This document shows positions 1-64,000 of a stretch of 64,000 nucleotides of DNA, piece after piece (position 1 is the first letter of the stretch; each line of letters opens with the position of its first letter). The position numbers and the translations under genes are program-made. A model generated the notes under the pieces. The model was given only the letters and a program-made list of their open reading frames with translations. It was not told the DNA's origin and searched no databases. Source of the stretch: Anaerovorax odorimutans DSM 5092 (GTDB lineage: Bacteria; Bacillota; Clostridia; Peptostreptococcales; Anaerovoracaceae); NCBI RefSeq assembly GCF_000426305.1, contig NZ_AUFC01000009.1, positions 62,001 to 126,000 on the forward strand, given 5' to 3'.

Positions 1-237
1 AAACAGATAAGAGTCTGTTTTACAGCAGGCTTTTTTCATTTTAATACTCAAAAATTCACCGTCATATTTTGATATGAGGATTGCAAATTATTATCACATA
101 CGAATCGACTAAATACAAGACACGGATTTCTAGGGCTTACCTTACTAATAATAAACAAAAAAACTTGAGCATAATTAGATACTCAAGTTTTTTTATTCAT
201 TAATTTTTAGGTTCGTTCACAATTTTAAGTATATTAT
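1..237. other. Intergenic start of window
   Basis: No gene is supported here. A short inverted repeat (AAACAGA at 1-7, TCTGTTT at 14-20) may be the end of a terminator for a gene left of the window. The clear element is the hairpin at 157-194, listed separately. Confidence 0.4.
157..194. terminator. Bidirectional rho-independent terminator
   Basis: The stem AAAAACTTGAG (ending at 169) pairs with CTCAAGTTTTT (from 182) around a 12-nt loop. It has T runs on the plus strand and A runs giving U tracts on the minus strand. It lies about 45 bp past the stop codon of the minus-strand gene at 238-963 and would end that transcript. Confidence 0.75.
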
Positions 238-963
238 TTATTGATCAGATTTGACTCCACCAAGAGACTCTGATATCATAACAAACTTATTACCATCGAA
301 CTTATAAATCATTGTATTATTTCCTTTATTTTCTTTTAAAGTAATACCATCAAGTTCATATATGTAATCACTTGACCATGCATATAGAAGATTATTATCA
401 TTATTAAACTGATAATTACCTATTTTTAAATAATAATTCTCCTTGAAAACTTGTATATCCTTTAATACATGCTTCCAAGCAATTTTAAACTTACCGTTAT
501 CCACATACCACAAATATGCAGTATTACAATCAGCACCGGTACCACCTGATGAATCTATTGTCTCATATAGCTTTATACCATTGAGCTCTATAGGTTTTGA
601 CAAATTTAAACTTTCTGTATTCCAATTCTCTTCTGCAATCAGCTTAAATGCATTATCTTTTAATTTAAATATATAAAATTCCCCTATATGAACGCCTCCC
701 GTATTCTTAACTACTAATTCCAGATCCTTATCATCATCTACATTGACCAATTCATACACAAGCTCATCATAATAACTCCCTTGCTTATCTTTACCTTGTT
801 CTTCTATTAATGCTATTACATCTTCTTTGGTAATTTTATCAATATTGGTATTTAATAATTTACTATCCGCTTTAGCTGTAATATTTTGCAATGTTAAACC
901 TACAATAATAAAATATACTAGGAACAACAAAATTGCAAACCTTTTGGTTTTCTTAATATTCAT
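238..963 (-). CDS. Secreted protein of unknown function
   Basis: A 241-residue protein that I do not recognise. It begins with a basic stretch (MNIKKTKR) and a hydrophobic segment of about 20 residues followed by TAKADS, which looks like an uncleaved anchor or a signal peptide cut after AKA. The rest is hydrophilic, rich in aromatic residues and acidic turns (for example VDDDKDLELVVK and FNNDNN), as in small extracytoplasmic beta-rich domains. The pattern DKDLELVVKNTGG resembles the acidic turns seen in VCBS/FG-GAP-like secreted proteins, but this is only a resemblance. The start has an AAAGGGG ribosome binding site. It is transcribed alone and ends at the hairpin at 157-194. The location call is moderately sure; no function is proposed. 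Confidence 0.75.
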   Translation of the reverse strand: MNIKKTKRFAILLFLVYFIIVGLTLQNITAKADSKLLNTNIDKITKEDVIALIEEQGKDKQGSYYDELVYELVNVDDDKDLELVVKNTGGVHIGEFYIFKLKDNAFKLIAEENWNTESLNLSKPIELNGIKLYETIDSSGGTGADCNTAYLWYVDNGKFKIAWKHVLKDIQVFKENYYLKIGNYQFNNDNNLLYAWSSDYIYELDGITLKENKGNNTMIYKFDGNKFVMISESLGGVKSDQ

Positions 964-1175
964 ACTCCCTACCCCTTTATACCATATCGTACTCTTTAAT
1001 TATTCTTACAGTCAGCATATTAATATTTAAAATATAGCTATTTATTATTATACACTTTTTCCCATTTTCGTCTATATCAAAATCATTTTATTTTTTTAGT
1101 AAAACTATTACATTTGAACTGTAAATCTATACCCACATGATGGACGAAGTTACTATTTGGTATTTTTGCATGAAA

Positions 1176-1781
1176 TTAAAAGCCGAGAGTCTCTTTAATT
1201 AACACAACTTCCATTTCAATAAAACGCATCTTCTGATAATAGATCATTTGACCGCAGCAGATCCGATCTGGGCTTTTGCAGTCATAACAATGATCCTGCC
1301 TAATGGCACACGGTGTCTGAAACCCATGCCGAGCAGCATTGCGCGGCGCTGCCACATTCTGAGCACGCCATATAGCATCGTCCAAAGTTGAAACTACTTT
1401 GTTTGCTCCGACAATGAAATACACTTTTTCATGACCAAAGAGAGAACCAGCAACTCGGTTTCCTGTACCATCGATATTCACCATCTCTCCGGTTTCCGCC
1501 AAGGCATTTACAGAAGTAAAAAAAATATCAGTTGTAAGGCATTGTTTTGCGGTTGACCAAAAATCCATACCTGGAACACAATGAATAGGATCTATCACCT
1601 TATTGTGAGATGAAAGTACGTCATATAGCTTCATGGAACCCAGTGTTACAGAGTCTCCAAAGCCCACCGTCCTTCCATCTACTTTACAATCAATGTATAA
1701 CTTAGCCTCTTCTGCTGTTTCAAAGCAGGAAACCTCATAGCCCTTACTTTTTAGAGCATTAATGGCTTTCTTTAATTCCAT
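1176..1781 (-). CDS. LUD-domain (lactate utilisation YkgG/DUF162-like) protein
   Basis: A 201-residue cytoplasmic protein matching stand-alone LUD-domain proteins of anaerobic Firmicutes. The N-terminal half carries the GFGDSVTLGSMKLYDVL region (around residues 41-57), followed by the NIDGTGNRVAGSLFGHEKVYFIVGAN core. Near the C-terminus is a cysteine-rich segment (HCYDCKSPDRICCG) typical of the short clostridial members and perhaps metal-binding. LUD domains occur in LutB/LutC lactate oxidation proteins, but the role of these single-domain proteins is not settled, so lactate use should not be assumed. No lutA- or lutB-like partner lies nearby. The start is set by GGAGGGAGAGACC before the ATG. 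A sigma-A-like promoter lies at 1836-1865. Confidence 0.88.
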   Translation of the reverse strand: MELKKAINALKSKGYEVSCFETAEEAKLYIDCKVDGRTVGFGDSVTLGSMKLYDVLSSHNKVIDPIHCVPGMDFWSTAKQCLTTDIFFTSVNALAETGEMVNIDGTGNRVAGSLFGHEKVYFIVGANKVVSTLDDAIWRAQNVAAPRNAARHGFQTPCAIRQDHCYDCKSPDRICCGQMIYYQKMRFIEMEVVLIKETLGF

Positions 1782-1835
1782 GGTCTCTCCCTCCTGTAGT
1801 CCAACTGCGTATTATTGTTATAATCTATAACTTCA

Positions 1836-1865
1836 ATTATACAACAAATTTCACTTTTTTTCCAA
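1836..1865 (-). promoter_or_regulatory. Predicted sigma-A promoter of the LUD gene
   Basis: On the minus strand, TTGGAA (1860-1865) and TATAAT (1836-1841) are separated by 18 bp and preceded by TG at the extended -10 position. It lies 55 bp upstream of the LUD start codon. A diverged copy of the whole block occurs at 13353-13419. Confidence 0.6.
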
Positions 1866-1915
1866 AAAAAGTATATACATCAGCACTGATCCATTATCTG
1901 CTTTGCCTTGGCATT

Positions 1916-2105
1916 TCATCTATCTCTTTTCACCATCACCATATCCATAAACTCCTTTGCTGTCATCCGTACACAGCCTATATTCCCTCTACTAAACAAC
2001 AGATAGCCGCCATCAGTGTGAACGCTTTGGAATACTGCATCCTCCTGAATGGCGACTATTTTTTATTCACCATCTATACGGATGGTCTTTAACCTATTTA
2101 GATAG
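1916..2105 (-). pseudogene. Remnant of a small gene
   Basis: The minus strand encodes a coherent peptide that starts in the middle of nothing: LKTIRIDGE, an in-frame TAA, then KIVAIQEDAVFQSVHTDGG and YLLFSRGNIGC followed by VRMTAKEFMDMVMVKRDR and TGA. There is no start codon with a ribosome binding site. The amino-acid composition looks like a real protein rather than chance reading. It is best explained as a decayed short gene in the 350-bp space between the LUD gene and the envelope operon. The family is not recognised. Confidence 0.35.
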
Positions 2106-2134
2106 TGTACTTCTTAGCAGGTATTTAAATGCTC

Positions 2135-2632
2135 CTAATATTCCAATATTTCTACCGCCTTTGGGAAAACATCATTTAACCTCATTTTATACAATACGCT
2201 TTCCCAAAATATCTGTCCAAAAAAGTACGTGCTAGCACCAATTACAAATGAAATTAACAAAAAAATCAGCATTGCCCTTGCTAAATTACGTTTGTTTATT
2301 TTACGACACCCACCACAGGCCCACACAATAGTAAGAATCTGCCCCATAATGGGAATACACATCAGAAAAAATATTCCCATATAGCCTCTCGTAGAAATTG
2401 ACTCATAGCAACTGCCTTTTATTGGTTTGTCTGTACATGTATGTTGTGGTTCTTTAACTGATGTAGGGATAGCCGATGCCATAGTAGTAGGCGCAGTTGC
2501 TATTATTTGAGGTTGAACAGGATGCAGATCAGTTTGCTCATACTGTACAGGTACTGACACTCCACACTCATTACAAAATTTATTTCCATCCTTTAAAGGC
2601 ATGCCACAACTGACGCACAATCTTGTTGACAT
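2135..2632 (-). CDS. Zinc-ribbon membrane protein
   Basis: 165 residues. The N-terminus is a zinc ribbon with two CxxC knuckles (CVSCGMPLKDGNKFCNECG, residues 6-24). A proline/threonine-rich linker (about 25-75) leads to two C-terminal membrane segments (about residues 90-115 and 120-140). This layout, a cytosolic zinc ribbon tethered to membrane helices, is frequent in Clostridia and without a known biochemical role. It is the last gene of a nine-gene minus-strand run, 40 bp after the SLH/RCC1-like gene. Two other proteins of the run (7431 and 8495) carry the same FCxxCG zinc-ribbon type, which ties the three together. Confidence 0.8.
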   Translation of the reverse strand: MSTRLCVSCGMPLKDGNKFCNECGVSVPVQYEQTDLHPVQPQIIATAPTTMASAIPTSVKEPQHTCTDKPIKGSCYESISTRGYMGIFFLMCIPIMGQILTIVWACGGCRKINKRNLARAMLIFLLISFVIGASTYFFGQIFWESVLYKMRLNDVFPKAVEILEY

Positions 2633-2672
2633 ATATATTCAACTCCTCTCAATTAATAATAATGCCTTTAAT

Positions 2673-4289
2673 CTAAACTAGCTGTATATATAACCTCAGC
2701 ATTGTCATATATGCCTGCTGCCTCTGATACCCTCCTTTGGGGTCAAACTTGTTGCTGCCAACACCAGACATAATTTTAGCGTCGAACACATATCCGATAT
2801 ACGGCTTTGCCCAAGCTGATATCATATCTGCATCATTAAACACAGGAAAATCAGCCATTGTATCTTTGCCTAACGCATCAGCTGTCGCTGTAAGCATTTT
2901 TGCTGCCTGCTCTCTTGTAATCTGATTGCTTGGATCAAATGTGGTAGCAGAGGTTCCGCTTACAATTCCAAGGGCATAAGCTGCCATAATATCTTTTTTT
3001 GCCCGTTCCGTAAGTCCACCAATATCGGTAAATGGAGAAGATTCAGGAATTGCAATGTTCTGCGTGGCAAGATAACTTTCTATAGTCATCTGCTTTGCCT
3101 GTTCTATGCAAGTGATAGCCAACGTACAGAACTCGCTTCTATTGACAATTTTACTATAATCACTTTGCATTGCTGGAGGTACTAGCTTTCTATACTCTGC
3201 TTCACGTACTTCTGCCAAAGCCCACGCCGCCGGTGCATCTTGCAGGTTTTGTGCCGTCAAGCGCAGTCCATTATGGCTGTTTTTTTCTGCATGATAAACA
3301 CCATCCTTGCTACCGCCGGTCCACAGGGTGTTGTCAGTTTTGATTGCCGCGATATGTCCTCCTATTGTAGCATAAAGCACATCAGTTGCCACTTTCTCCG
3401 GTTCCTTCAAAGTGCTTCCAAGTACATTTGTACCCCACACCCATAAAGCATTGTCTCTTGTAACAGCCATAAATCTAGCATCATACATAGCAACATGTAG
3501 TACATTGTCCATCACCTTGACCGGAGATAAGACCGGTCCGTCCACTGTGCCGTTTGCAGTATAAAGCTTACCACTGACACCGTTACCGCACATCCACAGA
3601 GCACCATCCTTTCGAAGAATCATGGTGTTGCTGCTATAGGAGGCAACATACTGCACGTCGTCCATGATTTTAGTAGGTGATAGAACCGGCTCAATATGCC
3701 CAACACCAAGTGCTCCGCTACCTACACCATCCTTATCGGTACTCCATCCCCATAACTCGTCACTTTCATTTATAAAAAAATGACTAGAGCCGCCTGTGGC
3801 CACAAATTTAACTTTTTGTGGGTGTTCCACTTGTTCAAATTCTTTACCAGCCAACTCATACAGTCCACCGGCGGTGGTTGTAATCATCATAATATTGCTG
3901 TAATAGGCCTCAATAGCTACAGAGGTGACATCATCTCTTAGCTTGGTAGGCTGTGCTACCTTGCTCAACCCACCGATTCTGCCCCAGTACCAAAGAGAGG
4001 CATCTCTTTTGATGACTACAACCGCATATCTGTTTGCACAGACACTTTTGACATCACTCATGATTTGTACCGGCTCATCAACCGAGTCTCCGCTACCAGG
4101 AATTAAGTCTTCCACATTTTTGCCAAATCCCCAAAGCGTTCCATCCTTTGTCACATAAAACGTAGTACCCCATCCAACTGCGGTGGTACCGCTTTCACCC
4201 ACTGCATAAGCCGGTACACTAAAACCCACAAATAGTGACAGCATGACAGAAAATGCTACCAACACACTCAGACATCTTTTTATTATCAT
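2673..4289 (-). CDS. RCC1-like repeat surface protein with SLH anchor
   Basis: 538 residues from the ATG at 4289, chosen because GGAG lies 7 bp upstream; the in-frame ATG at 4325 lacks a site. It has a signal peptide (about 1-30, hydrophobic core ending in VPAYA). Residues about 35-370 contain RCC1/BNR-type beta-propeller repeats with the recurring pattern 'DGTLWGFG', 'DASLWYWG', 'SDELWGWS', 'DGALWMCG', 'DNALWVWG' and 'DNTLWTGG', each beginning a blade. Residues about 380-538 contain three SLH-type modules (FTDIGGLTERAKKDI, GIVSGTSATTFDPSNQITREQA, MSGVGSNKFDPKGGYQRQQA), which bind pyruvylated wall polymers. The protein should therefore sit on the cell surface as a propeller. Ligand unknown. 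It lies between a lipoprotein gene and a zinc-ribbon gene. Confidence 0.85.
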   Translation of the reverse strand: MIIKRCLSVLVAFSVMLSLFVGFSVPAYAVGESGTTAVGWGTTFYVTKDGTLWGFGKNVEDLIPGSGDSVDEPVQIMSDVKSVCANRYAVVVIKRDASLWYWGRIGGLSKVAQPTKLRDDVTSVAIEAYYSNIMMITTTAGGLYELAGKEFEQVEHPQKVKFVATGGSSHFFINESDELWGWSTDKDGVGSGALGVGHIEPVLSPTKIMDDVQYVASYSSNTMILRKDGALWMCGNGVSGKLYTANGTVDGPVLSPVKVMDNVLHVAMYDARFMAVTRDNALWVWGTNVLGSTLKEPEKVATDVLYATIGGHIAAIKTDNTLWTGGSKDGVYHAEKNSHNGLRLTAQNLQDAPAAWALAEVREAEYRKLVPPAMQSDYSKIVNRSEFCTLAITCIEQAKQMTIESYLATQNIAIPESSPFTDIGGLTERAKKDIMAAYALGIVSGTSATTFDPSNQITREQAAKMLTATADALGKDTMADFPVFNDADMISAWAKPYIGYVFDAKIMSGVGSNKFDPKGGYQRQQAYMTMLRLYIQLV

Positions 4290-4347
4290 AATTTTCTCCA
4301 TTCCGCGCCGCTTCGCTTGCGGCACAAATCATTTAATCCTTTACTAT

Positions 4348-4893
4348 TTACGAAATCCCCATAAATGCTTGTATAATAGCTTCTTTATCAGGGTGAGTCA
4401 TCCCATAATCCTCAGCCGGAAAAATCAAGACCAAAGAATCATGAAACGTGCAATTGGCCTTCGGTGTTTTCCCGTTGATTTCCACACCAAAGATGGTAAT
4501 ATACCCGGATTCTTCAGCAGTTTTCAAATTTTCCTTTGTTTTTTCATCACTGCTTGTCGGGTCAAACAGATACACTTCCAACGGTGAGCCGTTAATATTA
4601 AATCCGTAACCCTCTAATGCACCTATTGATACCGCATCCTTTACCGCTTTGTCTTCTAATTTAAGTCCAATCGCTTCAAGCTGTGATTCAAAACTTGTCA
4701 AATAACGATCCATTGCACCATCGTTTTGAATACCAGAATCGCCAATCATTTCAGCAGGATCTATCGAATCAGTTTCAGAAATATTATTTTGCGATAGTGT
4801 ATTTGTATCGTCTGCTTCTTGCTCTTTCTGACAGCCTGCTAACAGTAGTGCCATTATTAAAAGAAAGCAAATTATATAAATTGGTTTTTTCAT
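4348..4893 (-). CDS. Lipoprotein of unknown function
   Basis: 181 residues with a clear lipobox (LLLAGC, Cys at about 21) after a short basic start. The mature part begins with a Ser/Thr/Asp-rich tether and continues as a compact mixed domain containing EVYLFDPTSSDEKTKENLKT and the C-terminal FPAEDYGMTHPDKEAIIQAF. The family was not recognised. It should be anchored on the outer face of the membrane. It lies 19 bp after the preceding lipoprotein gene and is one of four consecutive lipoprotein genes in the run, which suggests a multi-component surface assembly. Confidence 0.75.
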   Translation of the reverse strand: MKKPIYIICFLLIMALLLAGCQKEQEADDTNTLSQNNISETDSIDPAEMIGDSGIQNDGAMDRYLTSFESQLEAIGLKLEDKAVKDAVSIGALEGYGFNINGSPLEVYLFDPTSSDEKTKENLKTAEESGYITIFGVEINGKTPKANCTFHDSLVLIFPAEDYGMTHPDKEAIIQAFMGIS

Positions 4894-4912
4894 GAGCCTA
4901 TCATTCCTTTCA

Positions 4913-5785
4913 CTAATTTCTTGGGGTGATGGTTAAATCATATTTATCCAATACACCGGACTCGCCTTTACCCTCATAATGGAGTGAAAAAGGCTTTCCA
5001 CCATAAATTGCGTTGAATTTCTTCGTGTTTACAACTGAGCTGAATCCCAGTGCACCATGGTTATTTTCTTCGTAATCCTCTTCTAAATACATGGATAGAA
5101 GCGGCATCTCAAATCCTGGACCCAACTCGAAATCTGGCATGGCTTTAAGTACCACATCAAATTCGCTCACTAGCTCTATAAAAATAGTTCCCTCAGGAAA
5201 TACAACCCCAGCGCCTGCATTAAACCCTCCTTCTCCTGCACGTAGGATTTTCAAAGAAACCGGAGGGTCAAATTCGTCTATGGAGATGGCATAATCCTCC
5301 TGTCCCGGTTGGGATATAGCATGCCAACTTGGGGATAAAAACACACCGTTCAACTGCCCTGTAAAATGTTCAAACTCCTTTAAATTCACTTGACTATCGC
5401 TGTTTAAATCTAACGTATTAAAATCAATATCCTCATCATAGTCACTCCATTCATCCTGTGTGATGGTATCTGAATGGTTAAGATCGCATTCAGAAAACAT
5501 TTCTGTTGTTCCGTCCAATAAAACTTCTATTCCAGATTCGTACGGGGTAGTTTCTGCTTTTATTTCTACATCACTCCATTTTGCCTGAAGATCATACTGA
5601 TAAACTTTGTTGATATAGGAAAACTCAATATCAAATTGTTTACTAAGCCCTGTAACCTCTGGTAAATCAGATTCCATTTGATTTTTTTTCGTATCCGCCT
5701 GAGATAATGTGTCCGAATCCGAAGGCCCTGTACAACCAGATAGCAAGAGAAGCAAAACGAGAGATAACATTGCTATTTGTTTCAT
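4913..5785 (-). CDS. Lipoprotein with paired EF-hand-like loops
   Basis: 290 residues. The lipobox LLLLLSGC puts the lipidated Cys at about residue 18. Residues about 95-135 contain two calcium-binding EF-hand-like loops, DLNHSDTITQDE and DLNSDSQVNLKE, with acidic residues at positions 1, 3, 5 and 12 of the usual loop or conservative variants (His/Asn/Ser at some positions). The rest is beta-rich and of unknown fold. The inference is a calcium-binding surface lipoprotein. The start has GGAGG directly upstream and follows the next gene of the run by 26 bp. The EF-hand reading is fairly sure; the function is open. Confidence 0.78.
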   Translation of the reverse strand: MKQIAMLSLVLLLLLSGCTGPSDSDTLSQADTKKNQMESDLPEVTGLSKQFDIEFSYINKVYQYDLQAKWSDVEIKAETTPYESGIEVLLDGTTEMFSECDLNHSDTITQDEWSDYDEDIDFNTLDLNSDSQVNLKEFEHFTGQLNGVFLSPSWHAISQPGQEDYAISIDEFDPPVSLKILRAGEGGFNAGAGVVFPEGTIFIELVSEFDVVLKAMPDFELGPGFEMPLLSMYLEEDYEENNHGALGFSSVVNTKKFNAIYGGKPFSLHYEGKGESGVLDKYDLTITPRN

Positions 5786-5811
5786 AATTATCCTCCATAT
5801 ATTGATAATAG

Positions 5812-6630
5812 TTATTTTTCATTTAATGTAATTTGTACGAATGGATCATTCCCCGTATTTAGTAAGTGACTAATGGATACTGCAACTTTTATATTGTCGA
5901 TTTCACCTTTGAACTGTACTGCTTTCTGGACTGAAGTGTTATTCTTTTCTGCTTTTAATCCCAGTTCATCCGTATAATAGAGCACTGCATCCTCAAAGGC
6001 ATCTGCCGGTAACAAGAGGTCTACAAATCCACTGCTTTTCCCAGGAACCATAGAACATCCAATAACCTTTGCATCCGGATAAATTGGTACCACATCTTGA
6101 GGATAATTTTTATCCAAGTTTACTACTTCAGCGGTGTCATACGTCATCACATTGGAATCAGTATACTCGCTAGCGCTATTGTCCTCTTCTGAAATTTCCT
6201 GCCCGTCATTTCGAAGTGTCATATATACGTTTACCGCATCGCCCGTCTCTTCTATCGTAAGCCCTTTAATAAAGACATCACCAAAATCTACTCCCTCAAA
6301 GTAAGATTCCGTTTCGCCCACACCGGATTTATCTAGATTGAACGTATCAACATAAAAATCCACAATTTTATCATAATCAGCATCTACGCTGTAAAGAATG
6401 GTATAGTTGTTACCGTTAAAATTGTCTGCTTCGATAACTTGTGCGCCGGTGTAAATGGGGATTTCCTTTGGAAAGCCCTGCGGCATCCCTGCCACGACAT
6501 TCTCTGACTTATTAGCCATGCTTTTTGAACCTTCTTGATTTGTATGACTTGATGAGTCGCAACCTACAAGCCCTATTAAAAGTACTATGGCAAAAATTGG
6601 AACTAACCATCTTACAATAATTTTTTTCAT
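5812..6630 (-). CDS. Lipoprotein of unknown function with duplicated domain
   Basis: 272 residues from the ATG at 6630, which has GGAGG 9 bp upstream; an upstream in-frame ATG overlaps the preceding gene and lacks a site. The lipobox is IGLVGC. The mature protein has two related halves, each starting with a 'P.DVPIYPDAKVI'-type strand (FPKEIPIYTGAQVIEAD and YPQDVVPIYPDAKVIGC) followed by a helix containing 'VDFYVDTF' or 'VLYYTDEL'. This internal duplication resembles small two-lobed extracytoplasmic domains found repeatedly in Firmicute lipoproteins. The function is unknown. It follows the gene ending at 6644 with 13 bp between them. Confidence 0.78.
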   Translation of the reverse strand: MKKIIVRWLVPIFAIVLLIGLVGCDSSSHTNQEGSKSMANKSENVVAGMPQGFPKEIPIYTGAQVIEADNFNGNNYTILYSVDADYDKIVDFYVDTFNLDKSGVGETESYFEGVDFGDVFIKGLTIEETGDAVNVYMTLRNDGQEISEEDNSASEYTDSNVMTYDTAEVVNLDKNYPQDVVPIYPDAKVIGCSMVPGKSSGFVDLLLPADAFEDAVLYYTDELGLKAEKNNTSVQKAVQFKGEIDNIKVAVSISHLLNTGNDPFVQITLNEK

Positions 6631-6643
6631 GAGTAATATCCTC

Positions 6644-7417
6644 CTATTCATCATTTCCGATTTCCCACCATGGGGGCATATGCTCCCCTGTGTATTTGTA
6701 GGAAAATTCTTCTTTTATATATCCTTTCGGATATTCAAAAGCTGTTATATCTAATAGTTCCTGTTGAAACTTTGAAAATTCATAAGTACTACCCTCTTCA
6801 TCGCCTAATGATATTGTTAACTTCTTTAACATTCCGTCCTTCATATAGAAGCGATACTTGAACTGTAAGCTCTCATCCTGTTCAAAAGGAAGAGTGTGTT
6901 CATATAAGAAATACTCGTCAGTCTTGACAGTTAAGTCTGGGACAGTTTTAGCTGCTATCAACATCTTATATAGCAGAAAGTCCTCTGCCGGAGCTAGATA
7001 GGTTTTGATAATTTTGCTATCATCCATTATATAATGTACCTTTCCAGCTTTTTCAAGTTCTCTCACAGGCACAGCATTTTCATTCATATCATGTGCTATA
7101 AAAGTTTCTACCGATACATCCCCTGATTTTTGAAATGTTCTCATCGTGTTATCAGTACCCACAACAGAGTAGGTAAATGACAACTCTTCTGCGTTTGCAC
7201 AAATCAGATTTAAGAATTGATAGGGCGTTATCTCATTATTTCCAAAATCAACCAATGTTGTATTGTCAGAAGCATCTGAAAGAGCCTTCTCTTTAGCAGC
7301 TATTTGTTCTGGATATATTGTATTTGATGTGTTATCCTGTTGCTGTAATATAGAAGAACAACCTGCCAATAAACTAGCAATAGTAAGTATAAAAAGGACA
7401 AATAAACTTCTTCTCAA
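6644..7417 (-). CDS. Lipoprotein of unknown function (TTG start)
   Basis: 257 residues. The likely start is the TTG at 7417, placed 6 bp after AAAGGAGG and directly followed by a signal peptide with the lipobox IASLLAGC. A longer reading from 7540 would run through the end of the upstream gene and put the signal peptide inside the protein. The mature part has a 'PYQFLNLICANAEELSFTYS' opening and a beta-rich centre (IKTYLAPAEDFLLY, FLYEHTLPF, KYRFYMKDGMLKKL) that recalls the one-sided beta-sheet of LolA-like lipoprotein-binding domains; this is only a fold guess. It is 13 bp downstream of the 7431-8480 gene. Confidence 0.75.
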   Translation of the reverse strand: MRRSLFVLFILTIASLLAGCSSILQQQDNTSNTIYPEQIAAKEKALSDASDNTTLVDFGNNEITPYQFLNLICANAEELSFTYSVVGTDNTMRTFQKSGDVSVETFIAHDMNENAVPVRELEKAGKVHYIMDDSKIIKTYLAPAEDFLLYKMLIAAKTVPDLTVKTDEYFLYEHTLPFEQDESLQFKYRFYMKDGMLKKLTISLGDEEGSTYEFSKFQQELLDITAFEYPKGYIKEEFSYKYTGEHMPPWWEIGNDE

Positions 7418-7430
7418 AGTACTTCCTCCT

Positions 7431-8480
7431 TTATAATTTTTCTCCACAGGAACCACAGAACTTTGTTCCATGCTCATTTTCTGTACCACATTTTCCACAA
7501 AATATTGGCTTCGCTTTGGCAGTTTGCTGTAATGATTCATTTATCGTATTTATATCCGTTCCTGCGGAAGAAGACTGGTTTGTAGGTTTATCCCGCTGTG
7601 CTTTATTTAAAAGCTCTTTAAACTTGCTTGATATCCCGCACATCTTTTGATAGAGATCAAAAGTAATATGAGTTGTGGGTGCCACCTGCATATATGAAGT
7701 CATCATTTGAATCATTATATAGCTGTCAATAAAAGCAAATTTGATTGTCCAAGCAATCAAGCACGCTAATAGAAAGGCAACTAGAGGACTCCAATGTAAT
7801 AGCTTAAATAGTAGTCCTACCGGTAAAAACACTGCCAGTGCAATGATAAGCATAAGTAATAAGACCTTCAGCATGGTCTTTGCTGCACTCTTCAAAAGAA
7901 TTTCCCAGTTCTGGGCATAAATAACTACTCCATCTGCCGCGCTTTGGAATTCACTCTTATCTTTTTTATAAAATGTATATCCCAAGCAACATTCATCAAT
8001 GTATCCAAGAGAAATAGAAACAAAAAACTGAGCTAATCCTGTTATCGCACCCATTCCCGGAATAAAGTCAAATGCCTCTCCTACTTTTCCAACCCCTCGC
8101 TGAATCTGTTTAACCGAGCCAGTAACCAGCTTATCTACAATAAAATATACACTTGATGTAACAAAGCGCTCTGTCACCATCTGCTTTCCATATTTAACCT
8201 GATTATTGGGAATTTTGCCAGTGGTAACTGCCTCTGTAATAACCGCAACATGTCCGGCCTTAATCAGATATCCCATATAATGCATTATAATAAAGCGTAT
8301 TACACCTGTTCCACACAGCCAAATGATAAAGGTGATTCCCATGCCACCCTCGCCAAACAACCAGCCAATTCCCATAAGAATGGCAAATAAAATGGCAGAT
8401 AGTAATACAGTCGCTATGCCCAACGCCAACTTTGCCATATTAAATGGCATTGTTTTTTGGAAAATTTGTTTCGCATTCAT
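7431..8480 (-). CDS. Polytopic membrane protein with C-terminal zinc ribbon
   Basis: 349 residues from the ATG at 8480, chosen for its GGGAGG site; a longer in-frame start at 8516 overlaps the upstream gene. It has several membrane segments: two near the N-terminus (about 20-70), one or two in the middle (about 140-165) and three in the region around 200-270 (LLLMLIIALAVFLPVGLLF is typical). The C-terminus is a cytosolic zinc ribbon (FCGKCGTENEHGTKFCGSCG). The sequence between contains the repeated motif 'GAITGLAQFFVS', suggesting a channel- or scaffold-like protein. The family is not known to me. The position between a coiled-coil zinc-ribbon protein and four lipoproteins makes it the likely membrane hub of the operon. 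Confidence 0.8.
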   Translation of the reverse strand: MNAKQIFQKTMPFNMAKLALGIATVLLSAILFAILMGIGWLFGEGGMGITFIIWLCGTGVIRFIIMHYMGYLIKAGHVAVITEAVTTGKIPNNQVKYGKQMVTERFVTSSVYFIVDKLVTGSVKQIQRGVGKVGEAFDFIPGMGAITGLAQFFVSISLGYIDECCLGYTFYKKDKSEFQSAADGVVIYAQNWEILLKSAAKTMLKVLLLMLIIALAVFLPVGLLFKLLHWSPLVAFLLACLIAWTIKFAFIDSYIMIQMMTSYMQVAPTTHITFDLYQKMCGISSKFKELLNKAQRDKPTNQSSSAGTDINTINESLQQTAKAKPIFCGKCGTENEHGTKFCGSCGEKL

Positions 8481-8494
8481 AAATATTACCTCCC

Positions 8495-8974
8495 TTATTC
8501 CATTTTTGTACCACATTCACCGCAGAATTTTAGTCCATCTGTCACAATCATGCCACAAGAAGGACAAGTTTTGTGCTGCGGTTGTTCCAGCTTGTTACCA
8601 CATTCTTGACAGAACTTGGTTTCGTAGGCATTTTGCTTGCCACAAATTGGACAAATTATGCCGCCTTCGACGGTCAAATCACCCGAATTAGAGTCAACTG
8701 ATGCTTGCACCTTGATTGCGTCTAACTGTACTTCTGCCTCTTTTATGGCATCATAATGTTGATCAATTTCTAACATCCTCTCGTAAACCTCTGTATCAAC
8801 CGTATCTCCCAAGCGATGCTTTTCATAATAATACTCGCCAATTTGGCATATCAATTCATTTATTGCATCCCTTTCATCAGTTATTCTGCTATTTAATTTG
8901 TTTGTCTCGATTGCATCGTTTGTCATGTCTCCAATGCTTTTTGCAATATCATTCAGCTTATCAAAAAACGCCAT
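8495..8974 (-). CDS. Coiled-coil protein with two zinc ribbons
   Basis: 159 residues, cytosolic, no membrane segment. Residues 1-90 form a predicted helical hairpin or coiled coil (KLNDIAKSIGDMTNDAIET and later IDQHYDAIKEAEVQLDAIK). Residues about 108-159 hold two zinc ribbons in tandem (CPICGKQNAYETKFCQECG and CPSCGMIVTDGLKFCGECG). The same arrangement of helical N-terminus plus double zinc ribbon is common in uncharacterised clostridial proteins. GGAGG precedes the ATG. It is 14 bp upstream of the membrane protein gene, whose C-terminal zinc ribbon is of the same type, so the two may interact. Confidence 0.82.
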   Translation of the reverse strand: MAFFDKLNDIAKSIGDMTNDAIETNKLNSRITDERDAINELICQIGEYYYEKHRLGDTVDTEVYERMLEIDQHYDAIKEAEVQLDAIKVQASVDSNSGDLTVEGGIICPICGKQNAYETKFCQECGNKLEQPQHKTCPSCGMIVTDGLKFCGECGTKME

Positions 8975-8997
8975 TTGTTTACCTCCTATTCATTTTG

Positions 8998-9378
8998 TTA
9001 ATCAATTGTTAGATCTACTATGCCTGCTCTTTGTGATGAAACTTTTAAAGTGCTAATTGCCTCTTTACACTGCATTTCACTTAAATAGGGCACACTGCTA
9101 AAAATAATTTCACCATGAAATCCAATCAGTGAAAATGTTATCCCTTCTTCATCACTTTGCATTAGAAAATATGGAGGTATGCTACGCTGTTTGCCACAGT
9201 CACAAACATCAGCAACCATTGCCGCATCTCTAATATGGGCAAGGCAGGTCTCAAGCTCTGCACGATTGGAGAAGCTACGTGATATTACGGTAGTTTTGCA
9301 TTGTGAATCATTAAAAGTAAAATAATAATTTCCTATTGAATTCTGTTTAATCTCAAACACAGCACGCTTGTTAAACAT
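8998..9378 (-). CDS. YegP/UPF0339-like (DUF1508) protein
   Basis: 126 residues made of two copies of the short DUF1508 fold: 'FEIKQNSIGNYYFTFNDSQ..ISRSFSNRAELETCLAHIRDAA' and 'PYFLMQSDEEGITFSLIGFHGEIIFSSVPYLSEMQCKEAISTLK'. The pattern 'F.i......y.F.L.a.nG.vi..S..Y.s...c...I..v' is the family signature. The function of this family is not established. It is the first gene of the nine-gene run, with the start fixed by AAGGAGGCGG before the ATG. A region of repeated GGTCAT motifs and a TTGACA box lies upstream (9431-9470). Confidence 0.8.
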   Translation of the reverse strand: MFNKRAVFEIKQNSIGNYYFTFNDSQCKTTVISRSFSNRAELETCLAHIRDAAMVADVCDCGKQRSIPPYFLMQSDEEGITFSLIGFHGEIIFSSVPYLSEMQCKEAISTLKVSSQRAGIVDLTID

Positions 9379-9430
9379 TCATCCGCCTCCTTATCTTCAA
9401 TATCTTCTGTTCAATTATATCTACTATTAC

Positions 9431-9470
9431 GGTCATATAAAAAGTGTCAAAGGTCATGCGTTAGGTCATG
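9431..9470 (-). promoter_or_regulatory. Putative operator/promoter region of the envelope operon
   Basis: GGTCAT occurs three times in the same orientation (9431, 9452, 9464; ATGACC on the transcribed strand). TTGACA (minus strand, 9445-9450) lies between them, and a TATAAT-like box follows, although its spacing is longer than ideal. This suggests a promoter with repeated regulator sites. The nearby NarL-type regulator is one candidate. Confidence 0.35.
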
Positions 9471-9492
9471 ATTTTTCACTTAAAGTAATAAA

Positions 9493-9535
9493 AAATGCCC
9501 TGAAGAGCAGCAACTAAGTGACTCATAGGGCATTT
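9493..9535. terminator. Hairpin, possible terminator or stem-loop element
   Basis: AAATGCCCT (9493-9501) pairs perfectly with AGGGCATTT (9527-9535) around a 25-nt loop. It has no strong U tract on either strand beyond CTTGT, so termination is uncertain. It lies between the divergent operon and kinase gene. Confidence 0.4.
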
Positions 9536-9561
9536 CTTGTATTTATTTGTATGATATAAAT

Positions 9562-9732
9562 ATGATATAATGATTTCTATGATTGAGACAGCGTTGCTGC
9601 AAGGTAGAAATCATTGAATCATGCTTGGTTGCTTGTGTCATGATATAATGATTTCTACGATTGAGACAGCGTTGCTGCAAGGTAGAAATCATTGAATCAT
9701 GCTTGGCATCTTGTGTCATGATATAATAATTC
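9562..9732. repeat. Tandem 78-bp hairpin repeat (two copies plus partial third)
   Basis: The block starting TGATATAATG at 9563 recurs at 9641 and, as a partial third copy, at 9719, so the period is exactly 78 bp. Copies differ at only a few positions. Each copy is a large palindrome: ATGAT then AATGATTTCTA (9569-9579) pairs with TAGAAATCATT (9605-9615) then ATCAT, with an inner CAGC-GTT-GCTG hairpin in the loop. The second copy has the same arms at 9647-9657 and 9683-9693. The element lies just upstream of the sensor kinase gene. Confidence 0.9.
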
Positions 9733-9775
9733 ATTACATTAGAATGGGCATTAATCATAAAAAGGAGGAAGCAGT

Positions 9776-11506
9776 ATGGAAATATCTGAAAATCTGGCGG
9801 TTGAATTCAATTCCATAATCCTTTCACATATTCTTACACTTATGCTGCTTATTTTATTTACTTCTTACATTTATTTCAGAGCAAAAAAGTCTCCATTATT
9901 GTTTAGCTATCTTTCAGTTGTTGGCATGATTACACTTTGGATAATATCTAAAATTCTCAAAACGATATCTCCAATCATAGAACTTAGGTGGTTCTTCATT
10001 GTAACTCAATACTTTGCAATTGATTTTCTTAGCATCTGCTTTTTAATTTTTGCATATACTCATTCAAAAAACAGGCTGCCATCAAAAAAACAAATTATCA
10101 TGTGGTCAATTTTACCAATGGCTTCATTCATAGCCATTGTTACGAACCCCTTACACATGTCTTTCTATTCTTATTTTGATATTTATAAGGATCGCTTTGG
10201 TATAACATTTTATGTCGCACAAAGCTTTCATTATATCTACCTTATCATCGGAATCTACTTGCTTGCACATGAGTTTACAAAACAGTCATTTTTCGCTGGA
10301 AAAAAGAGTCTGGGAAATATGTTTGCAATATTTGTACTCTTACCACTATCTGCTAATGTTTACTACATATTGTTTAAAATAAACCTGTTCCCATGGATTT
10401 TTCCGTTTCCGATTTTCGATTTCTCACCGATTGCCGCTTCCATCTCGCTGATATTGTTCATGTTTCCTGCCCTAAAATTCCGGTATTTTGACATGTCTCC
10501 GGTTTCACTTACTAGTCTATTTAACCTTGTACCACAAGGAATAATATTTGTTGACAAAGAACACCGATTTTATGGAGCTAACAACACCCTTTTATCCATG
10601 CTAAATCTGAACAAAAAACAGCTAACACTTAAGCAATTGGTTGAATACACAAAAGACTTGATGAATATCCCTGAAGGGTTGTTTTCAGAATTTATCACAG
10701 ATAGCAAAAAATGGGATATAGAGATTATGTTAACCGATGATCGCTATATCAAGGTCACAAAAACCAACTTAAAAAACGGACATCTTCTGCTTAATTTTCA
10801 TGATATTACTGCAATTAACAAAAACCATCTTCTACTTTTAATGCAAAATGAAGATCTTGAGAAATCAAACAAACTTTTGGATCAAATGGCAAGGGATACT
10901 AAAGAATTAGCTATAACCCGAACAAAATCTAAAATAGCTCAAAACGTCCATGATATTTTAGGACATTGCTTAACCGTTGTAATAGGTACTGCTGAACTTG
11001 CATCAGAAGAAACAGCTCAACAAGCAAAAAAGAAAGCATTACAAATAGAAGAACTTCTAACTGGAAGCCTCAATGATCTACGCAACACTCTCAGCGGAAA
11101 CGAAATGAAGTGGGGACAAACGACCTTAACAAAAGCAATTGATTTTCTTAAAAACGATAATATCCATGTAGATATAAATATTCATGGAAATCCTTATGAA
11201 CTAAGCAGTATGCAGACTGAAGCCATATATAGGTTATGTCAAGAAGCAATCACCAACTCAATTCGTCATGGCAACTCTAGGACCATCTACCTTATTTTAT
11301 GGTATCATGCACAGAAGGTCGAGATTTATGCCGTGGATAATGGAAAGGGCTGTAAAAATATAAAAAAAAATTACGGTCTTACAGGCATTGAAAAAAGATT
11401 TACAGATCTTTGCGGGAATATAAGCTTTGCCTCTGATGGCGAATCCGGTTTTACGATTCACGGAATTCTCCCTAGAATTGTAAATGTTAAACCATGGCAT
11501 GATTAA
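9776..11506 (+). CDS. 7TM sensor histidine kinase, NarL-partner (HisKA_3) type
   Basis: 576 residues. Residues about 15-235 are a seven-helix membrane sensor of the HisKA_7TM type. Residues about 245-345 form a PAS domain (LVPQGIIFVDKEHRFYGANN). The dimerisation/phosphoacceptor region holds His392 in 'AQNVHDILGHCLTVVIG', the HisKA_3 pattern. The C-terminal ATPase has an N-box (LCQEAITNSIRHG) and a G-box (VDNGKGCKN, YGLTGIEKR). It autophosphorylates and should pass phosphate to a LuxR-type response regulator. The obvious partner is encoded convergently at 11487, overlapping its 3-prime end by 20 bp. The start follows AAAGGAGG. The signal is unknown; tandem hairpin repeats lie in its leader region. 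Confidence 0.9.
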   Translation: MEISENLAVEFNSIILSHILTLMLLILFTSYIYFRAKKSPLLFSYLSVVGMITLWIISKILKTISPIIELRWFFIVTQYFAIDFLSICFLIFAYTHSKNRLPSKKQIIMWSILPMASFIAIVTNPLHMSFYSYFDIYKDRFGITFYVAQSFHYIYLIIGIYLLAHEFTKQSFFAGKKSLGNMFAIFVLLPLSANVYYILFKINLFPWIFPFPIFDFSPIAASISLILFMFPALKFRYFDMSPVSLTSLFNLVPQGIIFVDKEHRFYGANNTLLSMLNLNKKQLTLKQLVEYTKDLMNIPEGLFSEFITDSKKWDIEIMLTDDRYIKVTKTNLKNGHLLLNFHDITAINKNHLLLLMQNEDLEKSNKLLDQMARDTKELAITRTKSKIAQNVHDILGHCLTVVIGTAELASEETAQQAKKKALQIEELLTGSLNDLRNTLSGNEMKWGQTTLTKAIDFLKNDNIHVDINIHGNPYELSSMQTEAIYRLCQEAITNSIRHGNSRTIYLILWYHAQKVEIYAVDNGKGCKNIKKNYGLTGIEKRFTDLCGNISFASDGESGFTIHGILPRIVNVKPWHD

Positions 11507-12134
11507 TGGCAAAAACAGAGAGCTCTGTTCGGTCGGAAAATCCCGTTACAGAAAGAAGCTTAGATATTTTATTTTTAATGGTACCTTCACTGTAACTCAA
11601 TATGGCACCAATTTCTTTATTAGATTTTCCCTGTACAATCAGCTGAAGAATTCTTATATCAACCGTATCAAACACCATATTATCAATTGTTACTTTTCTG
11701 CTTTTTGTTCCGTGTACATCTGTAACTGCTGTTTGCAGCAATTTATATGCACCTTTATGAAACAATACCATGTTATTATAAATGCACTTTATTGACATAA
11801 TTAATGTTTCAGGCATCATATCCTTAATTAGATATCCGTCGGCTCCAAGTTGTACAGCCATCTTAATATTTTCATCATCCTCAAAGGTAGTCAGCATAAC
11901 TGCTTTCACCTGTGGAAAAGATTCTTTAATATCTTTCAAAACTTCTATACCACCTTTACCAGGCATTCCAATGTCTAACAACGCGATATCAAGCGTTTGT
12001 CTTCGGCAGCATTCTATTACTTCATTACCATTGGAGCAGGAAGCAAGAACTTCAAACTCATCATCACGCCTCAACATTTCTTCTAACATAGAACGAAATA
12101 ACAAATGATCATCAGCCACTAAAATACGAATCAT
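11487..12134 (-). CDS. NarL/LuxR-family response regulator
   Basis: 215 residues. The receiver domain (1-120) has the acidic pair ADD at 7-9, phosphoacceptor Asp54 (LLDIGMPG) and Lys in 'YLIKDMMPETL'. The LuxR-type helix-turn-helix is at about 155-205 (LIVQGKSNKEIGAILSYSE, then GTIKNKISKLL). It binds DNA when phosphorylated. It is the second gene of a minus-strand pair: 3 bp separate it from the kinase-like gene starting at 13097. Its 3-prime end overlaps that of the complete kinase on the other strand, an unusual convergent arrangement that could let the two transcripts interfere. Confidence 0.92.
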   Translation of the reverse strand: MIRILVADDHLLFRSMLEEMLRRDDEFEVLASCSNGNEVIECCRRQTLDIALLDIGMPGKGGIEVLKDIKESFPQVKAVMLTTFEDDENIKMAVQLGADGYLIKDMMPETLIMSIKCIYNNMVLFHKGAYKLLQTAVTDVHGTKSRKVTIDNMVFDTVDIRILQLIVQGKSNKEIGAILSYSEGTIKNKISKLLSVTGFSDRTELSVFAINHAMV

Positions 12135-12137
12135 ATC

Positions 12138-13097
12138 TTACACTTCCTTTCCTGCTATTTTGCTAACAGCATGCCGCACAGTACAATATACTTCACGCAA
12201 TTGAGTTGCTAGATTTTTCATAACAACATGATATGAGCAATCCTCAAAGCAATTTTGTTTAGCTTTCCCAAGGTTTAGTAATATCTTTTCAATATCATAA
12301 ATCAATGTTTCTTGCACATGTTTTAGAATTATCAACCGTTCTTTCTCAGCATCTAAGGCACCTGCAACACGCACATAATTTGACAATCTTTCATTTGCCT
12401 GTTTCAGATAATAATTGCGTTCCTGTAAAAGTTTTTCACTTTCCTTCATTGTGGAAATATCCTCAAGCACTGCTGTATATCCCAATTGGCTTCTGTCATT
12501 AATTACAATAGGAGTAATTTTAAGAATATAGTATTTTTTTGCATCATGAAATGTAAGCTCACATTCTGCAGTGCCTTTAATTGCGTCAATCCCCTTGCCG
12601 TTTTTCCAACATGCAGAACAATTTAACTCCATAAAAGAAATAAGCTGGTTTATTTCCTCAATATTCCCGAACAAATAGGTATATTTTTTAGGATGATTAA
12701 TATGAGTAATGTCACCATCTCGGTCTACCACAAAAACGATGTCATCAACACTTGACAAAGCTTTAAGTATATTAGGAGACAAATTTTGATAATTATTCTT
12801 TCTACTCCAAACAAATATTACAATCAGTCCAACACTGATACTAGCCCACATAAGCATGAAGGATAACCTTGCAATCTGATAATATACTTTGGATAAGGAA
12901 AGCACAAATACAGCAGAACTCATCATATTAAAAATCAACCAGCTTACAGTGAATAATGATACGATATATATATTAGCAGTAAAATAGCTTCTTCTATGCC
13001 TTACCGTCATATACATATTGAAAGAACAGATTGCTATGATTGCGGTAATGGTAATGACTGCTGTAAAAAACGGATAATAACTGAGCGTCCTACCCAT
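12138..13097 (-). CDS. Membrane PAS protein resembling a kinase without its ATPase domain
   Basis: 319 residues. Residues 1-100 hold about four membrane helices, a shortened version of the 7TM sensor region. Residues about 108-215 are a PAS domain (LSSVDDIVFVVDRDGDITHI) with a C-SAC motif inside. The remainder is helical, ending in a segment (ILKHVQETLIYDIEKILLNL) that resembles the HisKA_3 dimerisation helix, with His near 268, but no ATP-binding domain follows and the gene stops. It therefore cannot be an active kinase by itself. It may form heterodimers with the complete kinase at 9776 or act as a phosphatase or decoy for the regulator encoded next to it. The start has GGAG upstream. Confidence 0.75.
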   Translation of the reverse strand: MGRTLSYYPFFTAVITITAIIAICSFNMYMTVRHRRSYFTANIYIVSLFTVSWLIFNMMSSAVFVLSLSKVYYQIARLSFMLMWASISVGLIVIFVWSRKNNYQNLSPNILKALSSVDDIVFVVDRDGDITHINHPKKYTYLFGNIEEINQLISFMELNCSACWKNGKGIDAIKGTAECELTFHDAKKYYILKITPIVINDRSQLGYTAVLEDISTMKESEKLLQERNYYLKQANERLSNYVRVAGALDAEKERLIILKHVQETLIYDIEKILLNLGKAKQNCFEDCSYHVVMKNLATQLREVYCTVRHAVSKIAGKEV

Positions 13098-13604
13098 AGG
13101 GAATTCTCCTCTCCATTGATCATCGTCTGAATGGTTAACATGATTTTTATTATATCAAAAATTAATGAAAACTTCATCTGATTTTTAACACTATGGCAGT
13201 ACGATTCTTTTACAACAAAGATGACAAATCAGGGCAAGGTGGTATATATTCTTGCGTTTTTGCTTACGGTCTGCCACAATTTTTGTAAAGAGAAAAAGGT
13301 TTAGTATCATCCATACATTTACTATATTTCACTTCTCAATAACTTTTCCTTTTGTAGTCCAGTTGCATATTATTTATAATTTGTAAATTTAATTATACAG
13401 CAAATTTGAGTTTTTTCAATGATATAGGTTTAACTTTACTTGGCTCCAATAATCGTACATGAAAACTAGAATCTTTAGCTGTCATGGGCCAAATATTTAG
13501 ATTTTGAATTTTTTAACTTGTCAATCTTGACAATTGTATTTGGTTTTCTTAATTAACTTGGGCCAGCCCTGTAAGCCTCCCGAATCATTGCAAGGTACAG
13601 AATT
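13098..13604. other. Intergenic region with promoter-like repeat and palindrome
   Basis: No intact gene is supported. It contains a diverged copy (13353-13419) of the LUD gene upstream region, with TTGAAA and TATAAT (minus strand, 16-bp spacing) preserved but no gene behind it. A 16-bp palindrome, TTGTCAA-TC-TTGACAA, lies at 13518-13533. The words GGGCCA at 13488 and 13560 repeat in one orientation. The region looks like the scar of a lost gene. Confidence 0.5.
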
Positions 13605-14558
13605 CTATGATTTTATATCTCTTGTTATTTTTTCAAGCAGCTTAATTACTTCATGACCATTTCTCCCATATTCCATACGTTCAGAATTACTAATTAACTG
13701 GATGAAATATTCTAGTTCATTTTTTAATGGTTGAGAATAGACATAATCTATTTTCTCAATTCCTTCATTTTTACTTTCAGGGCAGCTCCCTTTCATCTCA
13801 ATTCTTTTTTTATGCAAAAAAATACTTTTCTCTTGTGAACAATCATCAAATGAAATCATGGCTTTATCGCCAACTATAATAATCTTCTGCTCTTTTATTG
13901 GATATAGCCATGAGACGGTTATAAAAGCTTTAACATTTTCAGGATATGTCAGCTCAACATTGGCCATATCAAGGATATCTGGCTGCAAAAATGATGATCC
14001 TAATACTTTTGTTTCTATGGGAAGCTGTTCAGTAAGATAATTTATCAGTGATATATCATGTGGTGCAAACGACCATATAACATCCTCCTTTTGTCGAACA
14101 GTCCCTAAATTTAACCTAGATGTACTGATGTATCTAATTTTTCCTATCACTCCTTTATCAATCAGTTCTTTTATTTTAATTATGGCCGGATGAAATAACA
14201 GTTGATGCCCAACCATTAGTTTTCCGCCATATTGTTCCGACATCCTTATTAAAGTTTCTGAATCCTTTGATGATAAGGCCAAGGGTTTCTCAATTAAAAC
14301 ATTTTTGCCTTTTTCCAGCAGCTTTCTTCCCAATTCAACATGAGTTTTCGCAGGCGTTGCAATCACATATCCATCAAAACCACCGGAAATTGCTTCTTCC
14401 AAACTGCTGAAACCCTTAATTCCGGTATATATACTTTTAAGGGATTCCAGCCGTTCAAGATTTACATCAACAATTCCTACAAGATTGCCCATATCATATA
14501 ATGTTCTGATATGGTTCTCTCCCCATCGTCCTCCTCCAACTACGCATAATGAAATCAT
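13605..14558 (-). CDS. wbpB: Gfo/Idh/MocA oxidoreductase, WbpB/WlbA-like
   Basis: 317 residues from the ATG at 14558 with AAGGGG upstream; an ATG 15 bp earlier sits directly on a GGAGG and is less likely. The N-terminal Rossmann domain has GGGRWGENH (residues about 8-16) and the family motif 'EKPLAL' near residue 95. The C-terminal half is the substrate-binding beta-sheet domain with 'SFAPHDISLINYL', where the His is typical of the active site. In the Wbp pathway such an enzyme oxidises C3 of UDP-N-acetylglucosaminuronic acid to the 3-keto sugar. The assignment depends on its neighbours: WbpA-, WbpE- and WbpD-like genes lie upstream in the same orientation. Confidence 0.82.
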   Translation of the reverse strand: MISLCVVGGGRWGENHIRTLYDMGNLVGIVDVNLERLESLKSIYTGIKGFSSLEEAISGGFDGYVIATPAKTHVELGRKLLEKGKNVLIEKPLALSSKDSETLIRMSEQYGGKLMVGHQLLFHPAIIKIKELIDKGVIGKIRYISTSRLNLGTVRQKEDVIWSFAPHDISLINYLTEQLPIETKVLGSSFLQPDILDMANVELTYPENVKAFITVSWLYPIKEQKIIIVGDKAMISFDDCSQEKSIFLHKKRIEMKGSCPESKNEGIEKIDYVYSQPLKNELEYFIQLISNSERMEYGRNGHEVIKLLEKITRDIKS

Positions 14559-14579
14559 ATTTTCCCCTTTCATCCTCCT

Positions 14580-14870
14580 TTAAAACTGAACCCTATAATG
14601 CGGATAGTTATACTGAGGATATCTATACTGAGGTCTTATTTTAATACCTTCTTCAATATTGTCGACAATGTTCACTTCAATACACTTTATACCGCAAACC
14701 AAACAACATATCTGTTCATTTGCTTCCATTAAAATTTGGGTTGATTCATTTCTTTCAATTAACGTATCCAGATAATTGGCTTGTGTATATAAAATGCTTG
14801 CCACTGCTGTTTCAAATTGTGTAGCTGACACAATTATATTTTGGCCTAAACCAGTTATATTATAATCCAC
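14580..14870 (-). CDS. Small helical protein, possible surface or spore protein (GTG start)
   Basis: 96 residues from the GTG at 14870, which follows GGAGG by 8 bp; a longer ATG reading lacks a site. It opens with 'DYNITGLGQNIIVSATQFET' and continues in a helix with Ala/Ser/Ile periodicity, then a cysteine pair (CCLVCG) and a tyrosine/proline/arginine tail (RPQYRYPQYNYPHYRVQF). The first part loosely resembles small clostridial proteins such as the 18558 gene product. It is not a sugar enzyme. Its position inside the glycosylation operon, just before the WbpB-like gene, suggests it may be a substrate or an adaptor for surface glycosylation. This is inference. Confidence 0.7.
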   Translation of the reverse strand: MDYNITGLGQNIIVSATQFETAVASILYTQANYLDTLIERNESTQILMEANEQICCLVCGIKCIEVNIVDNIEEGIKIRPQYRYPQYNYPHYRVQF

Positions 14871-15230
14871 TTTATTTTTCCTCCATGCGCTGTCCAATAA
14901 CAAACTATATCTACACATTCAAATATACAAATTATGAATTCATGTATTTCTAAATTATAAAAACGGTAGATCAGTAGATTATTAGGATGGCTTTTTTGTT
15001 TTCTATTTAAATACCTATCCCCCTATTCAAAAAATATTTCTAATTTATCTTTGAAATAGAATCGTAGGTTTATAATTAAATGGTTATAATATATTATGAA
15101 TGATTTGAAAACTAGTGCCATAATATCTACTTTTTAGCAGACTCTTATTTTGTAATAGCTCAACCACAGGATTTATTTATAAAAATAGAAAACTAAAGAG
15201 ATCTTTTTACCGAAATACTTTATTACCAAC
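14871..15230. other. Intergenic region within the sugar gene run
   Basis: About 360 AT-rich bases between the WbpA-like gene and the small gene. No coding remnant or clear hairpin was seen. It may hold a separate promoter for the last two genes of the run. Confidence 0.4.
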
Positions 15231-16595
15231 TTAAATTCTTTCTATATTATCTCTAATTTTAATATGCTCCATGGCATTTTGGGTGTCAAAAATCAGTTTC
15301 GCATTATATTGAATGAACTCATAATCATAGCAGCTATGCTTCGTAGATATAATAATCATATCCGCATTTTTAATTTCGTCAGCGGTAAGCTCCACGCTAT
15401 TTAAATCAATCCCTTTCCATTTAAAATCAGGGATATAAGGATCAGAATAGCTTACGATTGCCCCTTGCTCAATCAGTTCTTTTATAATTTTCAATGCCGG
15501 ACTTTCTCGGAAATCACGAATATCCGGCTTATATGCAACACCTAATATAAGTATTTTAGAACCATTTAGTGCTTTTTTATATTTGTTTAATATTTTCATA
15601 GCTCGTTCTACTACATATTGCGGCATATAAGAATTAATCTCTCCGGCTGCTTCTATCAGACGAGAATGGTAATCGTACTCTTTTGCCTTCCAAGTCAAAT
15701 AGTAGGGATCAAGAGGAATACAATGGCCACCTACTCCCGGTCCTGGATAAAATGCCTGAAAGCCATATGGCTTTGTTTTTGCAGCCTCAATCACATCCCA
15801 TACATCTATTCCCATTTTGCTGCATATAATACACATTTCATTTGCTAGTGCAATATTTACATTTCTATATGTGTTTTCAAGAAGTTTTTCCATTTCTGCA
15901 ACTTTAGAACTGGACACCTCAAATATTTCCCCAGATAGAACATTTTGGTATAATGCAACAGCTAATTGTGTGCTTCTTTTACCAACACCACCTACCACCT
16001 TAGGAGTATTTTGAGTTTTATAAATCAGATTTCCAGGATCAACCCTTTCAGGAGAAAAAGCAAGGAAAAAATCTTTTTCACATCGCAATCCTGATTTTTC
16101 TAATAACGGCTTCACCAGTTCATCTGTGGTTCCCGGATAGGTAGTACTTTCAAGTACGATCAACATCCCTTCATGGAGTCCCTTGGAAATATTTTTTACA
16201 GACTCTTTAATGTAACTTAAATCCGGCTGTTTATGTTCATCCAATGGAGTGGGTACACATATTGCTACACAATCTACATCCTTAATAAAGTTCCAATCAT
16301 TCGTAGCACTTAATAAACCTGACGTAGTAATTTCAACGAGATCTTTATTAAATATGTCTCCAATGTAATTAACCCCATTATTAATCATATCCACTTTCTT
16401 TTTTTGAATATCAAATCCAATCGTTTTATAACCTGCTTTGGCTTTTTCAATAGCCAAAGGAAGGCCTACATAACCCAAGCCCACTATACCAATAACAGCC
16501 ATTCGGCTCATGATTTTATTCATGAGATCTTCTTGTAATTCTTCATGTTTTATGTTTAAAATATCCTTGATATTATCCTGATTATCTAATTGCAT
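15231..16595 (-). CDS. wbpA: UDP-sugar 6-dehydrogenase, WbpA-like
   Basis: 454 residues of the UDP-glucose/GDP-mannose dehydrogenase family. A 30-residue N-terminal extension precedes the NAD motif GLGYVGLPLA. The central dimer domain and the catalytic Cys292 in 'GVGGHCIPLDPYYL' are intact, and the C-terminal domain has 'LGVAYKPDIRDFRESPA'. It oxidises C6 of a UDP-sugar twice to a uronic acid using NAD+. The length and the PGPGVGGHCIPLDP motif fit the UDP-N-acetyl-hexosamine dehydrogenases (WbpA/WecC type) better than UDP-glucose dehydrogenase. The WbpE and WbpD neighbours favour UDP-GlcNAc as substrate. The start has GAGGTG upstream. It is the third gene of the operon. Confidence 0.88.
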   Translation of the reverse strand: MQLDNQDNIKDILNIKHEELQEDLMNKIMSRMAVIGIVGLGYVGLPLAIEKAKAGYKTIGFDIQKKKVDMINNGVNYIGDIFNKDLVEITTSGLLSATNDWNFIKDVDCVAICVPTPLDEHKQPDLSYIKESVKNISKGLHEGMLIVLESTTYPGTTDELVKPLLEKSGLRCEKDFFLAFSPERVDPGNLIYKTQNTPKVVGGVGKRSTQLAVALYQNVLSGEIFEVSSSKVAEMEKLLENTYRNVNIALANEMCIICSKMGIDVWDVIEAAKTKPYGFQAFYPGPGVGGHCIPLDPYYLTWKAKEYDYHSRLIEAAGEINSYMPQYVVERAMKILNKYKKALNGSKILILGVAYKPDIRDFRESPALKIIKELIEQGAIVSYSDPYIPDFKWKGIDLNSVELTADEIKNADMIIISTKHSCYDYEFIQYNAKLIFDTQNAMEHIKIRDNIERI

Positions 16596-16656
16596 TTATT
16601 ACACCTCAGTTTTTATAAACTTATTTTTTTAAATAATCCTATAAATAAAACATTTA

Positions 16657-17793
16657 TCAATTTGCAGTATGCTTGAGAGTTACGAGGAGTATATTAGCAA
16701 CTGAATCTATCTCTTCTTCTGTCAAGTATGGATGCATAGGTAAACTTAAAATTCTTTTGCTTATATCTTCAGCAATTGGAAAATCATTCTCTCTGTAACT
16801 TAAATGATTAAAAACAGGCTGCAGATGCAATGGAGTTTTGTAGTAAATTGCAGTAGATATGCCCGCTTCTGCCAGTTTATTCTTCAATAAGTCTCTCTCC
16901 TTTTCATTTTGACTCAGAATAGAGTATTGTGCCCAACTGGATTTGTACCCTTCCTCTACAGATGGGGGACGAACCACGCCCTGTAATTTCTTACTGTATA
17001 ATGATGCAATGCAATTTCTAAGATCAAGCTCTTGATTAAGAATCGGCAATTTTGATAGAAGTACGGCGGCTTGTATTGTATCAAGACGGCTGTTTAAACC
17101 TATCCTCACATTGTTATATTTGTCTTCGCCTTGCCCATGAATACGAATCGATTTAAGGATTTTATACAGTTCATCATCATCGGTGAATACAGCTCCGCCA
17201 TCACCATAGCACCCTAACGGTTTTGCAGGAAAAAAAGAGGTAGCTGCCGCATCTCCCATGCTTCCGGCTTTTTTGCCGTTTAAACTGCTTCCAAAACTTT
17301 GTGCTCCATCTTCAAGGATTTTAAGATTATATTGATCCGCTATGGACTTAATATTTTCATAGTCAGCTGGTAATCCAAACAGATCAACAGATAAAATAAC
17401 TTTTGGCTTTAATACGCCGATCTTTAAAACCCTGGTAATCTCTTTTTCCAATTTCATTGGATCTAGATTAAAACTATGACGATCAATATCTACGAAAACC
17501 GGGGTTGCCCCTAAACGAACAATAACCTCTGCCGTAGCTACAAAAGTAAATGGTGTAGTAAATACAGCATCCCCAGGACCTATACCCCAGGCCCGCAAAG
17601 CCAGCAGTAGTGCATCTGTACCACTTGAGCAGGTCAAAGCATGTTTTACACCTACATATTGCTCAAGCTGACTCTCCAATTCTTCTATTTCAGGTCCCAT
17701 AATGAATTTTCCATGTTGAAACACTCCGGCTATACGTTTTTCTACATCCTCCTGAATCGTATTATATTGTTTTAAAAGATCATTCATCTGCAT
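16657..17793 (-). CDS. wbpE: DegT-type PLP aminotransferase, WbpE-like
   Basis: 378 residues; the ATG at 17793 lies 9 bp after GAGG and is preferred over a TTG 6 bp upstream. It belongs to the DegT/DnrJ/EryC1 family, with the PLP-lysine in 'SFFPAKPLGCYGDGGA', the phosphate-binding 'CSSGTDALLLAL' and 'EDGAQSFGS'. The run 'IRIHGQGEDKYNNVRIGLN' is highly typical of WbpE/WlbC, which transfers an amino group from glutamate to C3 of the 3-keto uronic acid. It starts inside the last codons of the acetyltransferase gene (14-bp overlap), indicating translational coupling. The family call is strong; substrate by context. Confidence 0.9.
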   Translation of the reverse strand: MQMNDLLKQYNTIQEDVEKRIAGVFQHGKFIMGPEIEELESQLEQYVGVKHALTCSSGTDALLLALRAWGIGPGDAVFTTPFTFVATAEVIVRLGATPVFVDIDRHSFNLDPMKLEKEITRVLKIGVLKPKVILSVDLFGLPADYENIKSIADQYNLKILEDGAQSFGSSLNGKKAGSMGDAAATSFFPAKPLGCYGDGGAVFTDDDELYKILKSIRIHGQGEDKYNNVRIGLNSRLDTIQAAVLLSKLPILNQELDLRNCIASLYSKKLQGVVRPPSVEEGYKSSWAQYSILSQNEKERDLLKNKLAEAGISTAIYYKTPLHLQPVFNHLSYRENDFPIAEDISKRILSLPMHPYLTEEEIDSVANILLVTLKHTAN

Positions 17794-18487
17794 AATCAAG
17801 TACCTCGCTTAACTTCCCATCACTTTCCACATATTTTTTATTACATTTATTACACTTCCATTCATCATCAAGTTTATTCCCGCATTCACAGATCCATCCT
17901 TTACGTTTGGCTGGCACTCCAATCATAAACCCATAATCTGGAACATCAGAAACAACTACCGATCCTGCAGCAATAAACGCATGTTTTCCTATAGTATTTC
18001 CGCACACAATCGTACAATTAGCCCCTAAAGAAGCTCCTTCCTTTACCAGTGTTTTTGCATAAAACTCAGTTCCCTTTTGAGGATATTTACTACGGGGAAA
18101 TTTGACATTGGTAAAAACCGAAGATGGTCCGCAAAAAACATAATCCTCCAATTCTACTCCTTCATAAATAGAAACGTTATTTTGAATTTTTACGTTGTTG
18201 CCAATTTTTACGTTTAATGCAATATTTACATTTTGACCTATACTGCAGTTTGTACCTATCTCTGTGTTCTTCTGAACATGACAAAAATGCCATATTTTAG
18301 TTCCCTCTCCTATTTTCACATTCTCATCAATATAGGAACTGTTATGAACATAATAACTTTTTTTGTCAACCAGCAAATTCCCTTCGGTATTGTGCAACTC
18401 TTCTTGACTATATAAGTTTTTATGAGCATTTTTATGATCTTCCATAGCGTTATCATTTTTCTTAACTAATAATTTTTTAACTACCAT
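17780..18487 (-). CDS. wbpD: Left-handed beta-helix acetyltransferase, WbpD-like
   Basis: 235 residues. After a poorly conserved 45-residue lead, residues about 48-200 are hexapeptide-repeat beta-helix (NVKIGEGTKIWHFCHV, GTNCSIGQNVNIALN, GNNVKIQNNVSIYEG). The end of the helix carries 'FIAAGSVVVSDVPDYGFMIG'. The C-terminus is a zinc-ribbon-like segment (GWICECGNKLDDEWKCNKC), as found in WbpD/WlbB N-acetyltransferases. It would acetylate the 3-amino group with acetyl-CoA, giving UDP-2,3-diacetamido-2,3-dideoxyglucuronic acid. GAGGAG precedes the ATG. First gene of the run, separated by a terminator (18537-18551) from the gene at 18558. Confidence 0.88.
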   Translation of the reverse strand: MVVKKLLVKKNDNAMEDHKNAHKNLYSQEELHNTEGNLLVDKKSYYVHNSSYIDENVKIGEGTKIWHFCHVQKNTEIGTNCSIGQNVNIALNVKIGNNVKIQNNVSIYEGVELEDYVFCGPSSVFTNVKFPRSKYPQKGTEFYAKTLVKEGASLGANCTIVCGNTIGKHAFIAAGSVVVSDVPDYGFMIGVPAKRKGWICECGNKLDDEWKCNKCNKKYVESDGKLSEVLDYADE

Positions 18488-18536
18488 ATATGCTCCTCAC
18501 TATTAAAGTATTGTTTGTTTATTATTCATTAAAAAA

Positions 18537-18556
18537 GCCGGCAATGCCGGCATTTT
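18537..18556 (-). terminator. Rho-independent terminator
   Basis: On the minus strand GCCGGC-ATT-GCCGGC (18537-18551) is followed by TTTTTT. It is 7 bp after the stop codon of the small gene at 18558-18839 and would separate it from the sugar operon. Confidence 0.85.
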
Positions 18557-18557
18557 A

Positions 18558-18839
18558 TTATAAACCAGAAGTATAAATGCTCGTTCCAGCTGCAATCTTT
18601 CTTACGATTGTACTCTCAAGAGTTGACAATGCGCTCATCATAGTGGATATTTGCCTATTAACAGTAGTAAGTGCATCTATGCTTAAGCTGCCTGCAGAGT
18701 AAGCAGCGATAATTTTCTGGAGTTTACTGCCTTCTGCACCAATAATTTCAGCAGAACTGGCTTCAAAGTATGCTGCTGATAGCACCAATTTTGCTCCCAG
18801 AGTAGTTTGGGCCGTAATATTTAATGCTGGTATGCCCAT
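18558..18839 (-). CDS. Small protein of a spore-surface-like family
   Basis: 93 residues. It begins with MGIPALNITAQTTLG and continues in 'AAYFEASSAEIIGAEGSKLQ' and 'LSIDALTTVNRQISTMMSAL'. This matches from memory the pattern of short Firmicute proteins with a 'S(I/A)A.EE..L.HI.NAEGEK.Q' core that are annotated near collagen-like or exosporium proteins; the GAEGSKLQ heptad is the key resemblance. It is single-domain, helical, without signal peptide. AAGGGG precedes the ATG. A sigma-K-like promoter lies at 18868-18895 and a terminator follows. It lies head to head with the giant glycosyltransferase gene at 19018, fitting a role as a glycosylated spore-surface subunit. This role is inferred. 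Confidence 0.72.
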   Translation of the reverse strand: MGIPALNITAQTTLGAKLVLSAAYFEASSAEIIGAEGSKLQKIIAAYSAGSLSIDALTTVNRQISTMMSALSTLESTIVRKIAAGTSIYTSGL

Positions 18840-18867
18840 GTCGACACCCCTTCCTTTTTTGATACTC

Positions 18868-18895
18868 TATATTATGCATATATTTTTGTTATTGT
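18868..18895 (-). promoter_or_regulatory. Sigma-K-like sporulation promoter (candidate)
   Basis: On the minus strand CATAATATA (18868-18876) fits the -10 consensus CATAnnnTA, with AC 17 bp upstream (18894-18895). It is 28 bp upstream of the small gene's start. The -35 element is only two bases, so chance cannot be excluded. A 12-bp palindrome TTGATTAATCAA lies just beyond. Confidence 0.4.
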
Positions 18896-19017
18896 TCATT
18901 GATTAATCAATGCAGAGACACACATAACATCTATAGCCTTAATATATTGTAATAGTAGAATTCTTGCAGTTGCTTGTCCTGTTATTTTATAAATTTTTTA
19001 ATCCTTAGGAGGAAAAT

Positions 19018-22000
19018 GTGAAAGATTTAAGTATTGTTATCTTATACCGAAAGAATTACATACTTCCATGTATGGAAATTCTTAAGCCCATTATGGAAGC
19101 TTATGACACTGAACTTATTATAATCAGTAATGAAAGTATCCATGAGCAAATTCCTTATAAGTACGATAAGATAAAATTCAGTCAGGAGTATAGGAATTTC
19201 AAAGAATTTTGTATATCTTCCTGTCTTGGTAAGCGAATTATGCTAATTGAGTGTGGTATGACTTTTACTCCCACTTTGATAAATTTCATTATGGAAAACC
19301 TGAAAAATGATGATTACTTTAATATTTCCTGCACCATTAGAAGTTTCTTGTCTTCCGATAAGAGGGACGTGTTTATACACAATGAAGTCATTCTATATAA
19401 TCGCGGAATTACCGGATTTAATCAGTATTATACAGACGATGTCGTTTTGGATGTTAGTTTTATACAACCTGGCACTCAAACTATTGATCTTTATATAAGT
19501 AGATTAATTGAAAAAAAAGCTTTTAATGAGCTATACCTTTGGTTTTCACTTTACATCAAGGATCTGAGTCGTGAAGATCAAGCTTACTGCTACACCAGAC
19601 TTGAAAAAATCAAATCAGAAATGCCGGAAACAGATTGGCATACACTTGAGAAGCTTTTCATAAATTCAGAAACTGAAAATATTTATAATGAATTTCTTAC
19701 ATGCAGGAATGGCTATTTATCCCAAAGTATGAGTATCTGGGATATTATCAACAAAATTGAAAAAATCAGTATCTCCCTTGATGACAACTATTTCAGCTGG
19801 CTTTTAAAAGATTTTATTATCCAAGAAAAAGGTTCTTTGGATCTCATAAAAAATTTACCGGAAACAGTATTAAAAAACTGCCTGCTATATCTGCTTGAAA
19901 ATGATCCAGATTCTTGGGAATATCTGAATACCTTTCTTTCAAACCTGATGAATACTCAAAGCACACAAAGCTCTGCTAAAAACATAACTGAATTTACAAA
20001 AAAAGAAACAGCTGCTTTTACTAAATTCACTGCCGTATGCCTTGAATATATGAATAATCACGTTTATTCTCAAAGAAATAAAGATATCATGATGAATATT
20101 TTCACCAAGTATACGGCTCTTGGCGAAAATCAAACGTTTATGCGAAAATTTCCCAAAGGATCAAGAATTATAAATACAAGGATGGAAAAGAAACTGATCG
20201 TCGCAATGAACAAAGTGCATCACATGGATGCAGATCATGCAATTGAACAGACCTCTCATTTATGTAAAAAGAATATAAACAAAAACAATATACTGCGATA
20301 TTATATCCAAAAACTCAGATATACCAATACGATCTATAGCAAAATTTTAAGTATATGCATGATCGTAAAGGATGAAGAGAAAAATCTTTCAAGATGTTTA
20401 TCCAGCATACGCCCCCTTATGGATTGCGGACTGGCAGAGCTGATTATCGTTGATACAGGTTCGGTTGACAGCACCGTTAAAATTGCTCGCAGCTATACCG
20501 ATAAAGTATATCTTCATGAATGGGAAGACAACTTTTCTAAAGCAAGGAACCAGAGTGTGATGTACAGTGATGCTGAATATATATTTATCATGGATGCAGA
20601 TGAAGAGCTTCGCCCAGCAGATACTGAAGCTCTTAAGGTAATATTTTCCGGTGATGATTACCATCAACTTAATACCTTTACTTTAAACATCATCAGCTAT
20701 ACAGATACAGAATTACAAAATTACGCAGTAATGGCGCAGCCTCGAATATTTAAAAATGATTATTCATTCCGTTATTCAAGCTCAGTTCACAATCAGCCTC
20801 TCTTCCGTAATCCATTAAAAAATCTAGAAATTGGAGTCCTTCATTATGGATATATTATGACACCGGATATCAGAGAGAAAAAATATCAGCGGACGACCAC
20901 ATTGCTAAAAAAAGGAATCCAGAACAATCCACGCAGTATTTATTTTCATTTTCAACTGTGCAACAGCTATGCTATGTATGGAGATCTAAAAAATGCCTTA
21001 AGGCAAGTAGAAATTTATATGCGCTTGATCTCAGAGGAAACTGAACTGCACGATAATGTTCTCATGTACTACAACAACGCCGCCGCAGTTTATATCAACT
21101 GTTATAGCTACGATAAGTCCGAAAGAATATGTGATAAAGCCCTTGATATCGAACCTGATTTTATCGATTTTATTTATTATAAAGCATTTATTCGTTTTGA
21201 GCAGGAGGATTATGAAAATGCATTACCCTATTTCAAGCAATATCTTTCCCTCATAGATCATTATGGTCAAATGAAAACAAGTAATGACGGACGATTTGCC
21301 TTTTACACAATATGCTCACATGAGGATATTAAGAGAATGCTGCTTCAATCACATTACAGGCTTCATCAATATGAAGAATGTATAAATGATATGTATACGA
21401 TTAATTCTGAAACGGTACGGATAAACTGTATTTACGAGTTCATGAGTTCCTGTTTGAATACAGGGAATACTTTAACATTAGCAAATTTCTATGCAAAATA
21501 TGCAGCTAGTTCTGCTAACCAATTATTTGAAAAGACCTTTCGCTATTTTGAGAATGTACTTCAGAATGAAGCACCTAAAAATACATTTTACGAGCTGGAT
21601 AAATACTCATGGGATGCCTTAGATTTTGAAAGTTTCTGGCCGTTTTTATATGAAATACTTCTAGAAATATTGAAATTGGAAGCCGAAAACATAGAGGAAG
21701 AGCAGGCACTGATTCGATATAAAAAAATTTTACAGCTGATCCTTCATAGAACAAAAAAGCTACTATATGGCTATCTTTCTGCAGAAGAGTTGGTTGATAT
21801 ATATAGTAAATATATGTTTATCTGTTCAAGACTTACTGCTCTAGGAAATGTTGATCAACTTGAAATAAGGGAACGAGCTTTTATAAAAAAAATCCTAGAG
21901 GCATATAAAGTAACAGATTCTGCCAAGGCAATAGAACTTTTACAGGATGCCATTTTAGAATACCACGAAATGAAAGGAATCGTAGACTTATCTATTGATA

Positions 22001-23403
22001 TTCTTTTTAAACCTTCCTCTGCAAAAGATACAAAAGTGCCACAAGACGTAACTGTAGAATCGGATGCAAATAATGTTGAAAAAGAGATCCATGACCTAGT
22101 GGATAAAATAAATGAGGAGATTTTACAATTGGAAACTGTATCAACAGAAACTAGTGAAGCTCTATGCCAAAACATTTCTGACATCAATAATCTGATAACT
22201 GAACTGGAGAACTATAATAATTTACTTCCTGTACAAATATATTTATGCCGATTTTACAGTTTAACAAAACAGTATAAAAAATCTATGGAAGCTTATTGCC
22301 GCCTTAAACTTCATAATCCATCAGAAAACTCCGTTCAAAAAGAGAAACTGCTTATACCTCCTAGTTTATTACAATCGAATCCTGATCATTTGAGAATTCT
22401 TCATGGAACGATGGATAATACTGAAAAGACAATCCGAACAGTTAACCTGTTAAAGGAAAAAGGATTAGATGCAAAAGCATTAAACTATATTCCCAGACAG
22501 TGTAAGTATACTTGTGATTATGAAATGGATGTCAATCAATTTGAAAATGGCGCAGTCATTTTAGATCGGACAATTGATGCCACCGCAGTACTTATTCCTT
22601 CCTACGATATTTTTCATTTTCATAATGCAACCTCTCTTCATTTTAATCATGATGACCTTGCCATACTTCAAGAATTCAATAAAAAACTTGTGGTAGACTA
22701 TTGGGGGCAAAGCGTGCGTACTAGCACTAAAGCCGCACAGTTAAGCCCATACATTCAACTTTCACCGGAAAATGATTTAGAAATATTAAAGAAATTGGAG
22801 CTTTTTTCAAAGTATGCATCATGCTGTATTGTAGAAAATCATGAAGTGTATGAATATGCAAAAGACTTCTTTGAAAACATTCAAATTATTTCACCGTTTG
22901 TAAGACCCTCTGTTATTGCAAGGACTTATGTTCCTTACAAGATTAATAGTAAGTTCACCATTATCCATTCACCGGAAAACCGCAGAATAGCCGGGACAGA
23001 ATATTTGCTAAAAGCAGTTGAAGAATTAAAAGAACAATATTCGTTTGATTTTCAGCTTACTGAAAATATTCCTATTGACCAAGCTCAAAAAATTTATCAA
23101 TCTGCCGATCTCATAATTGATGAGCTTTTGGTTGGTTCATATAGCAGGTACGCTATAGAAGCCATGGCCATGGGCAAGCCTGTTATGGGATATATCAGTG
23201 ATTTTATGAGAGATAAATACCCCAAAGAACTACCTCTGATTTTAACTACTCCTGAGAGTGTGAAATCAGATCTTGAAAATATTCTGCAAAATAAAGATAT
23301 GCTAATAGACATAGGAAAAGCCGGCTCAAGCTTTGTGCAGCAATACCATAATGCAGATACACAGATCGACAAACTAATTAAGCTTTATCATGATTTAGTA
23401 TGA
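19018..23403 (+). CDS. Giant multidomain glycosyltransferase (GT2 + TPR + GT-B)
   Basis: 1461 residues from a GTG 5 bp after AGGAGG. Residues 1-110 look like a degenerate GT-A fold (LSIVILYRKN, TELIIISNE). Residues about 442-640 are a complete GT2 domain (ILSICMIVKDEEKNLSRCL, LIIVDTGSVDSTVKIA, FIMDADEEL near 522, with the DxD-type Asp pair). Residues about 640-760 contain TPR repeats (FHFQLCNSYAMYGDLKNAL, YNNAAAVYINCYSYDKSE). A long helical middle follows, and residues about 1125-1461 form a GT4-like GT-B domain (RILHGTMDNTEKTIR ... EAMAMGKPVMG). It is cytosolic and probably builds a glycan on protein by several steps. Next to a possible spore-surface protein and a dideoxysugar operon, its acceptor may be such a protein. 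Confidence 0.88.
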   Translation: MKDLSIVILYRKNYILPCMEILKPIMEAYDTELIIISNESIHEQIPYKYDKIKFSQEYRNFKEFCISSCLGKRIMLIECGMTFTPTLINFIMENLKNDDYFNISCTIRSFLSSDKRDVFIHNEVILYNRGITGFNQYYTDDVVLDVSFIQPGTQTIDLYISRLIEKKAFNELYLWFSLYIKDLSREDQAYCYTRLEKIKSEMPETDWHTLEKLFINSETENIYNEFLTCRNGYLSQSMSIWDIINKIEKISISLDDNYFSWLLKDFIIQEKGSLDLIKNLPETVLKNCLLYLLENDPDSWEYLNTFLSNLMNTQSTQSSAKNITEFTKKETAAFTKFTAVCLEYMNNHVYSQRNKDIMMNIFTKYTALGENQTFMRKFPKGSRIINTRMEKKLIVAMNKVHHMDADHAIEQTSHLCKKNINKNNILRYYIQKLRYTNTIYSKILSICMIVKDEEKNLSRCLSSIRPLMDCGLAELIIVDTGSVDSTVKIARSYTDKVYLHEWEDNFSKARNQSVMYSDAEYIFIMDADEELRPADTEALKVIFSGDDYHQLNTFTLNIISYTDTELQNYAVMAQPRIFKNDYSFRYSSSVHNQPLFRNPLKNLEIGVLHYGYIMTPDIREKKYQRTTTLLKKGIQNNPRSIYFHFQLCNSYAMYGDLKNALRQVEIYMRLISEETELHDNVLMYYNNAAAVYINCYSYDKSERICDKALDIEPDFIDFIYYKAFIRFEQEDYENALPYFKQYLSLIDHYGQMKTSNDGRFAFYTICSHEDIKRMLLQSHYRLHQYEECINDMYTINSETVRINCIYEFMSSCLNTGNTLTLANFYAKYAASSANQLFEKTFRYFENVLQNEAPKNTFYELDKYSWDALDFESFWPFLYEILLEILKLEAENIEEEQALIRYKKILQLILHRTKKLLYGYLSAEELVDIYSKYMFICSRLTALGNVDQLEIRERAFIKKILEAYKVTDSAKAIELLQDAILEYHEMKGIVDLSIDILFKPSSAKDTKVPQDVTVESDANNVEKEIHDLVDKINEEILQLETVSTETSEALCQNISDINNLITELENYNNLLPVQIYLCRFYSLTKQYKKSMEAYCRLKLHNPSENSVQKEKLLIPPSLLQSNPDHLRILHGTMDNTEKTIRTVNLLKEKGLDAKALNYIPRQCKYTCDYEMDVNQFENGAVILDRTIDATAVLIPSYDIFHFHNATSLHFNHDDLAILQEFNKKLVVDYWGQSVRTSTKAAQLSPYIQLSPENDLEILKKLELFSKYASCCIVENHEVYEYAKDFFENIQIISPFVRPSVIARTYVPYKINSKFTIIHSPENRRIAGTEYLLKAVEELKEQYSFDFQLTENIPIDQAQKIYQSADLIIDELLVGSYSRYAIEAMAMGKPVMGYISDFMRDKYPKELPLILTTPESVKSDLENILQNKDMLIDIGKAGSSFVQQYHNADTQIDKLIKLYHDLV

Positions 23404-23448
23404 ATGTAAGAACATCCAATCTGCCTTTTAATAATGAAACCCCTCTGC

Positions 23449-23506
23449 TTAAACTGCCCTCCCAGAAGTTAGATTTTTAGTTCTAACTTCTGGGAGGGCA
23501 GTTTAA
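23449..23506. terminator. Perfect 24-bp hairpin between convergent genes
   Basis: TTAAACTGCCCTCCCAGAAG and TTAG (23449-23472) pair without mismatch with 23483-23506 around a 10-nt loop. It lies between the two convergent glycosyltransferase genes and can act on both strands. U tracts are weak, so it may be a terminator or a stem-loop mobile element; termination is favoured by position. Confidence 0.75.
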
Positions 23507-23570
23507 CTGTATGGTTGGCTCTTTTTAGTATATTTATTAATTTACTATTTACACGAAAAGGAGAATTATT

Positions 23571-26500
23571 TTAAGTTGTTTTACCTTCAACCAAATGTAT
23601 ATATTTTTTTGCATGAGCCTTATAGCTATACTGATTTTCTATATCAAGCCTTGCCTGTGCCCCTATTTTATTGTAACGTTCATCTTCCATACGAAATACT
23701 TCCGCAAGCCTATCGGCCAATAGTTCCACATTTTCTGGCTGCACTAGAAAACCATTTTTACCATCCTCAATGATTTCCTTCATTCCTCCTAGTGAAGAAG
23801 CAATCACTACCTTACCGCAAGACATACCCTCCAATAGCGAAATTGATGTAGCTTCCTCAACATTGTTTGATTTAATAGATGGAATCAATATAAATCTTGC
23901 TATTTTATAAAACATTTGAATCTCATCATGAGAAATATTGCCAAGCAGATGAACAACCTGCCCAAGGCTATCTTCATCATATTTACCATCGTCTACTATA
24001 TGGGAAGGGTTATGGGAGCTTTCACCGTTTTTATCGATATATTCCTGAATTGCCTGACGCTCTATTCCATCTCCTGCAATAATCAATCTGAAATCCTTTA
24101 TTCCTCTCCTTATTAATTCACTAGCAGCCCTCACAGCAATCATTACACCGTTTTTAGGAACCAATCTTCTCGGAACTAAAATAATATTATTATGTGAAAT
24201 TTCATGAGCATTTATTATCTTATTTAAAATATTATTTGCACAGTTTTTATCGCTCTGATACATTTCAGGGCAGAAAGAGATATCATCTGCAGCATTCTTC
24301 AAGACAGTAATTGGGGTTGGATTCTCTAGTTGAATATTTGTAACATACTCTTTTATTCTTGTATCAACTGTGATTATTTTATCTGAAATTTCATAAGCTC
24401 TCTTTTCATAGTGAATAAAATATTTATATACGGGAGTACCTTTTAATAATAATCCATAATCTACATTTTCATCGGTGAAGTATCCATGCAGAGTAGTCAT
24501 AATAGGCATAATAAATTTGAGTCGTTTTATCACATTATATGCAGCCATAGCTGCCACTACATCCTGGCAGCTTATAAAGCTATAGTAATTTGCCATTAAT
24601 GCTTTCTCAATTTTTTCCTCCAGTTGTTTTTGAATGGCGTAAATCAAATAAGCAAATGAAACGTCTGAAGAATCTGACAGCTCTTCCACAGAAAGATTTT
24701 TCAGTAAATCATCCTCAACTTGACCCTGCAGATAATTCATAGCCTTCTTACTATCAATTGTTGCCTTAGAATCATACTGATAGGTTACTAGGCTGCATGG
24801 AATATTCTGCTCTTGGATACCTTTCATTAACAGATGAATATGAGTGTGCTTTCCACCAACCGCTCTGCCTTCTGCCGGATCATCGGTAGACACTACAAGC
24901 ACTCTTTGATTCCTATTATCTATCAACAAGTTCTTTCCTGTCCGGTCCTTATCTAATGGGTTTATTTCATCCAACTGATTCCTTTGATTCTCCCAGTATA
25001 TTGTCTCTTCTTCAAACAGTTGAGGAATGACTTGTTTCTTTTCATCACCTGTTTCCATTTGTTCATAATATTGACTAATATTAGTAAAATACTCTGAAAT
25101 CAGTTTATAATAAGTACCTTGATTCGTCAGGAAATCACGATTCAGATCCATTTGAATAAAATATCTTCGAAACAGCAGATCTTCAAACTTAATCTTCCCT
25201 TCAACAACCTGCTTAAAGTTGTCATTATCTGATGCAAAATTAGCCTCATGCTGTCTATAGAAATACATGGGCTCTTTTATGTGCAGGAATTCACAAGTAA
25301 GAATATTATCAATATAGAAAGGGACATTTTGCTCTGTATAATTCAATATTACATTGGAAATATAATCTCTTCTAAAAAAGGATACATCCGGTATGACCGA
25401 AGAAAATCCAGAAAAGGTATCCATCAATAGCATGATAGGATGTTCATAATCCTTGAATCTTGTTTCACCTATAACATTACCATTACTGTCTATGAGGGTA
25501 AAATCCATATAAACAAATTTTAATTTTGATTTTTTAAGCATGGCTTCAGTGCAATCCATTATATACTCCCTATGGATAAGATCATCACTGTCTACACGAG
25601 TTAAAAAATTACCCTCAGCTTTTTCCAAGCCATACTTTAATGCATTAAGCTGTCCTGTATTTTCTCTATGGAAATATCGAATTCTCTCATCACTGAACCC
25701 TTTGACAATTTCTTCTGAACTGTCCGTAGATCCATCGTTGACTATTATAAGTTCTATATGACGATAGCTTTGGTTCAGTACACTTTCTATCGCCTCTTTA
25801 AGGTATTTTTCCCTGTTATAGACGGTCATAACAATACTGACCATAGGTTCCTTTGGGTTGGTCTCACAAAGCTGGTGTAGTTCCTCGATAAGAATTTTGT
25901 TTATGGAATCCATATTATACTTTTCATTTACAAATTCCCGGTATGTCATGGAATCATAATCCTGTGAAAGCATGGCCACAGCCTCACTTATGGTGTTAAA
26001 AATAAGATGCTCCAAATATATTTTGCGAGCACCTACAAAGTTGTGAATGATGGGCTTTATACCTTTTGCCATTGCCTGCATAACGCTCATATTCTGAGAT
26101 TCCAGTATACTGGTACATAAAATATAATTCTTATCTTCCAGCCATTGGTCCAGATCATCCTGCCATCCTTCATAAATAATGTCTTTCTCAAAACCCCATT
26201 CCCGAATCATCTGCCTAAAATACAATATATCTCTGTCATCTTGAAAGCAGCCTGCTATATGAAGCTTATACCTGGGATCCTCATCATGTATAGCCTTAAA
26301 TGTTTGAAGCAAAAGCATAGGGCCTTTTTTATAATTTATATATCCTACATATGCAATATGGAAGCCAGGTTTTCTCTCATTGAACTTAAACCTCTTCATG
26401 TCAATGCCATTTGGTATAATCACTGTTTTTTCTCTGGCAATACCAAACTTTTCAATCCCTTGCTCTCTGATATGTGATGCAACAAAAATAACTTTATCTA

Positions 26501-26849
26501 CTGTATCCCAGTTTACTTGAGACGGATAATCGGTGAAAACCTCATAGCTGTGAATTCTGCATATGATTTTCTTTTTTAATGCCATAGGGTGTCTGCTGCC
26601 ATAGACAATAAGCTCATCACACCATTCAAACCAGCATATTTCCCCCCACTCCATCTCCTTATCAATATCATTACATACTTTTCCATTGTTACAATCTACT
26701 GCATTAGAGATACGAACTATTTTAGTATCATAAAATCCTGCAAGATCAGCAGCTATTTCTTTTATAAAACTGTCCATACCCTCTTTTACAAAAATCACAA
26801 GTCTAACAGATTTATTTTCAGCCGATTTATTTTTATTCATTTGAATCAT
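23571..26849 (-). CDS. Giant three-domain glycosyltransferase (GT4-GT2-GT4)
   Basis: 1092 residues counted from the ATG at 26849, 6 bp after GGGG; another ATG 15 bp upstream is possible. Residues about 20-320 form a GT4-type GT-B domain (IIPNGIDMKRFKF, IAYVGYINYKKGPMLLLQ, ILESQNMSVMQAMAKG). Residues about 330-590 are a GT2 domain (VSIVMTVYNREKYLKEAIES, LIIVNDGSTDSSEEI, TRVDSDDLIHREY with the DxD motif). Residues about 650-1090 are a second GT4 (VVSTDDPAEGRAVGGKHTH, ILVPRRLVPKNGV, EATSISLLEGMSCGKVV, the E-x7-E motif). No membrane segment. It probably adds several sugars in order. It converges with the 19018 gene, and the two share a hairpin terminator. Confidence 0.9.
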   Translation of the reverse strand: MIQMNKNKSAENKSVRLVIFVKEGMDSFIKEIAADLAGFYDTKIVRISNAVDCNNGKVCNDIDKEMEWGEICWFEWCDELIVYGSRHPMALKKKIICRIHSYEVFTDYPSQVNWDTVDKVIFVASHIREQGIEKFGIAREKTVIIPNGIDMKRFKFNERKPGFHIAYVGYINYKKGPMLLLQTFKAIHDEDPRYKLHIAGCFQDDRDILYFRQMIREWGFEKDIIYEGWQDDLDQWLEDKNYILCTSILESQNMSVMQAMAKGIKPIIHNFVGARKIYLEHLIFNTISEAVAMLSQDYDSMTYREFVNEKYNMDSINKILIEELHQLCETNPKEPMVSIVMTVYNREKYLKEAIESVLNQSYRHIELIIVNDGSTDSSEEIVKGFSDERIRYFHRENTGQLNALKYGLEKAEGNFLTRVDSDDLIHREYIMDCTEAMLKKSKLKFVYMDFTLIDSNGNVIGETRFKDYEHPIMLLMDTFSGFSSVIPDVSFFRRDYISNVILNYTEQNVPFYIDNILTCEFLHIKEPMYFYRQHEANFASDNDNFKQVVEGKIKFEDLLFRRYFIQMDLNRDFLTNQGTYYKLISEYFTNISQYYEQMETGDEKKQVIPQLFEEETIYWENQRNQLDEINPLDKDRTGKNLLIDNRNQRVLVVSTDDPAEGRAVGGKHTHIHLLMKGIQEQNIPCSLVTYQYDSKATIDSKKAMNYLQGQVEDDLLKNLSVEELSDSSDVSFAYLIYAIQKQLEEKIEKALMANYYSFISCQDVVAAMAAYNVIKRLKFIMPIMTTLHGYFTDENVDYGLLLKGTPVYKYFIHYEKRAYEISDKIITVDTRIKEYVTNIQLENPTPITVLKNAADDISFCPEMYQSDKNCANNILNKIINAHEISHNNIILVPRRLVPKNGVMIAVRAASELIRRGIKDFRLIIAGDGIERQAIQEYIDKNGESSHNPSHIVDDGKYDEDSLGQVVHLLGNISHDEIQMFYKIARFILIPSIKSNNVEEATSISLLEGMSCGKVVIASSLGGMKEIIEDGKNGFLVQPENVELLADRLAEVFRMEDERYNKIGAQARLDIENQYSYKAHAKKYIHLVEGKTT

Positions 26850-26864
26850 TCCCTGCCCCTTCAT

Positions 26865-27253
26865 ATATTCTTATAGCAAATATATGTTTGTGCTTGATTT
26901 AAAATGCCACGGCACTTTTTGAACGTTTGTTAACTCTTAATTTTTAAGTATCCTTTTTCTCTAATATATATAGTACTTATTTTTCGTCTTATATACTAAC
27001 ATCGCATGTTAATTATAAAAAAATTTATTTCACTAAATCTAACGCAGAGGTTTCACCAAATAAAGCGTAATCAAACGTAAATAATTTTACTATTGAGTAC
27101 GATACCGAATAAACTGTGATTCGAATAAAGGATAATGATCTTTTACATTACTCGTATAGTATGTCCTCAATATTTTAAGGTCTACAGCGCCTTTCTTGAC
27201 GATTACAAATAACTGAGGTTTTTCATTTTATACCAAATCAATAGTAGCTTTAA
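26865..27253. other. Intergenic region
   Basis: About 390 AT-rich bases between the end of the ABC permease gene and the start of the glycosyltransferase gene, both on the minus strand. I see no gene, remnant or strong hairpin. It should hold the permease operon's terminator and the glycosyltransferase promoter, but neither could be placed with confidence. Confidence 0.4.
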
Positions 27254-29848
27254 TCAAGTCATATCATCCCGAAGAGCATCAATAATATTTTCTCTTTTTA
27301 TCTTCCTGACGGCATACATCATAGTAACAAAAATTACGAGAAGTACACTAAACACGCTGATTCCCATACTTGCCCACGGCAATACAAAATTGATGCCATC
27401 CGCTCCGCCGACAAACATCCCTTTGTAAATCAACCAGGAAGAGAATAATGCTATGGGAATTCCAAAAAGTAACGCCCTTATACCATAAAAGGCACACTCA
27501 AAACGCATCATTTTATTGAAATCGGCATCAGACATCCCCACAGAGCGGAGCATAGCAAGTTCTCGCCGGCGCAACTTGATATTCGTGGAAATCGTATTGA
27601 ACACATTGGCCACCGCAATCAGTGAAATCATAATGATAAACGTATATGCGAATACGTTGGCAATGAAGATATAATTTCGGCTCTCCTCAAGCATTTCAGA
27701 CGTATTCAAAATAATATATGAGGCAGTCATTCCAACGCTCTGAATCATGGTTTTCATTTCTTCCATAGACTGCGATGGATTCTTTGACTGAAAGGTCATG
27801 CCCTTCACCATGATATTCGACGAGATATGGGAGGTAGCAAGTGTCTCCATGCTCGAATAGGGTGCCATCACCTGAAAAAAGTATGGCTGCTGCTCAGAGG
27901 TTTCCACAGTTGGGGGTGTATCCGGAGGCGTGATTTCTACACAGGTAATACTTACATTTTTCCCATATTCTGTATTTAAATCGCCATCTGCTTCGGGCGT
28001 AACGCTAACATCCAGGAAAGAACTTGTAAACATGTCATTAAGCTGGCTGACCCCATCCACCTGACTGCTGTTGTCCTGCATTTTAGCAACTGCAATCAGT
28101 TTTCCATTTTGCCCCATATATTCCTCAGCGGGTAAGCCCAAATCTTTGATCATTTCCAGATAAGTATTACCATCCAGAAACTGGATTTTTATTGGCAGAT
28201 TCACAGTTTTGTCTGGTGGCTGTACTCCAGCAGATTCCCAGTAGCCATCTGAAAGCTTGTCTGTATGAACCGTACAGATATACTTCATCACAACTTGATA
28301 CGAACTTTTGGTAATACCATCGGCGATTTTCAGTTTGTCGTAAAGGTTCATCATTTCGGCATCGTCCATATCCTGCGTACCAAAACCAATATCATAGGTA
28401 GTAACCGCTTTCGCCTGCGCAGATGCCATCCTCAAATCCGTTACAAAAGCACTTGTTGATACAAACAACACAATGCTTAGAACAAGTGACAGAACAATGC
28501 TGCGATAGCATTTCTTGTTCCTTTTAAAATTCTTTAGGGCAAGTGTTCCCTCCAAACCGTAAATTCGCTGTGCCAGTTTCGATGTATTCACGGCTTTGGA
28601 TTCCACTTTAACCGCATTTGTCTGGCGAATACATTCCATTACCGGCATGCTGGCAGCCTTGCGAGCCGGAATATCAGCTGAAATCAGGATCGTTACCATG
28701 CTGACCACCGCTGCCGCAAGGATTGCAGGAGCTGATACCGTCAAGGTCAAAGGTACACCGGCGTATAGAAGATTTACGAAGTTTTTGGCAACGATGCCAA
28801 TCACAAGTCTGATACCGGCTATACCGACGATTACACCAATCGGAATGCCCACTGCACCGATACAAAGCCCTTCAAAGAGTACTGAATTTCTCAACTGCTT
28901 TGCAGTGGCTCCCACCGATGAAAGAATACCAAACTGATGTGTGCGCTCATTCAAGGAAATGTTGAAAGAATTATAAATGAGAAACACTGATCCGATCATG
29001 ATGATAAGAATTACAATGCCACCAACTGAGTACAGAAGCGTGTTGAATATCTTATCGCTCGAATCGTCCGAAAGGCCCATGAAGCGCAATACAGCATTAT
29101 TTAAGATGTAAGAATGGCTTCTATCTATACTTTTTACATAATCATGAACTTTACGTGGATTTTTTAGCTTAACAAATAAGCTGAGATCCTCCGCCGTGTC
29201 TGTAGTATCTGAGGTTGTGATTACCGTGTATCCCGGCGCAAAATCTTCCTCAAAGTAAGGAGTTTGGCAGATACCAACCACAGAGTAAGTTCTCTCGCCT
29301 TGCGGTACAAAAGTTTCACTCTCGGCAGTGTACGTATCACTCTGGCCAAGCTTCTCGTTTCCATACATGCGGTTACCGGCAGCAAGTGTAATGGTGTCAC
29401 CCACATTGAATTGAACTTTGCCCTTTGTCATGACACTCCCTGAAACAAGAATTTCCCCGCTATTTTTCGGCAGCCTGCCAGATAACAGAGTGATAGGCAG
29501 TGCATCAAAGGATTTCTCGCTGAATCCTGCGATAAAAAGATACGGTTTATTGGGATTTTTCCCACCATCAAGTTTTGCGTAACCGATATTTTCAAATGTT
29601 ACTGTATTTGCAACTTCATCGTTGTTGGTCTGTTCTTGTACAAAAGAGGAATCCTCATCCAAAAACGCAACATGCCAATCACCGTATTTTTGAGCAGCAC
29701 CGTTTGCCATATAGTTCAGCAAAGAAACGCCAAAGGTGGTAACTGCAGTAATCATGGCGGCAGACAAAACAACTCCGATAATTGTTACGAATGTGCGCGT
29801 GCGGCTATTTTTCAGGCCTTGCAGGGCAATCTTATTAAATATATTCAT
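27254..29848 (-). CDS. FtsX-type ABC transporter permease
   Basis: 864 residues with two FtsX domains. Helix 1 is at the N-terminus (TFVTIIGVVLSAAMITAVTT), followed by a large extracytoplasmic MacB-like region (about 50-270), helices at about 280-400, a further helix near 450 (SIVLSLVLSIVLFVSTSAF), a second large outside domain (about 480-730) and three C-terminal helices (about 735-850). The MacB/LolC-like fold transmits ATP-driven motion to extracytoplasmic substrates instead of moving them through a channel. It overlaps the ATPase gene by one base (TAATG), so the two are coupled. The operon context, with a regulator and a short-loop kinase, points to resistance to a peptide antibiotic or cell-envelope stress. 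Confidence 0.92.
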   Translation of the reverse strand: MNIFNKIALQGLKNSRTRTFVTIIGVVLSAAMITAVTTFGVSLLNYMANGAAQKYGDWHVAFLDEDSSFVQEQTNNDEVANTVTFENIGYAKLDGGKNPNKPYLFIAGFSEKSFDALPITLLSGRLPKNSGEILVSGSVMTKGKVQFNVGDTITLAAGNRMYGNEKLGQSDTYTAESETFVPQGERTYSVVGICQTPYFEEDFAPGYTVITTSDTTDTAEDLSLFVKLKNPRKVHDYVKSIDRSHSYILNNAVLRFMGLSDDSSDKIFNTLLYSVGGIVILIIMIGSVFLIYNSFNISLNERTHQFGILSSVGATAKQLRNSVLFEGLCIGAVGIPIGVIVGIAGIRLVIGIVAKNFVNLLYAGVPLTLTVSAPAILAAAVVSMVTILISADIPARKAASMPVMECIRQTNAVKVESKAVNTSKLAQRIYGLEGTLALKNFKRNKKCYRSIVLSLVLSIVLFVSTSAFVTDLRMASAQAKAVTTYDIGFGTQDMDDAEMMNLYDKLKIADGITKSSYQVVMKYICTVHTDKLSDGYWESAGVQPPDKTVNLPIKIQFLDGNTYLEMIKDLGLPAEEYMGQNGKLIAVAKMQDNSSQVDGVSQLNDMFTSSFLDVSVTPEADGDLNTEYGKNVSITCVEITPPDTPPTVETSEQQPYFFQVMAPYSSMETLATSHISSNIMVKGMTFQSKNPSQSMEEMKTMIQSVGMTASYIILNTSEMLEESRNYIFIANVFAYTFIIMISLIAVANVFNTISTNIKLRRRELAMLRSVGMSDADFNKMMRFECAFYGIRALLFGIPIALFSSWLIYKGMFVGGADGINFVLPWASMGISVFSVLLVIFVTMMYAVRKIKRENIIDALRDDMT

Positions 29849-30534
29849 TATCGTGCCTCCTGCCTCTCATCCTTTACCACTTTTCCGTCTCCAATGGTAA
29901 TAATGCGATCTGCTTGCAAGGCAATATTTTCATCATGGGTGACAAGCAGCAAGGTCTGCCCATATTTTTTATTGCTTTCTTTCAGCAATTTAATGATTTC
30001 ATTTCCATTTCGGCTGTCCAAACTGCCTGTAGGTTCATCAGCCAGCATGACGGCCGGGGCGTTCATCAAAGCACGTCCTATGGAAACACGCTGTTGCTGA
30101 CCGCCCGAAAGCTGATTTGGTAAATGTGTTTTACGATCTTGTAACCCAAGCATTTCGAGCAGATCATTCAGCCGTTCCTTGTTAACTTTGCGCTTGTCCA
30201 TTAAAATAGGTAAGGTGATATTTTCCACTACATTAAGAGTAGGAATTAGATTGTGAAATTGATAAATCAGTCCGACCTGGCGCCTGCGGAATATGGCGAG
30301 TTTTTCATTGCTTTGATTATATACATCCAACCCTTCTAAATACACTTTTCCCCTTGTGGGTACGTCCACACCGGCGATAATGTGAAGTAATGTGGATTTA
30401 CCAGAGCCGGAGGAACCGATGATTGCGGTAAAATCCCCTTTTTCGATTGTAAGTGAAACATGGTCAAGTGCGGTAACTTGATTTTCGCTCTTACCGTAGA
30501 CCTTGCTTAAATCTTCTATTTTTAAAAATTCCAT
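29848..30534 (-). CDS. ABC transporter ATPase (MacB/LolD type)
   Basis: 228 residues. Walker A is GSSGSGKST at 40-48, the signature LSGGQQQR and Walker B 'VMLADEPTGSLDS' are complete, and the switch His is in 'LLVTHDENIA'. The short C-terminus and 'PTGSLDS' are typical of the MacB/LolD/BceA group, which pairs with FtsX-type permeases. It powers the permease encoded directly downstream (one-base overlap). GAGGAGG is upstream of the ATG. Between it and the kinase gene upstream are 82 bp containing a repeated GTSACTTT motif (30594-30623) that could be a regulator site. Confidence 0.94.
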   Translation of the reverse strand: MEFLKIEDLSKVYGKSENQVTALDHVSLTIEKGDFTAIIGSSGSGKSTLLHIIAGVDVPTRGKVYLEGLDVYNQSNEKLAIFRRRQVGLIYQFHNLIPTLNVVENITLPILMDKRKVNKERLNDLLEMLGLQDRKTHLPNQLSGGQQQRVSIGRALMNAPAVMLADEPTGSLDSRNGNEIIKLLKESNKKYGQTLLLVTHDENIALQADRIITIGDGKVVKDERQEAR

Positions 30535-30593
30535 TATATGAGCCTCCTCTTTTATCTTTTACCTATATAATAAATTTTTCAACTTACATATCT

Positions 30594-30623
30594 GTGACTT
30601 TAAGGTGAGAGATTCGTCACTTT
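30594..30623 (-). promoter_or_regulatory. Candidate response-regulator site before the ABC genes
   Basis: GTGACTTT (30594-30601) and GTCACTTT (30616-30623) repeat in the same orientation with a 22-bp period, two turns of the helix. This is the usual layout for OmpR-type regulator sites. A TATTAT/TATATA box lies downstream without a good -35 box. The site overlaps the 3-prime end of the kinase gene. Confidence 0.35.
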
Positions 30624-31606
30624 GGGAAACGAATGGAAAATATAGCGCCGCCCTGCGGGTGATTTTGGGCAGTGACCGTCCCACCCTGCCGTGTTATAAT
30701 CTTCTTGCAGAGAGACAATCCAATCCCGTATCCTGTAGTGCCTGCGTTTTTACCACGATAGAACCTATCAAACAAGCAGGGTAAATCTTCTTTTTTAAAG
30801 CCCGCGCCGCTGTCATGGATGGTAATTTGGGTAAATAATAAGTTGTCCTCACAAACAATCTTAATTTTCCCGTTATCACCTGTGCTTTCCATACAATTTT
30901 TAAGAATGTTTTGAATTGCTTCCGAAAGCCATCCAAAATCGCCCTGAATAATTATTCCTTTTGGCACGTCTATTTGCAAAGCAATATTATGCAGCTCCAT
31001 TGGAATTAAAAACGGGTGAATCGCAGTGCTTATCAAAATATTCACATCTATCTGCTCGTCTTGAAAAACTACAATACCAGCATCCAGGCGAGATAATTTC
31101 AACAAAGAAGTAAGCAGCCAATCCATTTGTACAAATAATTCTTCTGTTTCCCGCAACAATGATTTTCGGTCATTTTCATCAGGGTTATTCTCTAACAATG
31201 ACAAAATAAGGTTCACGGATGTGAGAGGGGTACGAAGTTGATGAGCTATATCAGCCAGCGAATCAGCAAGATGTTTCTTTTCTTTTTTCAGTGCGTCGTT
31301 TTGCTCCCTAATACGAAGTGTCATTTTAGTTATCTCGCTTTGCAAAATAGACAGTTCGCCTTCGTCCGATTCACCAATATACAGATGATCAGAGTTATGA
31401 AGCACAAGATCGATTTGATCTGATATCTGCGCAATACTTTTATATCGTGCTTTAGTAAACGCGAAAAACATCGTACCAAAGGCGGCAGCAAAAGCAATGG
31501 CAAGGATTCCTGCCGCCATATTTATTGTAAATCCAAGAATTACAGCAGCGGCGGCCATTAAGGACAACAAAATAACAAACTGTCTAAATTCTCTATTCCG
31601 AAGCAT
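30617..31606 (-). CDS. Sensor histidine kinase with short membrane hairpin
   Basis: 329 residues from the ATG at 31606, which overlaps the end of the regulator gene by 14 bp. Two helices near the N-terminus (about 10-55) have almost no outside loop, as in intramembrane-sensing kinases of the BceS group. A helical linker leads to the HisKA motif 'DIAHQLRTPLTS'. The ATPase has N-box 'AIQNILKNCMES', 'HDSGAGF' and 'GYGIGLSLCKKI'. Kinases of this form often sense the activity of the ABC transporter encoded beside them. The ABC genes start 82 bp downstream. Confidence 0.9.
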   Translation of the reverse strand: MLRNREFRQFVILLSLMAAAAVILGFTINMAAGILAIAFAAAFGTMFFAFTKARYKSIAQISDQIDLVLHNSDHLYIGESDEGELSILQSEITKMTLRIREQNDALKKEKKHLADSLADIAHQLRTPLTSVNLILSLLENNPDENDRKSLLRETEELFVQMDWLLTSLLKLSRLDAGIVVFQDEQIDVNILISTAIHPFLIPMELHNIALQIDVPKGIIIQGDFGWLSEAIQNILKNCMESTGDNGKIKIVCEDNLLFTQITIHDSGAGFKKEDLPCLFDRFYRGKNAGTTGYGIGLSLCKKIITRQGGTVTAQNHPQGGAIFSIRFPK

Positions 31607-32279
31607 ACTCGCCACCCAATCTATACCCCATACCACGAACGGTCATAATTATTTGTGGGCTTGCTGGTTCACTCTCTATTTTCTCACGCAAGCGTTTGAT
31701 GTACACAGTCAATGTATTGTCATTGACAAACTCACCCGCCGCATCCCACAATTCATCAAGTAGTCTGCCCCTCGTAATAATACTTTTAGGATTGCTAAGA
31801 AACACCAGCAACAAACGGTATTCTAAAGCTGAAAGGAAAACCTCGTTGCCGTTCTTTTTCACTATGCCGCTTGCCGTATCTACATAAAGTCCATGAATTT
31901 TAAAAACCGACCCGGAATGCCCGCTTTTTCGCAAGGCAGTTCCAATTCGTGCAATTAATTCACGCGGACGAAAAGGCTTTGTGATATAGTCATCCGCGCC
32001 CATGTTCAGCCCGGTAACAACACTTGCCTCATCGCCAGAAGCCGTCAAAAATATAACGGGAACATTTTGCATTTCTTTAATTTCTGTACAAACCGTAAAG
32101 CCATTTCCGTCTGGCAAAGAAATATCAACAAGCGCCAAGTCAAATTTATTCCCGGCAATCTCAGCAAGGGCTTCATTCCGAGTAGAGGAGTGTATGACTG
32201 TAAAGCCCTCCGATTGGAGTAGAAGCACAAGATTTTTGGTGATTGCCTTATCGTCTTCAACCAAAAATATCCGTTTCAT
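31593..32279 (-). CDS. OmpR-family response regulator
   Basis: 228 residues. The receiver has EDD at 8-10, Asp52 in 'ALVDISLPDGNG' and Lys in 'YITKPFRPREL'. The winged-helix domain (about 130-225) contains 'LSALEYRLLLVFLSNPKSII' and 'VYIKRLREKIE' and 'IMTVRGMGYRL'. It controls promoters as a dimer on direct repeats. The start codon overlaps the stop of the HTH gene by 4 bp (ATGA), and its end overlaps the kinase start. The probable target is the ABC operon at 30534. Confidence 0.93.
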   Translation of the reverse strand: MKRIFLVEDDKAITKNLVLLLQSEGFTVIHSSTRNEALAEIAGNKFDLALVDISLPDGNGFTVCTEIKEMQNVPVIFLTASGDEASVVTGLNMGADDYITKPFRPRELIARIGTALRKSGHSGSVFKIHGLYVDTASGIVKKNGNEVFLSALEYRLLLVFLSNPKSIITRGRLLDELWDAAGEFVNDNTLTVYIKRLREKIESEPASPQIIMTVRGMGYRLGGEYASE

Positions 32280-32470
32280 TTATTTTCACCATCCTTTACT
32301 TTACTGCTCCTATATCGTCCGTCAGCCGGTTTTTCAGCATCAACCGGAACAAGCCATGTATTTCCCATTTTTTTTGCTCCCTTAATCCGTCCAGCAGAGC
32401 AATGATACACTACCATTCTGTCTGTAATTCTCCAATTTTTTGCTACTTCTTTTGTAGTTATATAATCCAT
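32276..32470 (-). CDS. Small excisionase/MerR-like HTH protein
   Basis: 64 residues from the ATG at 32470, 8 bp after GGAGG. It holds one winged HTH of the HTH_17/excisionase type: 'YITTKEVAKNWRITDRMVVY' then 'HCSAGRIKGAKKMGNTWLVP'. The C-terminal tail is charged. Such proteins bind one DNA half-site. It is the first gene of the HTH-regulator-kinase-ATPase-permease run and overlaps the regulator by 4 bp, so it may help regulate that operon. It is too short for a recombination excisionase with certainty, and no integrase is nearby. Confidence 0.82.
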   Translation of the reverse strand: MDYITTKEVAKNWRITDRMVVYHCSAGRIKGAKKMGNTWLVPVDAEKPADGRYRSSKVKDGENK

Positions 32471-32491
32471 GCATAATACCTCCATAATTTC

Positions 32492-32520
32492 ATTATATTT
32501 CTTTTGACGGAAATATACAA
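32492..32520 (-). promoter_or_regulatory. Sigma-A promoter of the HTH-regulator-kinase-ABC run
   Basis: On the minus strand TTGTAT (32515-32520) and TATAAT (32492-32497) are 17 bp apart, ending 21 bp before the start codon. A hairpin with arms AGACCCA/TGGGTCT (32553-32581) lies just upstream and may end an upstream transcript. Confidence 0.65.
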
Positions 32521-32936
32521 TCCAATGATTTACAGTTCCGTTATAATAAAATAGACCCAATCACAAACAAATGCTGGGTCTACAAAAATTAAGATTTAAT
32601 TTAATTTATAATACACTTCATCCTCCACAGGTTCCCAAGAACTCCACATTATTAAATCGGTAAATTAAATTTTATATGTGGGAATTGTACTATAAACAAT
32701 AACTACAAAGCGTTTTTCTATCAATCACATATATGTCTATAAAGCAGATAGTCCAGAAATTTTGCAACTTTAATCTCTTTCACCTTTTTAGTGTACTATA
32801 CTGATCGAAAACAAATCCCCACAGACTATCATCATTAAATCTTATTAAAGTAGATGATAGTTTTATGGAAGAATTAGTACCTTTTTAATAATAAACATTA
32901 AACGAAATTCAAGATCTTATCCTCTATTTTAGATTA
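32521..32936. other. Intergenic region with a possible short peptide
   Basis: About 420 AT-rich bases. On the minus strand, 32596-32649 reads as a 17-codon peptide ending WEPVEDEVYYKLN, which looks protein-like but has no ribosome binding site; the AGACCCA hairpin follows it. No other gene was seen. Confidence 0.3.
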
Positions 32937-33674
32937 TTAGAAGTTCGATACTAGTTCTTTTAAACTTTTTTTAACATCTGAATTGTAAAGTCCACCATGA
33001 TAACAAATGATTTTCTCTATATCATAGTTTAGAAGTTTTAGAATTGAGTCTTGTGCATCCTGTACATTCAAAATGAATTGTGGCATTGCCATACATAACT
33101 CTTCATTTTCCACCACTAAGGCATCCCCCGCGATGAGTGTCTTTGCTTCTTTAAGATATAAAGATATGTGCCCGGGCATATGCCCTTTTGTATCAATTAC
33201 CTCAATGCCGCCGCAGAAAGGAAGTATATCCCCGTTGTTTATTATACTAACTTCGTCAATACCAACTTTTTGAATAGAGGCTATAAATTTTTGAAATTGC
33301 ATACCCCCTTCTTTTTCACTTTCCGGCAATTTCTCCTGAATTTCTTTGGCTTGCTGTAATCTTAATGAATCGCGCTGTCCTGTTATATATGGAGCCTCTA
33401 TTTTTGAACACAGAATTTCTACAGCCGGATAGCTTTCTTTTATCTCCCGTAGAGCTCCCATATGGTCGTGATCATGGTGTGTAATAATTATTTTTGTCAA
33501 CTGATTAAGTGATAAACCAATTTTATTCATCTCTTTGTCTAGCTTCGGCACAGAATCCGGATAACCACAGTCAATTAAAATCAATTCGTTATCATCTTTC
33601 AGAAGTGTAGGATATATAATAATATCCATTTTGTCTAAATGAAAAGTAATCGGTAACATGAATATGTTGTTCAT
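32937..33674 (-). CDS. Metallo-beta-lactamase-fold hydrolase
   Basis: 245 residues from the ATG at 33674, 8 bp after GGAG; a start 21 bp upstream has no site. The metal-binding motif is 'ITHHDHDHMGAL' (HxHxDH). A second metal His is in 'KGHMPGHISLYL' and the bridging Asp in 'LIAGDALV'. A further His is in 'ICYHGGLY' near the C-terminus. These put it in the glyoxalase-II-like MBL family, which hydrolyses thioesters, lactones or phosphoesters. The exact substrate is not shown. It is a single gene, followed at the other side by an intergenic region with small ORFs. Confidence 0.88.
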   Translation of the reverse strand: MNNIFMLPITFHLDKMDIIIYPTLLKDDNELILIDCGYPDSVPKLDKEMNKIGLSLNQLTKIIITHHDHDHMGALREIKESYPAVEILCSKIEAPYITGQRDSLRLQQAKEIQEKLPESEKEGGMQFQKFIASIQKVGIDEVSIINNGDILPFCGGIEVIDTKGHMPGHISLYLKEAKTLIAGDALVVENEELCMAMPQFILNVQDAQDSILKLLNYDIEKIICYHGGLYNSDVKKSLKELVSNF

Positions 33675-33695
33675 TTTTTTAACTCCTTCATCCAA

Positions 33696-34100
33696 AATTA
33701 AATCATTAATTCTTTTTTATAGCAGTAATAAACATAATATGAATTTGGCTACAAGGTATGCTCATTATTGCTAAAATGCTTACTATTTTTCTCTTCATAC
33801 TTTATCGCCATATATTCAATCTTCTAATCCTTTTTTCAATATAATTGCTAGTAATTATACCTCTTTTGTCAAATTATTTCCATAATTCTCCTAAAAGAAA
33901 AGACTATGTTTATGAATAATTTCTTTCAAAAACCTTCTTTTTCTTCCCGTTGAGCCTGCAATCAAACCCTGCTCAATTGGAAGATTCTCTTCCTTTCTTA
34001 AATAATCAACTCGAAAGTTACAGGATGATAAATTTGAGTAATTTCTCTTTTTATTGCAAATCTTGCGACACCGTGCTAACCTTCACCAACGATTTTAGAT
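33696..34100. other. Intergenic region with possible gene remnant
   Basis: On the minus strand 33891-34079 is open and reads like a basic protein tail (for example LRKEENLPIEQGLIAG and STGRKRRFLKEIIHKHS), but no start codon with a site is present. This may be a decayed gene fragment. The rest shows nothing recognisable. Confidence 0.25.
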
Positions 34101-34202
34101 TTAATGCCATTGAATATAGTAATGAGTAAGAAGTGACAGACTGCCAATGATGGTGAACATAATTGCACCGATAGGTAAGCCAATATACACTTGCCCGTTC
34201 AT
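34101..34202 (-). CDS. Small single-pass membrane protein
   Basis: 33 residues: MNGQVYIGLPIGAIMFTIIG, then SLSLLTHYYIQWH. It has one membrane helix and AAAGGAA upstream of the ATG with 6 bp spacing. Such one-helix peptides often regulate transporters or kinases, or act as toxins; no function can be assigned. It is alone on the minus strand, facing the intergenic region. The probability of being real is moderate, because of the site and the clean helix. Confidence 0.45.
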   Translation of the reverse strand: MNGQVYIGLPIGAIMFTIIGSLSLLTHYYIQWH

Positions 34203-34316
34203 AGATGATTCCTTTCTTTTTTAATTATTTTGCAGTATAATTATTAAAATCGATTGTTATTGCATGGAATTCGACTAGTAGTTTTAATATTATCAGTCGA
34301 GAAAGGAGGGTTTTAT

Positions 34317-34367
34317 ATGTCTAATAAATCAATAATCAAGAATCTATGGAGGGTTATACCTCAATAG
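34317..34367 (+). CDS. Possible 16-residue leader peptide
   Basis: MSNKSIIKNLWRVIPQ starts 8 bp after AAAGGAGGG, a strong site, and ends 12 bp before the ATG of the hydrolase gene, which has its own GGAGG within the gap. It may be a leader for translational coupling or the truncated start of a longer ancestral gene. The peptide itself resembles no known family. Confidence 0.35.
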   Translation: MSNKSIIKNLWRVIPQ

Positions 34368-34379
34368 TCGGAGGTAAAA

Positions 34380-35087
34380 ATGAAAGTTGAAAATATAAAA
34401 ATAAATAATATTCCTGCTATTCTGTGGGGAGAAAAAAGTACCAAATTATTTATTGGGGTTCATGGTAATATGTCTTCAAAATCTGATATTCCTATTTCAG
34501 TTTTAGCAGAAGTAGCAACACAACTTGGTTATCAAGTTTTAAGTTTTGATTTGCCTCAACATGGCAACAGAAAAAATGAACCAACACTTTGCAAAGTGCA
34601 AAATTGTGTTTCCGAACTTAAAACAATAATGGGGTTCGCAAAATCTCAATCACAATCTATTTCATTAATGGCTAACAGTATGGGAGCATACTTCAGCCTA
34701 CTTGCTTATAGAAAAGAACCTTTAAAGCAAAGTTTATTTCTTTCACCCGTTGTTAATATGGAACGAATTATTTATAATATGATGAATTGGTTTAATATAT
34801 CAGAAGAACAACTTCATAAAGAATATGAAATATTAACCCCAACTGGTCAAACTATATATTGGGATTATTATCAATATGTTAAAAGTCACCCTATAAATGA
34901 ATGGAATATACCCACTTCAATTTTATATGGAAAAAACGATACTCTATGTGAATACGATTTTGTTTCTTCATTTGCAAAAATGTTTGGATGCAAATTTGAA
35001 GTATCAGATACATCAGAGCATTATTTTCACACTGAAAAAGATATCAATATTTATCGAAATTGGTTAATGACTAACATAATTAATTGA
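34380..35087 (+). CDS. Alpha/beta-hydrolase
   Basis: 235 residues. The oxyanion region is 'FIGVHGNMSSKSD' near residue 26. The nucleophile Ser100 is in 'LMANSMGAYF', a variant of GxSxG. The acid is Asp in 'ILYGKNDTLCEY' and the His in 'TSEHYFHTEKD'. The triad is therefore complete. It is a compact cytosolic hydrolase with a short cap (MNWFNISEEQLHKEY), possibly an esterase or peptidase. The start is fixed by GGAGG. A hairpin terminator follows. Confidence 0.88.
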   Translation: MKVENIKINNIPAILWGEKSTKLFIGVHGNMSSKSDIPISVLAEVATQLGYQVLSFDLPQHGNRKNEPTLCKVQNCVSELKTIMGFAKSQSQSISLMANSMGAYFSLLAYRKEPLKQSLFLSPVVNMERIIYNMMNWFNISEEQLHKEYEILTPTGQTIYWDYYQYVKSHPINEWNIPTSILYGKNDTLCEYDFVSSFAKMFGCKFEVSDTSEHYFHTEKDINIYRNWLMTNIIN

Positions 35088-35122
35088 AGAGCATATCTTT
35101 AAAGAATTTATTTTATATTATC

Positions 35123-35157
35123 ACCCGAGGGCAGTTTACTCTCGGGTAATTATTTTT
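35123..35157 (+). terminator. Rho-independent terminator
   Basis: ACCCGAG (35123-35129) pairs with CTCGGGT (35141-35147) around an 11-nt loop, followed by AATTATTTTT. It lies 35 bp after the hydrolase stop codon. Confidence 0.75.
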
Positions 35158-35214
35158 ATGTCATCTCCATTGGCCTTTGCCATTTTCTATGATATGTAAG
35201 AACCATTTTCCTAT

Positions 35215-35475
35215 TCATAACTGGTGGTTCCTTAGAGGATTAATTAATTCAACCATTTCAATTTTTTGACTGTCTTTACTTAAATAATCCATAGAATAAA
35301 CTTCTGCTTCTTCACGTTTCACAAAGTCAACTGTTAAAAATGATTCTCTTAGATTTAAATATAATGTAATAACCAGGTTCAAAGATTCAATACAACTTTT
35401 CTTACTATATAACGGAACTGTCGCTTTAAGTATATCTGCCATATCTGGAGCAAGAAATTCAATCTTCCTTATCAA
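35215..35475 (-). CDS. Hypothetical protein downstream of ABC permease
   Basis: Up to 86 residues from a TTG at 35475, 9 bp after the permease stop codon, with no clear ribosome binding site; translation might be coupled to the permease. The sequence is helical and acidic (DMADILKATVPLYSKKS, LTVDFVKREEAEVYSMDYL). I recognise no family. It may be a truncated or complete accessory gene of the transporter operon. Confidence that it is coding is moderate because the composition is protein-like and the position fits an operon. Confidence 0.4.
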   Translation of the reverse strand: MIRKIEFLAPDMADILKATVPLYSKKSCIESLNLVITLYLNLRESFLTVDFVKREEAEVYSMDYLSKDSQKIEMVELINPLRNHQL

Positions 35476-35484
35476 AGTCTATTT

Positions 35485-36237
35485 TTATAACCGTTTTCTC
35501 TTTTTCGGTGTTTTCTTATTCTCAAAGCCTTTCGTACAAAGCAACATAATAATTGATAAAGCTGCCATAAGAAGCATTACAACAATTTCCACAAAAAAAT
35601 TAAAGATAAGAGTACCATCTCCCGTAAATTTAATAATTCCAAGACCAGCAGTTATAGGATAGTAATCAGTTAATGCTCTACCCGCGATAAAGATTCCACA
35701 GAAACCATAAACAAACGCCAAACCAGTTCCAGCAAGAAAACCATTTTGCTTTCTAGTAAAAAATATAATTATAGGCAGCACGGCCAGATAGCAGCAAAGT
35801 CCCAATCCAACGAGCTGAAAGAAGGATTTCATTACAAGAGCCGAAGATATATCTCCATGACAAAACATTGCACCTAGGACAAATGTACATAGAAAGCTAA
35901 AAAAACCATATAATGCAGCAACAATCCCAACTGTAATCGCTTTTCCTGCCAATAATTTACGAAATGAAATCGGTACAGTTAACATATTTTTCAATGTATG
36001 ATCCACATACTCACGGTTTATGATATAGCCTCCGATCAAAACAATCATAAATGGAAAAGCCATGCTGAAGTTATTCCATATGACGCTGTTTGTATAACTT
36101 TCATACTGCATTATTTCATTACCACTGCTCTGCTGAAAAACTGCTAAAAGTGCTGAAAACAATACAGCTACAATACCGATCCAAACAATACTGTAGCGCT
36201 TAAGTTTTTGAAATTCTGTAATAATTATATTAATCAT
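35485..36237 (-). CDS. ABC-2-type permease (second)
   Basis: 250 residues with six membrane helices, of the BcrB/lantibiotic-immunity permease type: an N-terminal 'EFQKLKRYSIVWIGIVAVLF' (short cytosolic start and helix 1), 'NREYVDHTLKNMLTVPISFR' before helix 3, and 'RKQNGFLAGTGLAFVYGF'. It pairs with the ATPase at 37001 and the sister permease at 36247; the two permeases share the 'LKNM(L/M)TVP' loop and so arose by duplication. The complex probably exports or expels a peptide antibiotic such as a bacitracin or lantibiotic. The GAGGAAAC site precedes the start by a short gap; it follows the sister gene by 9 bp. Confidence 0.9.
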   Translation of the reverse strand: MINIIITEFQKLKRYSIVWIGIVAVLFSALLAVFQQSSGNEIMQYESYTNSVIWNNFSMAFPFMIVLIGGYIINREYVDHTLKNMLTVPISFRKLLAGKAITVGIVAALYGFFSFLCTFVLGAMFCHGDISSALVMKSFFQLVGLGLCCYLAVLPIIIFFTRKQNGFLAGTGLAFVYGFCGIFIAGRALTDYYPITAGLGIIKFTGDGTLIFNFFVEIVVMLLMAALSIIMLLCTKGFENKKTPKKRKRL

Positions 36238-36246
36238 AGTTTCCTC

Positions 36247-37008
36247 CTAATCTTCTTGCTTTTTAAATATGAATGAAATCAGCAGAATTGATATTACCGC
36301 TATTAAGAACAGTATTCCTGCACAAACGGGAGTGGACAGCATATAGGGCTTTCTCATTGCAAGATATTCCGCGGTAAGTCCGTTCCAATAGGATGTCCAC
36401 CAGCGCATAATGACTGGTGCGGGCAACATTGTAATAAGAGCATTGTTAGGAGCAAAGTTTAACATGTTAAGTGATATGCCAAAATTTAAGAATGAATAAA
36501 TAAAGGCAACGATAATAGAAAAAATATAGCTTTTATTAAAATAGACAATAAGAATAATCACAGGAAGAACTGAAACAAACAGCATAATACCAAGGATTGT
36601 ACTTAATCCTAATTTAAAAGCAACTCCTTCCACAGAACCCACAACTAGTCCACCGATGATTGTAGCTCCTAAGCCAGCTATGGAATATAATACGGCAACA
36701 AGCAAAAGTACAGACAATTTTGCTGCTACAAGTTTAGTTTTGGGAACCGGTACGGTCATCAGATTTTTTAACATGTCACTGTCTCTTTCCATGAAGAACA
36801 GGATGCTTGCCACTACACTTAGTACGCATGGTAAAAGGAGAAAATCTCCAAACGTAACGACCAGCTTAAAAAGCTGTTCAAAATGCAGACTATCCTTTGC
36901 TACTAATGCGGTCAGGGGGATAGGAAAAAGGCCGGCCGCTAACAAACAAAAGAGAATAAACTTCTGCCGTTTGATTTTGGCAAATTCGCAAATAATTAAA
37001 TCAAGCAA
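36247..37008 (-). CDS. ABC-2-type permease (first), TTG start
   Basis: 253 residues from the TTG at 37008, 8 bp after GGAGG; the longer in-frame reading runs far into the ATPase gene. The N-terminus then reads 'LLDLIICEFAKIKRQKFILF', the typical form for these permeases. Six helices are visible (about 15-40, 60-80, 105-130, 140-160, 175-200, 230-250). The internal 'MLKNLMTVPVPKTKLVAAK' loop matches that of the second permease. The gene overlaps the ATPase stop by 8 bp. Together with the ATPase and sister permease it forms one exporter. Confidence 0.9.
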   Translation of the reverse strand: MLDLIICEFAKIKRQKFILFCLLAAGLFPIPLTALVAKDSLHFEQLFKLVVTFGDFLLLPCVLSVVASILFFMERDSDMLKNLMTVPVPKTKLVAAKLSVLLLVAVLYSIAGLGATIIGGLVVGSVEGVAFKLGLSTILGIMLFVSVLPVIILIVYFNKSYIFSIIVAFIYSFLNFGISLNMLNFAPNNALITMLPAPVIMRWWTSYWNGLTAEYLAMRKPYMLSTPVCAGILFLIAVISILLISFIFKKQED

Positions 37009-37924
37009 TTCCCTCACCTCCGGTGACATGTTTGAAATAATCCTCCAAGGTATCATTTTGGGTATGCGCTTCTGATATATTAAGACCACTTTCAATCCAT
37101 TTACGGGTAATAGCAGCCACTTCTATTTCCGTATCGTAAAGTCGTAAATTATAGTCGTCATCAATATGAAAATTGGAGGTATGAAATTCAGTCTCCAAAA
37201 TTCTGGAAGCCTGAGATGTGTCCGTTACGATAAAATGAACATATCTGCTGTTTTTCTTCTCTAATTCGGAGAGGCTTTCTTCTTCCAGTAAAACACCGTG
37301 ATCAATGATGCCAATATCGTCTGCCAACAAGGCCATTTCAGATAAAATATGGCTGGAAATTAAAATAGTTTTACCTTGTTCCGTGCTAAGCCGCTTTATG
37401 AAATCACGGACTTCCACTATACCGATGGGATCAAGTCCGTTGATAGGCTCGTCCAAGATCAAAAGCTCCGGATCATGTAAAATAGCATTTGCAATACCAA
37501 GCCGCTGCTTCATACCAAGCGAGTACTGCGAGAATAACTTTTTATCTTTATAAGGCAGTCCCACCACATCCAATGCTTTTTTAATAGCATTGCTTCCCGG
37601 TACTCCACGGAGCCTCGCCATAATCTTAAGGTTTTCCGTGCCAGTAAGGTTAGGATAAAAGCTAGGCGATTCAATCAGGTTGCCAATTCGGGAAAGAATT
37701 TTCTTTTCATTCGTATGCATATTTTTTCCGAAAATACGTACTTCTCCAGATGTAGGACTTGTCAGTCCCAGCAGCATTTTCATAGTGGTAGTTTTTCCTG
37801 CACCGTTACGTCCCAATAGACCGTAAATCCTGCCTTTCTTCACATGGATACTTAAATTAGCAACACTCTTTTGTTCACCGTACTGCTTTGTCAAATTATT
37901 TGTTTCAATTACAAAATCACTCAA
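37001..37924 (-). CDS. ABC transporter ATPase (BcrA type)
   Basis: 307 residues. Walker A 'GRNGAGKTT' is at about 38-46, the signature is 'YSLGMKQRLG', Walker B is 'LLILDEPINGLD' and the switch His is in 'ILISSHILSEM'. The extra 80-residue C-terminal domain (about 225-307) is typical of the BcrA/lantibiotic-export ATPases. The ATPase pairs with the two ABC-2 permeases downstream. AAAGGAGG precedes the ATG. Four 11-bp direct repeats lie 45 bp upstream (37971-38014) and are probable binding sites for the regulator at 39004. Confidence 0.94.
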   Translation of the reverse strand: MSDFVIETNNLTKQYGEQKSVANLSIHVKKGRIYGLLGRNGAGKTTTMKMLLGLTSPTSGEVRIFGKNMHTNEKKILSRIGNLIESPSFYPNLTGTENLKIMARLRGVPGSNAIKKALDVVGLPYKDKKLFSQYSLGMKQRLGIANAILHDPELLILDEPINGLDPIGIVEVRDFIKRLSTEQGKTILISSHILSEMALLADDIGIIDHGVLLEEESLSELEKKNSRYVHFIVTDTSQASRILETEFHTSNFHIDDDYNLRLYDTEIEVAAITRKWIESGLNISEAHTQNDTLEDYFKHVTGGEGIA

Positions 37925-37970
37925 GATGTAAAATCCTCCTTTATTTTTATAAATTTAATTTTATTCCCTC

Positions 37971-38014
37971 AACCTTGAATGAACCTTGCACGAACCTTGA
38001 ATTAACCTTGAATC
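37971..38014 (-). promoter_or_regulatory. Four 11-bp direct repeats, regulator binding site
   Basis: On the plus strand AACCTTGAATG, AACCTTGCACG, AACCTTGAATT and AACCTTGAATC follow each other without gaps. One repeat per helical turn is the typical design for OmpR-family regulator sites. They lie just before the ATPase gene, with a TTGAGG-16-ATAAAA-like promoter next to them. The 11-bp spacing and unbroken phase make chance unlikely. Confidence 0.75.
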
Positions 38015-38027
38015 TTACAAGAGAAGT

Positions 38028-38059
38028 AAAAAACCTGCCTTTCGTTCAGCAGGTTTTTT
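38028..38059 (-). terminator. Terminator overlapping the kinase stop codon
   Basis: AAAAAACCTGC (38028-38038) pairs with GCAGGTTTTTT (38049-38059) around a 10-nt loop. The kinase stop codon (38046-38048) lies within the loop. On the minus strand the hairpin ends in TTTTTT, so it separates kinase and ABC transcripts. Confidence 0.85.
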
Positions 38060-39002
38060 CTTCAATCAATGGAAATCGTACGATAAATTCTGTTCGTTGA
38101 TACGGTTCACTTTGGACTGTAATAGAACCGTCCATCTTTTCTACAAGCTGCTGTATAATGGACAACCCTAAGCCGCTTCCTTTTTCAGAACGTGCTGTAT
38201 CACATTTATAAAGCCTCTCAAAAACATGAGGCAGATCCTGCTTGGAAATTCCCTTACCATTATCTGCAACAGAAATTATTATACTAGCGGTAAGGAGAGA
38301 GATCTTGATTTTGATGTGACTTGCCCGACTATGGGAGATTACATTCTGAATTAGGTTATTTATAATACGAGCATAGGCATCTGTATCTAAATTAACCTTG
38401 ATGCGTTTTTCCGGGATTTCTATATCAAAATCAAGTCCATTGTTCTCAAAAATTGGAATCCAGTCTTTTAATATGTTTCTGGTAGGTTCTGCAAGCTCTA
38501 CTTCCTGAATAGCAAAAGTTTCTTCATTGGAATTCAGTTTAAACCATTCAAACAGCACATCTACATAGTCTTTCATATCATGTGCCCTCAACCGGGCAGT
38601 TTCTATATATTCTTCCCGTTCCGTGCCAACTACAATACCTTTCTGCGCTGCATCTAAATATCCAATTAGAGTTGTCAGCGGAGTACGCACATCATGGGAA
38701 AGACTTGTCATCAATTGACTGTTGGTTTTCTCCGCTCTTTTTAAGTCAATGACCTGTTCCCGAAACTCAAGAACAATATCATTCATTTTATAGCAGATCA
38801 TAGAAGTCATATCACTGGGTTTTGCTAAAAGTTTTCGATTGCTGTTGCCATGTGCAATGTCGTCCAGTGTCTCGGAAATATCCTTCAATTTCAACTTGAA
38901 ATTGCGCATTTTTCGGAAAAGCAGAAGGGTAGAAATGACAGCAATAATGGCAATTACAACTACAGTAACAAGCAACGGGAGCTTCACATAAATTCCATCC
39001 AT
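38046..39002 (-). CDS. Sensor histidine kinase
   Basis: 318 residues. One strong membrane helix near the N-terminus (about 10-30) leads to a HAMP-like linker (MRNFKLKLKDISETLDDIA). The HisKA motif is 'TSLSHDVRTPLTTLIGYLDA'. The ATPase has N-box 'IINNLIQNVISHSR', G1 'VADNGKGI', F-box 'HVFERLYKCD' and G2 'GSGLGLSII'. No outside sensor domain is present, so it probably receives its signal in the membrane or from the transporter. It is one base after the regulator stop. Confidence 0.92.
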   Translation of the reverse strand: MDGIYVKLPLLVTVVVIAIIAVISTLLLFRKMRNFKLKLKDISETLDDIAHGNSNRKLLAKPSDMTSMICYKMNDIVLEFREQVIDLKRAEKTNSQLMTSLSHDVRTPLTTLIGYLDAAQKGIVVGTEREEYIETARLRAHDMKDYVDVLFEWFKLNSNEETFAIQEVELAEPTRNILKDWIPIFENNGLDFDIEIPEKRIKVNLDTDAYARIINNLIQNVISHSRASHIKIKISLLTASIIISVADNGKGISKQDLPHVFERLYKCDTARSEKGSGLGLSIIQQLVEKMDGSITVQSEPYQRTEFIVRFPLIEEKTC

Positions 39003-39003
39003 T

Positions 39004-39702
39004 TTATACCTCCCGGCTAAATCGGTAGCCTACACCTTTCACTGTTTGAATATAGATAGGATTATTTGGGTCAGGCTCTATCTTTTTTCGCAGTTTACTA
39101 ATATATCCCATGATGTTGTTATCATCATAGGCATAGGGTTCTTGCCATATTTCTTCATATATTTGCTGCTTGGTTAAAATTCTACCTTGGTTTTTAGCAA
39201 GGTAGCAAAGAATATCAAATTCCTTTGCATGAAGCTCAACCTGCCCATCTTCAATATAAATAATCCGAGTGTCCAAGTCGATTGTAAGCTTCTCAAATAA
39301 GAGCCTATGAGGTTCTTCGCTGGCATTGTTATTTAAGGTCGTATATCGTCGGATCAAAGACAAAACGCGAGCAATAAATTCTTCCACATCGAAAGGTTTT
39401 GTCAGATAGTCATCGGCACCGGAACGGAGTCCGTTAACTTTGTCGGTACTGGTAGTTTTGGCAGTAAGCATCAACACTGGAACAGCGCTCGTTTTTCTTA
39501 TTTTTTGAAGCACCTGAAATCCATCCATTCCCGGCAACATGACATCCAAAACAATAAGGTTATAATTATTTTGTACTAACTGATTTAAACCGTCCGTTCC
39601 TGTATGGACAAAATCAGCGATTACATTTTCAGTTTCTACGCATTTTTTTAATAATTGACATAGCTCTATATCATCATCAATAATCAAAATGTTATTTTGC
39701 AT
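39004..39702 (-). CDS. OmpR-family response regulator
   Basis: 232 residues. The receiver has DDD at 9-11, Asp53 in 'IVLDVMLPGMDG' and Lys in 'YLTKPFDVEEF'. The winged helix has 'LHAKEFDILCYLAKNQGRIL', 'VMGYISKLRKKIEPD'-like text and 'IQTVKGVGYRF'. The start has GGGGGTAATAGT upstream. It should regulate the ABC genes at 35485-37924 through the 11-bp direct repeats. The two-component genes lie upstream, separated from the ABC genes by a terminator, so they have separate transcripts. Confidence 0.93.
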   Translation of the reverse strand: MQNNILIIDDDIELCQLLKKCVETENVIADFVHTGTDGLNQLVQNNYNLIVLDVMLPGMDGFQVLQKIRKTSAVPVLMLTAKTTSTDKVNGLRSGADDYLTKPFDVEEFIARVLSLIRRYTTLNNNASEEPHRLLFEKLTIDLDTRIIYIEDGQVELHAKEFDILCYLAKNQGRILTKQQIYEEIWQEPYAYDDNNIMGYISKLRKKIEPDPNNPIYIQTVKGVGYRFSREV

Positions 39703-40454
39703 ACTATTACCCCCATCATCTATAAAATTTCTCTTTCTCTTCCCATCTTTAATAAGTATCCTATAGAAGTCTTAAAACTAGTTAGAATTACACTTTGTTT
39801 ATATCAGTTTACCCTATGTCATCTATATTTTCACTATTTTTTAAAAATTGTCTCAAAACACACCAGATTGTGTTCAAGTCTACTTTTATCCTCCGAACCG
39901 CATTTCATCATCATTATTATCTTCTTAATATTCTCATCTGCCTTTTTACTTATTCCAAAAGATTCATAAAAACTAACACGCTTCATTAATCACAAGCAAC
40001 ATTAATACTATTTTTTTCTCACAAAATTGTAAAATAAAACCCATTAAAAAAAATTCATAATAATTTCCATGATTCAATTATAGAGGAGTCAGTTTACATC
40101 TGAAAATTTAAAAAGTTTCAGTAAGAAAAATCATGTACAGCAGAATAAGGGCCATGCTGATTGTCCTTATGATAATGCTAATTTTTCATGATCTAAAACA
40201 TCCAGCTCTATGTGTATATAGATATTATTAGAATTTTTTAATTAAATACTATTGATAACAAAATCCATATTTCTATTTATTTCCTCTACACTTAACTGAT
40301 TTAATTTTGCAATGACTCTTTGTAATCGCTTAGAAACTTGGTGTCTTGTATTTGTTATAGCCGATTGGCATATGTCTCTGGCATCATTATTCGTTCACTT
40401 CCTTTCTTCAGTATTCGTATTCCGTCAGCTCTACTATATAAGTAAGAGTACTGG
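39703..40454. other. Intergenic region with repeat and gene remnant
   Basis: Contains a diverged copy (39815-39887) of a sequence also found at 57416-57530, in each case upstream of a minus-strand two-component gene. A gene remnant at 40242-40397 is listed separately. Nothing else was recognised. Confidence 0.4.
40242..40397 (-). pseudogene. Frameshifted small gene remnant
   Basis: A GTG at 40397 after GGAA starts 'VNE', and after a one-base shift the minus strand reads 'NDARDICQSAITNTRHQVSK' and 'RLQRVIAKLNQLSVEEIN' then 'RNMDFVINSI' and a stop. The long helical, protein-like reading without a usable start suggests a recently broken gene of about 52 codons. Family unknown. Confidence 0.35.
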
Positions 40455-40817
40455 CTAATTTCGTTGTTCTACATATTCTGCAATAGTGCCGTCAAGGTGT
40501 TTTACAATCATATTGACCCCTGTAGGAGTCTCTTTTATATCTTTCATTATCATGGCACCATTCTCTAATAGGAAATCTTTAAATTCTATTATCGAGTCAA
40601 CAATAAATACTGCTTTTGTATCTCTAAATGACTTTAGTACTTCGTCCGAGCCGCCAATAATAAGAATGCTGCCTACTTGAGCTACTTCCAAATGAAACTG
40701 CTTGTGTTCGAATCTCATACTACATTTTTCCCTTAGAAGGTTTTCATAGAATGTTACCACCTGATCCATTTCATTAACATAAATTCGATTTAAAATCTGC
40801 TTAACTTTCATTTTCAT
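40455..40817 (-). CDS. VOC-superfamily (glyoxalase/bleomycin-resistance-like) protein
   Basis: 120 residues with the beta-alpha-beta-beta-beta repeats of the VOC fold: 'ILNRIYVNEMDQVVTFYENL', 'FHLEVAQVGSILIIGG' and 'GVNMIVKHLDGTIAEYVEQR'. VOC members are metalloenzymes or drug-binding resistance proteins that act as dimers. Metal ligands are not fully conserved here (Glu in 'IAEYVEQ' is the likely one), so the activity is uncertain. It is encoded 75 bp downstream of the MATE gene and may share its transcript, which suggests a detoxification role. Confidence 0.85.
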   Translation of the reverse strand: MKMKVKQILNRIYVNEMDQVVTFYENLLREKCSMRFEHKQFHLEVAQVGSILIIGGSDEVLKSFRDTKAVFIVDSIIEFKDFLLENGAMIMKDIKETPTGVNMIVKHLDGTIAEYVEQRN

Positions 40818-40891
40818 TTCTCCTTCAATTTTTATATAAGTTCTTTATATTTTTAGGTTATATGTTTTATTATAAAGTGTAAACACCATGA

Positions 40892-42289
40892 CTATTTACC
40901 AATTACATTCAAATTTGAATTAGATACCTGCGATACCTGCACTTTTGCAGAATGCTTGATTTCTCCATTCATTTTTATTGCTAAAATTCCCATGATGATA
41001 ATCGTAATAATATCAGCAATCGGCTGAGCTACGATTACTCCATTTAGTCCCATAAATTTAGGCAGAATCAAAATAATAGGAATAAAGAACACGGCCTGAC
41101 GTCCGGCACAAAGTACCCAACCACCTAATGGCTTACCAAGTGCCATAAATAGCATACAGTAAATTGCTTCTATGCCATAGAAAATGAATGTTATGATATT
41201 GATACGAAGTGCAAACGAGCCGATTTCTATAACTGATGCATCGTTAGTTGTGAATAAAGAAACTACCGGCTGTGGTAATGAAATCATGAATAGCGTCATT
41301 AAAACACAAAAGATGGTAGTCCATTTCACTGCGGTCTTTGTTGCACTCTGTAACCGTTCATATTGTCCCGCACCATAATTATATCCGGCAATGGGCTGAA
41401 AGCCTTTTGCAAAACCAAATACCGCATAGATGCCCATAGAAATCACACGGGTCACAATTCCCATTGCAGCAATAACAGAATCCCCATATGGCTGCGCTAC
41501 CATATTTGTTAAGCTAATAGCAACACTGGTTGCAAGCTGAAAAACAAGAATTCCTATTCCAACTTTAAAAATTTCCTTGAAAATTATACCTTCAAAACGG
41601 ATTTCTTTTGGAAAAAAGCTAAAGATACTTTTTTTCTTTACTATATAAAACAAGTACATAATTGATGTTACGATTTGAGCAACAGCCGTTGCCAAACCTG
41701 CTCCTATAATCCCCATATGTAGACCAAAAATGAAAGCAGGAGCAAAGATGACATTTAGTCCGGCACCAAGTAACATAGCAGTCATAGAAACCTTAACTGC
41801 ACCCTCGCTTGAAGCAATATTGTTCATGGTAACATTAAATATGTTGAAAATTGAGCTGGCTATATAGATAATGGTATATTGTTTTGCATAAGGAAAAATT
41901 GTTTCCGTTGCGCCTAACCCCCATAATACTTTGTCTAAGAAACACTCTAACAGAATAATTACAACAGCCCCAATAATAAGGCTTGAATAAAGAGCCGTTG
42001 AGGCTACCTGACTTGCTTCTTCATTTTTCCTTTCTCCCAACAGTCTGGATATATATGCCGCTGCACCGCCGCCAAACATAACTGCGATACCAACAATCGC
42101 TTGTCCAAGAGGGAAGGCAATAGATATTGCTCCCATTTGGCTTGTCCCAAGTCCTCCAACAAAGTAAGCATCAATCAGATTATAAAACCCTGTTACCAGC
42201 ATGCCGATCATTGTCGGCAATCCCATTTTCAATAAAAGCTGAGGGATTGGGGCTTCCCTTAGCATTGTGATACGTTCTTCCTTGTTCAT
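40892..42289 (-). CDS. MATE-family multidrug exporter
   Basis: 465 residues from the ATG at 42289, 9 bp after GGAG. Twelve membrane helices in two similar halves are visible. The family motifs are 'PTMIGMLVTGFYNLIDAYFV' near the N-terminus, 'GQAIVGIAVMFGGGAAAYIS' and 'GFAKGFQPIAGYNYGAGQYE' in the second half. It exports cationic drugs or metabolites using a Na+ or H+ gradient. It is controlled by the TetR-type gene at 42704: a promoter bracketed by palindromes lies upstream (42554-42626). Confidence 0.93.
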   Translation of the reverse strand: MNKEERITMLREAPIPQLLLKMGLPTMIGMLVTGFYNLIDAYFVGGLGTSQMGAISIAFPLGQAIVGIAVMFGGGAAAYISRLLGERKNEEASQVASTALYSSLIIGAVVIILLECFLDKVLWGLGATETIFPYAKQYTIIYIASSIFNIFNVTMNNIASSEGAVKVSMTAMLLGAGLNVIFAPAFIFGLHMGIIGAGLATAVAQIVTSIMYLFYIVKKKSIFSFFPKEIRFEGIIFKEIFKVGIGILVFQLATSVAISLTNMVAQPYGDSVIAAMGIVTRVISMGIYAVFGFAKGFQPIAGYNYGAGQYERLQSATKTAVKWTTIFCVLMTLFMISLPQPVVSLFTTNDASVIEIGSFALRINIITFIFYGIEAIYCMLFMALGKPLGGWVLCAGRQAVFFIPIILILPKFMGLNGVIVAQPIADIITIIIMGILAIKMNGEIKHSAKVQVSQVSNSNLNVIGK

Positions 42290-42553
42290 GATAAAAATCT
42301 CCTTTAGTTTAAAATTTGTGTACATTTATGAATGAAATTGTGGTATTACTTTTTTTAATGTAAGGCTGCAATGACTATCTTCGTGATCACCCTGCAATTG
42401 CTATTGACTGAAAGTATTGATTGATTTAGCGCTTCCCTGACTTGATCTTGTTTCTTTTGCAGCTTTCTTGATCCTGAAACTATGAATAGAACATTTTTAT
42501 GTAATCCCGATTTTACGATTCGCAATGTTTTTATCTTTTCATTCGCCACGTTT

Positions 42554-42577
42554 TGAATGAATAATTTTATTCATTCA
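42554..42577. promoter_or_regulatory. TetR operator A
   Basis: A perfect palindrome with 10-bp arms TGAATGAATA / TATTCATTCA around ATTT. It lies just downstream of the -10 box of the MATE promoter, so a bound repressor would block initiation. The half-site word TGAATGAAT also occurs at 42606-42626, at 43376-43391 and near the MATE start (42328). Confidence 0.8.
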
Positions 42578-42578
42578 T

Positions 42579-42607
42579 ATAATAAACCCTTCTGCCAAAA
42601 AAGTCAA
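42579..42607 (-). promoter_or_regulatory. Sigma-A promoter of the MATE gene
   Basis: On the minus strand TTGACT (42602-42607) and TATTAT (42579-42584) are exactly 17 bp apart. The promoter lies between operators A and B. The mRNA leader would be about 280 nt before the MATE start codon. Confidence 0.8.
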
Positions 42608-42626
42608 TGAATGAATTTATTCAATA
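42606..42626. promoter_or_regulatory. TetR operator B
   Basis: AATGAATGAATTTATTCAAT overlaps the -35 box and contains TGAAT-TT-ATTCA. It is an imperfect copy of operator A. Confidence 0.6.
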
Positions 42627-42636
42627 AATTGCTAAT

Positions 42637-42677
42637 AAAAAATACATGATAACCAATAGCCTTTTCATGTATTTTTT
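42637..42677. terminator. Bidirectional terminator after the TetR gene
   Basis: AAAAAATACATGA (42637-42649) pairs with TCATGTATTTTTT (42665-42677). It ends the minus-strand TetR transcript 27 bp after its stop codon and lies just upstream of the MATE promoter. Confidence 0.85.
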
Positions 42678-42703
42678 CTTTCACATATATTCTATTTTAT
42701 ATT

Positions 42704-43345
42704 CTAATCTGCCTTGATTCCTAAAACACGTACTAGCATATCTTGCGTAAAATCGAAAAAGGATTGCATATATTCCTTTGCATTTTCCTCCGGCATTTCT
42801 GCGTGGAACGTGTGTACCAGACCTGAAATCAAAAACTGAGCTGTTCTTGGAGCATTGCTACAACTAAAAGTTTTTTCTTCCATTCCCTGTTCTATAATTG
42901 GTATCATTACAGTCATCCATTGATATGCTACATCATCTAAGAGAATTGCCCTAATACTTGACCCCTCATTATATCTGGACTCAAACTCATGGTGATTCAC
43001 CGAAAAATCAAACATACGGTTTATAACAAGATTCAGCTTTTCAATGGCCGAAATATCCTGCGATATTGGAATTTTCATTTGTTCTACCACTTGTATTGCA
43101 TAATATTCTGAAGTTGCCGCAAAGATTTCCGTTTTCGATTTAAAATACCGGTAGCATAAACCAGGAGATATATTCATTCTTTCAGCGATATCTTGAATTG
43201 TTGTATTTTCATAACCTTTTTCAGAAAACATCTCTAATGCTGTTTCTACAATCTCTTGACGTCGTTCATCTGGTTCTTTTGATATACGTATTTTACGGGA
43301 ACGATCCTTCTCGTCCTTTGAGAATTTATTTTTAGACAATGCCAT
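42704..43345 (-). CDS. TetR-family repressor
   Basis: 213 residues from the ATG at 43345 after GGAGGCAAAAAT; an upstream in-frame ATG is too far from any site. The N-terminal HTH is 'ETALEMFSEKGYENTTIQDI' and 'AERMNISPGLCYRYFKSKTE'. The C-terminal ligand domain is helical. It should repress the MATE gene downstream and its own gene: operators of the same sequence lie before the MATE gene (42554-42626) and before its own start (43376-43391). A drug would release it. Confidence 0.92.
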   Translation of the reverse strand: MALSKNKFSKDEKDRSRKIRISKEPDERRQEIVETALEMFSEKGYENTTIQDIAERMNISPGLCYRYFKSKTEIFAATSEYYAIQVVEQMKIPISQDISAIEKLNLVINRMFDFSVNHHEFESRYNEGSSIRAILLDDVAYQWMTVMIPIIEQGMEEKTFSCSNAPRTAQFLISGLVHTFHAEMPEENAKEYMQSFFDFTQDMLVRVLGIKAD

Positions 43346-43375
43346 ATTTTTGCCTCCGTTTAAAATCATTTTATG

Positions 43376-43391
43376 AATGAATATATTCATT
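43376..43391. promoter_or_regulatory. TetR operator C (autoregulation)
   Basis: AATGAATATATTCATT is a perfect 16-bp palindrome sharing the TGAAT/ATTCA half-sites of operators A and B, 31 bp upstream of the TetR start codon. Confidence 0.7.
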
Positions 43392-43468
43392 ATCATCCAT
43401 CTTTGATTTTTTGTCAAGACAACGGTATTTTTATTTACGATAAACTATTTTTTCTACATTTAAGCCCT

Positions 43469-44287
43469 TTAAGTTTTTTTAATTATAGGAATTTGAATTT
43501 CCGAAATGTATTCATTCTCTGAATCCGAAAAATCGTAATCCACTATATTTTTTTCAATGGAGTCTCCTGCGATCTGATATCCATTTTCTTCAATCCAATG
43601 TATAAGTAGTTGATAATGCTTCCCCATATCCCTATAGGGTCCTAAAAACGTAATACAAACATATTCATTTTCAGGAATTATCTTCAATTGCTTACAAAAC
43701 TCCGAATCGACGGGCACAATTTCAATAAAATATCTGAATTTATTAAAAATCCTCTTGTCCATATTTTCCTTTGATAATGAGGTATATATCTGTCCTTCAA
43801 TAAGCCAGGAACTTATTTTTAAATAATTTTCATTCCTCTTTAAATTTTGCTTAATTTCAAAATCACTTTCAACATTATTCATATCTATAAACTCCCCTAT
43901 TCTTTGGGGAATTTTCTTAATAATTATTTGATCTAACTGACCCTCTATATTTTCTAAAAGCTCAAGCTTTGTTTGAATTTTTCTTTTAAGATTTACCAGC
44001 TTGTTCATTTTTATATCAATTTCCTCTTCCTTCTTTTTCAGCAAGCAAAGTAGATTGTTTGTATTCTTGTTGCTCATGTATTTTTTTATTTCACTCAATG
44101 AAATATCAAGATTTTTTAAGAAAAGAATTCTACTTAACTTGAAGAAATTTCTGATGCTATAGTATCGATAGTCATTATTCTCATTGTGCTCAGGTTTAAC
44201 TAGATTGATTTTGTCATAATACCTCAGTGTGTCGGTACTGATATTAAATAGTTTTGACAACTCTCCAATTAAAAATTTATCTTTCAT
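43469..44287 (-). CDS. MerR-family regulator with effector-binding domain
   Basis: 272 residues. The N-terminal winged HTH is 'LIGELSKLFNISTDTLRYYD' followed by 'RYYSIRNFFKLSRILFLKNL'. A coiled-coil dimerisation helix follows (about 80-130). The C-terminal 130 residues fit a GyrI/AraC-type effector domain (LGPYRDMGKHYQLLIHWIEE). It belongs to the BmrR/TipA-like group that distorts a promoter with a long spacer and activates it on drug binding. The gene is divergent from the triple RidA gene, and the promoter at 44426-44456 has exactly the 19-bp spacer and dyad that MerR proteins use. Confidence 0.93.
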   Translation of the reverse strand: MKDKFLIGELSKLFNISTDTLRYYDKINLVKPEHNENNDYRYYSIRNFFKLSRILFLKNLDISLSEIKKYMSNKNTNNLLCLLKKKEEEIDIKMNKLVNLKRKIQTKLELLENIEGQLDQIIIKKIPQRIGEFIDMNNVESDFEIKQNLKRNENYLKISSWLIEGQIYTSLSKENMDKRIFNKFRYFIEIVPVDSEFCKQLKIIPENEYVCITFLGPYRDMGKHYQLLIHWIEENGYQIAGDSIEKNIVDYDFSDSENEYISEIQIPIIKKT

Positions 44288-44425
44288 AAAAATCTTCCTT
44301 CATTTCTTTTTAAAATCCTATGTGAGTTAAAGGCTATTATACCGTAGGACTCCTATTTCAGCAATACTTAAGAATATTTTTTCACTTGGACCAAAAATTT
44401 ATTTTGATAATAGTAAAAATACCTA

Positions 44426-44456
44426 TTGACATTGGAACTAGTCCAAGGTTTATTAT
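44426..44456 (+). promoter_or_regulatory. MerR-type promoter with 19-bp spacer and dyad
   Basis: TTGACA (44426-44431) and TATTAT (44451-44456) are separated by 19 bp instead of 17. The spacer holds the dyad TTGGA-ACTAG-TCCAA. This design is diagnostic of MerR-activated promoters. It drives the triple RidA gene 53 bp downstream and lies between it and the MerR gene. Confidence 0.9.
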
Positions 44457-44508
44457 TCACTTAAATGAATTTTAAGATTCAATCAACAAAACAAAGGAGA
44501 ATACTATT

Positions 44509-45780
44509 ATGAGCGATTATAACGCAGTATTAGCAAGAAATACAGAAAATGCACCAAAAGGTATCGGTCCATATTCACAAACTGTAGCTTTTTCTCATTA
44601 CAATAATCTTTCAGCTCAATTACCTATCGATTCAAAAACTGGTAACTTAGTAGCTGGTGGTATAAAAGAGCAAGCGCAGCAGTGCTTTAAAAATATCAAG
44701 GCAATTTTAGACAACATTGATCATGTTATGAGCGATATTGTTAGAATCACTGTATTCGTTAAGAACATCAAAGATGTTGACGCAGTAGACGAAATTTATA
44801 AAACATTCTTCCCAACCTATGTTCCTGCACGGACAACAGTGGCAGTTGCAGCTTTACCTATGGATGCTTTAGTGCAAGTTGAAGCACTTGTTTCAAACGG
44901 TGAAGGTACAATTCCAAACGCACCACAAGCAGGCGACCTTATAAAGCTTACAAATAACACAGCAAATGCACCAACTAGTGCTCTATCTACACAAACAGTA
45001 TCTTTCTCTCATTACAATAATATTTCAGCTCAATTACCTATTGAGCCAAAAACTGGTAGATTGGTGGCTGGTGGTGTAAAAGAGCAAGCTGGACAGTGCT
45101 TAAAAAACATCAAGGCAATTTTGGAAAGTATTGACGTTCCTTTTGACGATATTGTTAAAATTAATATCTTCCTTAAAAACCTCTCGGATATTGAAACTGT
45201 AAACGAAGTTTATACTACATTTTTCCCAGACTCGGCTATAGCTAGAGCCGTAGCCTATGTCCCTGCACTGACAACAGTTGCAGCTTCAGCTTTACCTATG
45301 AATGCATTAGTACAAATTGAAGCAGTGGTGTCACACGGAGATGGTACACCCCCACAAGCTGTTGAAGATAGGCATGGAATCGTCATAAAGGCAAACAACA
45401 CGGAAAATGCACCAAAGAGTTCTCTATCTACACAAACTGTAGCTTTTTCTCATTATAATCATATTTCGGCTCAATTACCTATCGAACGAAAAACTGGTGA
45501 AATGGTAGCTGGTGATGTAAAAGAGCAGGCAAGACAGTGCTTAAAAAATATCAAAGCAATTTTAGAAAGTGTCCACCACGTTATGGACGATGTAGTTAAA
45601 GTAAATATCTTCCTTAAAAATATCGCAGATATTGATGCTGTAGACGAAGTTTACACAACATTCTTTCCAGGTGGTATTCCTGCACGAAGAACAGTTGGCG
45701 TATCAGCTTTACCTAAAGATGCTTTAATCCAAATCGATGCAGTTGTATCAAACGCTGAAGGAACATCTCCAAACGCATAA
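44509..45780 (+). CDS. Triple-domain RidA (YjgF/YER057c/UK114) fusion protein
   Basis: 423 residues, with three complete RidA domains in tandem: about 8-133, 148-278 and 293-418. Each holds the family core, for example 'VKEQARQCLKNIKAILE' and '(V/I)VK.(N/T)(I/V)F(L/V)KN'. The usual RidA is a single 125-residue domain working as a trimer with active sites between subunits, deaminating reactive enamines. Domain 1 keeps 'GPYSQ' (Tyr22) and Arg108 (VPARTTV). Domain 2 has an insertion before 'PALTTV', so Leu254 replaces the Arg, and domain 3 keeps Arg393 (IPARRTV) but lacks GPYSQ. The protein thus resembles a covalent trimer with one or two intact sites. It is controlled by MerR (43469). Confidence 0.95.
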   Translation: MSDYNAVLARNTENAPKGIGPYSQTVAFSHYNNLSAQLPIDSKTGNLVAGGIKEQAQQCFKNIKAILDNIDHVMSDIVRITVFVKNIKDVDAVDEIYKTFFPTYVPARTTVAVAALPMDALVQVEALVSNGEGTIPNAPQAGDLIKLTNNTANAPTSALSTQTVSFSHYNNISAQLPIEPKTGRLVAGGVKEQAGQCLKNIKAILESIDVPFDDIVKINIFLKNLSDIETVNEVYTTFFPDSAIARAVAYVPALTTVAASALPMNALVQIEAVVSHGDGTPPQAVEDRHGIVIKANNTENAPKSSLSTQTVAFSHYNHISAQLPIERKTGEMVAGDVKEQARQCLKNIKAILESVHHVMDDVVKVNIFLKNIADIDAVDEVYTTFFPGGIPARRTVGVSALPKDALIQIDAVVSNAEGTSPNA

Positions 45781-46045
45781 CAAGCATTTGTTTATAAATA
45801 CAGGAACTATCAAAGTATATACATTACAATTCTTTTTAAGGATAAGCAATGCTATCGTTTCAATATACGTTGAGTAAACAATAATGATGCCATGAGAGCC
45901 TACTGGGTCATAGGCCAAATGGAGACAAATACGTCTCATTATAAATTATATAGAACAAATGTAAAACGAGAAACGTTGATTTAGATACGTTTCTCGTTAT
46001 TATTATCTAATTATTTTCCGTTTTATTAATGCGTTCTAATATCGA
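45781..46045 (+). other. Intergenic region with terminator
   Basis: The first 185 bp after the RidA gene hold no gene. A terminator at 45965-45998 ends its transcript. Confidence 0.5.
45965..45998 (+). terminator. Terminator after the RidA gene
   Basis: AACGAGAAACG (45965-45975) pairs with CGTTTCTCGTT (45988-45998) around a 12-nt loop, followed by ATTATTATCT. Confidence 0.8.
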
Positions 46046-46171
46046 TCAAATCAGATTTTGAAGCAATCTTTCAAGCTTCGTCTTTAAATTCAGCGTGATA
46101 CTGCCACCGTTGGTCAATCGTACCTCCAACTGATAATCCTCTCTGGGATGCACTTCTATTATCATTGTCAT
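46046..46171 (-). CDS. Short DUF2442-like protein
   Basis: 41 residues from the ATG at 46171 with GGAG 7 bp upstream. The sequence MTMIIEVHPREDYQLEVRLT then NGGSITLNLKTKLERLLQNL has the 'V.P..DY.L.V.F.NG......L' pattern of the first half of DUF2442, which often accompanies toxin-antitoxin or DUF4160 proteins. The usual length is about 80, so this is either a short version or a truncated gene. A hairpin (46195-46218) lies just upstream. No partner gene is visible. Confidence 0.5.
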   Translation of the reverse strand: MTMIIEVHPREDYQLEVRLTNGGSITLNLKTKLERLLQNLI

Positions 46172-46437
46172 AAAATCACTCCAAAACAAAAATAACTACT
46201 GTATCATTGTACAGTAGTCCTTTCTTTCTATAAGCTACCCACCAGGTAGTTTTTCGTCATTTTATTAGTCATTTAGGGTTTCAAAATATTGCTCCAGCAA
46301 TGCACGGCTTCATGAGGTTCTTTAATCGATGCAATCCCCTTTGGTATCCCTTCTCATTGGCGAGCCATCCAAGAATATGCTTAACACCACTTAACTTGAA
46401 AAATTCATGCCAGCCCTATGGTTTATAATAGTGAAAT
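46172..46437. other. Intergenic region with hairpin and possible remnant
   Basis: A 9-bp-stem hairpin (ACTACTGTA / TACAGTAGT, 46195-46218) has a T tract on the minus strand and may terminate transcripts from the right. Between 46280 and 46420 the minus strand is open and reads SGVKHILGWLANEKGYQRGL, possibly a remnant, without a start. No intact gene. Confidence 0.35.
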
Positions 46438-46462
46438 GGAGTGCTCCAATACGGAACACTCC
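46438..46462 (-). terminator. Terminator of the giant surface protein gene
   Basis: Minus-strand GGAGTGTTCC pairs with GGAGCACTCC with one wobble around a 5-nt loop, 8 bp after the stop codon. The following ATTTC is a weak U tract. Confidence 0.65.
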
Positions 46463-46469
46463 ACATCCT

Positions 46470-49400
46470 TTAAATCAGTTCTGCTTTCTTCAGCAGCTTT
46501 TGAACAATCGACGCAACTTCAGCCCTCGTTATATTGTCTTTTGGCGCAAGTTGTTTTCCGCCTCTTCCTGAAACAATTCCAGTTTCAATACAAGTGGCAA
46601 TCGATGCTTTGGCATAGCCAGCTGCATCCGTTGAGTCTGCGAAACCAACCAGAAGACTGCTTATTTCAGCATCCATCAGCCCTGACTCCGGTCCGGTCAG
46701 TTTCATGGCTCTGGCGATGATCGTCATGGCTTGTTCACGGGTTATATTGTCCTCAGGTATAAATTTGCCATTACCATACCCGGATATGATGCCATATTCA
46801 TACGCGATGGACACTGCATCATAATACCATTCATTTTTGGAAACATCGCCAAAGGAATCTTTTCCAACTCCAGTACGCATTAATCCTAACGCCCGCACCA
46901 CGATTGCTGCAAATTCTGCTCTGGTGATATCCCTGTCCGGCTCAAATCTATCATCTCCAACACCACTGATGACCAGCCTTGAACCCATGTCATTCACCGC
47001 ATCCTTCGCCCAGTGCTTTTCAACATCTGCAAAATTCTTCGGACTGTAAATAATAGAGTAAACACTGTTAGTTAGGCTATTTATCTTTGCATAGTATTTA
47101 CCGTCTACAACAGTAATTCGAGTTGGTACGTGGCTAAAGGTGCCGTCTGCATTAAAGACAATACCCGTTGTGATCTTACTTGGATTAATCCCATCAGGAA
47201 TGGCAACCGTTCTTTCCACATAACCGTTGAATTTTGAAACCTCAACTGTCTTATCTCCATTGGTGCAGGTTATTTCAAAATCCACAGGTTTCACGACAAT
47301 GTTGTAGTTGTCCCTGCCTGCCATATCCTCAATGATTTGAACAGTTTTGGGAGAAGCAGCAGAAATCGCTACATGAACTTTAATGTCCTGCAATGCCACC
47401 TGCTGACCTATTTGATCCGATACCGCATCAATATTAATTTCTGACGCAGGCAGCTTATAGGTAACAGTATCTTTTTTTATTTCAAGAACTGCCTCCTTGG
47501 CTTCCATATTCTTAACCATTTGTCCTGTCAGTTCGCCTATTACCACATCCGCTTTAGTATTGACAGGTACCGTCACAACAGAACCCTGTCCCTCTGCCTC
47601 AAGCTTTTGTTCAAGCTTTTTCGGGTCAATCACCATAGTTGTCGTTATCACATTATCTTTTTCAACGGTCATAGCAACCGCGGAGTTTTCATGAACCTGA
47701 CCGTTGACAATGATAGCAGCTCCTTTTTCATCAGCAGTCGCCTTGGTGTTATGGGCATTCGTATGATGATTTGAACCACTTGACTGTCTGTAGACGGACA
47801 AGTTATACGTTTTCGTTGTTCCATCCGATGCCTGTACATTAATCTGTAATGTATTTAATCCATATTTCAGACTGATGGACTGCCCTCCCGGGCCTGCATA
47901 AGGGATGCCATTTATGGTTACTACTGAATTGGTATCCGCCTTAATCGGTGTTACCACCACCACACTGACTGCCGTATCCACATCCGCACTGTAGGATAAA
48001 GTCTCCGCATCAAATGTTGGTGCAAGTGAAACACTTTGTTCCCCAACCGTCAGTGTCAAGCCAGACAAGCCATGGGCTATCAATGTGTTATAGGATGGAC
48101 AATCTATGGTAAATGACTGTGTTGTCAAATTATTTTTGGCTCCTGAAATCTTTGAAGCCGCAATGGATATAGACGCTAATCTAGATGCCTTGTTCATTAC
48201 CGCTGCATGCCCAGTAAATGCAATCGTCAATGTCGTATTATCCACTTTTGTCACCTGATAGTCTAATCCTTCTGGTAAATTATTTATTCTTACATCCTCT
48301 TTGGTTACCTCTAAAAATACGCCATCTGTCAGTATAATCGTCTGTTGATCCGTTATACTTCCGTCCTGTGCCAATGATTCAGTAATCAAATCTTTTTGTG
48401 CTGTAATATATGGTGGTGGGCTGATAAATCTAATTGTAAAGCTATTTGAAATAATAGGAAATACATTATTTTCAAATATTAAATTGTCTGGTATTACCTT
48501 TTCTGCAAAGACTTGAACACATGCCTCTTCTAAGCTATCTTCCTCTTCATGAGACAGAGCATTCCCTGAAAATTCAAAATGAATTTTGGTATTGCTTTCT
48601 CTTGTAAAGTTTGACAATTCAACTCCTTTAGGAAGTCCTGTAACCGTTACATCTGCATCACTGATATCCTGAGCAAATATCCCATGAATAAGCGTCGCTG
48701 TTACTGCACCCTCTAAACTGCCGTCATTAGCCTTAGATTCACGAATAACACTCACATCAACCTGCATAATAGGTTCCGGCTCATTAAAGTTTATCTTAAA
48801 TGTATTAGAAGTCATTGGATTATCAGTTCCCATTACATGATCCTGATACACTGTCACTGTTGCATCCGGTACATCATTCTCATTATCATGTAAAAGTGCT
48901 GCTCCAGTAAAATTTAGAACCAATTGATTCGATGCAACACTCTCTAAAGCAAAATCCAAATCATTTGGGAGCCCATTAAGTTGAATATCGTCAATTGATA
49001 TGTCATTACTAAAACTTCCGTTTTCAATATAAACCGTCAAGCTTCCTGCAATCGTACCGGTATCATAATTCGGTCCTGGTTCCATAACCTCTGCCTCGCC
49101 TAAATAGATACGAGCTGGGTCATAATAATTTATTCCAAAAGTTTCTGTTGTTAAATCAGATAAAGTACCGTTTACTTTGTCTTTAGCTATTGTAAAGGAT
49201 ACATTTTCCACCGAACAATCTAATCGATGGTCGGCCGTTTTGCCTGTAAATCCGATGGTCAATTGTTGTGCATTATCACGTGTCAAGGTTATGCAAAGAC
49301 CTGCTGGCAAATTATTTGCTGTCACATCTGCTGCAGATATATCCTCAACAAAGCTACCACCTGTGATTGTTACCACTTGTGTTCCTTCAATAGAGCCGTC

Positions 49401-52400
49401 ATTATTGGCTGACTCATTGATCATGGCAGAACCAAGCGTCACGGTTGGTGCCACATAAATGGTCTTACAAACATTTAACTTGAAAGTCTTTGTCTGTGAT
49501 TCACTATTTTTATTGATAGTTGCTGTTAGTGTAATCACGCGATCACCGGTAAAATAATCCGGCCTCACAACTTGTCCCATTGTATTAATAACGGTATTAT
49601 CATCACTTTCCCATGTAATGGTGCTTCCATCTTCTCCCGATGATGGTAAAGTGACAGTTCCTGTGACATGCGATGCATCATCCCCTGGCGTATAGATAAT
49701 TTGTACATTCTCTGTATCAATAGGAGAATCACTTCTATTTACAACAATGGTATACTCTTGTTGAACACCATTTTGAGCAGTCGTACGAACCATTATAGTA
49801 TTATCCCCTACATTTAAATCAATTTCCCCAGAGGTTCTTCCAGAGGCCATCACTGTACCATTCACAGCCACAGTTCCATGCAAATCAGATAATGTCGGAA
49901 TAACTTGAATTGACGTAACATCATTTTCTACTGAAGCTGTATAAGAATAAATATTAGGGGCGAAAGTCTCGTTTAATGAGGCTATTTTAAGCGTTAAAGC
50001 GGATAATGTATTATCTGAGGAAGCATTTCTCTTAACCGCGACTGAATAAATCTTAGTCGTTGTGCCATCCTGTGCTGTTACCACCAAAGGTACATTTCGT
50101 GTCTCCCCTGGATTAACCGTAATACTTCCCGATGCATGACCGCTTTCAACTCGTTTTCCATCTACAGATACAACAGCTCCTACATCAGAAGTTGTCGGTG
50201 TTAAAGTTGTTTCACCTTGATCTCCTAAATCTAACGTATAGCTTGTTATTCCACTATCAAAAGTAGGCAATAAAGTTCCCACAGAAGATACTAACCCTGT
50301 TAAATTTGCATCTTCCGAAGCGGCACGATAAACCATTAATGTATATGTTTTTGTTGTTACGTTATCTTGTGCTGTTACAACAATATGAATTGTGTTGCTT
50401 CCCACATTTAGTGAAATATTTCCTGAAGCATTGCCACTAGTACCTGCCTCATTGTATCCTGTTGAACTATCATAATGCAAACTTGCCGACGAATCAGAAG
50501 TCGTTGCTGTTATCACCAAAGATGAAACATTATGAGCAACATTTAATTCATAACGTCCTTTTAAATTACTTATGTCATAAACGGGTGATATTGCCCCATT
50601 ATTTGTTGTCAAATTTGATAGCAGTGCATCATTAGATAAGGAAACACTCAGTTCTTTTTCATCATACAAATTAATAGTTGGATCACTTGGCATTCCGCCA
50701 TATTCAACAATGTAACCTCTAATAGAGCTATTATTCCATTTATAATCATTCCAAGTTCCTTTGCCAGCATACATATGCCCGCAGTTTTCACCGTTATCCG
50801 TATTACTTGGGTAGTTGTTTGGTTCTCCTGAAGCCCAATTATTATAGGTATTACTAACAGGATCATATCCACCATTTTTTAATGGCTGATCCCATTGGTC
50901 AGCTATTTTTGTTCCAGCTTCTGGACCAGTCACCCAATACCATTCTCGGTCATGACCTTCATCGGTTAACCCCAACCAGCCATTTCCGGTAGTTTTTTTA
51001 GCCACAAAATCATTTTCTACTTGAGAAGTAATCGTAGCCAAATAGCCTTGTAATCCATATAAAGTTCTTTGCTCTGCTGCGGTCTTAGCATCATTCCATG
51101 TCATTCCCGGTGCAGCTACAAATTCATAATAATGATCCTTATAGCCTACCGCTGTTCCTATTGAAAACCCTATCGTCCTTGTTCCCGTCACAAGTTTTGA
51201 AGACATATTATTAAACGTCACACTGCGAAGGGCTGTCTGATAATGAGCTGCTGTAGCAGTTCCTGATAAGGTTAAAATACCTTTTGTTTTATCATAAGAA
51301 CCGGTTATACCGTTTTGGTTTTCAAAAGAAAGCATATCCCCCGCTTCAAATCCATTGGTTATATAAACCTTGGCACCTTCTATATTATCAGTGCTAGTTA
51401 TTGTTAAGGCGTTATCCACCACCACAGCCGAACCCTTTGTGAAATCTGTTGTACCCGTAGAAGCTGTTAAATTAGGGGCTGGTTGACTCTCCGCATTTGA
51501 GAAGATGAAAGAAAATGTTCCTGAACTAACGTCTGACGATGCGCCAACAATTTTTGACTGAGCAATTGTCACAGAAGCATTATCAATGCTGTCTGAAGAC
51601 TCATGATTTGTAGCATTGCCAGTAAACGCAATTGTCATTTGTGTATCACTATTTCTGGTTACACTGATACCCATCCCTGCCGGCAAGTTATTGACTGTAA
51701 CACCGCCATTCAAGTCTTCTACAAAAGTTGCATTGTTAAGTGTTACCACCTGTTTAGCTGTAATGCTTCCGTCATTGTCAGAAGCCTCGGGAATTTCCGT
51801 ACTTCCAAGAGCCAGGGAACTCGTCAATCTTTGAATATCATTATTACTCATCCCTTTACTGATGATATAGCAATCATCCATGAGTCCGGTATAAGGGTTC
51901 CAACCGTCAGGCTGATTGTCCCTCGTCGCTGAGTCATTTGTTCCGAGCTGATTATAGCTCATGTCAAAGTAATTCAATGTATCTGACGTGCTTTTGCTTT
52001 CAACCAGCACGTCATCAATATAAAGAGCAAGCGTCGTTGTCGTTGCCGACAATGCAACTTTATGCCAGTTTCCGTCATTGACAGTTTGGGTCGAGACGAT
52101 TGACATCTGCTTACCACCTTTTTTGCCAATCCAAAGTTCTGCGTATAATTTGCCATCATTTCGAACGCTTAAAATTGGAACAAACGCATCTGGCGTTCCA
52201 CCTATTTCGGCATTCTGATAACCTAATAGTCCCCCTGAGTTTGTTGTCTTAAATCTCATAATCAAGGTAAAATTAGGATTCTCGTGAATTAATCCATAGG
52301 GGAGTACAATGTTTCCATTTTCAGCTCCATCAAAGTTTGCTGCCTGACCAGAAAATCCACTGACATAACTTACTCCGGTTCCTGCTGTACCGTCTTTTCC

Positions 52401-53825
52401 GTTTCCACTACTGTCAAGCGCATTTCCCTCAAATTTGTAATAGGCAATTATGTCTGTTGCTATGATGACTTTTTCCGTAGTCTGCTGTAAATTCGGTGTC
52501 TCTTTATCGTCTTCCGCCACGAGATAGACATTATAAACCGTCGTAGAGGATAATCCGGTCAGATCAATTAATGCTTCTGTATCCGCAGCCAATGTGATAC
52601 TTCCTTTTTTGATAGCGGAAATACCACCTTTGCCAGTACCCGCTTTAACCTCTGCAGCAGATGGCCCAGAAGCACCATCGGAAAGCACCACATAATAGGC
52701 TTTTCCTGGTTTATTTGTTTTCGTTGCAATCTGAGCTGTTGTGCTTCCAACGGTTACTTTCTTAGGATATCCACTTGCCCATTTAGGAGACTCATCGACG
52801 CTCCACTTGGCATACAGTGCTGTGTTCTTTGCAATTGGCGTGTTGAAATTGAAAGCTGAATTGAGCGTTGCATCTGTATACCATCCACCGAAAATATATC
52901 CTTCTTTGGTTGGTAAAGAAGGTTCAGTTGCTGTGTTTCCACTCAGTACCGTCTGTGGAGCAACAGCCGATCCGTCGTTTGAATTGAAGGATACCATGCA
53001 TTTTGCCGTGTGCACAACAACGTTATCAAACCTAGCTGGAGTACCATTTGTTCTTAATCCAATTTTACCACTTGTGAAAGTACTATCATTAATATCAATG
53101 CTTGGATTAGGAGAATTGTTGAAATAAACCTTTATATTTGTTCCTTCTAGCACAATTTTATAATGATACCACTCATCATTTGCGATAGATGGTGTTGTTG
53201 ATATCTTCAGTGGGTACCATGAACCCTCAGTTCTTTTATATAATTCAATTTCCTCACCTTTTCTAACTGCAAGCATATAGAGGTTGTTTTCATCCGTAAC
53301 TCTAAAGGCGATTCCCGTATCATCCCCACCTCCGGAGATGATTTTCATATCTGCTTCAACTGTGTAATCTGTCCAATTTGTATCTCCTGCCAGAGAAAAG
53401 TCTTGGTTGGCCAAAATACTGCTCTGATAATACGTTCCTTCATTTAAACTCCATGTTCCGGAAACAGGAGCCCAGTTGGCTGTATCATTACTGAAGAAAT
53501 CTGCAAACACAGCATTCCATCTTGCATGCAATGTTATATTCGCGTTGATTGGCGTGTTGAAATTGAAAGCTGAATTGAGCGTTGCATCTGTATACCATCC
53601 ACCGAAAATATATCCTTCTTTGGTTGGTAAAGAAGGTTCAGTTACTGTGGTATCCATATTAACCGTTTGAGGGTTTACCTCACTTCCACCTTTGCTATCA
53701 AAAGCAACTGTGCATTCATCTGCAGCATAAGCCATTTGTATACCAAAATCCGGTACCATGGTAACTAACATCGCAACTACCATCATCATTGCTATGATTT
53801 TATATAATATTTTTCTTTTCAACAT
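46470..53825 (-). CDS. Giant mosaic SLH-anchored surface protein
   Basis: 2451 residues. A signal peptide (about 1-35, ending in AYAA) is followed by an InlB-type B-repeat (YIFGGWYTDATLNSAFNF), a laminin-G/concanavalin-like domain (105-275), a second B-repeat, an FN3-like part (345-460) and a LamG domain (460-670: YYKFEGNALDSSGNGKDGTA). A C-type-lectin-like domain is at about 897-1041 (GYLATITSQVENDFV, WNDAKTAAEQ). Cadherin-like sandwiches (about 1060-1345, 1930-2020), an atrophied Ig domain and five 100-residue repeats (NNLPAGM.I, NGLPNDLD, TGLPKGVE, NNLPEGLD) follow. Three SLH modules (FADVEKHWAKDAVNDM, FGDVSKNEWYYDAV, FADSTDAAGY) end it. It is a carbohydrate-binding or adhesive wall protein. 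AGGGAGG precedes the ATG. Confidence 0.92.
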   Translation of the reverse strand: MLKRKILYKIIAMMMVVAMLVTMVPDFGIQMAYAADECTVAFDSKGGSEVNPQTVNMDTTVTEPSLPTKEGYIFGGWYTDATLNSAFNFNTPINANITLHARWNAVFADFFSNDTANWAPVSGTWSLNEGTYYQSSILANQDFSLAGDTNWTDYTVEADMKIISGGGDDTGIAFRVTDENNLYMLAVRKGEEIELYKRTEGSWYPLKISTTPSIANDEWYHYKIVLEGTNIKVYFNNSPNPSIDINDSTFTSGKIGLRTNGTPARFDNVVVHTAKCMVSFNSNDGSAVAPQTVLSGNTATEPSLPTKEGYIFGGWYTDATLNSAFNFNTPIAKNTALYAKWSVDESPKWASGYPKKVTVGSTTAQIATKTNKPGKAYYVVLSDGASGPSAAEVKAGTGKGGISAIKKGSITLAADTEALIDLTGLSSTTVYNVYLVAEDDKETPNLQQTTEKVIIATDIIAYYKFEGNALDSSGNGKDGTAGTGVSYVSGFSGQAANFDGAENGNIVLPYGLIHENPNFTLIMRFKTTNSGGLLGYQNAEIGGTPDAFVPILSVRNDGKLYAELWIGKKGGKQMSIVSTQTVNDGNWHKVALSATTTTLALYIDDVLVESKSTSDTLNYFDMSYNQLGTNDSATRDNQPDGWNPYTGLMDDCYIISKGMSNNDIQRLTSSLALGSTEIPEASDNDGSITAKQVVTLNNATFVEDLNGGVTVNNLPAGMGISVTRNSDTQMTIAFTGNATNHESSDSIDNASVTIAQSKIVGASSDVSSGTFSFIFSNAESQPAPNLTASTGTTDFTKGSAVVVDNALTITSTDNIEGAKVYITNGFEAGDMLSFENQNGITGSYDKTKGILTLSGTATAAHYQTALRSVTFNNMSSKLVTGTRTIGFSIGTAVGYKDHYYEFVAAPGMTWNDAKTAAEQRTLYGLQGYLATITSQVENDFVAKKTTGNGWLGLTDEGHDREWYWVTGPEAGTKIADQWDQPLKNGGYDPVSNTYNNWASGEPNNYPSNTDNGENCGHMYAGKGTWNDYKWNNSSIRGYIVEYGGMPSDPTINLYDEKELSVSLSNDALLSNLTTNNGAISPVYDISNLKGRYELNVAHNVSSLVITATTSDSSASLHYDSSTGYNEAGTSGNASGNISLNVGSNTIHIVVTAQDNVTTKTYTLMVYRAASEDANLTGLVSSVGTLLPTFDSGITSYTLDLGDQGETTLTPTTSDVGAVVSVDGKRVESGHASGSITVNPGETRNVPLVVTAQDGTTTKIYSVAVKRNASSDNTLSALTLKIASLNETFAPNIYSYTASVENDVTSIQVIPTLSDLHGTVAVNGTVMASGRTSGEIDLNVGDNTIMVRTTAQNGVQQEYTIVVNRSDSPIDTENVQIIYTPGDDASHVTGTVTLPSSGEDGSTITWESDDNTVINTMGQVVRPDYFTGDRVITLTATINKNSESQTKTFKLNVCKTIYVAPTVTLGSAMINESANNDGSIEGTQVVTITGGSFVEDISAADVTANNLPAGLCITLTRDNAQQLTIGFTGKTADHRLDCSVENVSFTIAKDKVNGTLSDLTTETFGINYYDPARIYLGEAEVMEPGPNYDTGTIAGSLTVYIENGSFSNDISIDDIQLNGLPNDLDFALESVASNQLVLNFTGAALLHDNENDVPDATVTVYQDHVMGTDNPMTSNTFKINFNEPEPIMQVDVSVIRESKANDGSLEGAVTATLIHGIFAQDISDADVTVTGLPKGVELSNFTRESNTKIHFEFSGNALSHEEEDSLEEACVQVFAEKVIPDNLIFENNVFPIISNSFTIRFISPPPYITAQKDLITESLAQDGSITDQQTIILTDGVFLEVTKEDVRINNLPEGLDYQVTKVDNTTLTIAFTGHAAVMNKASRLASISIAASKISGAKNNLTTQSFTIDCPSYNTLIAHGLSGLTLTVGEQSVSLAPTFDAETLSYSADVDTAVSVVVVTPIKADTNSVVTINGIPYAGPGGQSISLKYGLNTLQINVQASDGTTKTYNLSVYRQSSGSNHHTNAHNTKATADEKGAAIIVNGQVHENSAVAMTVEKDNVITTTMVIDPKKLEQKLEAEGQGSVVTVPVNTKADVVIGELTGQMVKNMEAKEAVLEIKKDTVTYKLPASEINIDAVSDQIGQQVALQDIKVHVAISAASPKTVQIIEDMAGRDNYNIVVKPVDFEITCTNGDKTVEVSKFNGYVERTVAIPDGINPSKITTGIVFNADGTFSHVPTRITVVDGKYYAKINSLTNSVYSIIYSPKNFADVEKHWAKDAVNDMGSRLVISGVGDDRFEPDRDITRAEFAAIVVRALGLMRTGVGKDSFGDVSKNEWYYDAVSIAYEYGIISGYGNGKFIPEDNITREQAMTIIARAMKLTGPESGLMDAEISSLLVGFADSTDAAGYAKASIATCIETGIVSGRGGKQLAPKDNITRAEVASIVQKLLKKAELI
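52834..52929 (-). repeat. 96-bp exact repeat inside the surface protein gene, copy 1
   Basis: Identical to 53548-53643 over 96 bp with 714 bp between the starts. Both encode the same B-repeat stretch of the surface protein. Identity at every position, synonymous ones included, points to a recent duplication or gene conversion. Confidence 0.95.
53548..53643 (-). repeat. 96-bp exact repeat inside the surface protein gene, copy 2
   Basis: Second copy of the repeat described at 52834-52929. Recombination between the copies would delete 714 bp (238 codons, in frame), removing the first LamG-like module. Confidence 0.95.
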
Positions 53826-53891
53826 AAGACCTCCCTTAAATAAGTTTTAATAAGATTAAGCTTAATTTATTTATTTTTATTTATCTAAAAA

Positions 53892-54242
53892 TCATCTATC
53901 TCCAAAAACAATTTTATATAGCTTACTCTTATCTCCTGGTAACAAAAGGTATCCATATAAACTGATTTCAAACGCCTCCACCGCATATTCCTTACTGTCA
54001 GATAGAAATATTGTTTTACAATTAGGATTATTTTTCTCTATTAACTTTGCCGCTTCAAAGCATGGTATCACAGGGTCACCAGCTCGAATCAGGCACAGAT
54101 TCGGTGATTCAATGGTAATTTTCTGAAATAGTGTATAATAATCATCAAACAAAGATACACTATTTATACGTTTATCTTCTCTTAACCATTTTGCAATTTG
54201 CTCTCTATCTTTACACCTTCTATCAAGGATATACACAAGCAC
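53892..54242 (-). CDS. Stand-alone degenerate receiver-domain protein
   Basis: 116 residues from a GTG at 54242, 8 bp after GGAGG. The C-terminal part 'TIFLSDSKEYAVEAFEISLY' and 'GYLLLPGDKSKLYKIVF' is parallel to 'IIFVTAYNQYAVEAFELNAV' and 'DYLLKPVDINRL' of the regulator at 54392, so it is a paralogous receiver domain. The phosphoacceptor Asp is replaced (LIRAGDP has Arg where Asp53 of the partner sits) and the conserved Lys is lost (LLPGD for LKPVD). It cannot be phosphorylated in the normal way. No output domain follows. It may sense or bind the regulator, or be a phosphorylation-independent module in front of the giant gene. Confidence 0.75.
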   Translation of the reverse strand: MLVYILDRRCKDREQIAKWLREDKRINSVSLFDDYYTLFQKITIESPNLCLIRAGDPVIPCFEAAKLIEKNNPNCKTIFLSDSKEYAVEAFEISLYGYLLLPGDKSKLYKIVFGDR

Positions 54243-54343
54243 CGTTATCACCTCCATGGATAATGACTTTTTTCTACATAAGTTCTGCATATCAACTAAT
54301 TATCATTATACATATTCATTTTCACCAAAATTTCACCAAAAAA

Positions 54344-54378
54344 GCCGACACCCTAATTTTTGGGTGTCGGCTCCTATA
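54344..54378 (-). terminator. Terminator of the regulator gene
   Basis: Minus-strand GCCGACACCC pairs with GGGTGTCGGC (54344-54371) around an 8-nt loop and is followed by TTTTTT. It lies 20 bp after the stop of the BTAD regulator. Confidence 0.9.
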
Positions 54379-54391
54379 CATTCATATTGAA

Positions 54392-55483
54392 TCATTTATT
54401 TTTTAACATTTTTTCAAATTTTATATCTGGCATAATGTCCAAATAAATACTTAATTTTTCTTTATATAAATTCAAGTGTTTTATTGCCTTAGCTTTATTT
54501 CCACTTATAAGATAGAGTTCAATCAACATTTCTGAAACGGTTTCTAGACAAGGATTGATTGAAAAAGCTTTTAACAAAAGGCATTCTGCTTCCTCCTGTT
54601 GTTCTTCATTTATATAGGATTTGGCAAGTAACACGATACCTTTCTGATATAAAATGGCAAGCCGATCATTCTCAGAGATAGACCACATATATTTCTCACA
54701 TTCGAAATAGTTTCCTCTATATAGGCTCTCTGCTTTTTTTAATGCTTCAATATCTCCTCTCACGCCTTCATCCATAAGATTTACAAATAAATCTCTATCC
54801 CATGTTGCTAATTCAATTTTCAATTTATAGTTATTTTCTATAGATAATATTTCTCTTGATATACCATATTGTAGCAATGCCTTCCGAATATAGTATATAC
54901 CGTTATATAACTGCTTGACAGCACGCTCATAATCCATTCCTAGCCAAAGTGCTTCAATAATATCTTCTTTAGAAATTCCTCGATGTCTGTTATGAATTAA
55001 ATAAGCAAAAAGCTCCTTTGTTTTTTCTGTTCTAAACAATACAGGCTTTTTTCCTTCTACAAATACTTCAAACCTGCCAAAGCTTTGTATCCTAACTTTA
55101 TTATCCAAGTGTTCTTTAGCAACTTCCCTCTTTGCTAGCAATCGCGACACAGTTTTATCCAGACGATTGATATCGACGGGTTTTAAAAGATAGTCCACTG
55201 CATTTAACTCAAAAGCTTCTACGGCATATTGATTATATGCTGTGACAAATATAATCTCTATATTCTGATCCAATCGTAATATCACAGATGCCACATCAAT
55301 ACCCTGAAGCTGTGGCATATCAATATCTAAGAAAACAACTTGTGGACCAAGGCTCTCTATTTGCTCAAGTGCACTGATAGGATCTGAAAAACTCCCGATA
55401 ATTTCTATTTCTGAATATTTCTTTAATAAGTATTCCATCTCACGAAGTGCAGGTTTCATATCATCTATTAGAACTGCTTTCAT
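54392..55483 (-). CDS. Response regulator with winged helix and BTAD domain
   Basis: 363 residues. The receiver domain (about 1-115) has Asp53 (VVFLDIDMPQLQG) and 'DYLLKPVDINRL'. It is followed by a winged helix (about 140-225, 'ISKEDIIEALWLGMDYERAV' and 'KQLYNGIYYIRKAL') and a helical BTAD domain (about 240-355, TPR-like: YRGNYFECEKYMWS, CLLLKAFSINPCLETVSEML). This SARP-like output is unusual in Clostridia and binds direct repeats to recruit RNA polymerase. It overlaps the kinase gene by 4 bp (ATGA). The surface protein gene downstream is a likely target. Confidence 0.9.
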   Translation of the reverse strand: MKAVLIDDMKPALREMEYLLKKYSEIEIIGSFSDPISALEQIESLGPQVVFLDIDMPQLQGIDVASVILRLDQNIEIIFVTAYNQYAVEAFELNAVDYLLKPVDINRLDKTVSRLLAKREVAKEHLDNKVRIQSFGRFEVFVEGKKPVLFRTEKTKELFAYLIHNRHRGISKEDIIEALWLGMDYERAVKQLYNGIYYIRKALLQYGISREILSIENNYKLKIELATWDRDLFVNLMDEGVRGDIEALKKAESLYRGNYFECEKYMWSISENDRLAILYQKGIVLLAKSYINEEQQEEAECLLLKAFSINPCLETVSEMLIELYLISGNKAKAIKHLNLYKEKLSIYLDIMPDIKFEKMLKNK

Positions 55484-57354
55484 CCTTCTTTTCTCCTCCT
55501 GTCACAGATTGGAATCATCCACGATATTTCTGTTCCATCACCCCTGCTACTTTTAATATTAAGGCCTTTACCATAAAGCCTGATTAAACGCCTATGAATA
55601 TTGGACAGACTAATTCCACCTTCAACATTTTTCTTCAAAAGCTGCTTCAGCTTTTCAGGTTCGATACCAATTCCATTATCCCTCACCAAGAACTTCAGTT
55701 CATTTTGCTCTTGATGGATAAAAACTTCAATTTTTCCACCCTCTCTTTTTGGAAGGATGCCATGCTTTACAGCATTTTCAATAATGGGCTGTAACACCAT
55801 AACAGGAACCATCACGTCAGCTTCATCAATATGATACTCAACTTCGAGCCTGTCCTCATATTGAATCTTTTCTATCTCCATGTATGCTGTTACCAATTCA
55901 ATTTCACTCTTGAAACGCACCAATTGATGATTTTCCTTAAATGCATAACATTGTCTTAAATATTTACTAAAGTTGACCATCAGTCTCCTAGAAGTCTCAA
56001 TATCATAGCGTGATATTGCCATAAAGGAATTTAGGGTGTTATGCAAAAAGTGGGGCTTTATCTGCGATTGGAGAAAGTTAAGCTCTGCAGCCACTTTTTT
56101 GTCGTAATAATAACGTATCTGTTCTGCCTGCAGAATCATTTGAAAAAATAAATATAAATAAATTCCGAGATATAATATTTCCCCTCGTCTATCATCAATC
56201 ACATTCGTTAAATAAAGTATATCATGGCCGTATGTAAGCAGGACGACTATGATACTGGCCATATTCAACCAGCTATTTTTTTCTCTTCGTCGAACTGCAT
56301 CCACAATGATCAGCACGAGTAAAATTGCTCCTACTATTTCAACGATGTCACTGACCCTTCCAAATCTCGTATAATAAGTTGTGGGTGTAAGGAGCATGAA
56401 TAATTGATAAAACACAACAAAAGTAAGATAGCATCTGGTAATTATTTTCGAAAACTCGGACTTGAAAAGCTCATTTAAATACAAACACAGAAATGCAAGC
56501 ACCCATATCGTTGAGGTGTACCAAATAAAGATCACTAAACGAAAATCAATAGCCGACAAATAGCGAAATAATGTAAATTGTCCAACCGACTGTACAGTAA
56601 AAACCAGCATGAAACAAAGACAAGCAAAATACAAACTATGCTTCATTTCTCTGTTTAAAATGAAAACAGAAAGATAAAAAAATGCAATCAGCGAGAGTGC
56701 TCCAATGATGAAGAATTCTTTACTAAACGCTTTATTTTGAAGTTCCAATACATTTTCAGGATTACCCAAGTAAATGCTGCCCCAAAAGCCACCTCTGGCA
56801 TAGTGAAAATTTGAAACCTGAACGACGATATCAAAATCACTGGCAGGAGCAATAAAAGTCACCACCTTTGGCTTATACTCACCAATTTCTTCCTTTTGGC
56901 TTGTACCTATTATACCGTTGGCTGCAACTAACGTGTCATTTATGTATAGTTTATAGGCACTTGAAAAAGTTGGAAGATTAAGTCCCAGCATAGTTTCTTG
57001 GGCTTTTCCTGTACGGACATGCAAAACGTAAGTGGCATAGCCCTGCCCTTTTATCTTCTTGTTTCCAATACTATAAGCATTCCAGACACTCGGTACTGTT
57101 ACAAATGCATCAGGCTTATAAGATTTCAGTTCACTTGCCATAATGAACTGTTTCCAATAAAATGCCCATTGTCCATCTAGATGAATCGGGTCATTTTGCC
57201 CAAAATCCCAGTCTGAAACATCAATTATTCCATTGAATGATATCGCCTGCTCATTTTCATTATTCGAACTGAATACATTCCAGAATACGAAGACAGCAAA
57301 AAGAAGAACAATTAAAGAAATTGATACTTTTTCAAAATCAAAAAATCCTTTCAC
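55480..57354 (-). CDS. 7TMR-DISM-type sensor kinase
   Basis: 624 residues. An N-terminal helix is followed by an extracytoplasmic beta-sandwich (about 38-210, carbohydrate-binding-like 7TMR-DISMED2: IDVSDWDFGQNDPIHLDGQW). Seven membrane helices cover about 215-400. The LytS-type phosphoacceptor is in 'FLQSQIKPHFLHNTLNSFMA' and the ATPase has N-box 'VLQPIIENAVKHGIL' and 'VRDNGIGIEPE'. Such kinases sense sugars or cell-wall fragments outside. The regulator at 54392 follows with a 4-bp overlap. In position and design the pair is a good candidate regulator of the sugar-binding surface protein at 46470. Confidence 0.92.
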   Translation of the reverse strand: MKGFFDFEKVSISLIVLLFAVFVFWNVFSSNNENEQAISFNGIIDVSDWDFGQNDPIHLDGQWAFYWKQFIMASELKSYKPDAFVTVPSVWNAYSIGNKKIKGQGYATYVLHVRTGKAQETMLGLNLPTFSSAYKLYINDTLVAANGIIGTSQKEEIGEYKPKVVTFIAPASDFDIVVQVSNFHYARGGFWGSIYLGNPENVLELQNKAFSKEFFIIGALSLIAFFYLSVFILNREMKHSLYFACLCFMLVFTVQSVGQFTLFRYLSAIDFRLVIFIWYTSTIWVLAFLCLYLNELFKSEFSKIITRCYLTFVVFYQLFMLLTPTTYYTRFGRVSDIVEIVGAILLVLIIVDAVRRREKNSWLNMASIIVVLLTYGHDILYLTNVIDDRRGEILYLGIYLYLFFQMILQAEQIRYYYDKKVAAELNFLQSQIKPHFLHNTLNSFMAISRYDIETSRRLMVNFSKYLRQCYAFKENHQLVRFKSEIELVTAYMEIEKIQYEDRLEVEYHIDEADVMVPVMVLQPIIENAVKHGILPKREGGKIEVFIHQEQNELKFLVRDNGIGIEPEKLKQLLKKNVEGGISLSNIHRRLIRLYGKGLNIKSSRGDGTEISWMIPICDRRRKEG

Positions 57355-57858
57355 TTACATACCTCCCTTCTGTTATCCTTCGTATTCATACTAATAGATT
57401 ATCTCTAACATGAGTTATGTCATCTATATTTTCGCCCTTTTTTAGAGGTCAAAAAACGTCATTTGGGGCTGTTTTTTGGCCCCAAAATCGGACCAAAACC
57501 ACTATATGTTGTGTTCGAGCCCTACTTTTTCGTGTCAAAACTGCGATTTAGGCAAAACTAATCTGGTATAAAGCTGGTGGTTCCTTGGCGTAAAGCAATT
57601 TTCTTGATTAAAACTTTTATAAAGGTAAACTTTCTTCCTTAAATTAAAAGAACTACCCTGCAGCATTTTAATTGGGTAGTTACTTATTTATGTTATTGAA
57701 ATTTCATTCCAGAATCAAGTTGCTCTTCTTCCTCACATATGCATTCCTGCAGCATGGTTTCAAGCTGTTTTTCGATTCTACTACAATAGTCATATAGTTT
57801 TAGAATGTCATTTAAGATAGTCTACCATAAAATCTGAAGTATTAAACTTTTACCTTCC
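57355..57858. other. Intergenic region with repeat and remnant
   Basis: 57416-57530 is a diverged copy of 39815-39887. On the minus strand, 57693-57818 reads LKLYDYCSRIEKQLETMLQE then CICEEEEQLDSGMKFQ and a stop, without a start, which looks like a gene remnant. A hairpin (AACTACCC / GGGTAGTT, 57651-57681) ends it. No intact gene. Confidence 0.4.
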
Positions 57859-59541
57859 TTATAATTTTCTTAGCTCATCCATCATCGCCGGCCGATTCCT
57901 ATATTCCAACTGCCAGCCTATTACAAGTTCTTTGACTTTGTTCATTCCTTCCGGATATTTTTGCATTCTTCTCAGAATAGCAACAATTTCTTTATATCGT
58001 TTCCTATCAGAAACACGACTTGCCATGTTTTTTACCGTTGCCTCATATTTAACTAAAAGTTCTTCGGGATACAACGGCTTCAAGCATTTTTCATACTCTG
58101 TCAACTTATAAATTCCTGCCGAATCCAACACAATTTTCAGTAGTCTGTCATATAACTTTTCCATTTCATATAATTTATCCATTGGCGCATGAGACGGTAG
58201 ATTTTTAAAGATTACTTCTCTTTTTTCTTCCCATTCTTCTTTACTATAAAGTGATTCTAACTCTTTATATGCATCTAAATCTCCGGCCCTATATTCCAGT
58301 ACAAAAGACCACAACTCTTTCTCATAAGCTTGATTATTTCCTGTTTGTTGATATAAATCCTTTAATTTCAGACTGTAATCCTCCACAAGTCCCGGAAAGC
58401 TTTTATCCACAACCTTTCCTTCTTCAAGCACTTGAATTGCAGCATCGTATTTGCCCTTATATATGAGCCTGTTAACATAATAATCTCTGACACTGCTAAA
58501 TTCCAGATTTTCTTTGCAATATTTATCTATAAGGTCCTCCGATGTCTTCTGCTCCTTCATAACTCCTATATGCTTAAGTGCCCACATTCCCGCATGATAT
58601 CCACGCGTCCATGAATCTTTTTCATTTTTATATGTACATACTTTCTTTTCCGTTAACTTAAGCTTATAGAGCAGAAACTCTTCTTCCATAAAATTCTCAA
58701 ATAATAATTGTTCTATGTAAGCTTCCATATAATCAATAATGGAGCCATCTAAATGTTCTGTATACCATTGGAACATTTTCCGTTTCATCTCCATATCACT
58801 GTTTTCAATGATTTCTTGCCAGATTTCTAAGCACCTGTCAGCTAACATACCTGTTCCGCCATCTGAGTCATCCATGTCTTGATTTCCTGTCTTCACAAAT
58901 ATGTAATTGGTAAGTTCAAATGCTTCTTCAAACTGCTTATTCTCCACCAATCTAATAACATCGTGATCCAAAACTTCTTCAAGTTCCAAGATAAACGATC
59001 CTGCATTGTAATAATCAACAAAACCATACCGTCCTGCATAATTTCTAAATATTCCATCGATCTGATTTTTATAGCGTTTCATATCCATTGGAGATACTTT
59101 ACAGCATAAAACGCTTCTGAATCGATTAAACATTTTTCCATCATTCTCCAGAATATTTATTAAAAAGTCACGAATCACTTTCTCATCCGTTTTTTCTACT
59201 AATCCTCTAACACTTTCTCCTTTGAGCGGAACTACTTCGGAAAGCTTATTTGAGCCAGCCCACGTTTTTTTTACGTTAAAACTATCATGATTTTCTTCCA
59301 TGTAAAACAATACGGCAGCCATATGCTTGCAATAGTTTCCTTCCTCCGCATATGGACAATTACAGTACATCTCAATGATCTTTCCGTCTATAATATCAAT
59401 AGACACATCATATGCTTCGCTCCCCTGCACTGTTGCCTCTATGAAGTCTTCCCCTTGCCAATAATCCTCTACAGAACCTTGTTTGTAATACTGGAACCCT
59501 CTGTCCAATATATGACTTCGAAATAGCCTCTGCCAGTCCAT
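57859..59541 (-). CDS. SWIM zinc-finger protein
   Basis: 560 residues from the ATG at 59541 after GGAA; a start 21 bp upstream is possible. The N-terminal SWIM finger is 'MYCNCPYAEEGNYCKHMAAVLF' split as CxC...CxH (about residues 53-70). The remainder is a long helical repeat region (for example YYVNRLIYKGKYDAAIQVLE and YEKELWSFVLEYRAGDLDAY), similar to TPR/PPR-like scaffolds. SWIM proteins of this size are often encoded next to SNF2 helicases, but none is present here. The role is unknown; DNA or protein binding is probable. Confidence 0.88.
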   Translation of the reverse strand: MDWQRLFRSHILDRGFQYYKQGSVEDYWQGEDFIEATVQGSEAYDVSIDIIDGKIIEMYCNCPYAEEGNYCKHMAAVLFYMEENHDSFNVKKTWAGSNKLSEVVPLKGESVRGLVEKTDEKVIRDFLINILENDGKMFNRFRSVLCCKVSPMDMKRYKNQIDGIFRNYAGRYGFVDYYNAGSFILELEEVLDHDVIRLVENKQFEEAFELTNYIFVKTGNQDMDDSDGGTGMLADRCLEIWQEIIENSDMEMKRKMFQWYTEHLDGSIIDYMEAYIEQLLFENFMEEEFLLYKLKLTEKKVCTYKNEKDSWTRGYHAGMWALKHIGVMKEQKTSEDLIDKYCKENLEFSSVRDYYVNRLIYKGKYDAAIQVLEEGKVVDKSFPGLVEDYSLKLKDLYQQTGNNQAYEKELWSFVLEYRAGDLDAYKELESLYSKEEWEEKREVIFKNLPSHAPMDKLYEMEKLYDRLLKIVLDSAGIYKLTEYEKCLKPLYPEELLVKYEATVKNMASRVSDRKRYKEIVAILRRMQKYPEGMNKVKELVIGWQLEYRNRPAMMDELRKL

Positions 59542-59602
59542 ACTATTTCCTTTCAATCGCACGTTTTATGTTATTCCTACCTAATATTTTACCAATTTTC
59601 AG

Positions 59603-60118
59603 CTAATATCGCCGCCTATTTTTAAATCTATAAATTCTCTTTAATCTTTCAAATATCTCAAAAGCGACCGGACATACTTCAACCACATTTAACATATTGG
59701 CAAGGCTCCATAACCTTTCCGGTTGATTTGTATAGGGATAAGTTTTGCAGCTTTCAGGTTTCATATCACCTAGCTTGCAGTTTCCGACTTCATCTAAAAA
59801 ATCACATGGCTTGTGTTTGGTTTCATAGCTGCATCCAATTTCGTTGAATTCCAGAAAGAAATCTATAAACTGATCAGTTGTTATATTCAAGTATCCTGCC
59901 GCTTTTTCCAGTTCATACTTTTGAAATGTTCCTTTATACATTTTACAGCAGTTTCTGCAGTTTCTACAATCATAATCAGCAAATAATTCATTATGTAATA
60001 CCAGAAATTGCTTGTCCAGTTCCTCTTCATCGGCATGATTCTTCAGAAAAGAACGGAATCTGAGATTATCTGCCTCCATAACTTTTGCTGCTTTATTTAC
60101 TTCACTGGGTTTTAGCAT
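59603..60118 (-). CDS. YkgJ-family cysteine-cluster protein
   Basis: 171 residues with the CxxCxxCC cluster (DCRNCRNCCKMYKGTF) and downstream 'KPCDFLDEVGNCKLGDMKPE' with 'SCKTYPYT', the YkgJ/PF03692 arrangement. The eight cysteines bind zinc or an iron-sulphur cluster. Bacterial members have been linked to protein or flagellar methylation and Fe-S handling, but the role is open. The gene lies 62 bp upstream of the SWIM gene on the minus strand and may be in the same transcript. Confidence 0.9.
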   Translation of the reverse strand: MLKPSEVNKAAKVMEADNLRFRSFLKNHADEEELDKQFLVLHNELFADYDCRNCRNCCKMYKGTFQKYELEKAAGYLNITTDQFIDFFLEFNEIGCSYETKHKPCDFLDEVGNCKLGDMKPESCKTYPYTNQPERLWSLANMLNVVEVCPVAFEIFERLKRIYRFKNRRRY

Positions 60119-60192
60119 GTCTTCTTTTTCTCCTCTGAAAAGTTAGCATTTGATATGAATTTATTCTATATCAAGCGATAAAAAAAGTCAAT

Positions 60193-60221
60193 TTTACCTC
60201 TGCTTAAATCGGTGATATAAT
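60193..60221 (+). promoter_or_regulatory. Predicted sigma-A promoter of the GNAT gene
   Basis: TTTACC (60193-60198) and TATAAT (60216-60221) are 17 bp apart with TG at the extended -10 position, 94 bp before the start codon. Confidence 0.55.
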
Positions 60222-60314
60222 TCAACTATAAAAGGAATTATATACTTTTGTTTAAATGTTGTTATAAAATTAGTAATATCTAAAATGTAATCAAAGAAAG
60301 GAAATAGGACAACT

Positions 60315-60911
60315 ATGAGCAGAAAAATTATCAGATTTGTAAAAGAAACAGATACCGCTGAAATCTTATCAATATATAAACCTTATATTATAGAAACAGC
60401 AATTACTTTTGAATGCGAAATACCATCGCTAAATGAATTTGCAGAACGTATCAAAGGAATTTCGTTTGATTATCCATATATTGTCTGTCTAATAGACAAT
60501 AAGATTATTGGATATGCGTATGCACATAGACAAATGGAGCGTGATGCCTACCAATGGAATTCAGAGTTGTCTGTTTATATTGATAAAAATCATTTGCGTT
60601 GCGGTATAGGCAAGGTTCTTTACAATTCACTAATTGAAATTTTACAGTTACAAAATATTTGCAACATATATGGAGGCGTAACGGTTCCAAATGAGAACAG
60701 TGAAAAGCTACACGAACACTTGGGTTTTGAAAAATTAGGAACATACCATAATACAGGGTATAAATGTGGTGTATGGCACGATGTCGCTTGGTTTGAAAAG
60801 AAGATTGGTAGAAATGACCCAAAACCTGCGCCATTTGCATCTATCCGAGAAATTGAGAAAATCAAACTTGACGAAATAATTTCAAAATATACTAAGAAGA
60901 TTAACGGATGA
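60315..60911 (+). CDS. GNAT N-acetyltransferase (phosphinothricin-acetyltransferase-like)
   Basis: 198 residues. The fold is the Pat/Bar/YncA group: 'IRFVKETDTAEILSIYKPYI' at the start, 'FECEIPSLNEFAERIK', 'SELSVYIDKNHLRCGIGKVL' for the acetyl-CoA-binding loop (variant of QxxGxG/A) and 'PNENSEKLHEHLGFEKLGTY'. The C-terminal 'WHDVAWFEKKIG' is typical of the same family. It transfers acetyl to an amino acid analogue or amine. The substrate is not known. AAAGGAAATAGG precedes the ATG. Confidence 0.92.
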   Translation: MSRKIIRFVKETDTAEILSIYKPYIIETAITFECEIPSLNEFAERIKGISFDYPYIVCLIDNKIIGYAYAHRQMERDAYQWNSELSVYIDKNHLRCGIGKVLYNSLIEILQLQNICNIYGGVTVPNENSEKLHEHLGFEKLGTYHNTGYKCGVWHDVAWFEKKIGRNDPKPAPFASIREIEKIKLDEIISKYTKKING

Positions 60912-61068
60912 ACCTGCTACTCATTTCTTTTTCAAAATTGGAAATTCGGAGGGTATATTAAAGTGACCTTTTTCAGTCAGTCATTTTTACATTTATAGCC
61001 ATTTACTGTCATGCTCCACCACCATCTTTTATATTCACAAATTCCAAAATCAAAAGAATGGTAAAAGC

Positions 61069-61332
61069 ATGAAAATAATTAATCCGAAAGATTATTGCCC
61101 ATATTATACCAACAATACTTTTTTAAAAGCGCCCGATAAAATTTATGAGCGTAATTTCACAAGCGAACAACTCCATACTGCTATTGCTAAGGCTGAAGGT
61201 GTAAACGAAAAGTCAATCCGTATCTCCATCAAACGAGGATTACACAGGATCAAGAATTTTTTAAAACTAATTGACGATAATCCGATTTCGGATTATAATA
61301 TTATTGTCCTAAATCGGATTATTCCAAGATAA
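61069..61332 (+). CDS. Small HTH-like protein, unknown
   Basis: 87 residues. The middle 'SEQLHTAIAKAEGVNEKSIR' and 'ISIKRGLHRIKNFLK' looks like the last helix-turn-helix of short sigma-factor-like proteins, but the N-terminal part (DYCPYYTNNTFLKAPDKIYE) is not recognised. The ribosome binding site is weak. The gene ends 13 bp before the MarR gene and is probably in the same transcript. It may be a truncated larger gene. Confidence 0.45.
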   Translation: MKIINPKDYCPYYTNNTFLKAPDKIYERNFTSEQLHTAIAKAEGVNEKSIRISIKRGLHRIKNFLKLIDDNPISDYNIIVLNRIIPR

Positions 61333-61345
61333 AGGAGAGAACATC

Positions 61346-61822
61346 ATGAATGATGTGATATTTTCAAAGTTGAGTATATATAATCAACTTTTTAAAGAAC
61401 TTGACCAGCTATATCATAATTATGCAAAGAGTAGCGGTCTATCAGATACAATGTTTTGGATCATATATTCCATACAGGAACGATCAGAAGCATACACACA
61501 AAAAGAGCTTTGTGATATTTGGTTTTATAGCAGACAAACAGTAAATTCGGCTCTTAAACATCTTGAGGAACAGAAACTTATTGAACTTATACCTTCTCCA
61601 GATAATCGTAAAAACAAACTAATATTTTTTACTCCATCTGGAAAGGATCTTGCAATGAAAATAATACTGCCTTTAATGGAAGCAGAAGAAAATGCTTTTT
61701 CAAAACTAGGTGAAAAAAATTTTGATAAATTTTTACACCTTACACGAAAGCATAATGATCTGCTGGATGTGGAAATAAAAAAAATAATGGAAATGTCATC
61801 GGAGGACTTATCATCGCAATGA
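61346..61822 (+). CDS. MarR-family regulator
   Basis: 158 residues. The winged helix has 'YTQKELCDIWFYSRQTVNSA' and 'LKHLEEQKLIELIPSPDNRK', followed by 'KLIFFTPSGKDLAMKIILPL'. The flanking helices form the dimer interface. It should sense a small ligand and control the MATE gene at 62239. AAAGGAGAG precedes the ATG. A terminator follows it. Confidence 0.93.
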   Translation: MNDVIFSKLSIYNQLFKELDQLYHNYAKSSGLSDTMFWIIYSIQERSEAYTQKELCDIWFYSRQTVNSALKHLEEQKLIELIPSPDNRKNKLIFFTPSGKDLAMKIILPLMEAEENAFSKLGEKNFDKFLHLTRKHNDLLDVEIKKIMEMSSEDLSSQ

Positions 61823-61847
61823 TATAGTCGAATGGAAGATGTCGGGT

Positions 61848-61880
61848 GCGCCCGGTTATTATTAACCGGACGCTCTTTTT
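61848..61880 (+). terminator. Rho-independent terminator
   Basis: GCGCCCGGTTA pairs with TAACCGGACGC (one mismatch) between 61848 and 61873, followed by TCTTTTT. It lies 26 bp after the MarR stop codon. Confidence 0.85.
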
Positions 61881-61904
61881 GTATTAATAACAGAAGAATT
61901 TATT

Positions 61905-62205
61905 ATGAATATTATTACAATCAGGCGAGAATTCGGAAGTGGCGGCCGAGAATTAGGGAAACAACTATCTGATTATCTTCATCTTTCTTATTACGATAAA
62001 GAGATATTAGATGCAGTTGCAAATCAGTGTAACTTAGATACAGAGTACGTAGAAAAAGTTATAGATAATGGCATGCTTAAATAATATCCTATTAACTATG
62101 GGCTTACTTTTTCTTCTTATAAAGCATTTCAATATCAACATGCAAAAACAGAACGATTGTTGAAGCAGCAACAGATAATAAAAAAATCAGCTCTGTTCTG
62201 TCAGA
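61905..62205 (+). pseudogene. Broken cytidylate-kinase-like gene
   Basis: An ATG at 61905 starts 'NIITIRREFGSGGRELGKQL', the P-loop and start of cytidylate-kinase-like (AAK_33 type) proteins. 'YYDKEILDAVA' follows. A TAA at 62082 interrupts the frame, and the same frame goes on with 'YPINYGLTFSSYKAFQYQHA' and 'KTERLLKQQQIIKKSA', which fits the family's next helices. After about 62200 no homologous sequence remains and the MATE gene's ribosome binding site begins. The gene is therefore a pseudogene with a nonsense mutation and a 3-prime deletion. Confidence 0.75.
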
Positions 62206-62238
62206 ATATGCGCAGAATTGGTTCAGGAGGAAAGAATA

Positions 62239-63570
62239 TTGAGAATACAATTATCCAATCATTTTACTTACAAGAGGCTACTTCGTTTTGTAATATCACC
62301 AATTCTTATGATGGTCTGCATGTCTTTATACACTATTGTAGACGGCTTTTTCGTGTCAAATTTCGTAGGTAAAACACCTTTTGCCGCAGTAAATTTGATT
62401 ATGCCGGTAGCCATGGGAGTTGGTACAATAGGATTTATGATGGGAACGGGAGGAAGTGCAGTTATTTCAAAAACTTTAGGCGAGGGAAAACATGAGCAGG
62501 CAAATCAATATTTTTCTATGCTGATTTATCTTGCTGTTGTTATATCTGTACTCGTTTCCATTATTGGTTTTACATTTATCAAACCGATTTCTGCCGCATT
62601 AGGGGCAACTGGTGAATTATTAGAAAATTGCATGATATATGGGCGCATTATATTCATTTCAATGACAGCTTTTATTTTGCAGAATATTTTTCAGAATTTT
62701 TTTGTAACCGCTGAAAAGCCTGCATTAAGTCTGAAAATATCTATTATGGCTGGAATAACAAATGCAGTATTGGACTTTTTGTTTATGGCTGTTTTTAATT
62801 GGGGTATTGCAGGTGCTGCACTTGCAACAGCACTAGGTCAGCTTGTTGGCGGTATTGTTCCAATTATATATTTTTCAAAAAAGAATGATAGTCTTTTACA
62901 TCTGACGAAAACTAAATTCTATGGAAAGATACTATTGAAAGCATGTACAAATGGTGCTTCTGAAATGGTAACTAATCTTTCCACTTCATGTGTAAGCATC
63001 CTTTATAATTTTCAGCTAATGAAAATTGCAGGAGAAAACGGTATAGCTGCATACGGAATTATTATGTATGTTAATTTTATTTTTATGGCGATATTTATAG
63101 GTTTTTCTATGGGTACTTCACCGATTGTTGGCTATAATTACGGAGCAGCTAATCACGATGAGCTTAAAAACTTGTTTAGTAAAAGTATTAAGATAATTGC
63201 TGTATCAGGTGTTGCTCTGACTTTGATTGCCGAGGCTTGTGCCGCACCGTTGATAAAGATTTTTGCCAGTTATGATATAGAGCTGTTTACCATGACCTGT
63301 CATGGCTTCAGACTCTATTCTATTGCATTTATGCTCATGGGGGTCAATGTTTGGGGCTCCGCATTTTTTACAGCACTTAACAATGGCATTATTTCTGCTA
63401 CCATTTCATTTTTAAGAACGCTTGTATTTCAAGTAATAGTCATTGTCATATTACCAATATTCTTTGGTATTAATGGTATTTGGCTAGCTATTGTAGTTTC
63501 TGAACTGTTAGCATTGTTTGTCACAGTAATATTTTTGCTTAAAAATAAAAGTAGATATTTAAACGCATGA
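62239..63570 (+). CDS. MATE-family exporter (TTG start)
   Basis: 443 residues from the TTG at 62239, 8 bp after GGAGG; the frame is open upstream only through the kinase remnant. Twelve helices in two halves are present. Typical motifs are 'MMVCMSLYTIVDGFFVSNFV', 'GVGTIGFMMGTGGSAVISKT', 'GAALATALGQLVGG' and 'GFSMGTSPIVGYNYGAANHD'. It is unlike the MATE at 40892 in detail. It exports drugs or cations. The MarR gene and the kinase remnant precede it; regulation by the MarR is probable though a terminator lies between, so a second promoter is expected. Confidence 0.93.
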   Translation: MRIQLSNHFTYKRLLRFVISPILMMVCMSLYTIVDGFFVSNFVGKTPFAAVNLIMPVAMGVGTIGFMMGTGGSAVISKTLGEGKHEQANQYFSMLIYLAVVISVLVSIIGFTFIKPISAALGATGELLENCMIYGRIIFISMTAFILQNIFQNFFVTAEKPALSLKISIMAGITNAVLDFLFMAVFNWGIAGAALATALGQLVGGIVPIIYFSKKNDSLLHLTKTKFYGKILLKACTNGASEMVTNLSTSCVSILYNFQLMKIAGENGIAAYGIIMYVNFIFMAIFIGFSMGTSPIVGYNYGAANHDELKNLFSKSIKIIAVSGVALTLIAEACAAPLIKIFASYDIELFTMTCHGFRLYSIAFMLMGVNVWGSAFFTALNNGIISATISFLRTLVFQVIVIVILPIFFGINGIWLAIVVSELLALFVTVIFLLKNKSRYLNA

Positions 63571-63947
63571 CATAGATATTTACATGAACAGCTTTTCAGA
63601 TACACCAATTATTTCGCTTAAGTCAAAACTACTTTTTATCTTCTGACTTCAAAGCTATACTAAATAAAGCAGTTAGTTTTTTTATAATTATTTGTATCAT
63701 CATTAATATAACTTTTTTGATATACTGCTTTTTCAAAAACATTATTTTTATCAATCTTGTATCGAGGTCATTATAATAGTTTAAACAGATTAACTAATGT
63801 AAGTAAGGCATCAGTTCAAAGATAGATTATGAAATATGCGTATTCGATGGTACACAATAGTGCACTATAGAATACGCATATTTTTTAGTACATTCCTATC
63901 AGATGACCTCGACGAAGTCAACATGCTTAGAATGACGCTTATTTATA
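63571..63947. other. Intergenic region with terminator-like hairpin
   Basis: No gene is seen in about 375 bp. A long hairpin with arms AATATGCGTATTC and GAATACGCATATT (about 63834-63883) is followed by TTTTTAG on the plus strand and could end the MATE transcript or the minus-strand one. Confidence 0.45.
63834..63884 (+). terminator. Possible terminator hairpin
   Basis: Arms of about 13 bp (AATATGCGTATTC and GAATACGCATATT) enclose a loop of about 24 nt, with a T tract following on the plus strand. Confidence 0.6.
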
Positions 63948-64000
63948 TTATAATAATTTTTGTCTTATAAATTGACAAGCTTCATCAAGGGCCTTTGTGG
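63948..64000 (-). CDS. C-terminal fragment of a gene continuing past the window
   Basis: The minus strand reads TKALDEACQFIRQKLL then TAA at 63948. The peptide is open to the window edge and looks like a helical protein tail. Family unknown. Confidence 0.35.
   Translation of the reverse strand, partial: TKALDEACQFIRQKLL

Follow-up and report, generated by a model that had tools for sequence, protein, structure and literature searches.

The window analysed here, a 64,000-nucleotide stretch of the genome of Anaerovorax odorimutans DSM 5092, contains nine open reading frames on the minus strand between positions 2135 and 9378, numbered in order as g1 to g9 (Table 1). The original prediction had described nine consecutive genes separated by 60 bp or less, and this is confirmed: from g1 to g9 the gaps are 23, 14, 13, 13, 26, 19, 58, and 40 bp. 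This close spacing (13–58 bp) is consistent with a single transcript; weak terminator-like matches occur inside genes. A site resembling a Shine–Dalgarno sequence (GGAG/AGGA-like) precedes each of the nine starts, and start codons were chosen by the best of these sites, giving the upper coordinates in Table 1. The domains originally assigned to the nine genes were right, but some of the start codons were not, and these are revised for g3 (8480, not 8516), g4 (7417, a TTG codon, not 7540), g5 (6630, not 6654), and g8 (4289, not 4325). The conserved unit reaches further upstream, where a divergent histidine kinase gene and two further genes (11487–13097) are conserved together with the operon.

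Table 1. Genes and other features of the operon and its upstream region.
Feature	Coordinates	Strand	Description	Block
g9	2135..2632	-	N-terminal zinc ribbon and two TM helices	Z
g8	2673..4289	-	Secreted RCC1-type beta-propeller with two SLH repeats	S
g7	4348..4893	-	Lipoprotein, lipobox LAGC; accessory gene	
g6	4913..5785	-	Lipoprotein, lipobox LSGC, two EF-hand calcium loops	S
g5	5812..6630	-	Internally duplicated lipoprotein, lipobox LVGC	S
g4	6644..7417	-	Lipoprotein, TTG start, lipobox LAGC, predicted LolA/RseB/LprG/ependymin-like fold	S
g3	7431..8480	-	Multi-helix membrane protein, C-terminal zinc ribbon	Z
g2	8495..8974	-	Coiled-coil protein, two C-terminal zinc ribbons	Z
g1	8998..9378	-	YegP/DUF1508-like cytosolic protein	S
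Shared intergenic region	9379..9775		Promoter-like sites near 9414-9450	
Sensor histidine kinase	9776..11506	+	Divergent; HisKA_7TM, PAS, HisKA_3, HATPase	S (regulator)
NarL-type response regulator	11487..12134	-	Receiver and LuxR HTH	S
Membrane protein beside regulator	12138..13097	-	Counterpart at equal position in locus L148, 30% identical	

Block S and its regulators

Judged by comparison with related genomes, gene order in the operon is conserved and is split into two blocks, whose genes are interleaved in the window. Block S consists of g1, g4, g5, g6, and g8 with the divergent 7TM histidine kinase and the NarL-type regulator, and block Z of g2, g3, and g9. The order of block S is identical in genome G324, from another family (locus L148), with identities of 31–63% and with the kinase, the regulator, and the third membrane gene included. 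Because this order has been kept at such divergence in another family, the nine-gene set exceeds what a chance grouping would be expected to give, and the comparison demonstrates both co-conservation and linkage to the regulator. L148 is the sole relative found with block S, and the zinc-ribbon genes g2, g3, and g9 are absent from the locus, so block S does not depend on block Z.

The individual genes of the block are conserved to different degrees. The most conserved is g8, which is 63% identical to the last gene of the L148 block; it combines RCC1-type and SLH domains (WD40_RLD 2.8e-35, RCC1_2 1.6e-14, and SLH 8.4e-19 in Pfam, with two SLH repeats) with a signal peptide recognized by inspection and by its hydrophobic stretch. 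The first gene at L148 is an orthologue of g1 (46% identical). The match of g1 itself to Pfam DUF1508 lies just below the cut-off of 22 (E 2.1e-4, 21.5 bits) and that of the orthologue well above it (1.8e-11, 44.2 bits), and together these matches place g1 in the DUF1508/YegP family. The lipoproteins g4 and g5 have counterparts that are 45–48% and 46% identical, respectively, and a strong match to g5 was found in only one of 390 other genomes of the class. The two halves of g5 share 24% identity across 102 residues (E 0.002), a score equalled by 8 of 500 shuffles. In g6, two canonical EF-hand loops can be seen by eye, DLNHSDTITQDE and DLNSDSQVNLKE, and the match to Pfam EF-hand_7 (1.1e-4) falls under the cut-off; at L148 the protein aligns with 31% identity to the C-terminal region of a 764-aa, dockerin-bearing lipoprotein. 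The accessory lipoprotein g7 has no known relative and no match in L148.

The adjacent regulatory genes carry the defining domains of a two-component system, HisKA and HATPase in the kinase (HisKA_7TM 3.3e-22) and a receiver with an HTH domain in the regulator (Response_reg 1e-24, GerE 1.8e-8). Their L148 counterparts occupy the same positions, the kinase again divergent, and are 52% and 53% identical. The membrane protein beside them, for which no Pfam match was found, is a possible accessory sensor. The intergenic region has (C/T)ATGACC as a direct repeat in three copies, with a 78-nt repeat array at 9562–9731. The promoter region upstream of g1 was compared with its L148 equivalent, and no regulator-site motif common to both was found; a search for known RNA elements in the region gave one sub-threshold match only.

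Block Z and the zinc-ribbon cassettes

Block Z was found again in several other Clostridia, inside cassettes of zinc-ribbon genes. Genes at these loci, some of which are GC-rich, were called with a composition-scored ORF picker. With the window left out of the profiles, HMMs recover g2 (6.1e-42), g3 (2e-137), and g9 (1.1e-23). With the ribbons masked, the coil of g2 alone (1.2e-14) and the TM part of g9 (1.6e-19) are still matched, and homology of the block is thus indicated by more than the ribbons, which in g2 match DZR at 1.2e-10. Matches to g3 resting on zinc ribbons alone were discarded, because any ribbon protein yields them. Relatives of g9 include genes at L031 (11595–12206) and L111 (7933–8526).

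The cassettes also contain other zinc-ribbon proteins, LolA-like (DUF4412) lipoproteins, and LuxR-type regulators that are mostly membrane-bound; further members are a 260-aa multi-ribbon protein, a 116-aa ribbon protein, and a protein of ∼440 aa. A small zinc-ribbon protein opens the cassettes, and g1 was considered as its homologue. This was rejected, as g1 is 21–24% identical, has no ribbons in common with it, and is not found by a profile built from these proteins; it is a positional equivalent only.

A LuxR-type regulator adjoins 13 of 18 cassettes compared with none of 15 solitary g3 loci (p 2.9e-5). Similarly, ribbon-tailed g3 proteins lie in cassette-type clusters at five of eight loci and untailed ones at none of 14 (p ∼0.002, calculated by hand; the earlier count of 5/7, which lacked a further solitary tailed case, gave p 0.001). 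The control loci are partly interrelated, so these p-values are optimistic. Since the ribbon tail of g3 tracks cassette membership, this pattern suggests that zinc ribbons may act as docking tags. At L038 (6497–7909), a single reading frame joins a g9-like protein with a zinc ribbon and two TM helices to a DUF4412 lipoprotein domain, a fusion that connects a ribbon protein on the inside with a LolA-like domain on the outside. In L035 and L030, g3 occurs together with DUF4412 lipoproteins, and the L030 cluster has PA14-SLH and Big2-SLH proteins where the window has RCC1-SLH. No papers describing these cassettes were found in the open-access literature.

Predicted folds and known systems

Structure prediction extends the comparison to g4 and g3. 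The model of g4 (mean pLDDT 60, core 70–83) is a predicted half-open beta-barrel with a LolA/RseB/LprG-like fold; Foldseek matches it to LolA (1.5e-6, prob 1.00), RseB (4.8e-6), and LprG (4.3e-5), with a model built on an alignment that presupposes a DUF4412 relationship. Both RseB and the related MucB sense envelope stress. The lipoprotein g4 shares a predicted fold and an outer location with the LolA/LppX/LprG/RseB superfamily, to which DUF4412 proteins are related. By sequence, membership of DUF4412 was rejected and is retained at the level of the fold: g4 has no match to the Pfam family, the hhalign probability is just 48%, and an HMM of cassette DUF4412 lipoproteins, built with the window left out, finds nothing in g4.

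For g3 (model pLDDT 76), the top Foldseek match is PNS1 (9f63; E 0.046, prob 0.91, TM 0.31), with CTL1 at rank 4 and CysZ also listed. These matches are coherent but weak, and weakly suggest a helical layout like that of the CTL/PNS1 (SLC44) and CysZ proteins. Assignment to SLC44 is unsupported by sequence, with no match to Choline_transpo in Pfam up to E 1 and no profile match to CTL/PNS1 structures in the PDB, and g3 differs in bearing a C-terminal zinc ribbon. PNS1 and CysZ have been reported to be structurally similar (PMC13160678).

The closest parallel in organization is the pspA-ydjGHI operon of Bacillus subtilis, where a cytosolic coiled-coil protein and zinc-ribbon membrane proteins (here g3 and g9) are likewise encoded in one stress-type operon. 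In B. subtilis, YdjI and PspA reach the membrane only with the help of YdjG, which has two zinc ribbons (PMC11237479), and of YdjH (PMC8581546), and a putative docking of g2 on g3 and g9 can be likened to this recruitment of a soluble partner by membrane proteins. Nevertheless, the operon in the window is not a Psp member by the profile comparisons made. The layout of g2, an N-terminal amphipathic stretch followed by a coil, had suggested a PspA relative, which was rejected at a profile probability of 0.4% against a relative's PspA. There is no PF04012 (PspA/IM30) match over the cut-off in the window's genome, and no Pfam or NCBIfam match to band-7/SPFH (YdjI-type) or TPM (YdjH-type) among the nine proteins. 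Furthermore, the operon adds surface lipoproteins and an SLH protein, and has the kinase and NarL-type regulator instead of the sigma-W that controls the B. subtilis system. This pair differs from other HisKA_7TM/NarL systems in being specifically co-conserved with the operon and a third membrane gene. Similarly, g8 resembles SLH-anchored RCC1 surface proteins, but has two detected SLH repeats against the usual three, and operon partners unlike those of S-layer loci.

Possible modes of action

The original proposal, of a possible single assembly spanning cytosol, membrane, and surface, was to be abandoned if relatives lacked the gene order, and it withstood this check. Because block S keeps its order alongside the kinase and regulator in G324 and block Z recurs in other Clostridia, one regulated unit is a fair reading. 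However, the two blocks are also found apart, so the operon is modular and not one indivisible machine. The idea of surface sensing gains support from the adjacent sensors, which point to a sense-and-respond role.

Our leading interpretation, held tentatively and at a little under an even chance, is that the nine genes form a sensor-controlled envelope-maintenance operon or complex built from two conserved modules, with a cytosolic zinc-ribbon scaffold under a layer of lipoproteins and the SLH protein. We infer its physical assembly and function as follows. The kinase would sense an envelope signal and the regulator would turn the operon on. Outside, the LolA-fold protein g4, the lipoproteins g5–g7, and the SLH-anchored propeller g8 may have lipids, calcium, and wall polymer as their ligands. 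Inside, g2 with its coiled coil would use its zinc ribbons to dock on the tail ribbons of g3 and g9, and would keep the outer parts at a membrane site in need of stabilising. Such a mode of action would be akin to that of PspA-YdjGHI, using unrelated parts.

A possible but somewhat doubtful alternative is that the kinase and regulator switch on independent envelope proteins that are needed under one condition and make no mutual contact. The separate occurrence of the blocks, the variation of accessory genes between loci (as in the SLH proteins of L030), and the lack of a g7 relative in L148 are consistent with such a co-regulated collection. However, contacts are suggested by the L038 fusion and by the repeated occurrence of membrane proteins with a ribbon tail next to soluble proteins that carry ribbons, and the retained order of block S also argues against it. 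Transfer of lipid or lipoglycan is improbable. Here g3 would act as a permease or scramblase and g4 as an outer carrier that hands lipid on to the wall layer in the manner of mycobacterial LprG, with zinc ribbons regulating g3; the modelled resemblances of both proteins and the DUF4412 lipoproteins beside g3 would fit this. It is countered by the lack of sequence matches for g3 noted above (for CysZ structures as well), by the argument that the CTL fold is incompatible with transport (PMC13160678), by the lack of an energy-coupling protein in the operon, and by L148, where block S has g4 without g3. Least probable is an apparatus for surface adhesion, display, or secretion with g8 as its working part, exported or presented by the other genes: the protein is secreted, SLH-bearing, and the most conserved member, and L030 has SLH proteins with other domains, but its signal peptide is ordinary, cassettes L035, L043, L096, L111, and L112 have no obvious SLH protein in their gene maps, and the secretion apparatus originally suggested is unsupported because no recognisable ATPase, translocase, pilin-like protein, or sortase was matched among the nine proteins.

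On the envelope-maintenance reading, the operon looks like an undescribed system that monitors or maintains the cell envelope. A wider and rather unlikely extension is that Z cassettes represent a kind of envelope machine not previously described, present in Clostridia and elsewhere in the phylum, in which an inner zinc-ribbon scaffold couples a sensor, of the one-component membrane LuxR type beside the cassettes, to exchangeable surface modules; the operon in the window would be a version that has captured a separate, kinase-controlled surface module. Clostridia have many zinc-ribbon proteins with a coiled coil or membrane helices, so far without an assigned role, and here such proteins occur in repeated, regulator-linked cassettes. 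The genome is of the Clostridia type, and most of its relatives have no outer membrane. If the interpretation is correct, it would give a rationale for a LolA-like lipoprotein in such a class, and would provide a system for envelope stress or surface maintenance that is open to testing, in bacteria where most sampled relatives lack PspA.

The operon and its upstream region

The nine minus-strand genes of the original prediction (g1–g9) are all present, and the claimed gaps of at most 60 bp hold with the best ribosome-binding sites as starts (23, 14, 13, 13, 26, 19, 58, and 40 bp). The source genome comprises 3.26 Mb in 54 contigs, and its genus has no second species in the sample. Pfam places a DUF1508 match in g1 just under the cut-off, double zinc ribbons in g2, a single ribbon in each of the membrane proteins g3 and g9, sub-threshold EF hands in g6, and, in g8, RCC1-type repeats together with two SLH repeats. 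Lipoboxes are clear in four of the nine proteins, and the sequence of g5 suggests an ancient internal duplication. Downstream, outside the conserved blocks, lies a gene for a LUD-domain protein (3.1e-30).

Between the operon and a divergent kinase gene is a 78-nt hairpin-forming repeat, with two tandem copies and the start of a third. Its 32-nt core occurs at 25 genomic places with ≤3 mismatches (none in a reversed control), several of them forming arrays with 78-nt spacing; this is a dispersed intergenic repeat family. Upstream of g1, three (C/T)ATGACC direct repeats overlap promoter-like sites and could be regulator sites; they were not found upstream of the related L148 operon described below.

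Coordinates of features in the window and in compared loci (L) of other genomes
Locus	Position	Feature
Window	9378–2135	g1–g9, minus strand
Window	1176–1781	LUD-domain protein
Window	9427–9470	(C/T)ATGACC repeats
Window	9562–9731	78-nt repeat
L148	7250–9544	lipoprotein with g6-like part
L038	6497–7909	g9-like/DUF4412 fusion
L031	5571–8620	solute-binding lipoprotein and 2-TM LuxR pair
L030	2472–5522	same pair
L109	5245–8245	same pair
L039	9031–11906	same pair

Two conserved blocks

Conservation of block S (g1, g4, g5, g6, g8, the kinase, and a NarL-type regulator) is read from one relative locus, L148. Among 391 genomes of the class searched with g5, only one besides the window's own gave a strong match: G324, from a different family, at 47% identity. 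Gene order there mirrors the window, with the divergent kinase and the regulator on one side and the operon g1-g4-g5-g6-g8 on the other. Identities to window counterparts are 52% for the HisKA_7TM kinase, 53% for the NarL-type regulator, 30% for a third membrane gene on their side, 46% for g1, 48% for g4, 46% for g5, 31% for the g6 relative, and 63% for g8. Missing from L148 are g2, g3, g7, and g9; in the window, g2-g3 lie between g1 and g4, g7 separates g6 from g8, and g9 closes the operon. Block S is rare, since a g8 search across 398 further genomes of the phylum gave no strong match, nor did a search with the G324 g5 in the five other genomes sampled from its family. The L148 g6 relative is the C-terminal end of a lipoprotein of 764 aa, in which a dockerin (EF-hand-like) domain replaces the EF-hand loops; calcium binding may be kept there by this different domain.

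Block Z (g2, g3, g9) has relatives in zinc-ribbon cassettes. Relatives of g3 at 50–70% identity occur in Diplocloster modestus (L031) and several Clostridia assemblies, and g3 occurs together with g2 in L031, L030, L035 (G126), and L096 (G170). Several g2-g3 loci, and related loci lacking g3, encode further proteins in varying subsets. One of these is a small ribbon protein, and two carry several ribbons (116 aa) or several ribbon motifs (260 aa); the others are a ribbon-2TM protein like g9, a DUF4412 lipoprotein, and one of ∼440 aa. Profiles built without window sequences recovered g2 (6.1e-42; coil alone 1.2e-14), g3 (2e-137), and g9 (1.1e-23; TM part alone 1.6e-19). In L038 (G077), a g9-like zinc-ribbon-2TM part is fused in frame to a DUF4412 lipoprotein-type domain (470 residues). 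The g3 membrane family also exists outside cassettes, because within one family a ribbon-less homologue stands alone at a conserved position in the genome (L098–L102; G518, G359, G415, G246, and G379).

Ribbon tails and neighbouring regulators

Homologues of g3 with a C-terminal ribbon lie in cassettes at 5 of 8 loci (the window, L035, L030, L031, and L096; L034, L095, and L108 are outside), compared with 0 of 14 ribbon-less homologues. A LuxR-type regulator gene adjoins 13 of 18 cassettes and 0 of 15 solitary g3 loci. The Fisher p-values, about 0.002 by hand for the tail (a computed 0.001 refers to 5/7, without L108) and 2.9e-5 for the regulator, are optimistic because loci were hand-counted and some controls are closely related. 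The cassette regulators are 12-TM LuxR proteins or 2-TM LuxR proteins, the latter usually beside a solute-binding lipoprotein; that of L095 is soluble. In the window, their position is taken up by the kinase and by the NarL-type regulator, whose DNA-binding domain is likewise LuxR-type. At four loci (see table) the 2-TM partner has a terminal LuxR helix-turn-helix, and such pairs look like one-component membrane sensors joined to the cassettes.

Predicted folds and a possible envelope complex

The g4 model is of modest confidence (mean pLDDT 60, core 70–83). At probability 1.00, Foldseek matched it to LolA (1.5e-6), RseB (4.8e-6), LprG, and ependymin-related proteins, a likeness at the level of fold, because the alignment presupposed a kinship with DUF4412 lipoproteins that sequence alone does not support. 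The g3 model (pLDDT 76) had no significant Foldseek match; PNS1 was best (E 0.046), with CTL1 and CysZ also listed, and no sequence search backs membership of such families. According to a recent study, PNS1 is structurally similar to CysZ; the study also makes a case against transport by CTL proteins (PMC13160678).

The nearest working analogue is PspA-YdjGHI of B. subtilis, where YdjG, which has two ribbons (PMC11237479), and YdjH are required for recruiting YdjI and PspA (PMC8581546). The window operon does not belong to that system, as it has no PspA, band-7, or TPM proteins.

The operon is compact, built of two conserved blocks, and linked to sensors. The strongest rival to a physical complex is a plain co-regulated set whose members make no mutual contacts; the secretion apparatus suggested originally is unsupported. 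In the complex that we propose, the sensor would switch on an envelope assembly, with ribbon proteins docking at the inner face onto the ribbon tails that g3 and g9 carry, and with the lipoproteins and SLH-anchored propeller acting at the outer face.
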